Part shown: piece by piece, positions 1 through 52,927 of the stretch
How positions within the stretch are numbered: the first letter of the stretch is position 1
Layout of the letters: each line of letters starts with the position of its first letter
Origin: Desulfurellaceae bacterium
GTDB lineage: Bacteria > Desulfobacterota > Binatia > Bin18
Reading direction: 5' to 3'
Assembly: GCA_021296095.1 (NCBI GenBank)
Contig: JAGWBB010000008.1
Location: 1-52,927 of the forward strand
Length of the DNA: 52,927 nt
Position numbers and translations under genes: made by a program
Notes under the pieces: generated by a model
The model's database searches: none
The model's input: the letters and a program-made list of their open reading frames with translations, nothing else
What the model was told of the DNA's origin: nothing

Positions 1-50
1 TTGACGGGCTTCTCTCCCCGCGAATGCCATCATTACTTCCAGCATTGTGG

Positions 51-662
51 CTACAGATAATGGTGAACCGCTCTAGGTGAGAGTACGGTAATATCTATAT
101 CAAGCGTCTCGCCATCGCAGGGATTGGTAACGTCCCAAGTCGCTATGTCAGAATCATTGTCAAAAACTCGCGCGGTCTTCGTGATACACATACTCGGCGT
201 CACAAACTCCGTTGCCGCAAACCCCTGCGTCTCCTCCGACCATTCGACCTTCGCTCGCTGCCCATCACTCAACCGTATTGTTCCCGAGCCAGACACGCCC
301 TCAAGAAATTCCACCCCGGGCGTGACGACCGTAAACTCCACCCGGTCGAACTCGACCTCATCGTCATACACCACCGCAGTGTGTTGGCCTTCCCCGAGGA
401 GATTATAGTTCACGAGGAGCACATAGCCGTTGTCGGCATCCCCACATACGTCCAGGGTGTCGCCTCGGGACGATCCATACAGAATCTCAAGAGGTTCTTC
501 GCCATTGAAACGGACGGTGAGCGTTCCAGCCTCACATTTCCACCCGGACAATATCCCGATTCCGCTGACCGTGCTTTCCTGGGCCGGGACCTCAATGCGG
601 TCTGCCCACCCCACAGACGAGAGAGCAAAAACAAGTCCTAGAACAGCAATGATTGTATACAT
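51..662 (-). CDS. secreted hypothetical protein
   Basis: This 203-residue protein matches no family I recognise. Its first 20 residues are a clear Sec signal peptide: a hydrophobic stretch (IIAVLGLVFALSSV) and a likely cleavage after Gly-Trp-Ala, so the mature protein is about 183 residues and outside the cytoplasm. The mature part is acidic and Asp/Glu/Thr-rich, with alternating hydrophobic segments suggesting a beta-sandwich. Cysteines near residues 43, 73, 158 and 182 could form disulfides. A purine-rich AAGGGAAG upstream of the ATG supports the start. It stands alone, separated by about 290 bp from the metabolic cluster. Role unknown; a surface or periplasmic binding domain is only a guess. 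Confidence 0.7.
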   Translation of the reverse strand: MYTIIAVLGLVFALSSVGWADRIEVPAQESTVSGIGILSGWKCEAGTLTVRFNGEEPLEILYGSSRGDTLDVCGDADNGYVLLVNYNLLGEGQHTAVVYDDEVEFDRVEFTVVTPGVEFLEGVSGSGTIRLSDGQRAKVEWSEETQGFAATEFVTPSMCITKTARVFDNDSDIATWDVTNPCDGETLDIDITVLSPRAVHHYL

Positions 663-955
663 CTTCAGCTTCCCTTTTCAGAACACAGATCAGGGGATCG
701 TATCTCAGCGCGGTGTCACTTCCATATTCAGATTATTTGTATAAATAAGAGCTGTAGCCGAGCCTCTCTCGAACTGTCAAGTTGAGAGGCGTCCGTCCTC
801 AGAGCCTCTCAGAGACCGATTTCACTCACCTTTTGGGCCGGCTCGCACATAGCAGACAGGCCACCCGCCCCACGCCCCTGCCTGCTCACCGTCCGGGGAG
901 GAGAGCGGGCGGGCGGGCGATTCTTGCAGTTCTCGCTTGTGGTCTGGAAGCGGCG
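663..955. other. intergenic region, no gene recognised
   Basis: About 290 bp without a credible coding sequence. It contains an AT-rich stretch (about 725-750) just upstream of the secreted-protein gene, which may hold its promoter. It also has an imperfect hairpin at about 763-789 (CCTCTC pairing with GAGAGG, plus AACT with AGTT). No T-run follows the hairpin on either strand, so I do not call it a terminator. Confidence 0.4.
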
Positions 956-1255
956 TCAAGGCTGCGCTTGGGCGGGCGACGCTGTTCGCTCAATGAGCGC
1001 TTCCAAGGCACGCCCCTGCTGGCGTAAGACTTCCATCGTTTCCACATGGCCGTCGGCGTGCTGCTGTTCGCGGCGCAGCCCCTCCTGGCTCATCTTGCGA
1101 ATCCCCCAGGCGATAATCCCGGCTTGCAGGAGACCAACAAGGACGGCGGCCCCAGCCTGCATGTAGGTGGCCCACAAAGCAATGTTGTTCCCGGTCTGTT
1201 GCGCGGCAAGGCTGGCCTGCTGAAAGGCGATGGTGGCGGCTTCCAACTCCGCCAT
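956..1255 (-). CDS. small single-pass membrane protein
   Basis: A 99-residue protein with an Ala/Gln-rich N-terminal helix (about residues 1-24), one membrane segment (about 30-52, rich in Ala, Gly, Val, Leu and Ile) and a charged, Gln/Glu/Arg-rich tail predicted to be helical or coiled coil (about 53-99). I recognise no family. It is the last gene of the run from 8154. Its AGGAG ribosome-binding site overlaps the stop codon of the luciferase-like gene, so translation is probably coupled. Context suggests an inner-membrane accessory to the envelope/oxidation module, which is inference. The coding call rests on composition, the membrane segment and the ribosome-binding site. Confidence 0.6.
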   Translation of the reverse strand: MAELEAATIAFQQASLAAQQTGNNIALWATYMQAGAAVLVGLLQAGIIAWGIRKMSQEGLRREQQHADGHVETMEVLRQQGRALEALIERTASPAQAQP

Positions 1256-1268
1256 ATAACGATTGCTC

Positions 1269-2465
1269 CTAATCCGCGGCGGCGAGGGCTGGCTGCTGGA
1301 CCTGGGGCTGGCCGTGGATTCCCCGCAGGTGGGGCATGATCTCGGAGGCGAACATCTCCATGTTCTTCAGCGTCTTGTCGTGCGGCATGTCGCCGAAGTG
1401 CAGCAGAACCGGCATGGTCCCAAAGCCGAGCGTTTTTGCCGCGTTCTCCAAGCGCTGACGCACGGTGTCCACCCCGCCCACAATGCAGAAGCCCTTTTCG
1501 TTCAGCTCATGAAACGACATCTTGCTCCAGTCCATCTGGTCGGCGTGGCTCAGGATGTTCATCATCGATGCATGGCTGACATAGCCCGGCGGGAACAGAA
1601 ACTCGGGCTTCTGACGCAGCCCGAAGTGATACAGCCACAGCAGATGCTCGGCCGCTTCTTCCTCGGCCTTGGCGTCGGTGTCGGCCACATATACCGGATA
1701 GACGTGGCCGAGCTGGTAGGGCGAGGCCGTGTAGCCGAACTTTTCGGCACACTCGCGGTACATGTCGAAATACATCTTGACCAGATTCTCCGGCATGTAC
1801 ACGGCCAGATAGGTATACTTGCGGTCCGGGTGGGCGCACCACTCAATTGTCTCGGAGCTGCCAAAGCCCGGAATCCAGATCTTGGGATGCGGCTTTTGCA
1901 GCGGTCGAGGCCAGACGTTGGCATACCGGACCTCAAAGTGCTTGCCCTCCCAGGAAAAGGGCCCGGGGTCGGTCCAGGCCTTGAGGATCAGGTCGTGCGC
2001 TTCACGGAAACGCTCCATCGAATAGCTGGGGTTGATGCCCATCGAGAAGTACTCGCAGCCGATGCCGCGCACAAAGCCCGAGATGACCCGCCCGCCGGTG
2101 ATAACGTCGAGCATGGCCACTTCTTCGGCCACCCGCAGCGGATGGTCGCGCAAGGGCAACCCGTTGCCGACAATCGCGATTTTGAGCCGCGAGGTGCGCC
2201 GCGCCAGCATGGCGCCCATGATGTTGGGGGCCGGCATCGTGCCATAGGCGTTCTGGTGGTGCTCGTTGACGCACACGCCGTCAAAGCCCAGCGTCTCGGC
2301 GTACTCCAGCTCGTCCAGATAGCGGTTGTACAACTGCTGACCCTCGGCCGGGTCATAACACTCGTTGGACAGCGTGACCCAAGCCGACGGATACTTGTCC
2401 GGCTTGTCGGCAAAATCCTGGGGCAGATGCGGCCACGGCATGAGATGAAACGCGTAGAACTCCAT
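1269..2465 (-). CDS. LLM-class flavin-dependent monooxygenase
   Basis: A 398-residue member of the bacterial luciferase-like superfamily (TIM barrel using FMN or F420 with a reductant). Seen directly: the EHH motif near residue 69 (VNEHHQNAYG), the PLRDHPLRVAEE segment, the GRVISGFVRGIG phosphate-binding-like loop, and the PKIWIPGFGSSET strand. It is longer than the usual 300-350 residues, with an extended C-terminal half and a Gln/Ala-rich tail, like limonene-monooxygenase-type relatives. It begins 3 bp after the DUF1329 gene and is followed at 13 bp by the small membrane protein, so it belongs to the same transcription unit. Family assignment is secure; substrate and cofactor are not known. 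Confidence 0.92.
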   Translation of the reverse strand: MEFYAFHLMPWPHLPQDFADKPDKYPSAWVTLSNECYDPAEGQQLYNRYLDELEYAETLGFDGVCVNEHHQNAYGTMPAPNIMGAMLARRTSRLKIAIVGNGLPLRDHPLRVAEEVAMLDVITGGRVISGFVRGIGCEYFSMGINPSYSMERFREAHDLILKAWTDPGPFSWEGKHFEVRYANVWPRPLQKPHPKIWIPGFGSSETIEWCAHPDRKYTYLAVYMPENLVKMYFDMYRECAEKFGYTASPYQLGHVYPVYVADTDAKAEEEAAEHLLWLYHFGLRQKPEFLFPPGYVSHASMMNILSHADQMDWSKMSFHELNEKGFCIVGGVDTVRQRLENAAKTLGFGTMPVLLHFGDMPHDKTLKNMEMFASEIMPHLRGIHGQPQVQQPALAAAD

Positions 2466-2468
2466 GAC

Positions 2469-3815
2469 TTACTCCTTGAGAGCCCTCGGCTCATGAGCCG
2501 CCAGCAGGCTCGATTCAAACACGATCCGCCCTTCCCGCTCCTGGGCGGCAATCCGGGCCTCCATATCCGACCCGAGCTGAATCGTGCGCTGCTGCGGAAA
2601 CTTGTCCCGTTCCAAGGGCGGACGCAGATAAAACTCGTCCGGTGAGTTGAGTGACATCATGCCCTTGGGCGGTTCCAGAAACCACTCGCGGCGCATGAAG
2701 CCGGGACTGAAAAAAACCTGCCGGTCCGCGTCCGACCACTCGCGGTTGAGGATACCGTGAATCGAGGCCTGGAGCAGATCGATTGGAATGTCCCACCACA
2801 GGTCGAACAGCACCGCATAGCCACGGTCGCCGAGCTTGGGGTTGGCCCGTACCCCGGTCCGGGCGTTGATAAAGGCCAGCCTGCCGTCCCGGTCGTACTC
2901 TTCGATGCGTAGCGGAAAAAAGGACTGCTGATCGACCCAGTAGATCAGCTTGCTCATGTAGTAGTTGGCGTGCCAGTCTTTTTTGGGCAGCGACTCCAGC
3001 ACATAGCAGGGCACCCCGCCGTCCTCGGTGTACAGCGGATAATCCGGCCCCATGAGCTTGACATCCGCAGCGTGGACATCGATGTAGTTGCCCTCGGTGT
3101 CGGTCAGCACCGCAGTCTGTCGGGTGACCGGAAAACGCACGGTCTCATACAGCGTGTCTACGCCGAGAATCCGCCACTCAAACTCCCAGGCGTCCCGCCC
3201 GATCAGGTCGTCGAAGGTCGCCGCCCCGTTGGGCAGGCGATCCTCGCGCCGGGGCGCGGGCTGGCGCCGGATACGCCGCATGGAGGGCGAGTAGGCAAAC
3301 AGTTCGACCTTGGTCGGAAAGCTCTGATCGGTCCGGTAGCCGATGAACAACGTCTGGGTCCCGTAGCGCTCGGCCGGAGACACAGCCTGCGACAGCCAGC
3401 GGAAGACTTCCTTGCCGGGTTTGGCGGTGTACAGATGCTCGGCAAAACCGCCCTGGGGCAGGTACAGGATGGGAATGATCGACACCCGCTGGTCCATGAA
3501 GCCGGAGCCGGTCAGGGTCGTGGCGATGTCGATCAGGGTGCTGTTCCAGTACGGAGAGTGGGGGTACTCCATGGACCGAATACCCATTTCTTCCGCGCTG
3601 TAGGGCGCTGCAAACGGAAATTTTTCAGCCGGCAGATACGGCACCTGGGCGTCACGGGGGGTATCGGTCCGCAGGTCGAGCCGGGCCTGTTCCTGGGCCG
3701 ACAGCTCGTCCACAGTCCGCCACGTCCGAGTCGGGGTGTCCTGGGCCAGAGTCCAGACCGGACACACCGCCAGGCTGATCAGCATCAGCCCCCAGACGCG
3801 GCCCCTGCCGGTCAT
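2469..3815 (-). CDS. DUF1329 outer-envelope protein, copy 2
   Basis: A 448-residue DUF1329 family protein. It has an N-terminal signal peptide (about 24 residues, ending near Thr-Leu-Ala before a Gln-Asp start). The family core includes the MRRIRR segment followed by a PRRED/RLPNG stretch and the motif GRDAWEFEWRILGVDTLYETVRFP (best read as two blocks). DUF1329 proteins have a LolB/LolA-like lipid-binding fold in known structures and usually sit beside DUF1302 genes. The role is inferred as carrying a hydrophobic ligand between membranes. Its start overlaps the stop of the upstream DUF1329 gene by 4 bp (ATGA). The two copies share order and motifs, so they are paralogues from a tandem duplication. 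Confidence 0.93.
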   Translation of the reverse strand: MTGRGRVWGLMLISLAVCPVWTLAQDTPTRTWRTVDELSAQEQARLDLRTDTPRDAQVPYLPAEKFPFAAPYSAEEMGIRSMEYPHSPYWNSTLIDIATTLTGSGFMDQRVSIIPILYLPQGGFAEHLYTAKPGKEVFRWLSQAVSPAERYGTQTLFIGYRTDQSFPTKVELFAYSPSMRRIRRQPAPRREDRLPNGAATFDDLIGRDAWEFEWRILGVDTLYETVRFPVTRQTAVLTDTEGNYIDVHAADVKLMGPDYPLYTEDGGVPCYVLESLPKKDWHANYYMSKLIYWVDQQSFFPLRIEEYDRDGRLAFINARTGVRANPKLGDRGYAVLFDLWWDIPIDLLQASIHGILNREWSDADRQVFFSPGFMRREWFLEPPKGMMSLNSPDEFYLRPPLERDKFPQQRTIQLGSDMEARIAAQEREGRIVFESSLLAAHEPRALKE

Positions 3816-5152
3816 GGCGCCCCGACCTCCATCACCCCGACCGGGATCTCAAAAACCAGGTGGCCGGCCGCCTCCTGAGCCCGGATGCGGGCCGCTACCT
3901 CGGGCGCCGGCGCGACCGTCCGGTCCTGGGGAAATTTCTCTGGATACAGCAATGGACGCAGATAAAACTCGGCCGGTGAATTCACCAGGGTCTGGGTTTT
4001 CAGGGGATGCATCAGCCAGCCGCGGCGCATGAAATCCGGACTAAACGCCACCTCTTTATCCTTGACCGACCACTCCTTGACCAGGTGGGCGTCGTGGATG
4101 CTGTAGCTCATCAGGTCAAGCGATACATCGTAGTACAGGGTCATCAGCGCCGCATAGCCCTTGTCCTTGAGGGTCGGATTATCCTGTCTGGCGATCCGCA
4201 CCTCAACGACCTGGAGCTGGCCATCGTGATCGTACTGCTCGATACGCAGCGGGTAGAAATAGTGACGGTCCAGCCAGTAGATGAGTTTGCTGGTCGGATA
4301 GTTGGGCAGCCAATCCTCGCGGGTCGTGGATTCGACCACATAACACTCCACGCCGCCGTCGGGACGGTAGAACGGATAGCTGTCCCACATCATTGTGAGC
4401 TGGTCGGTCGCGGCGTCGAAAAACGTGCCGTCCGGATTGGCTAGGGTCACGGTCGGGCGCGTAGTGGGAAAGCGCACCGTCTCATACAAGACGTCGGTCC
4501 CCAGCACACGCCAGCGAAACTCCCACGCATCGCGGCCGACGATATCGTCAAACGACTGGACATTGTTGGGGAAGCGCTCGCCCCGCCGGGGCTGGGGAAT
4601 CCGCCGCACCCGGCGCATGGCCGGGGCGTAGGCAAAATAGTCCAGCTTGGTCGAGTTTTCCTTATCGGTCCGGTGCATGATCCACAGGTCCTGGGCGCCC
4701 TGCAGTTCGGCCGGTGAGGAGTAATAAAACACCATCCGAAAGAAATCCTGACCCGCCGGCGTTGCCAGATGACCGGCAACGCCGTCCTCGGCCGGCATAT
4801 AGAAATTGAGCCCGATCGTGACGCCCTGGTTCAGGTAGCCGCCGCTGGTCATTGAGCCGAAGGCGTCGGCCATGACGTGCGACCAGCGCGACACATGGGT
4901 GAACTCCATGGAGCGATAGCCCAACTCCTCGGCCGTATACGGCGCCTCAAACGGATAGGGCTCCGCCGGCAGATAGGGAATGGTCGCGCTGCGCGGGGTG
5001 TCGGTCCGAAAGTCGAGCCCGACTTTTTCTTCCGCCGACAGCTCGGCAAGCGTCTTCCAGGATTTCGGCCGAGCGCCGTTGTCCTGGGCGCCAATTACAG
5101 CCGGACACAGCAGGACGGCGAGCAGGCAGATGTGGACGACAAACGTATTCAT
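3812..5152 (-). CDS. DUF1329 outer-envelope protein, copy 1
   Basis: A 446-residue DUF1329 family protein with a signal peptide (NTFVVHICLLAVLLCPAVIG, cleavage near Gly-Ala). Like its neighbour it has the MRRVRRIPQPRRGERFPNN block, then GRDAWEFRWRVLGTDVLYET, then a long region with YWLDRHYFYPLRIEQYD. The family is thought to work in the periplasm or at the outer membrane, with DUF1302 barrels. It starts 3 bp after the DUF1302 gene and overlaps the next DUF1329 gene by 4 bp. Two divergent copies side by side could form a heteromeric lipid shuttle, which is inference. The call is confident at family level only. Confidence 0.93.
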   Translation of the reverse strand: MNTFVVHICLLAVLLCPAVIGAQDNGARPKSWKTLAELSAEEKVGLDFRTDTPRSATIPYLPAEPYPFEAPYTAEELGYRSMEFTHVSRWSHVMADAFGSMTSGGYLNQGVTIGLNFYMPAEDGVAGHLATPAGQDFFRMVFYYSSPAELQGAQDLWIMHRTDKENSTKLDYFAYAPAMRRVRRIPQPRRGERFPNNVQSFDDIVGRDAWEFRWRVLGTDVLYETVRFPTTRPTVTLANPDGTFFDAATDQLTMMWDSYPFYRPDGGVECYVVESTTREDWLPNYPTSKLIYWLDRHYFYPLRIEQYDHDGQLQVVEVRIARQDNPTLKDKGYAALMTLYYDVSLDLMSYSIHDAHLVKEWSVKDKEVAFSPDFMRRGWLMHPLKTQTLVNSPAEFYLRPLLYPEKFPQDRTVAPAPEVAARIRAQEAAGHLVFEIPVGVMEVGAP

Positions 5153-5155
5153 GGG

Positions 5156-6886
5156 CTAAAACTCGTAGCTCAGCTCCCAGCCGATATTATCGTACTTGCC
5201 ATAGATGGCGTACAGGTCGGTCCCATAGCCGCCGCTGAAGGCCGTATAGGTCATGCGGCCGGTGATGAACTGGGAGAAATTATAGCTGGCCGTCAGTCTG
5301 GTTTTCATGCCCTGCCACTTGCGGTTGGGGCCGCTGAGCCACGGGATGGCCGTCACGCTGACGTTGAGGCGGTCGCGCGTAAAGCGGAACGGCCGGCCGA
5401 CAAACACCACCGGCAGGACGTTCCACTCGTCACCAATCGCCCCGCCGAATCCGCTACCCAGGGTGTCGCGCCAGTCAAAGGTGTACAGCAGCGAGGGCTG
5501 GAAAATAAACGAGGTGTTGCCCGGCAGGGCAAATTCCAGCGCAACCGCGGCCCGCATCGTATCCCGGGACACATGCCCACCGGATTTGAAACGCTCGCCC
5601 AGGCCGGCCCGGCGCCGGGTCGCCACCATCCGCCGCACGTCTTTGGCGTTGTGCTCCTTGGTGTTGATATGAAAATCGGGCGCCGGCAGGCTGCTGGTCG
5701 CACCAAAGCGGCTGGTGTCCTGAAACTCGACAGCCTTGGTCCACAGGCCCTCAACCCGCAGCACCATGGGCAACTCACCGACTATGGGCACGTTGGCGAA
5801 CGAGGTGGCATAGTCGGCCGTGATCCCGAAATGGTGCAGGCGGGTGTGGCGGGGCTGCAGAATCAGGTGGATATCCCCGTCCTGGTCAATCGCCCGATCA
5901 ACAATGAAATTCTGGGCCGACTTGTTCCACGCGTAGTAGTACACCAAGCCCCAGGTCAGGGGCTCCATGGACACGTCCAAACGGGCGCCGAACTCGTGGT
6001 CGCCCCAGTTTCCGGACGAGGGGCGGCGGCGCTTGAGGATATAATTGCCGAAGAAATCCTTGCGGCCCATCAACAAGTCCTCGTCGCTGGTCAACAGGCT
6101 TTCGGCGTTCGGCGGCAGGAAGGGCAGTGCCCAGGGTGCGCCGTAGGGCGCGCTGCGGTCGTGCTCGAAATGCGGAATCCACAAGAAGTTGAGCGAGTTG
6201 GCACCAAAGAAATACGTCGTATTCAGCATAAAGACCGGCAGCCGCCGGAATTCATACTCGTTGGCCTCGACCTGGGCACCCTCGCGGTTGTCGATGGCGT
6301 TGATCGTGTCAATATACCGCCCGTCCATTTTTCCCCAGGCGATCTGCTGCTTGCCGATCACCAGGTCCAGATTATGGGTGCGGTAGCTGACGTACAGCTC
6401 GCGCACGATCCGATCAAGATTGTGGTAGCCACGCAGCGTCTCGCTCACCCGGTCGCCGTACAGGCCCGACGAGTCCTGCCAGTTGTACACCCCGTCGTAC
6501 AGAAAATGGCTGATATTGGTGATCTCGATATTGGGCGAGAGCTGATAGTGGCTCTCCAGTTCCAGCAGGTTCTGAAGCTGCAGGAAACGGAAGTCTCGGC
6601 GACGGTTGTGAATCGTCTGGCTGCTGGTCAGCAAGACATCCGACCACTGCCGATAAAAGCCCTTAAAGGTCAGGGCCGGCACCCGGCGTTCAATCGGCTG
6701 ACGCACATAGCGACCGGCCGGATCGAAGGTTGCCAGAAAGCGGTCGAAGCGTGACCAGTTATTACTCGCCCAGCCGATCGGCTTGCTCAACGGCCCGTCC
6801 CACAGCGCATAGCTGGGCGAGGTCCACAGCAGGAGGACAAGACATCCTAGCAGGCAGGCTGGTCTGAAACGGTGCGGTTGTCCCAT
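5156..6886 (-). CDS. DUF1302 family outer-membrane barrel protein
   Basis: A 576-residue DUF1302 protein. Residues 1-27 form a signal peptide with the core CLLGCLVLLLWTSP. The mature part has many short amphipathic strands with aromatic girdles, typical of an outer-membrane beta-barrel. The last residues are WELSYEF: a terminal phenylalanine preceded by alternating aromatics is the usual BAM recognition signal. Motifs such as LDLVIGKQQIAWGKMDG match the family. DUF1302 genes occur next to DUF1329 genes, often with RND-type exporters, in bacteria that process sterols, terpenes or similar compounds. No RND gene is visible here. A role as porin or receptor for a hydrophobic substrate is inferred. 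Confidence 0.92.
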   Translation of the reverse strand: MGQPHRFRPACLLGCLVLLLWTSPSYALWDGPLSKPIGWASNNWSRFDRFLATFDPAGRYVRQPIERRVPALTFKGFYRQWSDVLLTSSQTIHNRRRDFRFLQLQNLLELESHYQLSPNIEITNISHFLYDGVYNWQDSSGLYGDRVSETLRGYHNLDRIVRELYVSYRTHNLDLVIGKQQIAWGKMDGRYIDTINAIDNREGAQVEANEYEFRRLPVFMLNTTYFFGANSLNFLWIPHFEHDRSAPYGAPWALPFLPPNAESLLTSDEDLLMGRKDFFGNYILKRRRPSSGNWGDHEFGARLDVSMEPLTWGLVYYYAWNKSAQNFIVDRAIDQDGDIHLILQPRHTRLHHFGITADYATSFANVPIVGELPMVLRVEGLWTKAVEFQDTSRFGATSSLPAPDFHINTKEHNAKDVRRMVATRRRAGLGERFKSGGHVSRDTMRAAVALEFALPGNTSFIFQPSLLYTFDWRDTLGSGFGGAIGDEWNVLPVVFVGRPFRFTRDRLNVSVTAIPWLSGPNRKWQGMKTRLTASYNFSQFITGRMTYTAFSGGYGTDLYAIYGKYDNIGWELSYEF

Positions 6887-6921
6887 TCGTGTGACTATCC
6901 TTTCTGTACGAACAGCCCGCC

Positions 6922-8154
6922 TTATGCTCCGGCGGCCTGCTGGACGAGAATGCCGTCGGCCGCCAGTGCGGCGATCCGGTCTGCCCCATAGCCCAGGTAG
7001 CGTTCCAGCACGGCGGCATTATGCTGGCCCAGATCGGGCGCGGGCACGACCTGGGGCAGCGGATGACCGGAGAAGCGGAACGGAAAGCCGGGGATCATGA
7101 AGTCGCCTAGCAGCGGATCGGACACCGAGCGGACGGCCTGGCGCTCGACCAGGTGCGGATGCTCGACCACCTCGGGCACGGTCAGCACCGGGGCGGCCGG
7201 CACCCGTTCGCGGTCCAGGGCGTCCAGCGCCGCCTGGCGGTCGGGCAGAGACAGCAGCCAGCGCTCAATCTCGGGCATCAGGATGTCGCGATTCTTGCGC
7301 CGCACACGGACATTGCGAAAGCGCGGGTCGTCCGACAGATCGGGCCGTTGCATAGCCCTGGTCAGCCCCTGCCACTGGTGGTCCAGGGCGGCGATAATCA
7401 TGATATAGCCCTGGCGTGCCTTGAACACGCCGCACGGCGTCAGCCCGGTGTGGTGCGAGCCGCCCCGGGTCGGAATGAACTTGCCCTGGGTCGCCGTATA
7501 GGTTGCCAGGCTGAAATCGTGGGTGTGGATGTAGGAATCAAGGAGCGACACATCGATGTACTGGCCCTCGCCGCTGCGTTCACGGTGCAGCAGGCAGCAG
7601 GCAATTGCGGCCAGGGCGTGGACACCGGTACTGACATCGCCCATGGCCACCATGGGGATGACCGGCGGCTGGTCGGGCTCGCCCATCACCTCGGTCACGC
7701 CGGCATACGCCTGGGCGATATAGTCAAAGCCCGGCACGTGGGACAGCGGACCGGTCTGGCCCAGGGCCGAAATCGAACACATCACCAGCCTGGGGTTGAG
7801 TTCCTTCAGCACCTCGTAGCCCAGCCCCAGACGCCCGATCACCCCCGGGCTGTAATTCTCGACCACCACGTCAACATGCGGCACCAGGGCGCGAACCAGC
7901 TCACGTCCGACTTCGGTCTTGAGATTCACACACAGGCTGTGCTTGCCCAGGTTATGCTGCATGAAATAGCCGCTGCGGCCCTTTTTCCAGACCGGGTTCT
8001 GACGTGCCGGGTCTCCGGCCGGGGCTTGTTCGACCTTGATGACCTCGGCTCCCATTTCGGCCATCAGTTTGGTCGTCGTCGGGCCGGCGACAATCTGGGT
8101 AAAATCCAGCACGGTGTAGCCGGCCAACATCCCGCTCGTGTTTTGTGCGGCCAT
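6922..8154 (-). CDS. CaiB/BaiF-type CoA-transferase (nucleophile Asp)
   Basis: A 410-residue class III CoA-transferase, which moves CoA between carboxylic acids through a covalent acyl-aspartyl intermediate. Visible motifs: LDFTQIVAGP near residue 16, GAEVIKVEQ near 35, the NLGKHSLCVNL segment, YGQTGP-like LGQTGP at 131, and GQYIDVSLLDS, where Asp206 aligns with the catalytic Asp169 of formyl-CoA transferase. I chose the ATG at 8154 over 8172 because a GGAGGGG site lies 5-12 bp upstream of it. It is the first gene of the DUF1302/DUF1329/LLM run and is preceded by a perfect palindrome at 8203-8232. It probably activates or deactivates the acid handled by the operon; the substrate is unknown. 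Confidence 0.92.
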   Translation of the reverse strand: MAAQNTSGMLAGYTVLDFTQIVAGPTTTKLMAEMGAEVIKVEQAPAGDPARQNPVWKKGRSGYFMQHNLGKHSLCVNLKTEVGRELVRALVPHVDVVVENYSPGVIGRLGLGYEVLKELNPRLVMCSISALGQTGPLSHVPGFDYIAQAYAGVTEVMGEPDQPPVIPMVAMGDVSTGVHALAAIACCLLHRERSGEGQYIDVSLLDSYIHTHDFSLATYTATQGKFIPTRGGSHHTGLTPCGVFKARQGYIMIIAALDHQWQGLTRAMQRPDLSDDPRFRNVRVRRKNRDILMPEIERWLLSLPDRQAALDALDRERVPAAPVLTVPEVVEHPHLVERQAVRSVSDPLLGDFMIPGFPFRFSGHPLPQVVPAPDLGQHNAAVLERYLGYGADRIAALAADGILVQQAAGA

Positions 8155-8202
8155 ATGCGCCCCTCCTGACATGCCAATCTCGCCAATCCGGCAAGAGAGC
8201 CT

Positions 8203-8232
8203 CCAGCGACTGAATGACTGTTCAGTCGCTGG
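8203..8232. promoter_or_regulatory. perfect 12-bp palindrome, probable TetR-type operator
   Basis: CCAGCGACTGAA (8203-8214) is repeated in inverse as TTCAGTCGCTGG (8221-8232) with a 6-bp spacer. It lies 48 bp upstream of the CoA-transferase start at 8154. The central GACTGAA...TTCAGTC resembles operators bound by TetR-family repressors. There is no T-run, so it is not a terminator. Which regulator binds is unknown; the TetR gene at 17860-18450 is one candidate. Confidence 0.6.
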
Positions 8233-8317
8233 AAACCGAGCGGGATTGTACTCGGGAACGCCCGAACATGCAAGCAGACAGCCAGCCCCGGTCGGGGGTG
8301 TGGAACGGACGCTGGAC

Positions 8318-9649
8318 TCAGGGGCTGAGAGCCGGTGTGTGGCGGTCTATCCAGTCGGCCAGGGGCGAAAACACCTGTTGGGCCGCCGCCGTTCCGAGCA
8401 GCACGTCGAGATGGCCCCAGTCCTGGAGCAGGGAGTACTCGACGTCACGGCTGGCCGTGGCCCGGGCAGTATACTCGACCCGTCCGGTCCAGCCGATACC
8501 GGCCTTGTCCATATTGCTGCTGGCAAAGGCGATGACCGGAATGGTGAGGGCGCGCAGCGCGCCGGCGTAGTCGAACTGGGCGTCGGCCAGATGACGCGCC
8601 AACTCGAAACCGCCGTGATTCTGGACCCGCGGCCAGTAGCGATCCTGGTGCAGGAATATCCGGGCCAGGACCAGGATATCGGCATAGCCGCCCTTGGCGT
8701 TTGACAGGCCGCCCTGCTGACCATAGGTCGGAGATACAAACAGAAAGTGTTTCAGCATCTCAGCCCGGTTCTCGAACAGGTGGACCGGCATGAAATCGGG
8801 ACCGTCGGGCTCGGCCAGGGTGTCGTGCAGCATCTTGATCCAGCGCCGGTAGGGCACATAGCGCCGCTCCAGATCGTCGGCAAACCAGGTCGGGGTCTCG
8901 GGTCGTTCCCGGTAAATCGCACGCGCCTCGGGCGGCTCAAGGGCGTAGCCGTCCAGCAGGGCCAGGCCGAGCACGTCCTGGCGGCTGTAGCGGGCCGCCA
9001 TCAGGGCTGCAAACGTTGCCCCGCGGCTATAGCCGCCAACGAAGATTTTTTGCACCCCGCTCGTCTGCCGGACAAAATCCGCAGCCGCAGCCGTATCCTC
9101 AATAAACACCTGGGCGGTCCAGCCCTGCATGAAACCGGACTCGAAGATCTGCTCCCGGGTGATGAAATGCGTCCGATAGTCGAGGGTCCAGGTCTCGATC
9201 CCGCGCCGGGCCAGATACAGCCGCAGGTCGTAGCGCTCATCGGCCACCACGACCTCGCCGTGGTGGTGCGTGCCGGGCAGAAAGAAAAATACCGACCGGG
9301 CGGCGGCCGACGGCGTGTCCACGCTCCGAATACGGTGCACGGCGATATAGTCGTGCTGGCCGTGCGGGGGACGGGCACTCGTCCACACGCTCTCGCGCAG
9401 CCCCGGATAGCCGGCAATCGCCCGCTCGGTCACACTCTGGGTCCAGCCCGAGGCGGCGACCGACGCCGGTCCGCCCGGAGTGGACGCGGGCGGCGGCCGC
9501 CCGGCGGGAGTCGCTGCGGGCGGCGGGTCGGCGTACAGCCTGGGATTCGAGAACGGCTTTTTTTGCGGCTGGCCGCAGGCGCTGACAAGAAAGACGAGGG
9601 CAACGATGAACGATGAATGATGAATGATGAATGAAAAGACCCGCTTCAT
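8318..9649 (-). CDS. alpha/beta-hydrolase lipoprotein
   Basis: A 443-residue secreted alpha/beta-hydrolase. The N-terminus has a signal peptide and lipobox (LVSAC, Cys25), so the mature protein should be lipid-anchored in the envelope. A Pro/Ala-rich linker (about 35-65) precedes the catalytic domain. GYSRG is the nucleophile elbow (GxSxG), and the late DWGHLDVLLG segment supplies the likely catalytic histidine, as in PhaC/PHA-depolymerase-like hydrolases. I chose the ATG at 9649 because GGAG lies just upstream and it places the lipobox correctly; 9685 would put 12 extra residues before the signal. The signal sequence is encoded partly by a 7-bp tandem repeat (9603-9637). Substrate is unknown; an ester or lactone is likely. 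Confidence 0.85.
   Translation of the reverse strand: MKRVFSFIIHHSSFIVALVFLVSACGQPQKKPFSNPRLYADPPPAATPAGRPPPASTPGGPASVAASGWTQSVTERAIAGYPGLRESVWTSARPPHGQHDYIAVHRIRSVDTPSAAARSVFFFLPGTHHHGEVVVADERYDLRLYLARRGIETWTLDYRTHFITREQIFESGFMQGWTAQVFIEDTAAAADFVRQTSGVQKIFVGGYSRGATFAALMAARYSRQDVLGLALLDGYALEPPEARAIYRERPETPTWFADDLERRYVPYRRWIKMLHDTLAEPDGPDFMPVHLFENRAEMLKHFLFVSPTYGQQGGLSNAKGGYADILVLARIFLHQDRYWPRVQNHGGFELARHLADAQFDYAGALRALTIPVIAFASSNMDKAGIGWTGRVEYTARATASRDVEYSLLQDWGHLDVLLGTAAAQQVFSPLADWIDRHTPALSP
9603..9637. repeat. 7-bp tandem repeat in a signal-peptide coding region
   Basis: Four to five tandem copies of a heptamer (ACGATGA, ACGATGA, ATGATGA, ATGATGA, then a degenerate ATGAAAA) lie inside codons 5-17 of the lipoprotein gene read on the minus strand. 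They encode the unusual Ile-Ile-His-His-Ser-Ser-Phe-Ile series. Because 7 is not a multiple of 3, gain or loss of one copy would shift the reading frame. Confidence 0.8.
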
Positions 9650-9709
9650 CGTGACTCCAGGAGGACAGAGCCCTCCGTTCAGCATTCAGCCTTCCTCGTT
9701 CCGCACTGC

Positions 9710-10930
9710 TCAGGTCAGCACCTGCCCGTCGCGGAGCTGTTGAATCTCGGCTTCCGACATGCCCAGCAGCTCGCCCAAGACCTCATCGGTATGCTGGCCC
9801 CGCAGCGGGGCGGCGGCGCGAACCTCGCACGGCGTGTCCGACATCTGCCACGGAATGCCGGCATGCACGCGCGGGCTGAACTCGGGATGGTCTTTGCGGA
9901 CCAGGTAGCCGCGCGCTTCGAGGTGTGGGTCGGTGGCCATATCCTTGTTGCTCATCGACGGAAAGGCTGCCACCCCGGCTTGTTGCAGCACCTCGGTCAC
10001 CTCCCAGCGGTCGCGCTGCGCGGTCCAGGCGCTCAGGATGTCCTCCAGCGCATCCTCGTTGGCCTTGCGGGCGGTGGCATTCGCAAAGCGCTTATCGCTC
10101 GCCAGCTCGGGCTGGCCAATGGCCCGACACAGGGCCTGCCATTCGGCGTCCGAGCCGCACACGATCGTCACCCATTTATCGGCGTCGCCCCGGCACTTGA
10201 AGCAGCCGTGGGGCGCCATCCAGGGGTCGTGGTTGCCGTCCCGTTCGGCCTGGGTCTTGTTCATGGCGTAGTCCATCAGCCCCTCGGGCATCAGGACCAA
10301 TAGTGCCTCCCACAGCGCCAGATCGACGTGCACGCCCCGGCCGGTCCGCTGCCGGTAGGCCAGGGCCGCCAGGGCGGCAAACGCCCCAAAGATGCCGGCG
10401 TTCGGATCGCCGTAGGAAATCCCGACCTCGGCCGGCCCCTTATCCCGATAACCGGACAGCGAGGAAATGCCGGCCAGGGGCACCGAGGCCGGCCCATAGC
10501 CCATATACTTACGCTCAGGGCCGGTCTGGCCATAGCCACAGATTGAAATCATGATCAGGTCGGGCTTGAGCTGGCTGAGCGTGTCATAGCCGAAGCCCAT
10601 GCGCTCAATCGCGCCGGCCGAAAAGTTCTGGACGACGATATCGGACTGGGCCGCCAGCTTTTTGACAATCTCGACCGCCTCGGGTCGGCCCAGGTCGAGC
10701 TGTATGCTCTTCTTGCCCTGACTGTACTGGTTGAAATAACCGGCCCGGTTGGGGCCCGGCTGGTCATCCGCAAACGGCGGGATCAGGCGCGTGACACACG
10801 GCCGTTTCTCGCTCTCAATACGGATCACCTGTGCGCCCATATGGGCCATCTGCAGCGTACAGTAGGGTCCGGCCCAGGCCCAGGTGAAGTCCAGCACGCG
10901 AATGCCGTCCAGGGGTCGTGATGATGACAT
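9710..10930 (-). CDS. CaiB/BaiF-type CoA-transferase (Glu at nucleophile site)
   Basis: A 406-residue class III CoA-transferase. It has the family blocks: LDFTWAWAGPYC near residue 13, GAQVIRIESEKRP near 32, QGKKSIQLDL, GYGQTGPE at 132 and GVHVDLALWEA at about 199-209. The residue aligned with the catalytic Asp169 of formyl-CoA transferase is Glu208 here. Glu occurs at this place in other members, so activity is plausible. The ATG at 10930 is consistent with the usual N-terminus. It follows a third CoA-transferase on the same strand and precedes the hydrolase lipoprotein. Donor and acceptor acids cannot be inferred. Confidence 0.92.
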   Translation of the reverse strand: MSSSRPLDGIRVLDFTWAWAGPYCTLQMAHMGAQVIRIESEKRPCVTRLIPPFADDQPGPNRAGYFNQYSQGKKSIQLDLGRPEAVEIVKKLAAQSDIVVQNFSAGAIERMGFGYDTLSQLKPDLIMISICGYGQTGPERKYMGYGPASVPLAGISSLSGYRDKGPAEVGISYGDPNAGIFGAFAALAALAYRQRTGRGVHVDLALWEALLVLMPEGLMDYAMNKTQAERDGNHDPWMAPHGCFKCRGDADKWVTIVCGSDAEWQALCRAIGQPELASDKRFANATARKANEDALEDILSAWTAQRDRWEVTEVLQQAGVAAFPSMSNKDMATDPHLEARGYLVRKDHPEFSPRVHAGIPWQMSDTPCEVRAAAPLRGQHTDEVLGELLGMSEAEIQQLRDGQVLT

Positions 10931-10949
10931 GCGATACCTCGTTCCGCGT

Positions 10950-12158
10950 TCAGATAATGCCCCTCTGCTTCAGGTCGGCCAGCTCGTCCCCGGACAGGCC
11001 GAGCTGGCCGCAGTAGACCGCTTCATTATGCTCGCCCAGCAGCGGGGCCGGGCGGGGCGTCTCGACCCCGCCCTCGGACACCTTGAACGGAGCGCCGGGG
11101 TAGTCCAGCGTGCCGGCGACCTGATGGCTGATCGTGGTGAAGAACTCGCGCGCCTTCAGGTGCTCGGAGGCAAACAGGTCGGCCATGGTATTCACCGGCG
11201 CCATGCAGATACGGCGCTCCTGGCCGGCCTTGTACAGGTCGGCCACCTTCCAGTTGGCCGCCCACTCCTGGAGCAGCGGAAAGAGCGCGTCGTAGTTCAG
11301 GCCGCGCTGGACCCGATCTTCGAAGATCTCCAGCGTGGCCCATTCGGGATTCCCCATCAGCTCCACCAGGCGCTGCCACTGGTCTTCTTCGACGTTGATC
11401 ACAAACAGCTTGCCGTCCTGGCAGTCGAGCATACACCACGGAAAAATCGAGCGCCGGCCCAGGCGTGAGGTCTCATTCCCGGCATAGGTGTAATGGGTGA
11501 AGTTCATTTCCAGAATGGCGGCAATACACTCCTGAATCGACACGTCAACGTGCTGGCCCTGGCCGCTCAGCAGCCGGTGATAATACGCGCCCAGGCTGGC
11601 CACTGCGGCGTGCACGCCGCCCTGGAAATCGGCCTGATGGCCAAAGGCCTTGAGCGGCGGCAGGTCGGCATAATCCGAGGCGCCGGGGCTGATGAACGCC
11701 CAGCCCCCGGCGTTGCTGGCCGTCAGCTCAAAGGCGTGGTAGTCGCGGTAGGGTCCGGTGCAGCCGAAATACGAAATCGTGGTCATGATCAGGCCGGGAT
11801 TGGTCCGCCGCAGCGTGTCGAAGTCCAGCCCCAGGCCGGCCATCTCGGGCGGCCGATAGTTGTGGATCAGCAGGTCGGCCTGGCTGCACAGACTCTGCAA
11901 CAGCCCCCGTCCGTGTGGCGTACGCAGGTTCAGCGTCGCCCCAAGCTTGTTGGCGTTCAGATACAAAAACAGCCCGCTCTTTTCCGGGTGGGGGGTATCG
12001 CCGGGGAAGGGTCCGCGCCCGCGGGCGCTGTCGCCGCCGGGCTCCTCAAGCTTGATCACCTCGGCCCCCAGGTCGGCCAACAGCTTGCCCAGATAGGGCG
12101 CCGAGACCAGATTGCCACATTCCAGGACTTTCAGACCGGTCAGGAGTTGTTCTGCCAT
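10950..12158 (-). CDS. CaiB/BaiF-type CoA-transferase (Glu at nucleophile site)
   Basis: A 402-residue class III CoA-transferase. It starts directly with the conserved LTGLKVLECGNLVSAPYLG block, followed by GAEVIKLEEPGGDSAR and the KLGATLNLRTPHG segment. The position of the catalytic acid in GQHVDVSIQEC is Glu210 rather than Asp. The stretch FGCTGPYRDYHAFELTASN is the family's flexible-loop region, where the usual GYGQTGP is replaced by YFGCTGP. It lies 19 bp upstream of the next CoA-transferase, so they are probably co-transcribed. The two differ strongly in sequence, suggesting distinct acids rather than a recent duplication. Confidence 0.92.
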   Translation of the reverse strand: MAEQLLTGLKVLECGNLVSAPYLGKLLADLGAEVIKLEEPGGDSARGRGPFPGDTPHPEKSGLFLYLNANKLGATLNLRTPHGRGLLQSLCSQADLLIHNYRPPEMAGLGLDFDTLRRTNPGLIMTTISYFGCTGPYRDYHAFELTASNAGGWAFISPGASDYADLPPLKAFGHQADFQGGVHAAVASLGAYYHRLLSGQGQHVDVSIQECIAAILEMNFTHYTYAGNETSRLGRRSIFPWCMLDCQDGKLFVINVEEDQWQRLVELMGNPEWATLEIFEDRVQRGLNYDALFPLLQEWAANWKVADLYKAGQERRICMAPVNTMADLFASEHLKAREFFTTISHQVAGTLDYPGAPFKVSEGGVETPRPAPLLGEHNEAVYCGQLGLSGDELADLKQRGII

Positions 12159-12183
12159 GTCGTGTCTCCGCTAGATCACACCG

Positions 12184-13401
12184 CTAGATCACACCTCGCT
12201 CGCGCAGGCCGGCCAGCTCCTCGGCCTGCAGTCCGAGCAGATCCTGATACACCTCGTGATTATGCTCGCCCAGAGCCGGGCCAACAGACCGCGCCGCCCC
12301 CGGTGTGTCGCTCAGCTTGGGCACAATGCCCTGCATGCGGATTGCCCCCAGCAAGCGGTCGTGCAGGCTGAGCAGCATGTCCCGGGCCTGAAAGTGCGGG
12401 TCGGCCGCAATATCGGCCATGCTGTTGACCGGCCCGGTCGGGATGATGGCGGCTTCGAGACGCGGCAGCAGTGCGGACAGTTCGTGTTCGGCCGTCCAGC
12501 CGGCCACAATCGCGTCAATGGCGTCCCGGTTCTCGCCGCGCGCCGCAGCCCTGGCAAAACGCGGGTCGGCCAGCAGGTCTGCGCGGCCCATGACCCGGCA
12601 CAGGCGCTCGAACAGCTTGTCGGACTGGGCGGCAATAATGATCCATTTGCCGTCCCGACACGGGTACAGATTGGATGGGGCAAAACCGGGCAGGCTCGTG
12701 CCGGTCCGGGTCCGGACATAGCCGGTTTTGTCATACTCGGTGAGCGCCCCCTCCATGACCGCGAACACCGCCTCATACAGGGCCGTATCAATGACCTGGC
12801 CGCGCCCGCCGTTCACATCCCGGTGGTACAGGGCCAGCATGATGCCCAGGGCCGAAAACATGCCGGCCAGGGAATCGCCGATGCTCACCCCCACCCGACC
12901 GGGCGGCCGGTCGGGGAAGCCGACGCTGTGGCGCAGCCCGCCAAACGCTTCGGCCACTGCGGCAAAGCCGGGCTTGTGGCGGTTCGGTCCGGTCTGACCG
13001 TAGCCCGACACCCGGGCAAATATCAGACCCGGGTTGCGCTCGCGCAGCACCTCATAGCCCAGCCCCCAGCCCTCGAACGTGCCGGGCCGGAAGTTCTCCA
13101 GCACCACATCGGCTTGAGCCGCCAGCCGGCGCAGGATGTCCTGTCCTTCGGGCAGGCGCAGGTTGAGCGTAATACACCGCTTATTGCGGGCGATGTTGGG
13201 CCACCACAGGCTCTTGCCGTCCAGCAGCGCCTGTCCGGTCGCGCGCATGGGATCGCCCTGATCGGGCGGCTCGACCTTGATGACCTGGGCGCCGAAATCG
13301 GCCAGCAGGCGGGCGCAAAACGGAGCGGCCAGCAGCACCCCACACTCGATGACGCGGATGCCGCTCAGCGGGCCGGCACTCGGAGGCGAATCAGCATTCA
13401 T
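12184..13401 (-). CDS. CaiB/BaiF-type CoA-transferase (Glu at nucleophile site)
   Basis: A 405-residue class III CoA-transferase. I chose the ATG at 13401; an in-frame start at 13512 would add 37 residues without family character (Trp/Arg/Pro-rich). Motifs: IRVIECGVLLAAPFCARLLAD (two blocks), GAQVIKVEPPDQGDPMR, NKRCITLNLR, GYGQTGPNR at 133-140, and GQVIDTALYEA with Glu210 at the catalytic position. It is the first gene of the long minus-strand cluster and lies back to back with the end of pspF, 71 bp away and on the same strand. Substrate unknown. Confidence 0.9.
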   Translation of the reverse strand: MNADSPPSAGPLSGIRVIECGVLLAAPFCARLLADFGAQVIKVEPPDQGDPMRATGQALLDGKSLWWPNIARNKRCITLNLRLPEGQDILRRLAAQADVVLENFRPGTFEGWGLGYEVLRERNPGLIFARVSGYGQTGPNRHKPGFAAVAEAFGGLRHSVGFPDRPPGRVGVSIGDSLAGMFSALGIMLALYHRDVNGGRGQVIDTALYEAVFAVMEGALTEYDKTGYVRTRTGTSLPGFAPSNLYPCRDGKWIIIAAQSDKLFERLCRVMGRADLLADPRFARAAARGENRDAIDAIVAGWTAEHELSALLPRLEAAIIPTGPVNSMADIAADPHFQARDMLLSLHDRLLGAIRMQGIVPKLSDTPGAARSVGPALGEHNHEVYQDLLGLQAEELAGLRERGVI

Positions 13402-13472
13402 AGGCACATACTGCTCAATCCTGGCCGGAACATAGGCCCAAAACCCGGGGGGGTCAAGGCGGCCCCAGTGCC

Positions 13473-14558
13473 TCAGCCCGCGTCCCGCACTGCCCGCCCA
13501 TACTTGCGGCACAGACCGCGAAACTGGTGATAGGTGAGGCCCAGGCTCTCGGCCGCCCGGCGCTGATTGTATTTGGCCCGGCTGAGCGCTTTTCGCACCA
13601 GAGCGATCTCCAACTCTTGCACGGCCTGGGTAAAGGGTTTGGTCTCGACATGTTGGGCTTCCGGCTCGGCTGGCTTGTCGCCCGACTGTGGTCCGGCCTC
13701 AAAGGGAGACCGAAAGGGGTTAAAAAGAATGGCCTCCTCAGTGACGTGAGCTACTTGGCTGTCATCAGACCGAGATACCGCCCGTTCCACGACATTCTTG
13801 AGTTCACGGATATTGCCCGGCCAGGGGTAGGCTTCGAGCGCGGCAACCGCCCCAGGACTGAACTGGGGGATGGCGTGCCGACCGAGTTCGACGGCCATGC
13901 GGCCGGCAAAGTGCCGGGCCAGCAGCAGAATGTCCGATTGGCGCTCGCGCAGGGGCGGCACGAACACGACCTCAAAGGATAGACGGTCCAAGAGATCGGG
14001 TTTGAAGCGGCCCTGCCTCACCAGCTGGGCCAGATCGGCGTTGGTCGCTCCGATGATCCGCACATCGGCCTGAATCGGCTGTGAGCCGCCGACCCGTTCA
14101 AAGCTGCCGTACTCCACAACGCGCAGGATTTTCTCCTGCACCTCGAGCGGCAGCTGGCCGATCTCGTCCAAAAACAGGGTTCCGCCGTCCGCCGCCTCGA
14201 AGCGCCCGGCTCGGCGCCCAACAGCTCCGGTAAACGCGCCCGGCTCATGCCCGAAGAGTTCGGACTCGATCAGGCTCGGAGCCAGGGCCGCACAGTTGAG
14301 GGCCAGCAGGGGTCCCTGCCAGCGTGGCGACAGATAGTGGAGACGCGAGACGGCCAGCTCTTTTCCCGAGCCCCGTTCGCCGATCAACAGCGCCGGCCGG
14401 TTGACCCGGGCGATCCGTGACAACCGCTCCTGAAATTCCAGAAAAATCTCCGACTGACCGATGGCCTCGGTGCGGCCGACGTGGGGCACCTCACCGGCCG
14501 TCTGGGCACCTCGATCATCTTGCATAGAAGCGTATTTTTCCATGGCTTTTGAAGCCAT
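13473..14558 (-). CDS. pspF: PspF-like sigma-54 activator
   Basis: A phage-shock transcription activator of the AAA+ enhancer-binding class with no N-terminal receiver domain, as in PspF. From the 14558 start, Walker A is GERGSGKE (60-67), the sigma-54 contact loop GAFTGA is 107-112, Walker B is GGTLFLDE (125-132), and the C-terminal HTH (KYNQRRAAESLGLTYHQF) closely matches E. coli PspF. It is divergent from pspA and should be held inactive by PspA until envelope stress. The start is uncertain: ATGs at 14558, 14543 and 14525 are in frame and none has a good Shine-Dalgarno site. E. coli PspF begins about 10 residues before the GEANSFL-equivalent GQSEIFL, which favours 14525. Confidence 0.93.
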   Translation of the reverse strand: MASKAMEKYASMQDDRGAQTAGEVPHVGRTEAIGQSEIFLEFQERLSRIARVNRPALLIGERGSGKELAVSRLHYLSPRWQGPLLALNCAALAPSLIESELFGHEPGAFTGAVGRRAGRFEAADGGTLFLDEIGQLPLEVQEKILRVVEYGSFERVGGSQPIQADVRIIGATNADLAQLVRQGRFKPDLLDRLSFEVVFVPPLRERQSDILLLARHFAGRMAVELGRHAIPQFSPGAVAALEAYPWPGNIRELKNVVERAVSRSDDSQVAHVTEEAILFNPFRSPFEAGPQSGDKPAEPEAQHVETKPFTQAVQELEIALVRKALSRAKYNQRRAAESLGLTYHQFRGLCRKYGRAVRDAG

Positions 14559-14662
14559 TATACGGTGATATTCGCAAAAAGATAGTGAAAAAAGCCAAGT
14601 CCATATTCTGTTCGATTCTGGCAAACAGCTGATATTCCTCAACTTTTCGATTTTTCGCAGTT

Positions 14663-14678
14663 TGGCACACTCCCTGCT
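14663..14678 (+). promoter_or_regulatory. sigma-54 promoter of the psp operon
   Basis: TGGCAC (14663-14668), 5 bp, then CTGCT (14674-14678). The GG at 14664-14665 and GC at 14676-14677 are separated by exactly 10 bp, the invariant sigma-54 -24/-12 spacing. Transcription would start near 14690, about 30 bp before pspA. The AT-rich 100 bp upstream, between here and pspF, is where PspF enhancer sites should lie; I could not define them with confidence. Confidence 0.88.
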
Positions 14679-14718
14679 CTCATGTACTCCAAGACCACAA
14701 GCAAACGGAGGACACATC

Positions 14719-15393
14719 ATGGGAGTTTTCAGCCGACTCAGCGACATCATCAGCTCCAACATCAACGCCATGCTGGACCGGGCCGAAGACCCGGAAAAAA
14801 TGGTACGGCTCATGATCCAGGAGATGGAGGACACGCTGGTCGAAATCAAGGCCTCGTGCGCGGGCGCGATGGCCGCCAAAAAGCGCATCCAACGTGACCT
14901 CGAACACGTCCACACCCGGGTCGCCGGCTGGGAGGACAAGGCCCAGCTGGCCGTCAGCAGGGGCCGCGAGGATCTGGCCCGTGAGGCGCTGCTGGAAAAG
15001 CGGCGCTATAGAGAACGGGCCGCAGCGCTCGAAGAAGAGCTGCTCCACAGCGGAGAACTCATCGAGCAGTATCAGTCCGATATTGCCCAGCTGGAGGATA
15101 AGCTCAGCGCGGCCCGCGAAAAGCAGCGGCTTCTGGTCCAGCGCCACATCCGGGCCCAAAAGCACAAACGCGCCCAGGCCGACATCCGCCGTTTTGAGAA
15201 CAGCGATGCGGTGCTCCGCTTCGAGCAGTTTGAGAGCCGGGTCGAGCGCCTCGAAGCCGAGGCCGAGCTGGTCAACGTCCATCGCAAGCCCAGCCTTGAA
15301 GAAGAGTTTGACCGTCTCGAAGGCGACGAGGAGATCGAGCGAGAGCTGGCCAGCCTCAAGGCTGCGGCGGCCAAGCGGTCGGCCGACAGCTAG
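14719..15393 (+). CDS. pspA: phage shock protein A
   Basis: A 224-residue PspA/IM30 family protein (E. coli PspA is 222). It is peripheral to the inner membrane, binds stored-curvature stress, and inhibits PspF. The N-terminal amphipathic helix GVFSRLSDIISSNINAML and the following RAEDPEKMVRLMIQEMED block are highly typical. The rest is a long coiled coil rich in Glu, Arg and Lys. I chose the ATG at 14719, 6 bp after a GGAGGA site; the in-frame 14662 start lies within the sigma-54 promoter and cannot be used. First gene of a four-gene operon. Confidence 0.96.
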   Translation: MGVFSRLSDIISSNINAMLDRAEDPEKMVRLMIQEMEDTLVEIKASCAGAMAAKKRIQRDLEHVHTRVAGWEDKAQLAVSRGREDLAREALLEKRRYRERAAALEEELLHSGELIEQYQSDIAQLEDKLSAAREKQRLLVQRHIRAQKHKRAQADIRRFENSDAVLRFEQFESRVERLEAEAELVNVHRKPSLEEEFDRLEGDEEIERELASLKAAAAKRSADS

Positions 15394-15405
15394 AAAGGGG
15401 GAGAT

Positions 15406-15942
15406 ATGGCGGCACTCTACGCATTGTCACCGATCAGCTGGGTCCATGTGATTGCCAGCCTGATAGCTCTGCTGCTGGGCGGCCTGCTAGTAGGGGGCCA
15501 GAAGGGAACGGCCAGCCATAGAAAGCGGGGCAAATGGTATTTCTATGCCATGCTGGTCACAAACCTGACCGCGCTGCTGATCTATCAGTTCGGCAGCTTC
15601 TTTTTTCCCCACTGGCTCGCCATCATTACCCTGGTGACCGTCTGTATCGGCTACTGGGCGATTGCCACCCAGGCCATCCGGCACTGGCTGGCGGTCCACC
15701 TGACGTGCATGATCGTCAGCTATTACATGCTGTGGGGCGCCACCGTCAACGAGGCGTTTTTACACATCCCGTCGCTCAGGCAACTGGCCGAGCAAGCCGA
15801 CAACCCGGCGCTCGGCCTGGCTCACCTGGGGGTGATGCTGGTCTTTGTCGCGATCCTTATCGTTTCCGCTGTTCGCACCAGGAATCTGGGCGGAACGCTG
15901 ATGGCGAACCCACCCGTACTCAAGACAAGAGGGACGAGATGA
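15406..15942 (+). CDS. DUF2306-like membrane protein in the psp operon
   Basis: A 178-residue integral membrane protein with about four to five hydrophobic segments (roughly 12-31, 45-64, 66-84, 92-113 and 136-156). The KGTxxHRxxGxxYFYAML pattern near residues 33-50 and a later IRHWLAVHLT segment match DUF2306 proteins, whose function is unknown; conserved His and Arg hint at a haem or proton role, but this is speculative. It starts 12 bp after pspA with a strong GGGGGAG site, and its stop overlaps pspB by 4 bp (ATGA). This gene is not part of the enterobacterial pspABCDE order, so its placement suggests a membrane partner of the stress response. Confidence 0.82.
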   Translation: MAALYALSPISWVHVIASLIALLLGGLLVGGQKGTASHRKRGKWYFYAMLVTNLTALLIYQFGSFFFPHWLAIITLVTVCIGYWAIATQAIRHWLAVHLTCMIVSYYMLWGATVNEAFLHIPSLRQLAEQADNPALGLAHLGVMLVFVAILIVSAVRTRNLGGTLMANPPVLKTRGTR

Positions 15943-16190
15943 ACGCAGGCACCTTGGCGGTTTTGCTCATCTTCGGCACCGGCTTTGTGGCGGTCACCGG
16001 AGGGCTGGCCCTGGCCGCCCTCAAGATCCTCAAAGGCAGCCCCCGCCGTGACAGCCAACTCGACAGCGAGGAAGCCAGACTCATGCAGGAACTCTACCAG
16101 GGGCTGTCGCGCCTGGAAGAACGCATCGAGGCGCTGGAGACGCTGGTGCTCGACCAGGACAGACCTCACACCAAAGGAGACCGACCATGA
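15939..16190 (+). CDS. pspB: PspB-like membrane-anchored coiled-coil protein
   Basis: An 83-residue protein with an N-terminal transmembrane helix (about 6-30) and a C-terminal coiled coil. The EEARLMQELYQGLSRLEERI stretch followed by EALETLVLDQ resembles E. coli PspB (74 residues), where PspB and PspC sense envelope stress and relieve PspA inhibition of PspF. It overlaps the upstream gene by 4 bp and pspC by 4 bp, so the three are translationally coupled. The start at 15939 is fixed by the ATGA overlap. Family assignment rests on architecture and position more than on strong identity. Confidence 0.8.
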   Translation: MNAGTLAVLLIFGTGFVAVTGGLALAALKILKGSPRRDSQLDSEEARLMQELYQGLSRLEERIEALETLVLDQDRPHTKGDRP

Positions 16191-16570
16191 CATCCGCCCC
16201 CCAGTCTCAGACCCAGCTGTATCGCTCCCGGGACGGAATGGTCTTGGGCGTGTGTAAAGGCATCGCCGACTACTTCGACTTCAGCCTGTTCCGGGTCCGG
16301 TGTGTGACCTTCGTCGTCTTCCTGTTTTCCGGCTTGTGGGCGGTGGGCGGGCTGTATCTCCTGGCCGCCCTGTTGATGAAGCCCGCGCCGGTCATTCCCC
16401 TGCAAACCAGCCAGGAGCAGGAGTTTTATCACTCTTACGCCGGCTCACGGGGCATGGCCCTGCAACGCCTGAAGCGCAGCTTTGACAAGCTCGACCGTCG
16501 TATCCAGCGCCTCGAACACCTGATCACGAGCCGCGAGCACGACTGGGAACGTCGTTTTCACACCTCCTAG
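16187..16570 (+). CDS. pspC: phage shock protein C
   Basis: A 127-residue PspC-domain protein. The domain spans about residues 10-66: LYRSRDGMVLGVCKGIADYF followed by the transmembrane segment VTFVVFLFSGLWAVGGLYLL. PspC is an inner-membrane sensor that binds PspA under stress. The C-terminal tail (about 85-120) is a basic helix with RRIQRLEHLI, suited to coiled-coil contact with the PspB-like protein. It ends the operon; the next gene begins 127 bp away. No clear terminator follows, only GC-rich self-complementary sequence without a T-run. Confidence 0.94.
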   Translation: MTSAPQSQTQLYRSRDGMVLGVCKGIADYFDFSLFRVRCVTFVVFLFSGLWAVGGLYLLAALLMKPAPVIPLQTSQEQEFYHSYAGSRGMALQRLKRSFDKLDRRIQRLEHLITSREHDWERRFHTS

Positions 16571-16697
16571 CTCAGGCCCGAGCGAGCCGGCCGCCGGCCG
16601 CGATCTCAGCGGGCGAGGCGCGTTCCGCCCCGCGCCACCCTGACCCAGCTCCCAGCGGTCCTCGGACCCGGGCGAAATTTACTGGAGGGAATGTCGC

Positions 16698-17838
16698 ATG
16701 ACTACTGCAACGGAAACCGGCAACGGCCCACTCCAGGCGCGACGCGCCTTGTGGGCATCGGGTGTGTTCTATGTCCTTATCGCTTTTGAGTTCTTTTATA
16801 TGGCCTCGCCATTTGCCGCGTATTTCTATGCGGTCTACGGTCCGGGGCTCGACTGGTTACAGGTCTCGGGAACGACGAGCTGGCTCATCCAGTTCTTCAT
16901 GCCGCACCTGGTCGAGGAAACACGTTCGGTTCTGATCGATGGGCATGAATCCGTGGGGGTCGTCTTGTCCGTCGGCGGTCTGGCCGGGTTCGCGCTCGGG
17001 GCGATCCAGATCTATCGCGCCAAGCTGCGCCGGGAGGAGGCGGTCATGGGTGGGCTGTACCGCCATATCCGGCACCCGCAATACCTGGCGCTGATCGTGG
17101 CCAGCCTCGGCATGCTGCTGATCTGGCCGCGCTATCTGGTGCTCATGCTGACGGTGACGGTGGTCTTCATCTACATCGCCCTGGCCAGGGCCGAAGAGGG
17201 CAGATGTCTGCGCCAATTTCCCGGCTACGCCGCGTACATGCAGCGCACCGGCAGGTTTCTTCCGGCCCGGTTCAGCCTCAACATCGCCGTACGCTTTGGC
17301 GACAGCCGGCTGGCGCGTGTTGCGGGATGGGCGCTGAGCTATGTGAGCGTCCTTGGGCTGGCGCTTGTGCTTGCGTTTGGCATCCGGGTTCACACGCTGA
17401 ACGCGCTTCATACCCATCAGACAGATGAAGGCGTGTATGTGTCGGTCGTCGAGATGACGGACGAGGACCTCGCTGCGGTAGCGACGCTTGCGCGGTCGGC
17501 GCCGGAAGCGCAGGCAGCCGTCGGGCAGAACGCGGCTGCTGAACTACGTCGTGCCGACGGAGATGTATATTTCGGAGATTCCGATGTTTCTGCCGCCCGG
17601 ACAGGTCTTCGGACATGCCGTTCCGTCCGACCGCAACCCCGCTCTCTACAAGGTCATCTTCACCCAAGCCGTTTTCGGCGGCGAGGGACCGCCCCCAGGC
17701 GGCGACATCCTCTGGCAGGCGGTCAACAAGAAGCCGCTGGTGGAGGTCCACGTGGACCTGAAGGCCAAGACCGTCAGCGCGACCTTCCCGCCACCGGCAG
17801 AGCCGTTCTATGACAACCGGCAGGTACCGCTTTTCTGA
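16698..17838 (+). pseudogene. ICMT-like membrane methyltransferase, frameshifted
   Basis: The first reading frame encodes a membrane protein with about five hydrophobic segments and an isoprenylcysteine carboxylmethyltransferase-like core (GGLYRHIRHPQYLALIVASL, then RAEEGRCLRQFPGYAAYMQR), which binds S-adenosylmethionine. After about residue 270 this frame becomes Arg/Gly/Pro-rich nonsense. The continuing protein is found in the +1 frame from about 17535 (LLNYVVPTEMYISEIPMFLP onward) to a stop at 17838. The break is therefore between about 17480 and 17540. It may be a real inactivating indel or a sequencing error. The second part carries an additional C-terminal domain I do not recognise. The ATG at 16698 has a GGAGGGA site. 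Confidence 0.8.
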
Positions 17839-17859
17839 GGAGGGGCCATGGCCGTGCGC

Positions 17860-18450
17860 TCAGGGAGTGATCCGCAGCCCGGTGAGCAAACGTTCTATAC
17901 TGTGTTGGACTTCGGCCTTGGCGGTCGGCCGATCAGCGGCTTGGACGATGTAGAACGCCCCTTCGACTAAGGCGCCAAACCATAAACGAGCCAGCGCGCC
18001 AAGCGGCTGCGCGGCAATATAGCCCCGCTCCTGCAACCGCTCCAAGCTCTGGTGAATGAGGGTCAGCCCCGTCGGATTGGGTAGGGCGCTATTCAGAACG
18101 GCCGGACCATCGACATAGATCACCCGCTGAATGTCAGGAGCGGTGCACAGGTCCAGAAAGGTGTCGATGGCGGTCAGAATGCGCTGCCACTCGTCGCCCT
18201 CCGCCTCGGCCATACTCCGCGCAACCGCCTGCATCATAAGGCCTTCAATCTCGGTATAGACGGCGTAGAAGAGATCGGCTTTGTCTTTGAAGTGGTAATA
18301 CAGCGCGCCTCGGGTCACCCGGGCGCGCTCTACAATGGCCTCGGTCGGCGTGGCGCCATACCCCCGCTCGGTAAACAGCGCCCGGGCGGCGGCCAGCAGG
18401 GCGGTCCGGGTTTCCTCTGATCGTTCGGCATTCGTGCGCCTGGTGCCCAT
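17860..18450 (-). CDS. TetR/AcrR-family transcriptional regulator
   Basis: A 196-residue repressor. The N-terminal HTH occupies about residues 10-56 and includes LLAAARALFTERGYGATPTE, then VTRGALYYHFKDKADLFYAV, the hallmark TetR recognition-helix region. The C-terminal ligand domain (about 75-190) resembles the TetR_C_33-type helices (IDTFLDLCTAPDIQRVIYVDGPAVL). A GGTGAGGAG site precedes the ATG. It faces the broken methyltransferase tail to tail, and follows the secreted HExxH gene by 44 bp on the same strand. It may regulate that cluster or bind the operator-like palindrome at 8203-8232; neither is shown. Confidence 0.93.
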   Translation of the reverse strand: MGTRRTNAERSEETRTALLAAARALFTERGYGATPTEAIVERARVTRGALYYHFKDKADLFYAVYTEIEGLMMQAVARSMAEAEGDEWQRILTAIDTFLDLCTAPDIQRVIYVDGPAVLNSALPNPTGLTLIHQSLERLQERGYIAAQPLGALARLWFGALVEGAFYIVQAADRPTAKAEVQHSIERLLTGLRITP

Positions 18451-18494
18451 TTATACTCCTCACCGTACAAGGACCCCCCATGCAGGTCCGGTCC

Positions 18495-19946
18495 CTAGTC
18501 GCTCTCGTCGGCCTCCTCGGCCAGCCGCCAGCCCAGGTCTTTGAGCAGGAACGGGGTCAGATCAACATCGTTGGCCGCGTCGAGATCGACGCTCAAAAAG
18601 GGTTCCATGAGCAGATCGGGCGAGGCGCTCGGATCAATATGGGCAATCGACGAGCCCGGCTCAACCGGGTCGGGCGCATACAGCCGGACAAAACCGTTGG
18701 GGTCGGCTCCGACCAGACGCTTGGGGTTGAGTCTGAGCGCGGCTCGCACGTCTGTTCGTGGCAGAGCGGCCAGCAGCCCATCGCCGTGGTGGTGCGAGAT
18801 GCTGACGGCCGGGATACGACCCTGGCTGTGCGGCGCGTCCATGATCAGCGCCCCGCCGGGCTCGGTATTCCGAATCACAGCGGCGCTGGCTCCGGCCGCT
18901 TCGGCGTGGGCGACCTTGAGCGCAAACGGACAGTTGCCACGGTTGATGAACGCGATGCGGCCGCGCAGTTTTTGCTCCAGCGGCTCACAGCCATCAGTCG
19001 AGTCTCCGATCCGATCATTCACCAGCTCGACCCCGACATATGTCTCCTCAACATCCGGAGCCGGCCCGAAATCCGCCCGGGTCACCGGATACGTCCCGGC
19101 CAGACCAGGCGGAGCCTCAACGATCAACTCGGCCTGCCAGTCCAGGATGTCCCGGGCGGCTCGGGTTGTTGCCGGCCCGTCCCAGACGATGTGGTCACGG
19201 CTGACCTGGGCGTCGAGCAGCTCCTCGGCGTTCATCTCATGAAAATGCTTGTCGGTGGTGGTGTTGAGGCTGAAGACCGCATAGCGGTCGGGGAGATCTA
19301 AGGGCGTCTGGCCCGAGGTCTCATCAATCAGGCTGGTCAGTCCCAGCCCGTGGGCAAACTCGTGCATGGCCACATTCAGCAGCGCAATATCGCCCGCAGC
19401 CGGGGCATTGTCAAAGCCGTAGTACCAGTTGCCGGGCAAGCAGGCGCTGTTGTCGTCCACCTTGCCGTTAAAATAGACCACGATGTCGTCCTGGAAGGGT
19501 GGTTTGAGCAGTTCCGCAGCCGCCCGTCCGGGGTGCAGGTCAAAACCCGCCAGCTGGTTGGCCAGCGCCGCAGGATACCACGTATCCGCGTCGATAGATG
19601 TCGCCGGAAAGTTGGCAAACACGCGGATCGGGCCGGCCGCCCCCAGCACGGCCGTGGTCGGACTGCACGGCAGCGACTGAAAGGTCGCCTGGATCACGAT
19701 ATTCACGTCGCCTTCGAGCAGGCCGCTCCACAGCTCGGCGGCCAGGCGCAGCACGTTCAGCCGCTGCTCGCCCAGCGTCCGACCCGGATTGCCGCCGACC
19801 GGACTGAGCGGAGCGGGATCGTTGAGGCCCACCTCGACCGCATCGACATTGTTGATCCGAATCGTCACCTCGGCCCGGACCGGCGCGGTCAGGACCAGCA
19901 GGCCCAGCCAGCACATGCCGAGACCCACGAGCCGGGCGACTCGCAT
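18495..19946 (-). CDS. secreted HExxH protein with PA domain
   Basis: A 483-residue secreted protein with a signal peptide ending near Val-Arg-Ala (25). The N-terminal domain has a zinc-protease-like helix HEFAHGLGL (His195, Glu196, His199, Gly202). The metzincin third ligand position (residue 205) is Ser, so the classical HExxHxxGxxH/D site is incomplete. A PA (protease-associated) domain follows at about 300-395 (GRIAFINRGNCPFALKVAHA is typical). A C-terminal segment of about 80 residues ends in an acidic tail. Its start codon overlaps the stop of the upstream small anchored gene by 1 bp (TAATG), so they are translationally coupled. A peptidase or a binding protein derived from one are both possible. 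Confidence 0.85.
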   Translation of the reverse strand: MRVARLVGLGMCWLGLLVLTAPVRAEVTIRINNVDAVEVGLNDPAPLSPVGGNPGRTLGEQRLNVLRLAAELWSGLLEGDVNIVIQATFQSLPCSPTTAVLGAAGPIRVFANFPATSIDADTWYPAALANQLAGFDLHPGRAAAELLKPPFQDDIVVYFNGKVDDNSACLPGNWYYGFDNAPAAGDIALLNVAMHEFAHGLGLTSLIDETSGQTPLDLPDRYAVFSLNTTTDKHFHEMNAEELLDAQVSRDHIVWDGPATTRAARDILDWQAELIVEAPPGLAGTYPVTRADFGPAPDVEETYVGVELVNDRIGDSTDGCEPLEQKLRGRIAFINRGNCPFALKVAHAEAAGASAAVIRNTEPGGALIMDAPHSQGRIPAVSISHHHGDGLLAALPRTDVRAALRLNPKRLVGADPNGFVRLYAPDPVEPGSSIAHIDPSASPDLLMEPFLSVDLDAANDVDLTPFLLKDLGWRLAEEADESD

Positions 19947-20428
19947 TACTCCTCCGCCCGCAGCGGCAGCTGGTGGCCGCCCGTTTCGAGAACGGCCGCC
20001 GCCTGTTCCAGACCCGACACACAGCTCATGTCCGGCAGCCCGTGTTCGTTGACCTGGGCGACAGAGAAGTTCAAACGCTCCGTGCCGACCACAACCGAGA
20101 TTGTGCCGTCAGCGAAATAGGTCGGCGCGCGGGGCGCAGAGCGAAACTGGTGGCGCAGGGCAGCGGCCAGGGACTTACGCTGAGTCGGGCTGGGGGGCCG
20201 CAGCCGGCCCGTATCGGGATCGGTCCCGACCTGAATGTGGGCGCGCCCGGCCGCCGCCGGCGCGGCGGCCGGAACAGGCGGAGCGGTGCTTGTGGCTTGG
20301 TCTGCCGCGGTCTCAGAGGCCTGCTGCGGTCGGGGGGCGGGCGCCTGTTCTCGCAGCACGGTCATCAGGGCCAGCGCCAGGACCAGTCCGACCAGCAGCG
20401 CCGTGCCCGGCCCTTTTCTATCCACCAA
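19946..20428 (-). CDS. membrane-anchored small protein, post-PEP-CTERM-1-like
   Basis: A 160-residue protein with a single N-terminal transmembrane or uncleaved signal helix (about 10-25), a Pro/Ala/Thr-rich linker (about 28-60) and a compact domain (about 62-150). The domain pattern, DPDTGRLRPPSP then ADGTISVVVG then a conserved Cys near DMSCVSG, resembles the small proteins annotated post-PEP-CTERM-1 in other genomes; this is a memory-based match. It overlaps the phosphotriesterase gene by 11 bp upstream and the HExxH gene by 1 bp downstream. The coupling suggests it acts with the secreted HExxH protein, perhaps as an anchor or inhibitor; that is inference. Confidence 0.7.
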   Translation of the reverse strand: MVDRKGPGTALLVGLVLALALMTVLREQAPAPRPQQASETAADQATSTAPPVPAAAPAAAGRAHIQVGTDPDTGRLRPPSPTQRKSLAAALRHQFRSAPRAPTYFADGTISVVVGTERLNFSVAQVNEHGLPDMSCVSGLEQAAAVLETGGHQLPLRAEE

Positions 20429-21389
20429 AATAGCTCCTGGGATTATCGACCGTCATGGTCCGAATCGTGCCCTCGCTCACGCCGGCTTTGCTGAGCTGAG
20501 GCAGGATGTTCTTCATGATGTGGGAATAGCTCCAATTGGGGCAGGCGTCCATGAATTTCTGCCAGTCGTCGCTCACCCGGCCCAGCCAGCAGCTGACGTG
20601 GTCGTGGGACAGCATAATGCGATCAAAGCCGACCGCCAGCAGGCCGATCAGCGAGGCCAGGCGCATCTTGTCCGAGGCGATCGTTTCCACCCCGAAACGA
20701 TCAAAGCCGATCCAGGCGCCCCGCTCAAGAATGGCGAAGTAGTAGCGCATATCGCCGACCCCGCAGGCATGGCCGATCAGCACGCTGTTGAAATCCACGC
20801 CCTCGTCTTCAAACACGTCGAGCGTCTGGCGTCCCAGCGGCCCGAGTTCGTCGTTGTGGCACAGGATCGGGGCGCCGGTTGCCTTGTGAGCCCGGGCGGC
20901 GGCCCGCAAACAGGTTTCCTCACACGGAGCGATGTCGGTCGCGGTTTCGGTCATGCCCGGAATCCCGCCGGTCGCGGTCTTGATGATGCCCGGCTTGATA
21001 CCGGTGTCGTTCATCCCCTCGGTCAGCTCACGCTCGTAGACCTCGGCGATGGCGTCGGCGTCCAGGCTGCGGAAGTGGGGCGGAATACCCAGCGCCTCGT
21101 TGTACAGGCCGGTCGCCATGATGATCTGGACGCCCGACTTCTCGGCCGCCTCAAGGGCGAACTCGGGGTCCCGACCCAGCTCCATAGGACACGGATCGAC
21201 AAACGAGGTCACCCCCAGAGCTTTGATCTCCTTGAGCTTATCGACCACCTTTGCCATTTCGCCCGGCCGGTCAAAGCTGGCATTGTCAAACTCCCAGCCG
21301 GGGAAGCCGGCCGTCAGGTGTTCGTGGATCAGGGTAAAGCCCAAGTCCTCGGGCGTACAGGTTCCGGTTACGGTGTGAATCGTCGGCAT
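20418..21389 (-). CDS. phosphotriesterase-family metallohydrolase
   Basis: A 323-residue amidohydrolase-superfamily protein of the phosphotriesterase/PLL group. The binuclear metal site can be read: His22 and His24 (HEH near the N-terminus), carbamylated Lys137 (GIIKTATG), His178 (ILCHND), His207 (IGHACG) and Asp263 (SHDH). All ligands are present. Relatives hydrolyse lactones, esters or organophosphates; lactonase-type activity is common for environmental members. The ATG at 21389 has a nearby AAGGAG site. The gene lies 14 bp after a VOC-family gene and overlaps the next one by 11 bp, so it belongs to the minus-strand series from 24280. Its natural substrate is unknown. Confidence 0.92.
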   Translation of the reverse strand: MPTIHTVTGTCTPEDLGFTLIHEHLTAGFPGWEFDNASFDRPGEMAKVVDKLKEIKALGVTSFVDPCPMELGRDPEFALEAAEKSGVQIIMATGLYNEALGIPPHFRSLDADAIAEVYERELTEGMNDTGIKPGIIKTATGGIPGMTETATDIAPCEETCLRAAARAHKATGAPILCHNDELGPLGRQTLDVFEDEGVDFNSVLIGHACGVGDMRYYFAILERGAWIGFDRFGVETIASDKMRLASLIGLLAVGFDRIMLSHDHVSCWLGRVSDDWQKFMDACPNWSYSHIMKNILPQLSKAGVSEGTIRTMTVDNPRSYFGG

Positions 21390-21403
21390 ATGCGACTCCT
21401 TTC

Positions 21404-21790
21404 CTAGAGATACTGCAAGAAATACAGATTATTCCCGTCAGGGTCTTTGAAGGCCGCAATCCGGGCGCCCCAGTCCTGATCCTCGGGTTCACCCAGGAAG
21501 CTGATGCCCTTGGCCCGACACTCGGCGTAGGACTGCTTCACGTCGTCAACCAGGAAGCTGATATGATCCAGACCGGGCGGATTGTTGGCCAGGCTGGCCT
21601 CTCGCCCAACGGCTTGAGGGCTATGCCTGGTCTGAAACAGAAACAGCACGGCGGTCTCCGAGGTCATGGTACAGCCCTTCACATCCGCCTCGTAGTCATC
21701 GCCTTTCTGAAACCCCAGCTTTTCATAAAAGGCGACGGAACGCGCCAGATCGGTCACCGCCACGCCAACATTATCAATGCCCTTGAGCAT
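21404..21790 (-). CDS. VOC-family (glyoxalase/dioxygenase fold) protein
   Basis: A 128-residue single-module vicinal oxygen chelate protein. It has two beta-alpha-beta-beta-beta units: the first from DNVGVAVTDLARSVAFYEKL (residues 6-25), the second from GLDHISFLVDDV (about 73). The C-terminal end FKDPDGNNLYFLQYL carries the typical metal-binding Glu/Asn region, though the usual final Glu is Asn here (NNLYF). Members are lyases, isomerases, dioxygenases or resistance proteins; this one may bind a metabolite of the neighbouring hydrolases. A GGAGGA site precedes the ATG, and it lies 37 bp from the threonine aldolase gene. Confidence 0.9.
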   Translation of the reverse strand: MLKGIDNVGVAVTDLARSVAFYEKLGFQKGDDYEADVKGCTMTSETAVLFLFQTRHSPQAVGREASLANNPPGLDHISFLVDDVKQSYAECRAKGISFLGEPEDQDWGARIAAFKDPDGNNLYFLQYL

Positions 21791-21827
21791 AGGCTGTCCT
21801 CCTTTGCTGTTGGTATGCTCCCCCGCC

Positions 21828-22883
21828 CTAGCCGCTCAGCTCTTTCCACACCGTGCCGATGATCCGTAGGGCGTCGTGGATATGCCGCCGGGTCAATCCG
21901 TAGTGGGTCACCGCCCGCAGACGCCCCCGGCCCAGGTCGCCGATCCTGACCCCGGCGTCGGCCAGCCGGGCGACCAGCATGGTCTCGTCAATCCGCTCGT
22001 CTGCAATCCGAAAAATCACCAGATTGGTCTGGACGGTTTCCAGGTCCAGCCGCAGGCCGGGCAGCTCGGCCAGGCCGTGGGCCAGAATCCGGGCGTTGGC
22101 GTGGTCCTCTTCAAGGCGTTCGACCATGTCGGTCAGGGCCACAATGCCGGCTGCGGCAATAATCCCGGCCTGCCGCATCCCGCCCCCCAGCATTTTGCGG
22201 TAGCGCCGGGCCTGGGCAATGAATGCGGCCCGGCCACACACCAGCGACCCGACCGGGGCGGCCAAGCCCTTGGACAGACAGAACTGGACCGAGTCAACCT
22301 GACGGGTCAGCTCCGCGACCGTGCAGCCCCTGGCGACCGCAGCGTTAAAAATCCGCGAGCCATCCATATGCACCGGCAGCTCGAAGCCGTCGGCCAGCAT
22401 GCGGACGGACTCCAGATACGACGCCGACAAGACCGTGCCACCACAGCGGTTGTGGGTATTTTCCAGACACACTACCCCGGCCGGCGCGGCGTGAATATCG
22501 CTCGCGGCCGGCCGAACGGCCCGCTCCAGATCAGCCACGGCCAGCTCGCCAAACCGCCCGGTCGGCACCGGGTGGAACACGCAGCCGCCCAGCGCCGACA
22601 CTCCACCCGCCTCATAGTGGTAGATATGCGCCTCATCGCCGACAATCACCTCGGCGCCCCGCCGGCAGTGGCTCAGCATGGAAACGAGGTTACCCATCGT
22701 CCCGCTGGCCACCAGCAACGCGGCCTCCTTGCCCAGCAGCTCGGCGGCCAGGGCTTCGAGCCGGTTGACGCTAGGGTCTTCGGCCATGACATCGTCGCCC
22801 AGCTCGGCCTGGGCGATGGCCTGACGCATGGCCGGGCTGGGCAGGGTCACGGTGTCGCTGCGCAGATCGATCATATCGACCAT
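21828..22883 (-). CDS. ltaE: low-specificity L-threonine aldolase
   Basis: A 351-residue PLP-dependent (fold type I) beta-eliminating aldolase that splits threonine or allo-threonine into glycine and acetaldehyde. The N-terminus IDLRSDTVTLPSPAMR is diagnostic. The PLP lysine is Lys205 in QFCLSKGLAAPVGS; Asp174 in HMDGSR contacts the pyridine nitrogen; His86/His89 lie in GDEAHIYHYE. I chose the ATG at 22883, which has a GGAGG site 9 bp upstream; the longer open frame (to 23246) is the antisense-free continuation over the S4 gene and is not real. It lies 4 bp after the S4 gene, so they are co-translated. Confidence 0.93.
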   Translation of the reverse strand: MVDMIDLRSDTVTLPSPAMRQAIAQAELGDDVMAEDPSVNRLEALAAELLGKEAALLVASGTMGNLVSMLSHCRRGAEVIVGDEAHIYHYEAGGVSALGGCVFHPVPTGRFGELAVADLERAVRPAASDIHAAPAGVVCLENTHNRCGGTVLSASYLESVRMLADGFELPVHMDGSRIFNAAVARGCTVAELTRQVDSVQFCLSKGLAAPVGSLVCGRAAFIAQARRYRKMLGGGMRQAGIIAAAGIVALTDMVERLEEDHANARILAHGLAELPGLRLDLETVQTNLVIFRIADERIDETMLVARLADAGVRIGDLGRGRLRAVTHYGLTRRHIHDALRIIGTVWKELSG

Positions 22884-22887
22884 AGAC

Positions 22888-23295
22888 CTACCTCCGTCCT
22901 CGTAGCTTCCCGATCTGGCGCCGCTCACGCTTGGTTGGCCGGTGCGCCCCGTGGGGCCGAAACTGGGGCGGCACGAAAACGCTCCGCTCCTCGCGCGGCG
23001 GAGGCGGCGGCGAGTGATCTTCGTACAGCTGGCGCGCCTCAGAGGCCGGACCGCGCCGCTCGGCCAGGGCAACGACCGTGAACTCCTTGCGGCCGGCCGG
23101 ATGGGTGACGCTGACCGCATCGCTGACCCGGACCAGCTTGTGGGGTTTGGCGGTATGGCCGTTGACCTTGACCTTGCCCCCGTCGCAGGCTTCGGCGGCC
23201 AGCGAGCGACTTTTGTACAAACGGGTGGCCCACAGCCAGCGGTCAATGCGGACAGCGGGCGCGGCCTGGACGGCTGCGGCAGTACGGTCGGCCAT
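22888..23295 (-). CDS. S4-domain RNA-binding protein (Hsp15-like)
   Basis: A 135-residue protein with an S4 domain at about 15-75: VRIDRWLWATRLYKSRSLAA, then GGKVKVNGHTAKPHKLV. This matches Hsp15/HslR proteins, which bind stalled 50S subunits carrying nascent tRNA and help recycle them. The tail is Pro-rich (five prolines near 97-101) and strongly basic, ending in RRQIGKLRGRR, as often seen. I chose the ATG at 23295 with a GGGAG site overlapping the stop of the upstream LLM gene; 23349 would add 18 residues and overlap that gene. Its presence in a metabolic operon looks incidental. Confidence 0.9.
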   Translation of the reverse strand: MADRTAAAVQAAPAVRIDRWLWATRLYKSRSLAAEACDGGKVKVNGHTAKPHKLVRVSDAVSVTHPAGRKEFTVVALAERRGPASEARQLYEDHSPPPPPREERSVFVPPQFRPHGAHRPTKRERRQIGKLRGRR

Positions 23296-23299
23296 CGGC

Positions 23300-24280
23300 T
23301 CAGCTCCCAAAGGCGTTGAGCACGGCCCGGATGCCGGCGTCATAGTCACCGTCGATCGCGGTCGGATACAGGACTACATAGGACGCTCCGCCGCGTTCGA
23401 ACTCTTCGACCTTGTCGCGACAGGCCTGGGCCGAGCCGAGGGCCGCCACCTGGGTCGCCATGTCGTCAGACACGGCCGCAGCGGCGGCGGACGGATCGTT
23501 CTGCTCCCAGGCCGCAGCGATACCGGCCGCTTCGGTCTCGTAGCCCTGGCGAACAAACAGGCGGTTATAGTACGGCATCCGGCCGTAGAACGACAGCGTC
23601 TGTTTGACCGAGCGCAGGGCGACCGCCCGGTCGTCGCACACACAGCAGTGCATGATCAGCGCAATCTGCACCTCGGCGGCAGAGCGGCCGGCCTGCTCGG
23701 CACCCCGGCCGATGCCGTCAACCACTTCCTGCAAACCGTGCGGGGCATAGTTGAGCGGCAGGCTGCCGTCGGCCAGCTCTCCGGTGAGGCCGATGCTGCG
23801 GGGTGAGATGCCGGCTACATAGATCGGAATCTTGCCGCTGGGACGCGGCACGGGAATACCCCGCGAGGCCATGGCCGCCAGGGCCTCATCCTCGCCGCGA
23901 AAAATCCGGGACAGGCTGGCGATGTACTCGCGCAGCGCGGTCAGCGGTTTGTCCATGCTGATACCGAAGGCCGCGTTCACCGGCACGTGGCTGGTGCCCA
24001 GACCGAGCAGCATGCGGCCGGGGGCCAGCTGGTCGATCGTCATGACGTGCAGGGCGGCCAGCAAGGGATGACGCAGGTAGAGGTTGGTGATACCGGTGCC
24101 GACCTGAATCCTGCCCGTGTGGCTGACAAAATGCTGGGCCAGGGCCAGGGAATCGGTCATCGACTCGGTGACCAGAAAGTTTCGCAGCCCGATCGCTTCG
24201 GCCTGTCTGGCGTAGTCGGTCAGGGTATCGATATTGCCGGGCGCCATATTGCTCATGAGCAAGAGTCCGGGGGTTTGCAT
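23300..24280 (-). CDS. LLM-class flavin-dependent oxidoreductase
   Basis: A 326-residue luciferase-like oxidoreductase. Visible features: the N-terminal strand GLLLMSNMAPGNIDTLTDYA, then RIQVGTGITNLYLRHPLLAA and APGRMLLGLGTSHVPVN, the phosphate-binding region, then IPIYVAGISPRSIGLTGELA. Length and motifs fit the F420-dependent or FMN-dependent subgroup like methylene-H4MPT reductase relatives. I chose the ATG at 24280, which has a GGAGG site; 24334 adds 18 residues outside the family. It begins the minus-strand series that runs to the TetR gene, and is divergent from the M20 amidohydrolase across a 140-bp gap. Confidence 0.9.
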   Translation of the reverse strand: MQTPGLLLMSNMAPGNIDTLTDYARQAEAIGLRNFLVTESMTDSLALAQHFVSHTGRIQVGTGITNLYLRHPLLAALHVMTIDQLAPGRMLLGLGTSHVPVNAAFGISMDKPLTALREYIASLSRIFRGEDEALAAMASRGIPVPRPSGKIPIYVAGISPRSIGLTGELADGSLPLNYAPHGLQEVVDGIGRGAEQAGRSAAEVQIALIMHCCVCDDRAVALRSVKQTLSFYGRMPYYNRLFVRQGYETEAAGIAAAWEQNDPSAAAAAVSDDMATQVAALGSAQACRDKVEEFERGGASYVVLYPTAIDGDYDAGIRAVLNAFGS

Positions 24281-24358
24281 GGGGACCTCCTTTGCTGTCG
24301 ATTTCAAATCACAAGCCCGCCGGAACTGCAACACGGACCGGGCTCAGGCAAAAAATTG

Positions 24359-24387
24359 TTGCCGTTGTCAGCCCGGCGTGCTAGCGT
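24359..24387 (+). promoter_or_regulatory. possible sigma-70-type promoter of the M20 gene
   Basis: TTGCCG (24359-24364), 17 bp, then TAGCGT (24382-24387), ending 35 bp before the ATG at 24423. Spacing is ideal and the -35 is good, but the -10 is weak. A promoter is needed here because the flanking genes are divergent. Confidence 0.3.
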
Positions 24388-24422
24388 CAGCCCCAAACCG
24401 GGACACCAGTCGGGAGGACGCC

Positions 24423-25583
24423 ATGGACGCAAAATCCGGAGCCCAAGAACGCTTTGACAGCGTGCGCGACGAGATGCTTGCCCTCAGCCATCGGATTCAT
24501 GCCAACCCGGAGCTGGGCTATGAAGAAGAAAAGGCCGCAGCCTGGCTGTCCGAAACCCTGGACGCTGCCGGCTTTCAGGTTGAGACCGGCATTTGTGATA
24601 TCCCGACCGCGTTTGTCGGCCGGGCCGGCAGCGGGCCGCTGCATATCGGCATCTGCGCCGAGTACGACTGCCTGCCCGAGATCGGCCATGCCTGCGGGCA
24701 TAACATCATTGCCGCCATGGGCGTCGGGGCGGGCATTGCCGCAGCCAAGATCGCGGATGAGGTCGGGCTCACCGTGAGTGTGATCGGTACGCCAGCCGAG
24801 GAGGGCGGCGGCGGGAAGATCCAGCTCCTGGAGCGCGGCGGCTTCAGCGGCATGCACGCGGCCATGATGGTGCATCCGGCCCCGCTGGATGTTGTCGAGT
24901 TTCCGATTATTGCGGCGTCCATGTTTGACGTGTGTTACACAGGCAAAGAGGCCCACGCCTCGGCGTTTCCCGAGCGTGGCATCAACGCCGCAGACGCGCT
25001 GACCGTCGCCCAGACGGCTATCGGTCTGCTGCGCCAGCACATCCGCTCCAGCGACCGCATTCACGGCATCATTACCAAGGGCGGCGACGCGCCAAACGTC
25101 ATCCCGGCCCATACCAGGGCCAGCTATATGGTGCGAGCCAAGACGATTGGCGATCTGGCCGAGATCCAGGAAAAGGTCCGTCGCTGTTTTGAAGCCGGCG
25201 CCCTGGCGACCGGCGCGACTCTGGAGATCGTCGGCGACGAGAAACCCTATGCCGAAATGCACCACGACCCGGATATGGCGGCCGCCTACCGGCGCAACGC
25301 GGAAGCTCTGGGGCGCAGCTTCCCGGATCGTGGCTCGTCTCTAGAAAGGGCGGCCGGTTCGACCGACATGGGCAATGTCTCGCTGGCCCTGCCGTCAATC
25401 CACCCGGCGATTGGGATCGACTCGCTGCCGGCTGTCAACCATCAGCCCGAGTTCACCGCTCACTGCGTCAGCCCGGCCGCGGACAAAGCGGTCATCGACG
25501 GTGCGCTGGCCATGGCCTGGACCGCCATCGATCTGGCCACGGACACACAGATTCGTCAGCGCCTGTTGAGCAAAACGGCCTGA
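24423..25583 (+). CDS. M20-family amidohydrolase
   Basis: A 386-residue zinc peptidase/amidohydrolase of family M20 (M20D, PM20D2/aminoacylase-like). The metal-binding motifs can be seen: GHACGHN (88-94), PAEEGGGG (124-131, catalytic Glu126/Glu127) and HPAP (His151). Relatives cleave N-acyl amino acids, p-aminobenzoyl-glutamate or dipeptides. The N-terminus RIHANPELGYEE is typical. I chose the ATG at 24423 with a GGAGG site 5 bp upstream; the longer open frame starts inside the divergent gene. It is a monocistronic plus-strand gene whose neighbours are on the other strand. Confidence 0.92.
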   Translation: MDAKSGAQERFDSVRDEMLALSHRIHANPELGYEEEKAAAWLSETLDAAGFQVETGICDIPTAFVGRAGSGPLHIGICAEYDCLPEIGHACGHNIIAAMGVGAGIAAAKIADEVGLTVSVIGTPAEEGGGGKIQLLERGGFSGMHAAMMVHPAPLDVVEFPIIAASMFDVCYTGKEAHASAFPERGINAADALTVAQTAIGLLRQHIRSSDRIHGIITKGGDAPNVIPAHTRASYMVRAKTIGDLAEIQEKVRRCFEAGALATGATLEIVGDEKPYAEMHHDPDMAAAYRRNAEALGRSFPDRGSSLERAAGSTDMGNVSLALPSIHPAIGIDSLPAVNHQPEFTAHCVSPAADKAVIDGALAMAWTAIDLATDTQIRQRLLSKTA

Positions 25584-25595
25584 GCAGGGGTCAGC

Positions 25596-26306
25596 CTAGC
25601 GAAACAGGCCGGCGCTGGGCCAAAACCGGGCAGACATGCTCTGGTAGGTCTCTTCGTTCAAGAAGATATCGGCAAAGGAATCGGCCTCCGGGGCGATGAG
25701 ATACAGCAGACATACCGACCCGACCATGGCGGCCGAGGTCCCCAGGTTGCCGTAATCGATCACTTTGAATGCCGTGCCGAACGAACGCTTGATCCGCGTG
25801 CTCATGAAATCCACGCTGAAGAGTTCGTCCAGGAGCAGGTGAAGGATATAGCCGATGCACACAAAGCTGCCGATGATCCAGGCCAGAAGCGGACGACAGG
25901 CAAAGACCACATAGCTCAGGTTGGTCATCAGCAGACCAAAAAACAGCCCGGCCGCCAGCGAATGAAAGATCCCTCGATGGACGGTGAAACGGGTAAAGAC
26001 GAGCCAAGTCGGATAGCGGATAAAGACGTAGACAAACAGCCACAGCAGCCACAGTTCAAGCGTGGAATACTGATCGACATGGGCGAAGACCACTAAGAAG
26101 GCGGTCACAAAACCCAGGACGGTGAATAGAATCTGGATCGGGGTGGAATGGTCCGAGTCAATATCGGGCAGAATCCCGCCCAGGGTTCCGACGACCGACA
26201 GGGTCATGACCTCGCCCGGACTCGCCACTCCAGCCCCCAGACACACCGTCGACAACAGCCCGCTGCCCACTGCCGCCACCGTCACATGCGTCCGAAAATT
26301 GGCCAT
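25596..26306 (-). CDS. DUF457/YdjM-type membrane metal-dependent hydrolase
   Basis: A 236-residue integral membrane protein with about six hydrophobic segments. The metal-binding residues of the family are present: LPDIDSDHS (Asp48, Asp50, Asp52, His53), HRGIFHSL, and HLLLDEL. Members resemble LexA-regulated inner-membrane YdjM and may hydrolyse phospholipid-like substrates; activity is not established. It starts 2 bp after the FUN14 gene on the same strand, so the two are a translation-coupled pair. I chose the ATG at 26306; the longer open frame runs back across the FUN14 gene in another frame and is not coding. Confidence 0.88.
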   Translation of the reverse strand: MANFRTHVTVAAVGSGLLSTVCLGAGVASPGEVMTLSVVGTLGGILPDIDSDHSTPIQILFTVLGFVTAFLVVFAHVDQYSTLELWLLWLFVYVFIRYPTWLVFTRFTVHRGIFHSLAAGLFFGLLMTNLSYVVFACRPLLAWIIGSFVCIGYILHLLLDELFSVDFMSTRIKRSFGTAFKVIDYGNLGTSAAMVGSVCLLYLIAPEADSFADIFLNEETYQSMSARFWPSAGLFR

Positions 26307-26308
26307 CC

Positions 26309-26995
26309 TTATTTCTTCCTCAAGCCGAGCAGCAGACCCAGACCGGCCATGCCCGCAGCCGGAATATTGCTGATGACAAACTCCCGAAAACTGCCGGCAC
26401 GCGGCTGCATCCAGGCCACGAACGCCTCGTAGTACGCCTGTATGCCGGGCCAGTTCACCTCGACAAGGCTGACGTACTGCAAGCCGAACAGCGCCAGCAG
26501 CAGGCCGCCGACAATCACCAAGGTGAGCTTCAGGAAGAAGGCCAGGGCGTAGCCGAGGCTGAAGCCGGCCACAAAGCTGAAGCCGAGCCGCATAAGAGGT
26601 CCGGACCACTCCTGCAAATCGCGGCCGAAGGGCGTGGCCGGCGTCTCGCCGGAGGCGCTGAACTCACCGGGCTCGACGACGCCAATCTCGGCTTGGTCCA
26701 AAGGCTCATCCGGGATTTCGGCCAAGCCGTGTATCTCCTCCCCCCAGGACCCGGTCTGACTCGAACGCGTTTCTGTCGGTTCGGCCAAGCCGTCTATCTC
26801 GGCCATGTCCTGGTCCGAACGTTCCGGCAGGGGCTCGGCCAGTCCGTGTCCACCGAGCGCTCCTAGCCCAAGAACAAGCGCAAGGACAAAGAACGCTTTG
26901 CGCCAGCAAGAGGGACTGACACTGGCCCCTATCGGATGGTGCGGTGATTGGTGTAACGGACGATTCTTTGTGCGCCTGTCGCTCATCCTCAACAT
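26309..26995 (-). CDS. FUN14-family membrane protein with repeat-rich N-terminus
   Basis: A 228-residue protein. After an N-terminal hydrophobic segment (about 34-52), an acidic, repetitive stretch (55-125) carries four spaced Gly-Leu-Ala-Glu units, each followed by acidic or Ser/Thr runs. The C-terminal 130-185 is a FUN14 domain (GFSFVAGFSLGYALAFFLKL, then FGLQYV and VNW). FUN14 proteins occur in archaea, bacteria and mitochondria; bacterial function is unknown. A GGAGGAGG site precedes the ATG at 26995. The DUF457 gene begins 2 bp after the stop. An uncleaved or cleaved signal is possible at residue 53. Confidence 0.83.
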   Translation of the reverse strand: MLRMSDRRTKNRPLHQSPHHPIGASVSPSCWRKAFFVLALVLGLGALGGHGLAEPLPERSDQDMAEIDGLAEPTETRSSQTGSWGEEIHGLAEIPDEPLDQAEIGVVEPGEFSASGETPATPFGRDLQEWSGPLMRLGFSFVAGFSLGYALAFFLKLTLVIVGGLLLALFGLQYVSLVEVNWPGIQAYYEAFVAWMQPRAGSFREFVISNIPAAGMAGLGLLLGLRKK

Positions 26996-27081
26996 CCCCC
27001 CTCCTCCGGCTGTCCGCTGACCCCTTCACATTACCGAGCTTTGTGAACAATGGCCAGAGGCAGGCCCGTAGGCAGCGTCGC

Positions 27082-27957
27082 TCAGCCCGCCGCTTCGCGC
27101 AGTGTGTCGGCAAAGCGGCGCATCTCGGCAAACAGCTGGGGAGCCTGGTCGGTGGTGGTCAGCATGGACAGTTCGTGCAGACCGAGGGCTGCATACGCCC
27201 GGGCAGCCGCCACTGACACGTCCGGCATGCTCAGGGTGGTGATCTCCAGCTGATTGAAATCCCGCCCGGCCGCTTCCACCATGTCCCGCAGCTTGTGTAT
27301 TTTTTGCTCCAGCTCGGCCAGGGGCAGGGCCACCGGCTGCCAGCCGTCACCCCAGCTGACCACACGACGCAGGGCCGGCAGCGAATTGCCGCCCACCCAG
27401 ATCGGAGGATGGGGCTGCTGGACGGGATACGGACCAAAGTTCACATCCCGGTCCAGCGTCACATACCTGCCCGAGATGCGCGGATGTTCGTCCGTCCACA
27501 GGGCTTTGATGACGCGGGCATACTCATCGCTCATCGCCGCCCGTTCGGCAAACGGCAGGCCCAGAAACCCAAACTCATCCTGCATCCAGCCGATGCCCAC
27601 GCCGCAGATCAGGCGTCCGGCCGACAGCCGGTCGATGGTGGCAAACATCTTGGCCGTGACCGCGGGATGGCGGTAGGGCAGCAGAATGACGCTTGTGCCC
27701 AGACGCAGCCTTTGGGTCGCCGCAGCCAGGTAGGCCAGGGTCACAAAGCAGTCGGGCCAGTCGTGCTCCTGGTACACGGCCCAGGGCGGATTGTCTATCT
27801 TGAGGGGAAAAGGGGTCTGGATCTGACGGGCCGGAACAACGTGGTCGCCGATCAGGATGGTCGAAAAGCCCAGGTCTTCGGCCAGCTGGGCCATATCCCG
27901 CAAGACCGCCGGGTCGGTCACCGACGAGCCGCTGTTGACATGCACACCGTAGCGCAT
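27082..27957 (-). CDS. LLM-class F420-dependent oxidoreductase
   Basis: A 291-residue luciferase-like protein resembling the TIGR03619-type F420-dependent group. Features: LGFSTILIGDHVVPARQ (34-50), the RLRLGTSVILLPYRHP segment, GRLICGVGIGWMQDEF (the conserved WMxxE loop), and PPIWVGGNSLPALRRV. I chose the ATG at 27957, with AAAGGAGG 7 bp upstream; 27975 adds six residues. It is a single gene, divergent from the aldo/keto reductase and separated from FUN14 by 86 bp. Substrate is unknown; use of F420 is a family inference and would need F420 biosynthesis in the host. Confidence 0.92.
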   Translation of the reverse strand: MRYGVHVNSGSSVTDPAVLRDMAQLAEDLGFSTILIGDHVVPARQIQTPFPLKIDNPPWAVYQEHDWPDCFVTLAYLAAATQRLRLGTSVILLPYRHPAVTAKMFATIDRLSAGRLICGVGIGWMQDEFGFLGLPFAERAAMSDEYARVIKALWTDEHPRISGRYVTLDRDVNFGPYPVQQPHPPIWVGGNSLPALRRVVSWGDGWQPVALPLAELEQKIHKLRDMVEAAGRDFNQLEITTLSMPDVSVAAARAYAALGLHELSMLTTTDQAPQLFAEMRRFADTLREAAG

Positions 27958-28035
27958 GAGGTCCTCCTTTCTCACGCCTCAGCAGCGTATTCGGCAGAGT
28001 ATGCGGCCAAGCCGGCCGTGTCCAGGCTTGATCGC

Positions 28036-28064
28036 TTGACACGGCGCCGAGCGGCTGCCATGTT
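28036..28064 (+). promoter_or_regulatory. sigma-70-type promoter of the aldo/keto reductase
   Basis: A consensus TTGACA (28036-28041), 17 bp, then CATGTT (28059-28064), ending 45 bp before the ATG at 28110. The -35 is perfect and spacing ideal; the -10 matches three of six. It faces away from the divergent LLM gene. Confidence 0.5.
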
Positions 28065-28109
28065 CGCGCCAGCGCTGAACCATTCGGCTCGACACACAAA
28101 GGAGTTGCC

Positions 28110-29129
28110 ATGCCCCTGCCCGCCAGCAGCAGCTTCCCCCTCGCCCCCGATCTGTCCATATGTCGCCTCCTCAACGGGATGTGGCAGGTCTCCGGGGCGC
28201 ACGGCAGCATCGACCCCAAGGCCGCCATCGCAAACATGTTCGACTACCATACGGCAGGCTTTCACACCTGGGATCTGGCCGACCACTACGGTCCAGCCGA
28301 GGATTTCATCGGCGAGTTTCGGCGTCAGCTTATCGCCGACCAGGGCGAGGCTGCATGGTCAGGCGTCCAAGCCTTTACCAAATGGGTGCCGCGGCCCGGC
28401 CGCATGACACGCCAGATTGTCGAGGCCAATATCACCCGCTCGCTCCGCCGTATGGATGTCGCCAGCCTGGACCTGCTCCAGTTTCACTGGTGGGAGTATT
28501 TCGATGAGCGCTATCTGGACGCGCTCAGGCATCTGGCTGACCTGCGTGACGAGGGAAAAATTCGCCATCTGGCGCTGACCAATTTTGACACAGCGCATCT
28601 CAAAACGATTACCGAGGCCGGTATCCGGGTGGTTTCCAACCAGGTTCAGTTCTCGCTGATCGACCGACGCCCGGAAGTCGAGATGATCCCCTTCTGCCAG
28701 GAACACGACATCAGCCTGCTGACCTATGGCACGGTGTGCGGTGGCCTGCTGTCCGAGAAATACCTCGACCACCCCGAGCCGAGCCGCAGGATTCTCAACA
28801 CGGCCAGCTTGCAGAAATACAAGGACATGATTGACGCCTGGGGCGGCTGGGACCTGTTTCAGGAACTGCTCACCATCCTCAAAGCCATCGCCGAGAAACA
28901 CGCGGTGAGCATTGCCAATGTCGCCACCCGCTATATTCTCGACCGGCCGGCTGTCGCCGGGGTCATCCTGGGCGTGCGACTGGGGGTCTCAGACCACCGC
29001 CAGGACAACGCCCGGGTGTTCGATGTCGGTCTGGACGCGGCTGATATCGGCCAGATTGAAGCCGTGCTGGCAAAGTCGCGCGATCTGTTTCGGCTGATTG
29101 GAGACTGCGGGGATGAATACCGGAACTGA
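28110..29129 (+). CDS. aldo/keto reductase
   Basis: A 339-residue NADPH-dependent aldo/keto reductase. The catalytic tetrad is visible: Asp55 and Tyr60 (WDLADHYG), Lys91 (FTKW) and His126 (LQFHWW). The NADPH-binding loop lies near 210-225 (LLTYGTVCGGLL). Length is typical of the AKR superfamily. It contains the SNQVQFSLIDRRPEVEM strand characteristic of the group. AAGGAG precedes the ATG. It is alone on the plus strand between a divergent LLM gene and a convergent BrnA-like gene. Reduces aldehydes or ketones; substrate unknown. Confidence 0.93.
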   Translation: MPLPASSSFPLAPDLSICRLLNGMWQVSGAHGSIDPKAAIANMFDYHTAGFHTWDLADHYGPAEDFIGEFRRQLIADQGEAAWSGVQAFTKWVPRPGRMTRQIVEANITRSLRRMDVASLDLLQFHWWEYFDERYLDALRHLADLRDEGKIRHLALTNFDTAHLKTITEAGIRVVSNQVQFSLIDRRPEVEMIPFCQEHDISLLTYGTVCGGLLSEKYLDHPEPSRRILNTASLQKYKDMIDAWGGWDLFQELLTILKAIAEKHAVSIANVATRYILDRPAVAGVILGVRLGVSDHRQDNARVFDVGLDAADIGQIEAVLAKSRDLFRLIGDCGDEYRN

Positions 29130-29212
29130 GGACGTGCTTCGGCTCAGCCTCAGGCCGCTGCGGAGATACCTGTCCATTCGTTCACTACGGCAAATGTCAA
29201 TCCGACAGGTCT

Positions 29213-29479
29213 TTAAGTCGTTTGTAATTTCTCAGTGACCCAACGATTGACAAGGGTTTCAGGAGAAATTCCACGCGTGCGGGCTTCGGCTTCGAGTCGA
29301 GCATACAGCTCAGGGTCGAGAGTGATCCGACGCCGACGCTGGGCACGGAGTTCAAAGGAGACCTCAGGCGTTTCTTCGGCGTAGTCGGCGAGGCTGTGAG
29401 AATCCCAAAACGCTCCAATCTCTTCCAGAGTACTGGCCTGAGAGATGGTCGTCCGTCCCTCTTGATCACTTTCGCTCAT
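29213..29479 (-). CDS. BrnA-like/CopG-type antitoxin
   Basis: An 88-residue protein, probably the antitoxin of a type II pair. The N-terminal part (SESDQEGRTTISQ) is flexible, followed by a short acidic linker, and the C-terminal 50 residues (RRRRITLDPELYARLEAEAR then GISPETLVNRWVTEKL) are a ribbon-helix-helix DNA-binding domain with the usual Pro-Glu-Tyr-Arg turn. I chose the ATG at 29479, with a GGAG site, overlapping the toxin gene by 14 bp; 29515 would add 12 residues within the toxin. Antitoxin second, toxin first is the brnT-brnA order. Confidence 0.78.
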   Translation of the reverse strand: MSESDQEGRTTISQASTLEEIGAFWDSHSLADYAEETPEVSFELRAQRRRRITLDPELYARLEAEARTRGISPETLVNRWVTEKLQTT

Positions 29480-29750
29480 GACGTCTCCGCTCCTTTCTGT
29501 CCATATCGCGGGCACTCAGGATCAAGGCCATGTTATTCTCTTTATGGATAAAAAAGACAATGACGTAGCGTCCCGCATCGGTCTGTCCTGTTGCCGCATA
29601 GACATTCTCTCCTGGGCGATGTCCCCGCTCAACAAACCAGTACCCAGGTTGGTTAAAGAATACCTCTTCTACTTCATCCTGATTCAGGTGGTGCTTCCTC
29701 GCAAGCTTACTGATGATATCAGGAAGCCAAATGAAGCCGTCGATCCTCAT
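29466..29750 (-). CDS. BrnT-like toxin
   Basis: A 94-residue protein resembling BrnT/RelE-fold ribonuclease toxins: KHHLNQDEVEEVFFNQPGYW, then GENVYAATGQTDAGRYVIVF, then a basic C-terminus with SARDMDRKERRRHE, similar to the SARxATRKERRxYE signature. The Arg and His of that end are typical active-site residues. It is followed by the ribbon-helix-helix antitoxin with a 14-bp overlap, supporting a two-gene toxin-antitoxin module. There is no clear Shine-Dalgarno site; a TATAAA lies about 35 bp upstream of the ATG. The call is by motif and context. Confidence 0.75.
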   Translation of the reverse strand: MRIDGFIWLPDIISKLARKHHLNQDEVEEVFFNQPGYWFVERGHRPGENVYAATGQTDAGRYVIVFFIHKENNMALILSARDMDRKERRRHERK

Positions 29751-29818
29751 GACGACAACATCTCTGGAAAGAGAGCACCCTTCGAGGTTTTATATCTCTG
29801 ACCCTCAATCGGCTTTGC

Positions 29819-30643
29819 CTAGACCGTCGCCAGGGGCACGGCCACTCCGGGTACGTCTACCCGGGTGTGAAAAATCGTGCCCTTGCGGTTCGGGTCTTCG
29901 GTATTGTCGGCGGTCACGATGTACAGGTCGCGCCGGTCCTGGCCGCCGAAACACAGGCTGGTGACCGCCTTGGCCGGCACCTCAACAGTATGATCGATCG
30001 TTCCGTCGGGCGCAAAACAGGTGGCGCAGCCCCCGCCATACACGGCCACCCACACCCGGCCGGACTCGTCAACCGCCAGGCCGTCGGGCACCTCGTCGAG
30101 GGTGGCAAACACACGCCGATTGGTCGCCGTTCCGTCCGGGCTGATGTCATGCACGACGACCTGCTTGACCGCACTGTCGGCGTGATAGAGCAGCCTGCCG
30201 TCTGGAGACGCGCCGATGCCGTTCGTAATGCCGATGTTCCCGTACACCTCGATCGCCTGCCCCTCGGCTTCGATCCGCCACAGCTCGCCCGGCACCTGGC
30301 TGGTCAGCTTGAACGGGTCGGACCGTAAGGCTCCGGCGTAGACCCGGCCGGCGCCGTCGGTGAAGATATCGTTGAAGCCGGGAATATCATCGCGCTGAAA
30401 CAGGATGCGACTGGTTCCGTCCTTGACGTGGCAGATGTTCTTGCCGGAGACGACCACTCCGCCGTCGGCGTGCAGCGCAATCCCCCCCACGCCCCGCCGT
30501 TTCGGCACAACCGTGCCGATCTCGCCACCCGGCGAGCGGCGGTACACCCCACCGTTTGTGACATCGCTAAAAAACAGATTTCCGTCCGCGTCCACCCGGG
30601 GTCCTTCGATCAGGCCATAGCCTGAGGCAATTGTTTCCAGCAT
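29819..30643 (-). CDS. SMP-30/gluconolactonase-family protein
   Basis: A 274-residue six-bladed beta-propeller of the SMP-30/gluconolactonase/LRE family, which hydrolyses sugar or aryl lactones with a divalent metal. Visible blades: EGPRVDADGNLFFSDVTNGG (16-35), GFNDIFTDGAGRVYAG, ITNGIGASPDGRLLYHADS and VPDGLAVDESGRVWVA; Glu16, Asn and Asp at blade starts are the metal ligands. I chose the ATG at 30643 with a GGGAGGAA site; the longer open frame is antisense noise over the SnoaL gene. Its start faces the plus-strand SnoaL-like gene across a 172-bp region containing a 13-bp palindrome. Confidence 0.92.
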   Translation of the reverse strand: MLETIASGYGLIEGPRVDADGNLFFSDVTNGGVYRRSPGGEIGTVVPKRRGVGGIALHADGGVVVSGKNICHVKDGTSRILFQRDDIPGFNDIFTDGAGRVYAGALRSDPFKLTSQVPGELWRIEAEGQAIEVYGNIGITNGIGASPDGRLLYHADSAVKQVVVHDISPDGTATNRRVFATLDEVPDGLAVDESGRVWVAVYGGGCATCFAPDGTIDHTVEVPAKAVTSLCFGGQDRRDLYIVTADNTEDPNRKGTIFHTRVDVPGVAVPLATV

Positions 30644-30656
30644 GGGTTCCTCCCTT

Positions 30657-30710
30657 TTGGTCAGCCCGAAATTGGTCAGCCTGGACAAGGGCGGCTGCGC
30701 CCTTGTCCAG
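30657..30710. promoter_or_regulatory. direct repeat and 13-bp palindrome between divergent genes
   Basis: TTGGTCAGCC occurs twice, at 30657-30666 and 30672-30681. It is followed by a perfect inverted repeat: CTGGACAAGGGCG (30681-30693), GCTG loop, CGCCCTTGTCCAG (30698-30710). There is no T-run. It lies between the SMP-30 and SnoaL starts, a place for shared regulation; the binding factor is unknown. Confidence 0.6.
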
Positions 30711-30732
30711 CTTATAGCCTGCGAAATTCCGG

Positions 30733-30762
30733 TTGCCAAACCCCGGCGGAGTGGACTATAAG
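30733..30762 (+). promoter_or_regulatory. sigma-70-type promoter of the SnoaL-like gene
   Basis: TTGCCA (30733-30738), 18 bp, then TATAAG (30757-30762). Both match the consensus well. It lies 53 bp before the ATG at 30816 and just downstream of the palindrome at 30681-30710. Confidence 0.6.
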
Positions 30763-30815
30763 GCAGGGAGATCAACCCAAACCGTACGCTGCGGCGTGCA
30801 AAGGAGGTAGTGCTG

Positions 30816-31217
30816 ATGAGTGCAGAAGAGAACAAAAAACTGGTGCTGGGTTTCTTTGAAGACATGTCGGCCGGCAACGCCGAAGCGTTTCTGGGCGCCA
30901 TGGCCGATAATGCGACCTGGTGGATCGCCGGGGAGCCCAAGAACTTTCCGCTGGCCGGCACAAAGACAAAGGCCGAGTTCACCCAGGTGATCCAGGGCAT
31001 GGGCGACGCCATGCCCAACGGCCTGAAGATCACGGCCAAGGGCGTGACCGCCGAGGGCAACCGGGTCGCGGTCGAAGCCGAATCCTACGGCGAACACGCC
31101 AACGGCAAGATCTACAACAACTTCTACCACTTCCTGATCGAGTGCGAGAGCGGCAAGATCACCGCCGTCCGCGAGTACCTCGACACCATGCACGCCAACG
31201 ACGTGCTGGCCGGCTAA
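30816..31217 (+). CDS. SnoaL-like/NTF2-fold protein
   Basis: A 133-residue NTF2-like protein of the SnoaL/ketosteroid-isomerase type. It begins with an alpha helix (ENKKLVLGFFEDMSAGNAEA, residues 5-24), followed by DNATWWIAGEPKNF and a final beta region with GKIYNNFYHFLIE and GKITAVREYLDTMHA. The His/Asp pair near the end (REYLDTMHA) is typical of the family's binding pocket. Members are isomerases, cyclases or hydrolases, or have no catalytic role. AAGGAGG precedes the ATG at 30816; the GTG at 30810 lies within that site. It is followed by a strong terminator at 31261. Confidence 0.9.
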   Translation: MSAEENKKLVLGFFEDMSAGNAEAFLGAMADNATWWIAGEPKNFPLAGTKTKAEFTQVIQGMGDAMPNGLKITAKGVTAEGNRVAVEAESYGEHANGKIYNNFYHFLIECESGKITAVREYLDTMHANDVLAG

Positions 31218-31260
31218 GAGACTCATCAGACTTGGCCCCGGGTCCGGGGCCGCACAGTGG

Positions 31261-31286
31261 GGGCACGGGAGACCGTGCCCTTTTTT
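31261..31286 (+). terminator. Rho-independent terminator
   Basis: A perfect 8-bp stem (GGGCACGG/CCGTGCCC), a stable GAGA tetraloop and six T (31281-31286) follow the SnoaL-like gene by about 43 bp. The T-run is on the plus strand, so it ends that transcript. It ends one base before the stop codon of the convergent CoA-transferase. Confidence 0.93.
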
Positions 31287-31287
31287 G

Positions 31288-32604
31288 TCAGACCGGCCAG
31301 AACATCCTTCTGGCCTGGGCCTTGAGTTCGGGCTGAAAATCCGGGTGGGCAATCTCGATAAGCGCCTCGGCCCGCTGACGCTGGGTCTTGCCCTGGAGAT
31401 TCACAATGCCGAACTCGGTCACCACATAGTCTGCATACTGGCGCGGGGTGGTGAGCGTGCTGCCCGGCTCAAGCATGGGCACGATCCGGGACAGCTGGCC
31501 CCTTTTGGCCGTGGAGGGCAGGACCATGATGGAGCGCCCGCCGTGTGAGTACATCGCGCCCATCATGAACGTCATCTGCCCGCCAATGCCCGAGTACATC
31601 TGGGGGCCGAGCGACTCGGCCGCAGCCTGACCCGTCAGGTCAATGGCCAGGGTGCTGTTGACCGCCACCTGATGATTTTGGGCGGCGATATTCAGCAGCG
31701 AGTTGGTGTACAGCACGCTGTACAGCTCAAAGGCCGGGTTATTGTCCACGAACTCCAGGTCGGCCCCGCCCACGACCATGGCGGCGACAGCCTTGCCCTG
31801 GTGGCTGGTTTTGTATTTGCCGGTGGCTATGCCGCGTTTCACCAGTTCAACGTGACTGGCGGTCATGATCTCACTGTGGATGCCGAGATCGTTACGGTCC
31901 ATCAGAAACAGGCCGATCGCCTCGGAAATAGCCCCGATACCCATCTGGACCGTATCGCCGTCACGAATCAGACCGGCGGCAAACTCACCGATCACTTCGA
32001 GCGTACCCCGTTCTTCGACCGGCGGCGGAGCCGTGCCGACCGGAAAGGGCGCCGTTTCCTCGACCAGATAGTCGATTTCCGAGACGTGAATCCAGTTATC
32101 GCCGTGGGTCCGGATAAAGGTCGGATCGACCTCGGCGACAAAGCATGTGGCCGCCCTGGCCGCGTCTTTGTTGTACCACAGGGCGTTGCCAAAGCTGCAA
32201 TAGCCCCGCTCGTCGGGCGGCGAGACCACGCCGTAGAAGATATCGGCCTGCCAGGTGTTGGTGCGTCCATCCTCCACCTGCTTGGCGTACTGCGGATAGT
32301 CCAGAGGCAGAAAGTCCACATAGTGTTGCTGCATGCCCTGGCGGCAGCCCGCGCCCACATAATCGACGATCAGGTGGAAGGACTGCTCGTAGCCCGGCTC
32401 GTTCCAGATCGGGTGGTTGTACAGCGGAAAGCACTGGATCAGCGTCACATCCTCGAGCTGGCCGTTGCGCTTGGCCAGGGCGTCCAGAATGGGAATCGGC
32501 GGTTTGCCGATGTGGAGACGGACAAGCTGGCCGGAGATGGTCAGCTGGGCCGCAGCTTGGGCAGAAATGAGTTTGTCTTTATAGGTGTGTTGCCAGGGTT
32601 CCAT
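31288..32604 (-). CDS. 4-hydroxybutyrate/acetyl-CoA-type CoA-transferase
   Basis: A 438-residue family I CoA-transferase (Cat1/AbfT group), which transfers CoA through a gamma-glutamyl-CoA intermediate. The catalytic Glu is Glu245 in GIHSEIMT; the oxyanion-type glycine segment QMGIGAISEA lies at 220-229. The C-terminal YVVTEFGIVNLQGKTQRQRA is diagnostic. It converges with the SnoaL gene across the terminator. It differs in class from the five CaiB/BaiF genes elsewhere in the window. Upstream is the hicBA module, 33 bp from its start, on the same strand. Acid substrate unknown (acetate, butyrate or 4-hydroxybutyrate are family options). Confidence 0.93.
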   Translation of the reverse strand: MEPWQHTYKDKLISAQAAAQLTISGQLVRLHIGKPPIPILDALAKRNGQLEDVTLIQCFPLYNHPIWNEPGYEQSFHLIVDYVGAGCRQGMQQHYVDFLPLDYPQYAKQVEDGRTNTWQADIFYGVVSPPDERGYCSFGNALWYNKDAARAATCFVAEVDPTFIRTHGDNWIHVSEIDYLVEETAPFPVGTAPPPVEERGTLEVIGEFAAGLIRDGDTVQMGIGAISEAIGLFLMDRNDLGIHSEIMTASHVELVKRGIATGKYKTSHQGKAVAAMVVGGADLEFVDNNPAFELYSVLYTNSLLNIAAQNHQVAVNSTLAIDLTGQAAAESLGPQMYSGIGGQMTFMMGAMYSHGGRSIMVLPSTAKRGQLSRIVPMLEPGSTLTTPRQYADYVVTEFGIVNLQGKTQRQRAEALIEIAHPDFQPELKAQARRMFWPV

Positions 32605-32637
32605 ACGTCTTCTCCAACTAGTCTGGCCTCGCTCCTC

Positions 32638-32868
32638 TTAGCTGAGCAAGGCTTGAAATGTCTCCGCTGTCCAGTCCGCGTCTCGAAGGATGCTTCTCAG
32701 AACCTTGGGGTGAACAATCTTGCCGGCGTGGTAAGGAACTGTCACCCTTTTGCCTCGATCATTTCTGTAGATCTTATGACTCCCACTCTGACGGGCAAGA
32801 AAGAATCCACCCCTCTCCAAGGCTCTGATTATCTCAGCCGCAGTCACCCGCGGGAGCTTATCGCTCAT
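32638..32868 (-). CDS. hicA: HicA-type mRNA interferase toxin
   Basis: A 76-residue HicA toxin with a dsRBD-like fold. The catalytic histidine is His31 in QSGSHKIYRND. The N-terminus LPRVTAAEIIRALERGGFFL is typical. It cleaves mRNA when not bound by HicB. Its ATG overlaps the hicB stop by 4 bp (ATGA), so hicB is translated first, the reverse of the classical hicA-hicB order but common. The pair stands between metabolic genes without visible mobile sequences. Confidence 0.92.
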   Translation of the reverse strand: MSDKLPRVTAAEIIRALERGGFFLARQSGSHKIYRNDRGKRVTVPYHAGKIVHPKVLRSILRDADWTAETFQALLS

Positions 32869-33089
32869 ACCGCAATTTCTAGCGCGGTCAGACTCACTGA
32901 TTCGGTTTGAGGAATATCTTCCCCGGCGGCCAACCGGTCTTCGATATGGAGACGAATAGCGTCCTCCATATTTTCCAGAGCTTGTTCGTACGTTTCTCCC
33001 TGCGTGTAACAGCCTTGGAGCTCAGGACACAGCGCAAAGTAACCGTCCTGATCTCTTTCAACGACTACACAAAATCGATAGGTATCCAT
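32865..33089 (-). CDS. hicB: HicB-type antitoxin
   Basis: A 74-residue HicB antitoxin. The partial RNase-H-like fold has the conserved YFALCPELQGCYTQGETYEQ block (18-37), followed by ALENMEDAIRLHIEDR. At this length a C-terminal ribbon-helix-helix domain is lacking, so autoregulation may need HicA or another factor. It neutralises the HicA toxin, whose gene overlaps its stop by 4 bp. A GC-rich dyad (GCCGG/CCGGC, near 33107) is just upstream of the ATG and may be an operator. Confidence 0.9.
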   Translation of the reverse strand: MDTYRFCVVVERDQDGYFALCPELQGCYTQGETYEQALENMEDAIRLHIEDRLAAGEDIPQTESVSLTALEIAV

Positions 33090-33145
33090 GCCGTGTTCCC
33101 CGCCCGCCGGTAGCCGGCCTCAGTCAGCGAGCCCACCTCACAATA

Positions 33146-33913
33146 CTAGCCCACCAGGCTATGGCCGCCATCGACAAACAGGGTGGTGCCGGTCATGAAG
33201 GTGTTGGCATCCGACGCCAGAAAGATCACTGAAGGTTTGATTTCCGGGGGGTTGCCGACCCGCTGCATCGGAATCCTGGCGATAATGCCCTTGCCGCCCT
33301 TGGTCGCCCAGAAACCGGCGTTCATCGGCGTCTCAAAATAGCCCGGGCACAGGGCGTTGACCCGGATGTTGTCCCGGGCCCACTCCAGGGCCAGGGTGCG
33401 CGTGAAATGGACCAGGGCGGCCTTGGTCGCCCCGTAGGCCGCCATATAGCGGGCCACAATCTGCGAGAACAGCGAGGAGACGTTGATGATTGTGCCTTTT
33501 TTGCGCTTGGCCATTTCCGCACCGACGTGTTTGGCACAGAACACCGGTCCCTTGAGGTTCAGGTTCATGTAGCTGTCCCACTCCTCCTCGGCCAGATCCC
33601 GAATCGGCGTCGTGCCGCCCATGCCGGCGTTGTTGATCAGGATATCGATCCGGCCATACTCGGCCATGACCTGCCCGACCATACGCTCGATATCGGCCTC
33701 GCTGGTCACATCGGCCGCCACGCCAATCACCCGGCGGCCGCTGGCCTGGCGAATCTCGGCTGCAACCCTGTCCAGATCGGCCTGGGTGCGGCTGATCAGG
33801 GCCAGGTCGGCGCCGACCTCGGCCAGCCCATAGGCCATCTGCTCGCCCAGGCCCTTGCTCCCGCCGGTGATCAGCGCCACCTTACCCGTCAGGTCAAAAT
33901 AGGGAATGGTCAT
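33146..33913 (-). CDS. SDR-family oxidoreductase
   Basis: A 255-residue classical short-chain dehydrogenase/reductase. The cofactor motif is TGGSKGLG (16-23), NNAG is at 94-97, and the catalytic triad is Ser147, Tyr160 and Lys164 (AYGATKAAL). Arg42 after the second beta strand suggests NADP(H) preference. I chose the ATG at 33913, whose GAGG site overlaps the stop of the acyl-CoA dehydrogenase gene; 33946 would add 11 residues inside it. The two genes form an operon, in which the SDR may oxidise a hydroxyacyl or alcohol intermediate. Confidence 0.93.
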   Translation of the reverse strand: MTIPYFDLTGKVALITGGSKGLGEQMAYGLAEVGADLALISRTQADLDRVAAEIRQASGRRVIGVAADVTSEADIERMVGQVMAEYGRIDILINNAGMGGTTPIRDLAEEEWDSYMNLNLKGPVFCAKHVGAEMAKRKKGTIINVSSLFSQIVARYMAAYGATKAALVHFTRTLALEWARDNIRVNALCPGYFETPMNAGFWATKGGKGIIARIPMQRVGNPPEIKPSVIFLASDANTFMTGTTLFVDGGHSLVG

Positions 33914-33923
33914 ACGGATTTCC

Positions 33924-35072
33924 TCAGCACCCCAGCTGGCGGGCAATCACCATCCGCTGCACCTCGCTGGTGCCCTCGCCAATGGTCAGGATCTTTGAGT
34001 CGAGGTAAAAGCGTGACACCGGGAAGTCCCGCGTATAGCCGTAACCGCCGTGAATCTGGACCGCTTCCTCAGCCGCCTTGACCGCAATCTCGGACGAAGC
34101 CAGCTTGGCCATGGCAGCCTCTTTGGCGTACGGGCGGCCCTGGTCGCGCAGCCCGGCGGCGCGGTAGACCATGAGCCGGGCCATATCGACCTGGGTGGCC
34201 ATGTCCGCCAGCTTGAACTGAATCGCCTGGTGCGAGGCCAGCGGCTTGCCAAAGGTCTTACGCTCCTGGGCGTACCGGAGCGACATGTTCAGACACGCCT
34301 CGGCCAGCGACAGGCCGAGCGTGGCGACCGAGATCCGGCCGCACTCCAGGGTCTTGAGAAAGGCCCGGAAGCCGGAGCCGTCCTGGCCCAGCAGATTCTC
34401 GCGCGGCACCCGCACGTTCTCAAATACCTGCTCGCGGGTATCGACCGTATGCCAGCCGATCTTCTTATAAGGCTGGCCGACCGTATAGCCGGGCGTGTCT
34501 TTGGGAATGATGATGGCCCGGTAGGCCCGCTTGCCGTTGCCGCCCGCGCTGTCCGCAGTCAGCGCCACCAGCCCATAGCTGAGCGGTGTGCCGGCGTTGG
34601 AGATAAAACACTTTGTGCCGTTGACGACCCACGAGTCGCCCTCCAGGCGCGAGATCGTCTGGATGTTGGCCGCGTCCGAGCCGGCCTGCGGCTCGGTCAG
34701 GCCAAACGCGCCCAGGCGTTCCCCGCGCGCCAGCGGGGTGAGCCACTTATGCTTCTGCTCCTCGGTGCCGAAGTGCAGAAAAGGCAGCGAGCCGATCGTC
34801 AGATGGGCTTGCAGGGTGGTGGCAATCGACTGATCAACCTTGCCCAGCTCTTCGAGAGCCGCCACCATGGCCATGGTACCGGCGCCGGTGCCCCCGTACT
34901 CCTCGGGGATGAGCAGGCCCATCAGCTGTAGGTCGGCCAGCTTGTGAAAGATCTCGGTCGGAAAATACTCGGCATCAAACCACTCGTCGGCGTAGGGTGC
35001 GATCTCCTTGCGGGCAAAATCGCGACACAAGTCTTTGAGCATCTGCTGTTCGGCGCTCAGTTCAAAATCCAT
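33924..35072 (-). CDS. acyl-CoA dehydrogenase
   Basis: A 382-residue FAD-dependent acyl-CoA dehydrogenase, introducing a double bond between C2 and C3 of an acyl-CoA. The family signatures are present: LTEPQAGSDAANIQTI (flavin-binding), then WVVNGTKCFISNAG, FGKPLASHQAIQFKLADMA, and the C-terminal QIHGGYGYTRDFPVSRFYLD followed by IGEGTSEVQRM, where Glu in GEGTSE is the catalytic base position. Transcribed with the SDR and divergent from the LLM gene at 35224. Chain length or branching of the substrate cannot be read. Confidence 0.95.
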   Translation of the reverse strand: MDFELSAEQQMLKDLCRDFARKEIAPYADEWFDAEYFPTEIFHKLADLQLMGLLIPEEYGGTGAGTMAMVAALEELGKVDQSIATTLQAHLTIGSLPFLHFGTEEQKHKWLTPLARGERLGAFGLTEPQAGSDAANIQTISRLEGDSWVVNGTKCFISNAGTPLSYGLVALTADSAGGNGKRAYRAIIIPKDTPGYTVGQPYKKIGWHTVDTREQVFENVRVPRENLLGQDGSGFRAFLKTLECGRISVATLGLSLAEACLNMSLRYAQERKTFGKPLASHQAIQFKLADMATQVDMARLMVYRAAGLRDQGRPYAKEAAMAKLASSEIAVKAAEEAVQIHGGYGYTRDFPVSRFYLDSKILTIGEGTSEVQRMVIARQLGC

Positions 35073-35146
35073 ACCATCTCACCTCTGTTCGGCGGTCGTA
35101 TCCACCCGGCATCTTTCCTCCGGCCCTGCCTAAAGTCAAGAAGAAG

Positions 35147-35190
35147 GCCCCGCCCGCTGGCGCGGCGTTCTTGTATCTTGCGGGTGGGGC
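35147..35190. repeat. inverted repeat between divergent genes
   Basis: GCCCCGCCCGC (35147-35157) and GCGGGTGGGGC (35180-35190) pair at 10 of 11 positions around a 22-bp spacer in the divergent region between the acyl-CoA dehydrogenase and the LLM gene. It may be an operator or mRNA hairpin. No T-run follows. Confidence 0.4.
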
Positions 35191-35223
35191 TGATAGCTGA
35201 CTGCTGGAACAAAGGAGGACAGC

Positions 35224-36168
35224 ATGACACGCCCCATTCAATTTGGTCTGTTTCAGCCCCAGGTCGGCCTCCCCTTCCCGGCCATCAGCGAGCGCGCCCT
35301 GGCCTGCGAGGAAGCCGGCTTTCACTCCATCTGGGTGACCGATCACATGTGGGTCGGCGGTCTTCCGCAGATCGATTTTTTGGAGGGCTGGACGCTCATG
35401 TCGGCGCTGGCCGCCGCTACCAACACGATTCGGATCGGCAGTCTGGTAATGTGTAACTCGTTTCGCAACCCCGCCTTTCTGGCCAAGATGGCTGCCTCGC
35501 TCGACAACATCAGCCAGGGCCGGCTCGAACTCGGGCTGGGCGCGGGCTGGATGAAGGCCGAGTATCTGGGCTACGGCTACGAGTTTCCGTCCGGCGGCAC
35601 GCGGGCCAATCAGCTGAAAGAGGGGGTCGAGATCATCAAGAAGATGTTCACCGAGGACAAAGCCTCCTACCAGGGCGAGCACTATACGATCAGCAATGCC
35701 TACAACAACCCGAAACCGGTCCAGCAGCCCTATCCGCCCATCACCATTGGCGCGGCCGCCGAGCGCAAGATGCTCAAAACCGTGGCCCAGCACGCCGACC
35801 GTTGGAACTGCCCGGCTGCGGTCGCCCACCGCCTGGAAAAGAAGTGGGGCGTCATCACCGAACACTGCAACACGGTCGGACGCGACCCCCAAGAGATCGA
35901 GATCTCCGAACAGGTGGTGGTGGTGCTGGGTAAGGATGAACCGGCCTTTGAGGCCAAATGGCCCATCGCCAAAAAGACCCTGGGACGCCTGGCCGACCTC
36001 GACAAGACGGCCCTGCGCGGCACGCCGGCCCAGGTCATCGAGGGCATCAAAGAGAAAAATGCCAAGGGTGTCAGCCTGTTCACGATGGTCTTCAGCGATA
36101 TGGCCCAGGACGATTTTCTGGATACCCTGGAGCTGTTTGCCAGCGAGGTGATGCCCGCGTTTCGGTAG
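35224..36168 (+). CDS. LLM-class F420-dependent oxidoreductase
   Basis: A 314-residue luciferase-like protein, TIGR03560-like. It has FHSIWVTDHMWVGGLPQIDF (34-53), TNTIRIGSLVMCNSFRNPAF, GRLELGLGAGWMKAEYLGYG (the WMKxE loop) and PPITIGAAAERKMLKTVAQH. AAAGGAGG precedes the ATG. It is divergent from the acyl-CoA dehydrogenase and ends one base before the convergent lipoprotein gene. Substrate is unknown; the F420 use is inferred from subgroup. Confidence 0.92.
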   Translation: MTRPIQFGLFQPQVGLPFPAISERALACEEAGFHSIWVTDHMWVGGLPQIDFLEGWTLMSALAAATNTIRIGSLVMCNSFRNPAFLAKMAASLDNISQGRLELGLGAGWMKAEYLGYGYEFPSGGTRANQLKEGVEIIKKMFTEDKASYQGEHYTISNAYNNPKPVQQPYPPITIGAAAERKMLKTVAQHADRWNCPAAVAHRLEKKWGVITEHCNTVGRDPQEIEISEQVVVVLGKDEPAFEAKWPIAKKTLGRLADLDKTALRGTPAQVIEGIKEKNAKGVSLFTMVFSDMAQDDFLDTLELFASEVMPAFR

Positions 36169-36666
36169 TCAGTAGATAATGATCCTTCTGTGTCCAAATC
36201 CGAGGGGCGGGTCCGAACGCGGTCTGACCTGGGCGTGGCTCTTGATACCGCCAATCAGGTGCCAGCCGATGCCGACCAGCTTGCCGTCGTTGAAGATGTA
36301 GGGCGTGAACTCGTCGTCAGTCGTAATGCCGTCCCGCTGGTGGCTGGTTCGCATATAGAATATCTCTACATGCACGCCGTCTTTGAGGTAGCGGTCGGGC
36401 TTTTTCCGCGCGTTGCGGGGCAGGGATGCCTGGGTTGGTTCGAGAATGGACAGGACCTGGTCTTTGGCGTCACCGAGAGCGATCTGGTGCTCGACCGCAT
36501 CATACTGCGCGGTCGCCCGGTCAATACTGGACGCCGTGCAGGCGCCCAGCATCGCCACGATACCGAACAGACCACACGCCTTGCTCAGCAGCGTCCCGCG
36601 CACGTCGCCCGCTTGCCCTCTTCCCGTCGGTCGGTTCACCTGAGCGCGGACAGCTGTCGAGCCCAT
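36169..36666 (-). CDS. small lipoprotein, SmpA/OmlA- or DUF3192-like
   Basis: A 165-residue protein with an unusually long N-region (about 25 residues), a hydrophobic core and a lipobox LGAC (Cys43). The mature 122-residue domain has a helix-containing motif IALGDAKDQVLSILEPTQAS resembling SmpA/OmlA and DUF3192 proteins, then a beta region ending in GKLVGIGWHLIGGI. The ATG at 36666 has a strong GGGGAGGG site, so the long N-region is probably real. It lies 13 bp after the next LLM gene on the same strand and tail to tail with the other LLM. Function unknown; outer-membrane lipoprotein is likely. Confidence 0.75.
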   Translation of the reverse strand: MGSTAVRAQVNRPTGRGQAGDVRGTLLSKACGLFGIVAMLGACTASSIDRATAQYDAVEHQIALGDAKDQVLSILEPTQASLPRNARKKPDRYLKDGVHVEIFYMRTSHQRDGITTDDEFTPYIFNDGKLVGIGWHLIGGIKSHAQVRPRSDPPLGFGHRRIIIY

Positions 36667-36679
36667 GTCGCCCTCCCCT

Positions 36680-37747
36680 TTACGTCATGTTCTGCATGAT
36701 GGCTTTGGAAAATGACGTAATCGTCTGCTGGGGGTCGGCCACCGGCTGAATCGCCACCTGCTTGATCCCGGCCTTTTGCATCGCCCGGATTGACGCAATC
36801 ACCTCGTCGCGGGTCCCGGTCAGGGTCGTCGCCCGGATCATCTTCTCGGTGATCAGCGGGATGTGCTCTTTTTTGAGGCCGCGCAGATAGTCACGGTAGA
36901 GGGTGAGGTGGCGGGTCTCGACCGACCCCTCGGGTGCGCGGTAGGCGTACTTGAAGGCCATCAGGTCATCCCGCAAATCGTCGGGCAGGACGGCGGGGTC
37001 CGGGCAGGAAAAGGCGTACAGATTGCTCGACGAGGCCACAAACGGGCCGACCGCTGTGCGGACTGCGGCGGTTTCCAGCTTTTCTCCGGGCTTGGTCAGA
37101 TGGAACGCGGTCATGCACACCGTATAGAGCCGCCTGGGGTTGCGTCCCGCCCGCTCGGCACCGCGTTTGACGTGGTCGAGCACAAAGCGAATCAGGCTGG
37201 GGCTGACCGCGCCGAACAGGATCACGCCGTCGGCAATCTCGCCCGCCGTCTCCAGGCTCTTGGGTCCGCTGCCGGCCACATAGACGGGCACCTTTCTGCG
37301 GAGGTTGATCGCCCCGCTCTTGGGATTCAGAAACGTAATCATCCGCCGCCGCTCACCCTCGTGATACGGCACAGTCTTGCCGGCCAGCAGGCCCTGACAC
37401 ACCTCGATGTATGCGCGCATGTCGGCCACCCGAGCGGCCGGCATACCCAGAGTCCGCCGGGCTGTATTGCCGGTGCCGATGCCGAGGATAACGCGGCCCG
37501 GCGCCAGGGCGTTGATCGAGGCAATCGAGGACGCCGTCAGCGGCGCGATCCGCGAGGCCGGGTTGGTCACGCCGGGGCCGAGTTTGATCGACTTGGTCTT
37601 GTCCGCGCACAGGGCCAGCGCCGCGTACACATCGCTGGTCAACATCTGGGAGTCGTACAGCCAGGCGTGCGAAAACCCGCGCCGCTCGGCCCGCACCACA
37701 TCCTTGTAGGCCTCGACCGAACCAAAACCGACAAAGCCAAAATCCAT
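36680..37747 (-). CDS. LLM-class oxidoreductase, Mer-like
   Basis: A 355-residue luciferase-like protein resembling methylene-tetrahydromethanopterin reductase (Mer)-type enzymes. Motifs: HAWLYDSQMLTSDVYAALAL (25-44), the GPGVTNPASRIAPLTASSIA segment, LAPGRVILGIGTGNTARRT, and VPVYVAGSGPKSLETAGEIA. I chose the ATG at 37747, with a GAGGAGG site; 37765 adds six residues. It ends 13 bp before the lipoprotein gene and follows MmgE/PrpD by 14 bp, so these three are probably co-transcribed. Not likely a true Mer, because no methanopterin genes are seen; cofactor and substrate unknown. Confidence 0.9.
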   Translation of the reverse strand: MDFGFVGFGSVEAYKDVVRAERRGFSHAWLYDSQMLTSDVYAALALCADKTKSIKLGPGVTNPASRIAPLTASSIASINALAPGRVILGIGTGNTARRTLGMPAARVADMRAYIEVCQGLLAGKTVPYHEGERRRMITFLNPKSGAINLRRKVPVYVAGSGPKSLETAGEIADGVILFGAVSPSLIRFVLDHVKRGAERAGRNPRRLYTVCMTAFHLTKPGEKLETAAVRTAVGPFVASSSNLYAFSCPDPAVLPDDLRDDLMAFKYAYRAPEGSVETRHLTLYRDYLRGLKKEHIPLITEKMIRATTLTGTRDEVIASIRAMQKAGIKQVAIQPVADPQQTITSFSKAIMQNMT

Positions 37748-37761
37748 TGCGTGCCTCCTCC

Positions 37762-39144
37762 TCACTCCGCCGACAGCAGGCCGGCGAACGCCCGCATGCT
37801 GGTCTGGTGCTCAAGCCCTTGGACCGCGTCTTCGACTCGCTCGGCCTGGGCCGTCCCCCACACGCTACCGACCAGGCCGTGGTACTTGTCGATGAGTTCC
37901 TGCCACGACAGTGGGTTGTCCGGGTCACCCTTGGGAAAGCGCACCTGGGTGCTGACCTCACGACCATCGCCGAGCCGTATCCGCGCCCAGGCCGGCCATT
38001 CACGGGGAAAGTGTTCTTCCAGGGTCGGGTCGGGGGTATAGGCCACCCTGGACATGAGGGCTTGCACCTCGGCGTCGTGCAGCACCGCCGGGGAAAACTC
38101 CTCCAGCCCGGCCCTCCGCCGGCTGATCGCCACCGCCACGCCAAAGGGCAGGCTGAACTGCGCCTCGACCACGTTGGTCGGGTGGTAGGTCCGTTCGGTC
38201 GGCTCGCAGATCACGGGAATGCCCGTTTCCAGCATACCGATGGTGACGCTGCGGACAGCGTCGGGTCGCAGCTGGTGGCGCTGGACGAGGTCCAGCACCG
38301 CATCAATCGGGGCCTGGGTGTAGCGGCAACAGGCGTGGGGTTTGACTGCGGTGTGCAAAATCTGGAAGTCGCTGCCCAGGCCGACGCTCAGCCGGCTGGG
38401 GTCGGGATCGTCAGAGTAGGCTTTGAGAAAGCCGTCCCGCCCCTCAAGAATCGTAGCCGGTCCGACAAAGCCGGCCTTGGCCAGCAGCGCGGCGTGGATG
38501 CCGCTGAAGGCTGCCCAACCCGGATGCAGCCGTTTGGTCCAGGCACCCTCGGCCAGAAACTCCATCGAGCCGGCGGCCTGGCTGCCGGCAATGCCGATGG
38601 CGGACAGCAGCTGGTCGGGGCTCAGGCCCAGCAGCCGGCCGGCGCTGACCGCCGCCCCGAACGTGCCGCAGGTTGCGGTCGGATGAAAGCCGCGGGCGTA
38701 GTGGGCCTGGGGTCTGAGCGCCATGGCCAGACGCGCCGCCGCCTCAAAGCCGGCCACCCCAGCGCTGAGAAAGGCCGGTCCACTCGCCCCGAGCTGCTCG
38801 GCCACGGCCAGGGCTGCGGAAAACACACTCACCCCCAGATGAATCGAGCCGGCCTGGTGGGTATCGTCCAGCTCCAGGCTGTGGGCGGCCGTGCCGTTGG
38901 CCAGGGCCGCGTAGGGTACGGCAGTCTTTTCAGGCCGGCCCAGGAGTGTCCCGCCGCCCGGAGTTTCCGATCCGGCGGCCAGCCGATACACCGGCTGGCT
39001 CGACTCGGACAGCGAGCCGCGTACCGCCACCCCCAGATAGTCGAGGAAAAAATACTTGGCCCGATCCAGCACGTCCGGGGGCAGTTGGTCGAAATCCAGG
39101 CCGTGGCAGAAGGCCGCCAGTTGGCGGGTCAGGGGAGTATCCAT
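37762..39144 (-). CDS. MmgE/PrpD-family protein
   Basis: A 460-residue MmgE/PrpD protein; the family includes 2-methylcitrate dehydratase and related lyases. The N-terminal AKYFFLDYLGVAVRGSLSES and the following LANGTAAHSLELDDTHQAGS (110-130) are diagnostic; that last block holds the active-site Asp/His. The middle has FHPTATCGTFGAAVSAGRLL. I chose the ATG at 39144 with a GAGG site; the GTG at 39156 is in frame but lies on that site. It is downstream of an LLM gene (80-bp gap with heptamer repeats) and upstream of another. It may dehydrate or isomerise a citrate-like or aconitate-like acid. Confidence 0.93.
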   Translation of the reverse strand: MDTPLTRQLAAFCHGLDFDQLPPDVLDRAKYFFLDYLGVAVRGSLSESSQPVYRLAAGSETPGGGTLLGRPEKTAVPYAALANGTAAHSLELDDTHQAGSIHLGVSVFSAALAVAEQLGASGPAFLSAGVAGFEAAARLAMALRPQAHYARGFHPTATCGTFGAAVSAGRLLGLSPDQLLSAIGIAGSQAAGSMEFLAEGAWTKRLHPGWAAFSGIHAALLAKAGFVGPATILEGRDGFLKAYSDDPDPSRLSVGLGSDFQILHTAVKPHACCRYTQAPIDAVLDLVQRHQLRPDAVRSVTIGMLETGIPVICEPTERTYHPTNVVEAQFSLPFGVAVAISRRRAGLEEFSPAVLHDAEVQALMSRVAYTPDPTLEEHFPREWPAWARIRLGDGREVSTQVRFPKGDPDNPLSWQELIDKYHGLVGSVWGTAQAERVEDAVQGLEHQTSMRAFAGLLSAE

Positions 39145-39188
39145 AGCCAGCCTCACAGTCTGTCAGTCCCGTCGGGACACTTTTGACA

Positions 39189-39214
39189 TTTGCCCTTTGC
39201 CGTTTGCCTTTGCC
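39189..39214. repeat. TTTGCC tandem-type repeat
   Basis: Four TTTGCC units (39189, 39196, 39203 and 39209), the first three at 7-bp spacing, in the short gap between two minus-strand genes. It sits about 45 bp upstream of the MmgE/PrpD start. Copy number changes could alter spacing of expression signals. Confidence 0.6.
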
Positions 39215-39224
39215 CGTCCGTCCC

Positions 39225-40238
39225 TCACAGCTTCGGAATCACCTGCTCACCAAAGGTCTGGATGGCCCGGAGCGTTGCCTCGTGCGACGGGCCGCCGGGC
39301 TGACGAAAGCGGAGGATCAGGTAATCGGGCCGGATCTCTTCTTTCCAGTGCAGCAGCTGCTCCAGACAGTCGTCCGGTCCGCCGACAATCAACCGGTCTT
39401 TGGCCGTCTGGCCGAAGCTCAGATCTTCCGGTTTTTTGACATCTTTCAGATACGCGTCGGGCACATAGGCGCCGTACTGAAAGTAAAAACGGTGGGTGTA
39501 CATGGTCGGCTCACTGGCCGCCTCGGCCGCCTCCATACTGTCGGCGACAACCGCGTCGCGCATCAGGCAGATATGCGGCGTGCGACCAGCCTTTTCCGCT
39601 GCGGCACGGTAGCGGGTGGCGTAATCCTTAATCACCGGCAGCGACTGAACCGGGTCGGCGATCCAGCCATCGGCCATCCGGCCCGCCCGGCGCAGGCCGA
39701 CCGGCGTCCACGACGCCATCCAGATCGGCGGTCCGGGCTGCTGGGCCGGGGACGGCGTGATCAAGGTGTCGGTGTACTGAAAGTGCCGGCCCTGGTAGGA
39801 AAAGCGCTCACCCGTCCAGGCACGACGAATGACATCCATGGCCTCTTCGGTCCGGGTCGCCCGCTCGGTGATGGGTACGCCAAAGGCATCGAAATCGTGC
39901 GGCTGATAGCCGACGCCGATACTCAGCACCAGCCGTCCCCGGGTTGCGGTATCGATCACCGCGCAGTCCTCGGCCACATGAACGGGATGGTGGAGCGGCA
40001 TCAGCAGCACGCAGGTGCCGACTTTGAGGCGCTGGGTTTTCATGCCGATCAAGCCGGCCAGCAGCAGCGGGTTGGGCAGATAGCCGTCCTCCTGCTGGTG
40101 GTGTTCGGTAATGAAACAGCCGTCCCAGCCACTGGCTTCGGCCGCCTGGGCTTCGGCGAGGAGTTCATCAATCACCCGGGTCATATTCTGCCCGGACGGG
40201 GGGTCCTGGGTGCACGGTAGATAGCCGACAGGAAGCAT
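39225..40238 (-). CDS. LLM-class flavin-dependent oxidoreductase
   Basis: A 337-residue luciferase-like protein. It has DGCFITEHHQQEDGY with the EHH motif (about 38-52), LLMPLHHPVHVAEDCAVID, RGRLVLSIGVGYQPHDFDAF, and GPPIWMASWTPVGLRRAGRM. I chose the ATG at 40238, with AAGGAG 8 bp upstream; 40283 adds 15 residues outside the family. It is the first gene of the minus-strand run ending at 36169. The EHH motif is shared with the enzyme at 1269-2465, suggesting FMN-type monooxygenase chemistry. Substrate unknown. Confidence 0.92.
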   Translation of the reverse strand: MLPVGYLPCTQDPPSGQNMTRVIDELLAEAQAAEASGWDGCFITEHHQQEDGYLPNPLLLAGLIGMKTQRLKVGTCVLLMPLHHPVHVAEDCAVIDTATRGRLVLSIGVGYQPHDFDAFGVPITERATRTEEAMDVIRRAWTGERFSYQGRHFQYTDTLITPSPAQQPGPPIWMASWTPVGLRRAGRMADGWIADPVQSLPVIKDYATRYRAAAEKAGRTPHICLMRDAVVADSMEAAEAASEPTMYTHRFYFQYGAYVPDAYLKDVKKPEDLSFGQTAKDRLIVGGPDDCLEQLLHWKEEIRPDYLILRFRQPGGPSHEATLRAIQTFGEQVIPKL

Positions 40239-40417
40239 GGCCGTTCTCCTTGTGGGTGTTGGCGCTCGGGGCTTCCTCAACAAAGCAAAAAGCCCACAGC
40301 TTGTCCATTGCCGGGCGCGTGTCTCAGCATAGCCCCGGGCTTGAGAATCCGCTAGGATTGCCCACCCAACGCCGTGAGCAAACAGCCCGCAGCGTGTTTG
40401 GGTCTAGGGACGCACGG

Positions 40418-41278
40418 ATGAAACTGTACGCAATCAGCGACCTGCACCTCGGCTACAGAGCCAACCGCCAGGCACTGGAGCAGCTGCCCGCCCATCCCCA
40501 GGACTGGCTGATCCTGGGCGGCGATGTGGGCGAGACGGTCGAGCATCTGAGCTTCGCCTTTCGGCTGCTGAGCCCCCGCTTTCGCCAGCTCGTGTGGGTG
40601 CCCGGCAACCACGAGCTATGGACAACACCGACCGACGGCTCCCCGGTGCGCGGCCAGGCAAAATATGACCAGCTCGTCTCCGTGTGCCGCTCGCATGGGG
40701 TGCTGACCCCCGAAGACCCGTATCCGGTCTGGACCGGCCAGGGCGGGCCGTGTGTCCTGGCCCCGCTGTTTTTGCTGTACGATTACAGCTTCCGGCCGGC
40801 CCATGTTCCAGCCGATCAGGCGGTGGCCTGGGCCCAGGAATCGGGCGTGCTGTGCGCCGATGAAAGGCGGCTGTCGCCCGCCCCCTACCCCTCCATCCCG
40901 GCCTGGTGTCAGGCGCGCTACCGGCTGACCGAAGAGCGTCTGTCACGCGTGTCAGACGAGTATCCGCTGGTGCTGGTGAATCATTTTCCGTTCCGTCAGG
41001 ATCTGATCCGCCTGGCCCGGATTCCGCGCTTTGCGATCTGGTGCGGAACCGCACACACCGAGGACTGGCACCAACGCTTCCGGGTCCTGGCCATGGTGTC
41101 CGGCCACCTGCATATGCGGGCGACCGACTGGCGCGACGGGGTACGCTTTGAGGAGGTCTCGCTCGGCTATCCCCACCACTGGAAACAGGACAAAGGCATC
41201 GGACACTATCTGCGCCAGATTCTACCCGGCCCGTCCGCCCCGGTCGGCGGCCGGGCCGGACCGGAGTGGCACCGCTGA
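40418..41278 (+). CDS. metallophosphoesterase
   Basis: A 286-residue calcineurin-like phosphoesterase. The dinuclear metal motifs are visible: SDLHLGY (Asp8, His10), LGGDVGET (Asp36), VPGNHELW (about 58-66) and the C-terminal SGHLHM. Members hydrolyse phosphomonoesters, phosphodiesters or nucleotides. I chose the ATG at 40418; the reading frame is open upstream to 40250, but that segment is divergent-promoter DNA. There is no strong Shine-Dalgarno site; AGGGAC lies 8-13 bp upstream. It is divergent from the LLM gene across 180 bp and is not evidently linked to the oxidative genes. Confidence 0.88.
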   Translation: MKLYAISDLHLGYRANRQALEQLPAHPQDWLILGGDVGETVEHLSFAFRLLSPRFRQLVWVPGNHELWTTPTDGSPVRGQAKYDQLVSVCRSHGVLTPEDPYPVWTGQGGPCVLAPLFLLYDYSFRPAHVPADQAVAWAQESGVLCADERRLSPAPYPSIPAWCQARYRLTEERLSRVSDEYPLVLVNHFPFRQDLIRLARIPRFAIWCGTAHTEDWHQRFRVLAMVSGHLHMRATDWRDGVRFEEVSLGYPHHWKQDKGIGHYLRQILPGPSAPVGGRAGPEWHR

Positions 41279-41352
41279 GGACGGCTTGTCCGCCTGGGCG
41301 AAATGGTCTACGCACTGCCCACTACTGGGCGTAAGCCGACCAGCGCTTCCAA

Positions 41353-41670
41353 GTGGGACGGCTGGCGCAGGCCGAAGCCGTCGTTGCAACGGTCGGCGAC
41401 GCCGTAGGCGAAAATGTCGCCACCAGAGCCGACTTGGCGGAAGTCAGGACCGAGATCGCGGAAGTCAAGGCCGAGGTCGTTCAGGTCAGGGCTGAATTGC
41501 AGAGTGACATCGCCCAAGTCAGGGCGGAACTCGAGGGCGACATCGCCGAGGGCAAGGCCGACCTTTTCGCCTTAGAAGCCCGACTCTACCGTCACCTGCG
41601 GGCAATGGCCGCCGGCATTGTCGGCCTGACCGTCAGTCTCACCGTCGCCTTAGTCAAGCTGACCTCCTGA
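41353..41670 (+). CDS. coiled-coil protein with C-terminal membrane helix, DUF1640-like
   Basis: A 105-residue protein opening with a GTG. An N-terminal helix LAQAEAVVATVGDAVGENVA (4-23) leads to a long coiled coil with a repeating pattern (TEIAEVKAEVVQVRAELQSD, and again DIAQVRAELEGDIAEGKADL), then a hydrophobic C-terminal helix (about 86-103). This order matches DUF1640/CCDC90-type proteins. That family usually has about 30 more N-terminal residues. In another frame just upstream (41302-41330) the DNA encodes MVYALPTTGRK, which may be the lost N-terminus joined by a frameshift. Function unknown. Confidence 0.65.
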   Translation: MGRLAQAEAVVATVGDAVGENVATRADLAEVRTEIAEVKAEVVQVRAELQSDIAQVRAELEGDIAEGKADLFALEARLYRHLRAMAAGIVGLTVSLTVALVKLTS

Positions 41671-41678
41671 GCGGCCCG

Positions 41679-42854
41679 TCAGACTGCGTGCTCCTGTGAC
41701 AGTCGGTTCAGGCTCAGCACCTCGGCAACCGTCAAGGTTTCGACGCCGGCAAGCTGCTGATCGTGCAGGCTGACCAGACGGGGTGCAAAATCCGGGTGGA
41801 GTTTACAAAATGCAAACACGCCGCTGAGCCCCTTGAGATCGGTGGGCGCGGTTTTCACCTCTACTGCATAGCGCTGATTGAGGGGACCGATCACCACAAA
41901 ATCAACCTCGTGGTGTCGGTGCCGCCAGTAGAAGGTTTCCCAACCGGCTTCGATAAACCGCGCGCCAACGGCATTCTCAAAATACCGGCCAAAACGTTCG
42001 GCAGTGAGCGGGGCGATGATTGGGCGTTCAAAAGCCCGCAGCAAGGCATTGTCGTGCGCGATCAATTTGGGGCTGCTCTTCCGGCTGCGGAACAGCGAAG
42101 CGCTGTATTTTTCCACGCCGGTCACCAGAAAGGCGTGGGCCAAGAGACGCAGATACTGTTGGAGGGTTGGCAGGCTGCCCCGCTCTTGCAGATGTCCCTG
42201 GAGTTTGGCCAAGCTCAGCACCTGGGCCGGCAAGGCAACAGTCGCGCCAAAGACCTGGCGTAGCAAAGCCGGCGACCCAACGGGGTGCAACTGCAACAGG
42301 TCCCTACCCAAAGCCGGTTCCACAATCGCGTCCCTCACATAGGCTCCCCAGCGTGGAATATCGGCCAACAGTGGAGCGGCACCCGGATAACAGCCGAATT
42401 CGATAAACTCTGCGACCGACTGGCCAAAGACATGCCGGGCTTCCTGATAATTCCAGTGCTCGGCGCGTATCAGCTCAAAACGCCCGGCCAGGGTTTCGGT
42501 CAAGCCTTTTTCAACAAGCAGCGCCGAAGAGCCAGCCACAATAACTTTGATGCCCGTTCCCCGGTCCCAGGCCGCTTTGAGCGCCGGAGCCCAGTTGGTA
42601 ATTTTCTGGACTTCATCAACGGCTAAAATCCGCGCTGGGGCGCGCTCGGCCTCAGCCCACCATTCCGCTATGACCTCGGCCGGCAGCGGGGTCGGATAAT
42701 CCGCGGAATGATAGACCCCGCGCTGACCGAGCGCCGCCCGGAGGGCCGTCGTCTTTCCAACCTGACGTGGCCCGACAAGGACTTGGATATACGGCTGTTT
42801 TTCGGCCAGACGGTCTTGAATAATTTTGACAAGAAGACGATTTCTTTCAGCCAT
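41679..42854 (-). CDS. AAA ATPase with DUF4143 domain
   Basis: A 391-residue P-loop ATPase of the AAA_14/DUF4143 type. Walker A is GPRQVGKTT (28-36), Walker B RILAVDE (75-81), and the sensor segment is VIVAGSSALL. The C-terminal half (about 220-390) has the DUF4143 winged-helix and nuclease-like domain, including RHHEVDFVVIG and YAVEVKTAPT, where Asp, Glu and Lys form a PD-(D/E)xK-like core. Such proteins are frequent in accessory regions and may act in DNA metabolism or defence. It is convergent with the coiled-coil gene (8 bp between stops). Single gene; partner unknown. Confidence 0.92.
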   Translation of the reverse strand: MAERNRLLVKIIQDRLAEKQPYIQVLVGPRQVGKTTALRAALGQRGVYHSADYPTPLPAEVIAEWWAEAERAPARILAVDEVQKITNWAPALKAAWDRGTGIKVIVAGSSALLVEKGLTETLAGRFELIRAEHWNYQEARHVFGQSVAEFIEFGCYPGAAPLLADIPRWGAYVRDAIVEPALGRDLLQLHPVGSPALLRQVFGATVALPAQVLSLAKLQGHLQERGSLPTLQQYLRLLAHAFLVTGVEKYSASLFRSRKSSPKLIAHDNALLRAFERPIIAPLTAERFGRYFENAVGARFIEAGWETFYWRHRHHEVDFVVIGPLNQRYAVEVKTAPTDLKGLSGVFAFCKLHPDFAPRLVSLHDQQLAGVETLTVAEVLSLNRLSQEHAV

Positions 42855-43065
42855 TTTGGGAGCTTAGCCCACTAATGACAATTTATAAAGTCTATTTTAC
42901 GGATAATGGTCAGCTGTCCAGTCCCCACTTGAGGGTGCTGGCCGACTTTGCCCCTGCTTGTCGGTGTTTGAACAGCGCAATGGCGGCGTTCGATGGCACA
43001 CAACCGCCACGCGCAAAGACTGGCACTGGGGCAGGCAAAGTTATCATCTTGCCTATCCTCCGAGA
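42855..43065. other. intergenic region, nothing recognised
   Basis: About 210 bp. A short plus-strand open frame (42875-43078, 67 codons) has no recognisable motif and no ribosome-binding site, so I do not call it. An AT-rich TATAAA near 42887-42892 on the minus strand may be part of the promoter of the AAA ATPase. The rest looks like decayed accessory DNA. Confidence 0.35.
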
Positions 43066-43471
43066 TCATTTGACATGAGGTTGACCTCTTCCAGCCCGCG
43101 CCTCGGTGGAGAGGTCCTTCGTCAGATATTCTACCTCAGCTAACTCGCAGGCCACACGAATCCGGTATTCATACGGTCCGATCTGGCCGTCTGTGTCATA
43201 GATCACCACGGCGTTGTTCTTTGCCCGTGACATGCGCAAAGAACAACGCCTGCTGCACGCTGTCAAGGCTCGACCGCTTGTCAAGCCCGCCCTCATACAC
43301 TCGCTCCTCCGTCTCACAATCTACGACCACATAGGCAGAGCCCGTTGGGTAGTCGTAGACGTGACGAACCTCCCGCTGTCCGCCGACCTGGGTGCAAAAC
43401 GCATCATTCGCGTCTCTTTCGTTCGGGAACCCGGCCGCGAGCATCAGCACGAAAAACGGAGCAAGCAGCAT
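43066..43471 (-). pseudogene. secreted hypothetical protein, broken by a frameshift
   Basis: The first frame (43471 down to about 43230) encodes a signal peptide (APFFVLMLAAGFP) and a domain with VRHVYDYPTGSAYVVVDCET and SSLDSVQQALFFA, then runs into a stop at 43196. The continuing protein is read in a second frame from about 43233 down to a stop at 43066: AKNNAVVIYDTDGQIGPYEY and RIRVACELAEVEYLTKDLS. The join lies inside a perfect 15-bp palindrome (43210-43250), suggesting the break arose there. An intact version would be about 135 residues. Function unknown; the pair of conserved-looking segments suggests a once-functional exported protein. Confidence 0.75.
43210..43250. repeat. perfect 15-bp palindrome at a frameshift
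   Basis: GGCGTTGTTCTTTGC (43210-43224), 11-bp spacer, GCAAAGAACAACGCC (43236-43250). It lies exactly where the reading frame of the secreted-protein gene breaks. Both arms encode parts of the protein in their respective frames (ALFFA and AKNNA). Confidence 0.85.
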
Positions 43472-43533
43472 GAAACCGAGGCATGGTAATCTGCTTCATC
43501 GACAGGCGTACAGGGAGGAATTATCGACCTGCA

Positions 43534-44109
43534 TTATGGCCCGCACGCCCTTGGATGCTCGGTACAAATGGTCAGGAGCCAGAACCGGAGAGCCAGCGCG
43601 TTAAACGCATCCGCACCGGCATCGACAAAGTACAGCAGCTCTCTGTCACAGACAGAGAGGAAGAGGCTCAGGGGCTGATCGGCCTCCCAGCACGTGACGC
43701 CTTGTGGTGTGACGCCTGTCACATGCCGCCGGACCTGCTGCAACCAGTCGTGCGTGGGCGGATTGTCCATACCGCACCCCCGACCTCCTGCGCCACTCTC
43801 GAACACACTGAACACGATGACTTCCTGCCGTTTGAGCTGCATGAGTTCCTTGAACAAGACGATCGTCTTGGCCCGATACTGTCTGACCTGTTCGTTCTGC
43901 TGGGCCAGCGTGAGGGTGCGGCTCCCGTCAATCGGGGTTGGCGTACTAGCTTGGCCGACCTCGGTCTGAGAGGCAGATGGATTGGCTGGGGGCACGTCTC
44001 TCTGAAGGGCTAGCGGAGCATCTTCCTCCAGCCAAATGACTGACGTGCCACCCGTGATAAATCCTGCAAGAAGAAGGAAAAAGAGACCTCGACTGATCGT
44101 CTGGGGCAT
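43534..44109 (-). CDS. exported or membrane-anchored hypothetical protein
   Basis: A 191-residue protein of no family I recognise. Residues 8-27 are hydrophobic (GLFFLLLAGFITGGTSVIWL), serving as a signal or anchor. A Pro/Ser/Thr linker (about 38-62) is followed by a helical stretch with LAQQNEQVRQYRAKTIVLFK and a Cys-containing C-terminal domain (GGRGCGMDN, VTCWEAD, LSVCDREL, LLTICTEH). Even numbers of cysteines suggest disulfides outside the cytoplasm. I chose the ATG at 44109 with a GGAAAG site; 44145 adds 12 charged residues before the anchor. It lies between two broken genes. Confidence 0.6.
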   Translation of the reverse strand: MPQTISRGLFFLLLAGFITGGTSVIWLEEDAPLALQRDVPPANPSASQTEVGQASTPTPIDGSRTLTLAQQNEQVRQYRAKTIVLFKELMQLKRQEVIVFSVFESGAGGRGCGMDNPPTHDWLQQVRRHVTGVTPQGVTCWEADQPLSLFLSVCDRELLYFVDAGADAFNALALRFWLLTICTEHPRACGP

Positions 44110-44273
44110 CGAGCGGACTTTCCTTTTTCCACCCGATAGATACAATCAGTCTGTCCAGTACTGCTCCAATCGTATCATCGAGCGGTGTCTGGGTCCTGCG
44201 TCGAACTTGCACTTCGGCGCAGGACACGTTGGGACATCAGCGCTGCTTCCCGGATATCCCTCCCTCCTCTGAG

Positions 44274-45077
44274 AACACGGAATGCCGGGCCGTGTCAACT
44301 GCACAACAGTACCAGCAACTCCAAGCCATGGTCGCCCGGGTCCAGGCCGTACAGTGGCCGGCTGACCTACGCCATGCACCACTCCCAGCTCATCGCCGGC
44401 GGGCTTCTACGGCCCAAACCCCACCCATCTGCAGGACGATTTGGAACTCGACATCGTAGGCATCAGTGCCTATGCCTATTTCCCACTCACGGATGCTGTG
44501 CCCACGACGGTCCTCAGCGTCGCCGCCCTCCAAGCGAGTTACGAGCAGATCTTTCAGGACTATCTCCTGCCGCTGGCCGCCCGCAATCCGGATCGGCCCC
44601 TTGTGTTTCTCGAATATGGCGCGATGGAGGCGGTTGCAGCGCCCTATGATCAGAGTGTTTCGTTCCTCCAACCCTATGTCTTTTCTGACGCGAACGGGAA
44701 CGGGAAAGACGACGGATGGGAAACCCAGGCCAATATGTACCAGGCCCTGCTCAACACCATGGCGCAGCACCCAGGCGTCTTAAATGGCGTCTTCTTCTGG
44801 GGGAATTGGCTAGAGCCTTTTACGTTAGGCTGTAGCCAAACCGTTCCGCTCTCGTCATGCCGGACGTGATCCGGCATCCAGCGGCGGGGGGCTCGGAGGC
44901 TGGATGCCTGCTTGCGCAGGAATGACAGGCAGCTACACAGGATCGTAATTTGCTCTAGCCAGCGATGCGATGTGGGACCAATATGGCTGGAAAGATGATC
45001 TTCGCTCTTACGGTATCCGGGGCAAGTTGGCCGAGGAGGTCGTGCGGTCGGCTTATGAGTCCTACAAGCAGCAGTAG
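44274..45077 (+). pseudogene. glycoside hydrolase remnant with several frameshifts
   Basis: Fragments of one protein appear in different frames: STAQQYQQLQAMVARVQAV (to about 44345), SGRLTYAMHHSQLIAGG (about 44350-44400), and then a 142-residue block from 44441 with ELDIVGISAYAYFPLTDAVP, VFLEYGAMEA and NGVFFWGNWLEPF. The C-terminus DQYGWKDDLRSYGIRGKLAE ends at a TAG (45075-45077). Motifs fit a TIM-barrel glycosidase such as a GH113-type mannanase, with EYG holding a catalytic Glu. A 73-bp palindromic element (44854-44926) interrupts it. The N-terminal part is absent. Certainly non-functional as read. Confidence 0.75.
44854..44926. repeat. 73-bp palindromic repeat element
   Basis: An element with GTCATGCC at one end (44854) and GGAATGAC at the other (ends 44926). 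It contains two hairpins: ATGCCGGA/TCCGGCAT (44857-44864 and 44870-44877) and CCTGC/GCAGG (44907-44911 and 44916-44920), enclosed by ATCCAG/CTGGAT. Such GTCATxCC...GGAATGAC palindromes are widespread dispersed repeats in proteobacterial genomes. It lies inside the glycosidase remnant, probably inserted after decay began or contributing to it. Confidence 0.75.
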
Positions 45078-45099
45078 CGGTCTTGATGTGAAATTCGCG

Positions 45100-47154
45100 C
45101 TAATCGGCGTTCGGGCTGGCTAAGGCGTCCAGGATGAAGGCGTACTCGAAGGCGATTTCTTTCAGCAGGTCGTAGCGGCCCGAAGCGCCGCCGTGGCCGG
45201 CCCCCATGTTGGTCTTCAGCACCAGACGCGTGTCGTCGGTTTTGGTCGCCCGCAGCTTGGCCGTCCATTTGGCCGGCTCCCAGTACTGGACCCGGGGATC
45301 GTTCAGCCCGGCCGTGATCAGCAGGTGCGGGTATGGCTGGGCTGCCACATTGTCGTACGGCGAATACGACAGCATGTAGTCGTAGTAGGCCTTGAGCCGG
45401 GGGTTGCCCCACTCCTCATACTCACCGACCGTGAGCGGAATGGATTCGTCCAGCATGGTCGTGACGACATCGACAAACGGCACCTGAGCCACCGCCACCG
45501 CCGCCAGACGCGGGGCCATGTTGATAACCGCCCCGATCAGCAGACCGCCGGCACTGCCGCCCATGATGGCCAGCCGCCGGCTGGAGGTATAGTTTTCGGC
45601 GATCAGGGTCTGGCCGCAGGCGATGAAGTCGGTGAAGGTGTGTTTCTTGTGCAACATCTTGCCCTGCTCATACCACTCGCGGCCCATCTCTTCGCCGCCC
45701 CGAATGTGGGCCAGGGCATACACAAAGCCCCGGTCGAGCAGGCTCAGCCGATTGCTGGAAAACCAGGGGTCGAGGCTGGAGCCGTAGGAACCGTAGCCGT
45801 ACAGCAGGCAGGGGTGGGAGCCGTCACGACGAAAGCCGGTTTTGTAGACCAGGGAGATCGGGATACGGGTGCCGTCCTGAGCCGTGGTAAACACCCGCTC
45901 GGAGCGGTAGGCGGCGGGGTCGAAATCGCCCAACACCGGCTTTTGCTTGCGCAGGGTCCGGATGCCCTGGGCCATATCGTAATCGAACACCGAGTCGGGC
46001 GTGGTCAGCGACATATAGGTAAAGCGCAGCGTGTGGGTGTCAAACTCCGGGTTCTCGGCCTGGGCGTAGGTATAGACCGGCTCAGGAAAAGACACCGGCC
46101 GGTCCTGGCCGCTGGCAAAATGGTGGACGCGCAGACTGCGCAGCCCGTTCTCACGCTCGTACAAGACCAGATAGTCGGCAAAGACATCCATGTCGTCGAG
46201 CTTGACCGCTGTCCGGTGGGGCACGACTTCGCGCCAGTTTCTCCTGGCCGGATCCTTGGCCGGGGCGGTCACCAGCCGGCCGTTCTTGGCTGCGGCGTTG
46301 GTCAGGATATACAGCAGCCCATCCCGGTGTTCGACGTGGTAGCGCAGGCCGGTCTGGCGCGGCTGAATGAGTCGAAAGCGCCTATCAGGCGCGTCCGCAG
46401 ACAGCAGCCAGACCTCGCTGGTCTCGATGCTGTCGATTGACAGCACGAGGTAGGCCCGATCCTTGGTTTTATACAGGTGGACCCGGTACAGCTCATCGGC
46501 CTCGTGGTACAGCTCGCTATCCTCGGCCGGGTCGCTGCCCAGCCGGTGGCGGTACACCTTGTGGGGGCGCTTGGCCGTGTCCTGGGTGGTGTACAACAAA
46601 GTCCGGTTATCGTTGGCCCACTCGACCGCATAGCTGGTGTTGGGAATCCGATCCGCCAACAGCGCACCGCTGCTCAGGTCCTTGACGTACACCGTATAGT
46701 CTTCCGAGCCGGTGGTATCGAGCGAGTAGGCCAGCAGGCGGTGGTCGGGGCTTATCTCGTACACCCCCAGCCGCAGGTAGTCGTGGCCCTCGGCCTCGGC
46801 GTTCAGGTCGAGCAGGATCGCCTCCTCAGCCTTTGGGCGGTCAGACTTGCGGCAATATATCGGATACTGCCGGCCCTCTTCGGTCCGCGAGTAGTACAGG
46901 AAGGCGCCCAGTTTTACCGGCACGGCCAGATCGGTCTCCTGGATGCGGCCCAGCAGCTCGGTGTAGAGGCTGTCTTGCAGCTCGGTCGTATGCGCCATGA
47001 CCGCCTCGGTATAGGCGTTTTCGGCTTCCAGATAGCTGATGACCGCAGGATTGCCCTTTTCCCGCAGCCAGTAGTAGGGGTCGATCCGGGTATGGCCATG
47101 AACGGTCAGTTTGTGATGAATCGGGGTTGCCTTCGGCGGGCTGGGGGCGGGCAT
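45100..47154 (-). CDS. ptrB: oligopeptidase B (S9 serine peptidase)
   Basis: A 684-residue prolyl-oligopeptidase-family peptidase; E. coli oligopeptidase B is 686. It cleaves short peptides after Arg or Lys in the cytoplasm. Residues 1-75 include the typical HGHTRIDPYYWLREK; a seven-bladed beta-propeller spans about 80-400. The catalytic triad is Ser534 (MGGSAGG), Asp619 (LNDPRV) and His654 (GAGHGG). The acidic residues that read basic P1 side chains in this family are expected near 575-620 (GEYEEWGNP). I chose the ATG at 47154, preceded by AGGAG; the longer open frame enters the transporter gene. It ends a five-gene minus-strand run. Confidence 0.94.
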   Translation of the reverse strand: MPAPSPPKATPIHHKLTVHGHTRIDPYYWLREKGNPAVISYLEAENAYTEAVMAHTTELQDSLYTELLGRIQETDLAVPVKLGAFLYYSRTEEGRQYPIYCRKSDRPKAEEAILLDLNAEAEGHDYLRLGVYEISPDHRLLAYSLDTTGSEDYTVYVKDLSSGALLADRIPNTSYAVEWANDNRTLLYTTQDTAKRPHKVYRHRLGSDPAEDSELYHEADELYRVHLYKTKDRAYLVLSIDSIETSEVWLLSADAPDRRFRLIQPRQTGLRYHVEHRDGLLYILTNAAAKNGRLVTAPAKDPARRNWREVVPHRTAVKLDDMDVFADYLVLYERENGLRSLRVHHFASGQDRPVSFPEPVYTYAQAENPEFDTHTLRFTYMSLTTPDSVFDYDMAQGIRTLRKQKPVLGDFDPAAYRSERVFTTAQDGTRIPISLVYKTGFRRDGSHPCLLYGYGSYGSSLDPWFSSNRLSLLDRGFVYALAHIRGGEEMGREWYEQGKMLHKKHTFTDFIACGQTLIAENYTSSRRLAIMGGSAGGLLIGAVINMAPRLAAVAVAQVPFVDVVTTMLDESIPLTVGEYEEWGNPRLKAYYDYMLSYSPYDNVAAQPYPHLLITAGLNDPRVQYWEPAKWTAKLRATKTDDTRLVLKTNMGAGHGGASGRYDLLKEIAFEYAFILDALASPNAD

Positions 47155-47165
47155 GCGGGCTCCTG

Positions 47166-48113
47166 TTAGGACGAGGACGCAGAAGAGGCAGATGATACTG
47201 GGGATGGGCTGGGCGTCGGCTCCTCGTCTTGCTCCTCGTCTTGCTCCTCCTCGGTCCGCCCCGACCCGCCTTCGTGGCGGACCATGTAGATGCCGCTGGC
47301 GATGATCAGCGCGCCGCCGGCCAACACGCCGCTGCTCGGCACGTCGCCCCACAGCCAGTAACCCAGGGCCATAGCCCAGACCAGACCGGTGTATTCAAAC
47401 GGCGCGATGAGCGAAACTTCGCCGTAGCGAAACGCCTGGGCCAGCAGCCAGTGGGCGGCAACCCCGATGAGGCCGGTGAGCAGAAAGAGCGGCACGTGGC
47501 CGAGAGCGATGGGCGTCCAGCCGGCGGCGGCAAACGGCAGGGTCGCAACCGCACTGATGGCCATGTAGTAGAACAGAATCCGGGTGCTCGGCTCGTGCTG
47601 GCTGAGACGCCGGGCGACCAGGCTGGTCACCGCCCAGACCACCGCGGCCAACAGGGCAATGAGGGCGGCAAAACTGAAGCCCAGGCTGGCCGGCGACAGC
47701 ACGATCAGCACGCCCACAAACCCGCCGATCACGGCCACCCAGCGCGAGCGGGAAACCCGCTCGCCCAGAAAGATGCGACCGAACAGGGTCATGAACAGGG
47801 GCGCGCCAAACACCAGGGTGTAGGCGTTGGCCAACGAGATGGAACGCAGGGCGACGATGAACAGCAGCCACGACACCAACATCAGCACCGAGCGAACCGT
47901 GTGGGCGAACAGGTAGGAGGTCGCCAGCCCCCGGCGCCCCTGCTCCCACACCACCAGCACTAGCGCCGGCCCCACGCCCAGCAGCGCCCGCAGAAACACA
48001 ATCTGGACGGCCGGATAGTGCGGCACCAGCCACTTTGCCGCCGCGTCGCTGACCGACAGCAGGGCGATAGTCGCCAGCATGTAGCAGACAGCCTTGAAGG
48101 GCGCGTTGATCAT
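47166..48113 (-). CDS. EamA/DMT-family transporter
   Basis: A 315-residue drug/metabolite transporter with about ten transmembrane helices in two EamA halves (about 5-140 and 150-285). Motifs: AAAKWLVPHYPAVQIVFLRA in the first half; SLIAPFEYTGLVWAMALGYW in the second. The last 30 residues form an unusual acidic, then Ser-rich tail (EEEQDEEQDEEPTPSPSP), probably disordered. Exports or imports small metabolites. It begins 9 bp after the SDR and ends 11 bp before oligopeptidase B, so it belongs to the operon. Substrate unknown. Confidence 0.93.
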   Translation of the reverse strand: MINAPFKAVCYMLATIALLSVSDAAAKWLVPHYPAVQIVFLRALLGVGPALVLVVWEQGRRGLATSYLFAHTVRSVLMLVSWLLFIVALRSISLANAYTLVFGAPLFMTLFGRIFLGERVSRSRWVAVIGGFVGVLIVLSPASLGFSFAALIALLAAVVWAVTSLVARRLSQHEPSTRILFYYMAISAVATLPFAAAGWTPIALGHVPLFLLTGLIGVAAHWLLAQAFRYGEVSLIAPFEYTGLVWAMALGYWLWGDVPSSGVLAGGALIIASGIYMVRHEGGSGRTEEEQDEEQDEEPTPSPSPVSSASSASSS

Positions 48114-48122
48114 CGTCGGGGC

Positions 48123-48917
48123 TTATCCATTCTCGTGCTGTTTGCGCTGGCGGTATTTTTCGACCATATACGAGCCGGCGGCCACCCCGCCACCGTCAAC
48201 CACCAGGACCGTGCCGGTAATGAAGCTTGAGTCGGGCGAGGCCAGAAACAGGGCCGCGTGGGCAATTTCTTCAACCTGACCGAGACGGGCGATGGGCATG
48301 TGCTGGGCGCGCTCGCGCAGGGCGTGCGGCGGCCAGGTTTTCAGCAGCTCGGTTTCAATCGGGCCGGGTGCGATGGCGTTGACGGTGATGCCGTAGTCGG
48401 CCAGGTCGAGCGCGGCCGAGCGGGTCAGGCCGATGATGCCGGCCTTGGCCGCGCCGTAGGGCGCCAGGTTGATGGGTCCCATCAGGCCGGCCACGGACGC
48501 GATATTGACAATCCGGCCGTACTCCTGCTTGGCCATTTCCCGGGCCGCAGTCTGGGCGCAGTAGAACGAACCGGACAGGTGGATATTGATATGGCGCTGC
48601 CAGTTTTCCTTGCTGACTTCCAGGAAACGCTGGCCTTTGCCGATGCCGGCATTGTTGACCAGAATGTCGATCTTGCCCAATGCCTCGACCGTGGCCTCAA
48701 CGAGCGCCTGGACCTGGTCGTAGTCACTCACGTCGGTGTGGTGGACAGAGGCCCGACGCCCGAGCTGGCGGATGTCCTCGGCCGTGGCCTGGGCGGTTTC
48801 CATATTCAGGTCGGCTATGGCAATATCCGCCCCTTCGGCGGCAAAACGCAGGGCAATCGCCCGACCGATTCCCTGGCCCGCCCCGGTCACGAGGGCCGTC
48901 TGGTTCTGGAGCTGCAT
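48123..48917 (-). CDS. SDR-family oxidoreductase
   Basis: A 264-residue classical short-chain dehydrogenase/reductase. TGAGQGIG (11-18) binds the cofactor; Asp36 after beta-2 (IADLN) suggests NAD(H). NNAG is at 88-91 and the triad is Ser141, Tyr154 and Lys158 (PYGAAKAG). I chose the ATG at 48917, with GAGGAGG 6 bp upstream; the longer open frame overlaps the CoA-transferase. The start lies inside the CoA-transferase reading frame, giving a 194-bp overlap. The C-terminal MVEKYRQRKQHENG is a basic extension. It may act on a hydroxyl group of the CoA ester made by its neighbour. Confidence 0.93.
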   Translation of the reverse strand: MQLQNQTALVTGAGQGIGRAIALRFAAEGADIAIADLNMETAQATAEDIRQLGRRASVHHTDVSDYDQVQALVEATVEALGKIDILVNNAGIGKGQRFLEVSKENWQRHINIHLSGSFYCAQTAAREMAKQEYGRIVNIASVAGLMGPINLAPYGAAKAGIIGLTRSAALDLADYGITVNAIAPGPIETELLKTWPPHALRERAQHMPIARLGQVEEIAHAALFLASPDSSFITGTVLVVDGGGVAAGSYMVEKYRQRKQHENG

Positions 48918-50151
48918 CGCTGACCTCCTCAACCAGGACGCCCTGTTCCTGCAAGTCGCGGATCTGCTCGTCCGAATAGCCGCCCAGCTCGCGCAACAGC
49001 TCGGCGTTATGCTGGCCCAGACGGGACGCCGGACCCGGAATGCGTGGCGGGGTCTTGGAGAACTTATGCGGCGACTTGAGCAGCAGCAGCTCGCCATAAT
49101 CTGGGTTGGGCGTTTTTTCGATCATACGCGCGCTCAGGTGCGGGTTCTCGGCAAACTGACCGATCGACAGAATCGGCGCGACCGGCAGCCGCAGCTCGTC
49201 GGCCATGATGCGGATAGCCTCCTCGTCGCTCGGCAGCGACTGCAACCACTCCTCGATCATGACCCTGAGCGCGTCCGCGTTCTGAATGCGCCAGCGGTTG
49301 GTCTTGAACTCGGGCGAGGCCAGCAGCTCTTCGCGGCCCATGCGTGTGACCAGAGTCACCCAGTGGTCCTCAGTAATCAGACCAATTGCGATATAGCCGT
49401 CCTTTGACTTGAACGAGCCGTAGGGAAAGGCGCCGCTGCGCTGGTTACCGCCCCGCTGCGGGTCAACCTGCCCGTCGGTGATACTGTAGGCGGCCAGGGC
49501 CCAGTCGTGGGCGTTATAGGTGCAATCGACCAGCGCCAGATCAATATACTGTCCCTGGCCGGTGCGCTCACGGTGGAACAGCGCCGCGTTGATCGCGCCA
49601 AAGGCGTTCAGCGCGGCCATATGATCGCCGACCGCCGAGCCCGGATAGGCCGGATAGTCGTCCGGCTCGCCGATCATGTGCAGGAAGCCGCCGACCCCCA
49701 GGGCAACCAGATCGTTGCCGATCCGCCGCGAGTACGGCCCGGTCTGGCCGTAGGTCGAGACCGAGCACATGATGAGGGACGGGTTGATCGCCGACAGCTC
49801 GTCATAGCTGAGGCCATAGCTGGCCATGATGCCGGGCGTGAAGTTCTCGAACACTACATCCACATTTTTGACCAGCTGTTTGATCAGGGCTTGGCCCTGG
49901 GGCGTCTTCACATCCACCCCCAGGCTCTTTTTGCCCCGGTTATGCATGACGAAGTAGCTCGGCGTGGCGCCGTCCTTGCCGTCCTTGGGCACGATGCGGA
50001 TATGGCGGCTGTGCTCGCCCCTGGGCGGCAGCTCGACCTTGATGACCTCGGCGCCCAGATCAACCATCAGCCGGGTAGCCTGCGGGCCGGCCAGCCACTG
50101 GGTAAAATCGAGCACCCGGATACCTTCGAGAATCTGTTGTTGACCTGCCAT
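48724..50151 (-). CDS. CaiB/BaiF-type CoA-transferase with overrun C-terminus
   Basis: A 475-codon open frame for a class III CoA-transferase. Motifs: VLDFTQWLAGPQATR, GAEVIKVELPPRGEHSR, NRGKKSLGVDVKTP, TYGQTGPYS and GQYIDLALVDC, with Asp209 as nucleophile. The family core ends near residue 408 (DLQEQGVLVEE), as in the four other CoA-transferases, but no stop codon follows in this frame. The last 65 residues (rich in Gly, Arg and Pro) read through the start of the SDR gene in another frame. A TGA two bases out of frame sits right at the SDR ribosome-binding site, so an indel may have removed the natural stop. The ATG at 50151 is consistent with the family start. Confidence 0.9.
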   Translation of the reverse strand: MAGQQQILEGIRVLDFTQWLAGPQATRLMVDLGAEVIKVELPPRGEHSRHIRIVPKDGKDGATPSYFVMHNRGKKSLGVDVKTPQGQALIKQLVKNVDVVFENFTPGIMASYGLSYDELSAINPSLIMCSVSTYGQTGPYSRRIGNDLVALGVGGFLHMIGEPDDYPAYPGSAVGDHMAALNAFGAINAALFHRERTGQGQYIDLALVDCTYNAHDWALAAYSITDGQVDPQRGGNQRSGAFPYGSFKSKDGYIAIGLITEDHWVTLVTRMGREELLASPEFKTNRWRIQNADALRVMIEEWLQSLPSDEEAIRIMADELRLPVAPILSIGQFAENPHLSARMIEKTPNPDYGELLLLKSPHKFSKTPPRIPGPASRLGQHNAELLRELGGYSDEQIRDLQEQGVLVEEVSDAAPEPDGPRDRGGPGNRSGDCPAFCRRRGGYCHSRPEYGNRPGHGRGHPPARASGLCPPHRRE

Positions 50152-50180
50152 GCGTATTCCCCCACGGGTCAGAAGCTCTT

Positions 50181-50942
50181 TCAGAAACTCTTGCCGGCCA
50201 TGAAACCGCCGTCAATCGGATAGGTGGCGCCGGTGATGAAATGCGCCTCGGCCGAGGCCAGAAAGAGAATCAGGTTGGCGATTTCCTCGGGCTGCGCCCA
50301 GCGTCCGGCCGGGTGGAGTCGGCGCAGCGAGGCGACCACATTCGGATCGTCAAAATAACCGGCCGTCATACCCGTCTCCACCACTCCGGGCGCAACCGCG
50401 TTGACCTGGATGTCGTGCTCGGCCAGTTCCATGGCCATCTCCTTGGTCAGCCCGACGACGGCGTGCTTGGAGGACACATAGGCGGCCCGGTTCGGCACCC
50501 CGACCAGACCGGCGACCGAGGCCAGGTTGACAATCTTGCCGCCCCGGCCCTGGGCAATCATGTGGCGGGCAACGGTCTGGCTGCACAAAAACGTGCCGCT
50601 CAGATTGGTGGCGATCACCCGCTGCCATTCGGCAAAATCCAGCTCCAGAAACGCCACGATTTCGCGCACGCCGGCGCTGTTGACCAGGATATCGAGTCCG
50701 CCCAGCTCGGCCACCGCGTGATCGACCGCAGCCGTGACCGAGTCGGGCCGGGTCACATCGAGCTGTACGGCGACCGCTTTTGCGCCCGTGTCGGCGAGGG
50801 TGTCCAGGCTGGCCCGAGCGGCTTCGAGATCAACGTCGGCCGCAGCCAGGGCCGCGCCTTCCTTGCCAAAGGCCAGGCAGGTCGCCCGGCCGATACCGCT
50901 GCCGGCTCCCGTCACCAGGACACGGGTGTCTGTAAAACGCAT
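50181..50942 (-). CDS. SDR-family oxidoreductase
   Basis: A 253-residue classical short-chain dehydrogenase/reductase. TGAGSGIG (11-18), Asp36 (AAADVD) for NAD(H) preference, and Ser142, Tyr155 and Lys159 (YVSSKHAV) form the active site. The NNAG motif reads NSAG (88-91), a common variant. I chose the ATG at 50942 with an AAGGAGG site; 51107 would add 55 residues of promoter DNA. First gene of the minus-strand run to oligopeptidase B, 29 bp from the CoA-transferase. It may oxidise an alcohol linked to the CoA-activated acid; that is inference. Confidence 0.93.
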   Translation of the reverse strand: MRFTDTRVLVTGAGSGIGRATCLAFGKEGAALAAADVDLEAARASLDTLADTGAKAVAVQLDVTRPDSVTAAVDHAVAELGGLDILVNSAGVREIVAFLELDFAEWQRVIATNLSGTFLCSQTVARHMIAQGRGGKIVNLASVAGLVGVPNRAAYVSSKHAVVGLTKEMAMELAEHDIQVNAVAPGVVETGMTAGYFDDPNVVASLRRLHPAGRWAQPEEIANLILFLASAEAHFITGATYPIDGGFMAGKSF

Positions 50943-51060
50943 ATGCGCCTCCTTATCTCCTGCTGACCACAGGCACAAGACCTTCAGGTCTGACTCGGAG
51001 CTTAACGGGTAGGTCACATTTTTCCACCCCTGAGATTCATTCCTCCAGAGACGCACAGAC

Positions 51061-51089
51061 TTGTATGACGCTGTCATACACGCTACACT
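51061..51089 (+). promoter_or_regulatory. promoter with embedded operator of the VapBC-type module
   Basis: TTGTAT (51061-51066), 17 bp, TACACT (51084-51089) form a good sigma-70 promoter. A perfect inverted repeat TGTATGAC-GCT-GTCATACA (51062-51080) covers the -35 and spacer. Such placement is typical for autorepression by a ribbon-helix-helix antitoxin with its toxin. The ATG of the antitoxin is at 51121. Confidence 0.7.
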
Positions 51090-51120
51090 CGCGTCGACCC
51101 GTCTCACGAAAGGATGTCAC

Positions 51121-51381
51121 ATGCGAGTCAATGCGAGATTGGATGACGAACGGGCGGAGAAGCTGCGCCAACTCCAGTCGCTGACACGGCTCAGCGCAAG
51201 CGAGATCGTCAAGCGCGCCATCGACCTGTTGTACCGCCACCAGTCCGGGCGGTCCCGCGACAAGCTCGACGCCTTGTTGAGCAGCGACTTCGTGGGCTGC
51301 GCCAACGGTCCCGCAGACTTGGCGAGCCAATACAAGCGCTACCTCAGACGCGACCTGGAAGACAAGCATGGTCTTGGCTGA
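51121..51381 (+). CDS. ribbon-helix-helix antitoxin (VapB-like)
   Basis: An 86-residue protein with an N-terminal ribbon-helix-helix (MRVNARLDDERAEKLRQLQS, then SASEIVKRAIDLLY), as in CopG/Arc-type antitoxins. The C-terminal part (about 46-86) is basic and charged and should bind the PIN-domain toxin. I chose the ATG at 51121 with an AAAGGATG site; upstream in-frame codons fall in the promoter. It overlaps the toxin gene by 14 bp. It probably represses its own promoter through the palindrome at 51062-51080. Confidence 0.85.
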   Translation: MRVNARLDDERAEKLRQLQSLTRLSASEIVKRAIDLLYRHQSGRSRDKLDALLSSDFVGCANGPADLASQYKRYLRRDLEDKHGLG

Positions 51382-51799
51382 CACCGGATATTGGCTTGCT
51401 TTGGCGAATAGCCGGGACCGCTGGCACGCAGCCGCGCTTGAGGCCAGTCGCGACCTCAACGAGGCCCTTGTCGTCACCTGGCCGGTGGTGACGGAAACCT
51501 GCCACCTCCTGCTCTCACGATTGGGAGTCCATGCGGAATTACGCTTCGTTGAGCAAGTCTCGAAAAACGTGGACATCCACGAGATCGGGCAGGGACATCT
51601 CGGTGTGATCCGTGAGTTGATGGAGCGCTACGCGAATCTGCCGATGGATCTGGCCGACGCCTCGCTTGTGGTGGCGGCGACCGAGCTCGGAGAAGGCCGT
51701 ATTCTTTCCACGGACCAGCGCGATTTCAACACCTACCGCTGGAAGGACACGCAACCGTTTCACAACCTGCTGCGCCCCTTCGCCGCAGACGCCGAGTGA
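51368..51799 (+). CDS. PIN-domain RNase toxin (VapC-like)
   Basis: A 143-residue PIN-domain ribonuclease. The metal-binding acidic residues can be read: Asp5 (VLADTGYW), Glu43 (VVTETCHLL), Asp94/Asp97 (MDLADASL) and Asp116/Asp119 (STDQRDF). Members of the VapC family cut tRNA or rRNA when freed from antitoxin. Its ATG lies within the antitoxin's last codons (14-bp overlap). It is intact and the pair looks functional. The next gene begins far downstream on the other strand; the 51800-51947 segment between them holds no recognisable gene. Confidence 0.92.
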   Translation: MVLADTGYWLALANSRDRWHAAALEASRDLNEALVVTWPVVTETCHLLLSRLGVHAELRFVEQVSKNVDIHEIGQGHLGVIRELMERYANLPMDLADASLVVAATELGEGRILSTDQRDFNTYRWKDTQPFHNLLRPFAADAE

Positions 51800-51947
51800 G
51801 CCCATCACAAGGTGAAGAAACACGGGCTAAGGAAGGGTCCGAACAAGACGGAACCCGAGGTGGTTGTTCCGAAAAGAGGTGGCGTCCTAGAAGCGGTTAT
51901 CCGAGCGGACGTAGCTCGGCTTGTCTTGAGGAAAGCCAGAACTGTCT

Positions 51948-52331
51948 TTATGCATCCTGGTCTCTGCCTGAGGGGCCTGATTGGCTCGCAAAATCAATGG
52001 CCTGAATTGCATCTTGGGCGGCTCGGGCGATTTCAGGGTCGCTATCCTCGGTAAATGGGCGCAACTCGGACACTATTCTTGGGTCTCCAATGCTCCCGAG
52101 AACATTGATGACCATTGGAAGATACTGACCTTTGTGAAGTGCCTCCTCAAGGAGAGGCTCGGCCCGCTGCCCGGTTTGGACAAGAAAGATGCCGGCTATG
52201 GTACGAATGTTCTCGTCTTCAGAGTCCAAAGCATGGATTAGCGTACGCCCTGCCACATCCAGACCCGTAACATTCCACACCGCTTTAGACACGAACAACT
52301 GTGCTACTTTTGCGAGGTTCGTAACCAGCAT
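51948..52331 (-). CDS. HEAT-repeat protein
   Basis: A 127-residue protein made almost entirely of HEAT-like helical repeats: AGRTLIHALDSEDENIRTIA, then TGQRAEPLLEEALHKGQYLP, then GDPRIVSELRPFTEDSDPEI ending in ARAAQDAIQAI. Such repeats bind other proteins. The N-terminal 25 residues (LAKVAQLFVSKAVWNV) are hydrophobic and may be an additional helix. There is no clear Shine-Dalgarno site before the ATG. It may be a fragment of a larger protein, because HEAT proteins are usually longer. Its neighbours are a toxin-antitoxin pair and a truncated hydrolase. Confidence 0.75.
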   Translation of the reverse strand: MLVTNLAKVAQLFVSKAVWNVTGLDVAGRTLIHALDSEDENIRTIAGIFLVQTGQRAEPLLEEALHKGQYLPMVINVLGSIGDPRIVSELRPFTEDSDPEIARAAQDAIQAIDFASQSGPSGRDQDA

Positions 52332-52412
52332 CTTTTTTCACACTCGGCCTGGGTATTTCTTTATATCCTAACAGCCGAAAGGCAAGACAGGAAAGCTTCT
52401 CTCCTCCCCCAC

Positions 52413-52859
52413 TCAGAGTAAAGCCGGTATATTACGCCTCTGCCAAACATTTGGATCGTGGGTTGCCGAATGATTGAACCAGACAGGGAGAACATGCTCC
52501 TGGATTTGGGGATGATTGTATTTCTGACCTCCTCGGCCAGCGAGGATTACGAGGTCGAGGCGCACCCGTATCGAGATGACTTTCCTCACACGATTGAAAT
52601 CGGGCAAATAGTTGTCATGAACCGGACAACTCAGCAGGATGAGCTTCTCAATATCCAGACCACGCTGAGTTCCTAACATGGCGACGCTCCCTCCGTGGCT
52701 GTGCGCAAAAAGATGATCTAAACCGTTTATCCTACGTGTCGTGGCCCAGGCAGCGAGGCTCAACGCAGCGCGATCACGCGCCGTGTGGTTGTATAATCCC
52801 GACCAGGAAAAGACATCCTGGGCACCATAAAGATCCTTGCGTACGTTTTCTAGGGTCTG
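52413..52859 (-). pseudogene. alpha/beta-hydrolase, truncated at its N-terminus
   Basis: The open frame encodes the second part of an alpha/beta-hydrolase: DVFSWSGLYNHTARDRAALS, then the nucleophile elbow HLFAHSHGGS (AHSHGG in place of GxSxG), then IEKLILLSCPVHDNYLPDFN, and the late histidine in FNHSATHDPNVW. The frame is open upstream only to 52859, where a TGA is met. A hydrolase of this type should have about 60-100 more N-terminal residues. The sequence change at about 52853 coincides with a possible mobile-element end, so it was probably cut by an insertion. A TTG at 52763 is the only near start; expression is doubtful. Confidence 0.7.
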
Positions 52860-52927
52860 TCATCAGTTAGGAGACATCCTTGGGGATTCCTCCCCTGCTG
52901 AGCTATACTGCTCGCAGGAGCCAGAGT
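52854..52927. mobile_element. possible left end of an insertion element
   Basis: From GGTCTGTCATCAGTTAGG (52854) to the window end, the sequence no longer fits the hydrolase reading frame. The preceding bases are CTA, a TA-containing target possible for IS630-type elements. A CAGGAG ribosome-binding-like site lies 8-14 bp before the window end, as expected just ahead of a transposase start. The remainder of the element is outside the window, so this is tentative. Confidence 0.4.

Follow-up and report, generated by a model that had tools for sequence, protein, structure and literature searches.

Probable inactivation of a bacterial gene by quasipalindrome correction, with the imperfect repeat still intact in a relative

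Background

On the minus strand of a contig from an uncultured Desulfurellaceae bacterium (GTDB: Desulfobacterota, Binatia, Bin18; assembly GCA_021296095.1, contig JAGWBB010000008.1), a gene of an uncharacterised family changes its reading frame inside a perfect hairpin, which raises the question of whether this hairpin is the trace of the event that broke the gene or a signal through which the two frames are read as one protein. The window, that is, the whole stretch of 52,927 nucleotides that was analysed, belongs to a genome of 4.32 Mb in 185 contigs that is 96.9% complete.

A mutational route to such an arrangement has been described. In quasipalindrome mutagenesis of Escherichia coli, stalling is followed by fold-back and copying from the nascent strand, which leaves a more perfect repeat, and template-switch cases of this type include the E. 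coli thyA hotspot and lacZ reporters, rIIB of phage T4 and yeast CYC1 (PMC7202029). Template-switch multinucleotide changes have been described in coding genes of Saccharomyces cerevisiae (PMC8604942), and template switching between the arms of short inverted repeats has been reported for RNA genes (PMC8794818).

Findings

The broken gene and its hairpin consist of the following elements:

43066–43471, minus strand: frameshifted gene of an uncharacterised family of about 120 amino acids, probably encoding an exported protein, with a predicted PD-(D/E)XK-like fold
43471–43196, minus strand: frame 1, the N-terminal part, an open reading frame of 91 amino acids, in frame with the family to ...VTGK and then running through foreign residues to a premature stop
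43066–43212, minus strand: frame 2 (+1), the remainder of the family protein (AVVIYDTDG...), free of stops
43236–43250, minus strand: left (5') arm, the putative donor, GGCGTTGTTCTTTGC, equal to the in-frame family consensus Ala-Leu-Phe-Phe-Ala
43225–43235, minus strand: hairpin loop of 11 nt
43210–43224, minus strand: right (3') arm, the putative recipient, GCAAAGAACAACGCC, whose departure from the family is exactly the one expected if the left arm was copied, and which contains the +1 shift
43213–43215, minus strand: three putatively new bases, reading AAC in coding orientation, in place of the two bases of a Pro or Ala codon that the in-frame relatives show

The two frames overlap at the hairpin and are joined in the homologues, whose alignment puts the switch inside the right arm, in agreement with the initial annotation. 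Beyond the Lys shared with the family, frame 1 reads EQRRGDL and a stop (eight foreign positions, counted from Glu). The protein is probably secreted or exported, judging from its hydrophobic N-terminus and that of the relative L016 (MKVFSVLFVLLLASPVLAQ). On the plus strand at 44290–44870 lies a protein-like stretch (...GFYGPNPTHLQDDLELDIVGISAYAYFPLTD...FFWGNWLEP) that seemingly runs across more than one frame, has no Pfam match and resembles a REP-type repeat at its end; it resembles part of a glycoside hydrolase in sequence and is possibly another decayed gene, adjoining the hairpin-broken one.

The inverted repeat spans 43210–43250. It had been described as a perfect 15-bp palindrome, and the 15-bp arms are indeed perfect; with its 11-nt loop, the structure is a hairpin and not a strict palindrome. 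No other perfect hairpin of the window with a loop length of 3–60 is as long (the runner-up has 13 bp), and when the window was resampled six times under a first-order Markov model, none exceeded 12 bp. A 400-kb sample of the same genome contains seven stems of at least 15 bp, mostly from two repeated palindromic families. Since stems of this size are not rare in the genome, the length alone is modest evidence, and it is the position that counts: the notable point is that the hairpin coincides with a frame break. Two other hairpins with 13-bp arms (8202–8233 and 30681–30710), looked up against the open reading frames, show no obvious frame break.

The two interspersed palindromic families, of types TAAAGAGGAAACGTGTCA and AAAGGCAATCGTGAT, are REP- or MITE-like, with arms of 13–18 bp and loops of 7–22 nt, and occur at the following places in the genome of the window:

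L114: 10738–10793, 11498–11548 and 14440–14490
L115: 4330–4382, 5523–5555 and 5987–6038
L120: 8175–8222

No exact copies of the hairpin arms were found elsewhere in the genome, and membership in these repeated palindromes was considered and rejected. An intrinsic terminator was likewise rejected, since GTGGTGAT, and not a T run, comes after the right arm on the coding strand.

A scan of a genome collection with the single sequence as query found nothing, and a scan with an alignment found 79 loci elsewhere that match the family. Among related genomes, clear matches came from three, one of the same genus (G001) and two of the same family (G010 and G012). Hosts include Candidatus Binatota, other metagenome-assembled genomes and many Rhodobacteraceae and SAR116; no relatives were found in viral contigs. 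Pfam, PHROGs, NCBIfam and PDB sequences gave no usable match, and the family hence has no database name. A structure model of L016, built with 41 sequences, is confident (pLDDT 89.8) and has the element order H-E-E-E-H-E-H-E, which may correspond to that of PD-(D/E)XK nucleases, whose core runs helix, three strands, helix, strand. The best structure matches on a second look were nuclease-fold proteins, namely a repair endonuclease/EndoMS, VC1899, AF1548 and Can2, with Z of 8–9.6 and weak Foldseek E-values. Invariant in the 41 relatives are D54, E63, G65, D67 and Q76-Q77, without a lysine two positions after E63, its usual place. Because of the weak E-values and the lack of a lysine at that place, the model lets us predict a protein that is nuclease-like only. 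In one Burkholderiales assembly, three contigs (L017, L018 and L019) carry copies that are identical across the compared stretch, which suggests a repeated or mobile gene.

All 76 loci that span both arms are in frame there (68 read automatically, 8 by eye); of the other three of the 79, two run off their contigs and L093 is truncated at Gly-Lys. In the window, the left arm reads Ala-Leu-Phe-Phe in frame, as it does in the family, so the presumed template arm is unchanged. At the right arm, where Thr-Gly-Lys-x-Pro (or Ala) stands in the family, the window is longer by one nucleotide; a three-base stretch in it, without counterpart in the relatives, corresponds exactly to the left arm read as reverse complement. 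All 15 arm bases pair, and identity with the left arm ends at the arm boundary, where the template would give GCCTGC and GCCGTG is observed.

The nearest relative by tree path is L016, from G010 (fork support 86). Its gene is intact and carries an imperfect version of the repeat, a 10-bp stem (GTTCTTTGCC/GGCAAAGAAC) with a one-nucleotide bulge and five more pairs; comparison with intact homologues had been proposed in the initial annotation, and it yields exactly such an in-frame, imperfect repeat. The nearest relatives are about 55–68% identical to the window gene, so that the ancestral bases at the site are reconstructed ones, and no counterparts of the neighbouring window genes were found in the flanks of the relatives, so that orthology within the family is taken from the tree alone. 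A Pseudophaeobacter homologue (L042: 3001–3300) has a perfect 11-bp stem over the same codons, in frame.

The same relatives bear on the alternative that the hairpin is a recoding element, at which the ribosome would shift frame and make a single full-length fused protein. Folded as RNA, the window hairpin is stable (-33.1 kcal/mol, z -4.6), and both frames remain constrained, which speaks for such an element; against this, every relative covering both arms is in a single frame, so the shift is not conserved, and the intact L016 folds about as stably (-29.7 kcal/mol) without any shift. The change needed is moreover +1 (or -2), while downstream hairpins usually promote -1, it lies inside the stem and not upstream of it, and the gene lacks an X XXY YYZ heptamer. 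Recoding, which the initial annotation had offered as its second reading, thus appears extremely improbable. The window shares with programmed ribosomal frameshift signals a stable stem at the frame change, and differs from them in having neither slippery heptamer nor conserved shift, and a direction that is wrong for a downstream stimulatory hairpin.

What remains at the site, a left arm like that of the family and a right arm as copying predicts, is what the first proposal of the initial annotation calls for, namely that template switching turned an imperfect repeat into a perfect one. We consider it probable that the gene was broken recently by quasipalindrome correction, a fold-back template switch. 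The starting point would have been an imperfect inverted repeat of about 9–10 bp, formed by the Phe-Phe-Ala and Gly-Lys-Glu codons, followed by an asymmetric interior loop or a bulge and, beyond it, by a short outer stem, as is seen in L016 and as we infer for the ancestor. The steps are given for synthesis of the coding-sense strand, which is an assumption, either strand being compatible with the data. The polymerase would have stalled in the right arm after GCAAAGAAC; the new 3' end would have folded back, and these nine nucleotides would have served as primer by pairing with GTTCTTTGC in the left arm. Copying the left arm outward would then have added AACGCC before the polymerase returned to its own template at GCC, with two presumed ancestral bases replaced by three. 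The product is the observed hairpin, perfect over 15 bp, and the observed +1 shift, after which foreign residues lead to a premature stop. An ancestor resembling L016 would have had arms that differed in length by one nucleotide, and equalising them by copying of the longer arm would necessarily have shifted the frame by +1.

Ordinary independent mutations, an insertion and one or two substitutions that perfected the repeat by chance, would formally give the same result, since the ancestral bases are themselves reconstructed, and decay is frequent in the family: in the same genus, the reading frame of L078 has shifted in a G-run where there is no hairpin. For the chance of such an outcome, an in-frame gene was modelled in which the site carried each of the four Pro codons in turn, so that the exact ancestor is a modelled one; a single two-to-three-base replacement among 25,792 along this gene (two with CCC) gives a stem of at least 15 bp. 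With one or two in 25,792 equivalent replacements yielding such a stem, and with the changes clustered and every one of them matching the other arm, independent mutation is a poor explanation and, in our estimate, very unlikely.

Constraint is visible on both sides of the break. In comparisons with seven relatives, pN is 0.23–0.33 and pS 0.69–0.85 before it, and pN is 0.22–0.33 and pS 0.58–0.95 after it, where the second half has also kept free of stops. Since both halves still show constraint, the break is either recent or a copying artefact of the same type that arose in vitro. In the tree, the window branch measures 0.87 and that of L016 0.13, lengths that are unsure as long branches on 133 columns; the longer window branch may hint at relaxed constraint.

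Template switching in library amplification or sequencing, or an error of assembly, would leave the gene in the organism intact, and unbroken constraint on both sides is what a whole real gene is expected to have. Imperfect hairpins can promote switching with any polymerase. The genome is an incomplete assembly in many contigs, and the named relatives are metagenome-assembled. On the other hand, an assembly consensus normally requires the change to be present in most reads, and the family is also broken or truncated in other genomes (the frameshift of L078, the truncations of L091 and L093), so that loss of the gene is common. We therefore regard an artefact as unlikely, and retain the recent quasipalindrome correction as the probable cause of the break. 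As to these other genes, the frameshift of L078 lies in a same-genus homologue (G001:C431, about 961–1277), and, of the two truncated members, L093 begins abruptly at Gly-Lys beside the site equivalent to the hairpin.

Discussion

The proposed event at this locus resembles the known quasipalindrome cases in that an imperfect repeat is perfected, the bases come from the other arm and the frame is altered (PMC7202029). It differs from them in having been inferred from relatives in a natural, uncultured bacterium and not observed as it arose; furthermore, the event restores the frame in the lacZ reporters, whereas here it breaks it (PMC7202029). With the cases from yeast coding genes (PMC8604942) and from RNA genes (PMC8794818) it shares the homogenisation of the arms of short inverted repeats, inferred by phylogeny; the yeast coding cases summarised in the former are amino-acid replacements, while the window gene has undergone a frame shift and truncation (PMC8604942). 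The expectation that the outcome would be unusual is thus only partly right, as the mechanism is a textbook type of bacterial mutation (PMC7202029). What the locus adds to this known mechanism is a new instance, one whose imperfect counterpart is plainly seen in a relative.

Whether the Phe-Phe-Ala...Gly-Lys-Glu codons of this family are a recurrent mutational hotspot, at which template switching repeatedly edits and switches off the gene, can be asked of the relatives as well. A stem of at least 9 bp at this stretch occurs in three of 65 distinct sequences, against 0.36 expected from synonymous codon resampling, a count that is a hint only, resting on three cases of which one, L024, uses other arms. 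We hold such a hotspot to be improbable.

On the reading that we prefer, quasipalindrome correction has here inactivated a gene in nature, in a clean case for which a relative retains the imperfect repeat in an intact gene. Most of what is known of such events comes from reporters and model organisms; the locus shows that donor arm, recipient arm and point of return can also be recovered in uncultured bacteria, by ordinary comparison of relatives. For annotators the caution is that a frame break coinciding with a perfect hairpin points to copying rather than to recoding.
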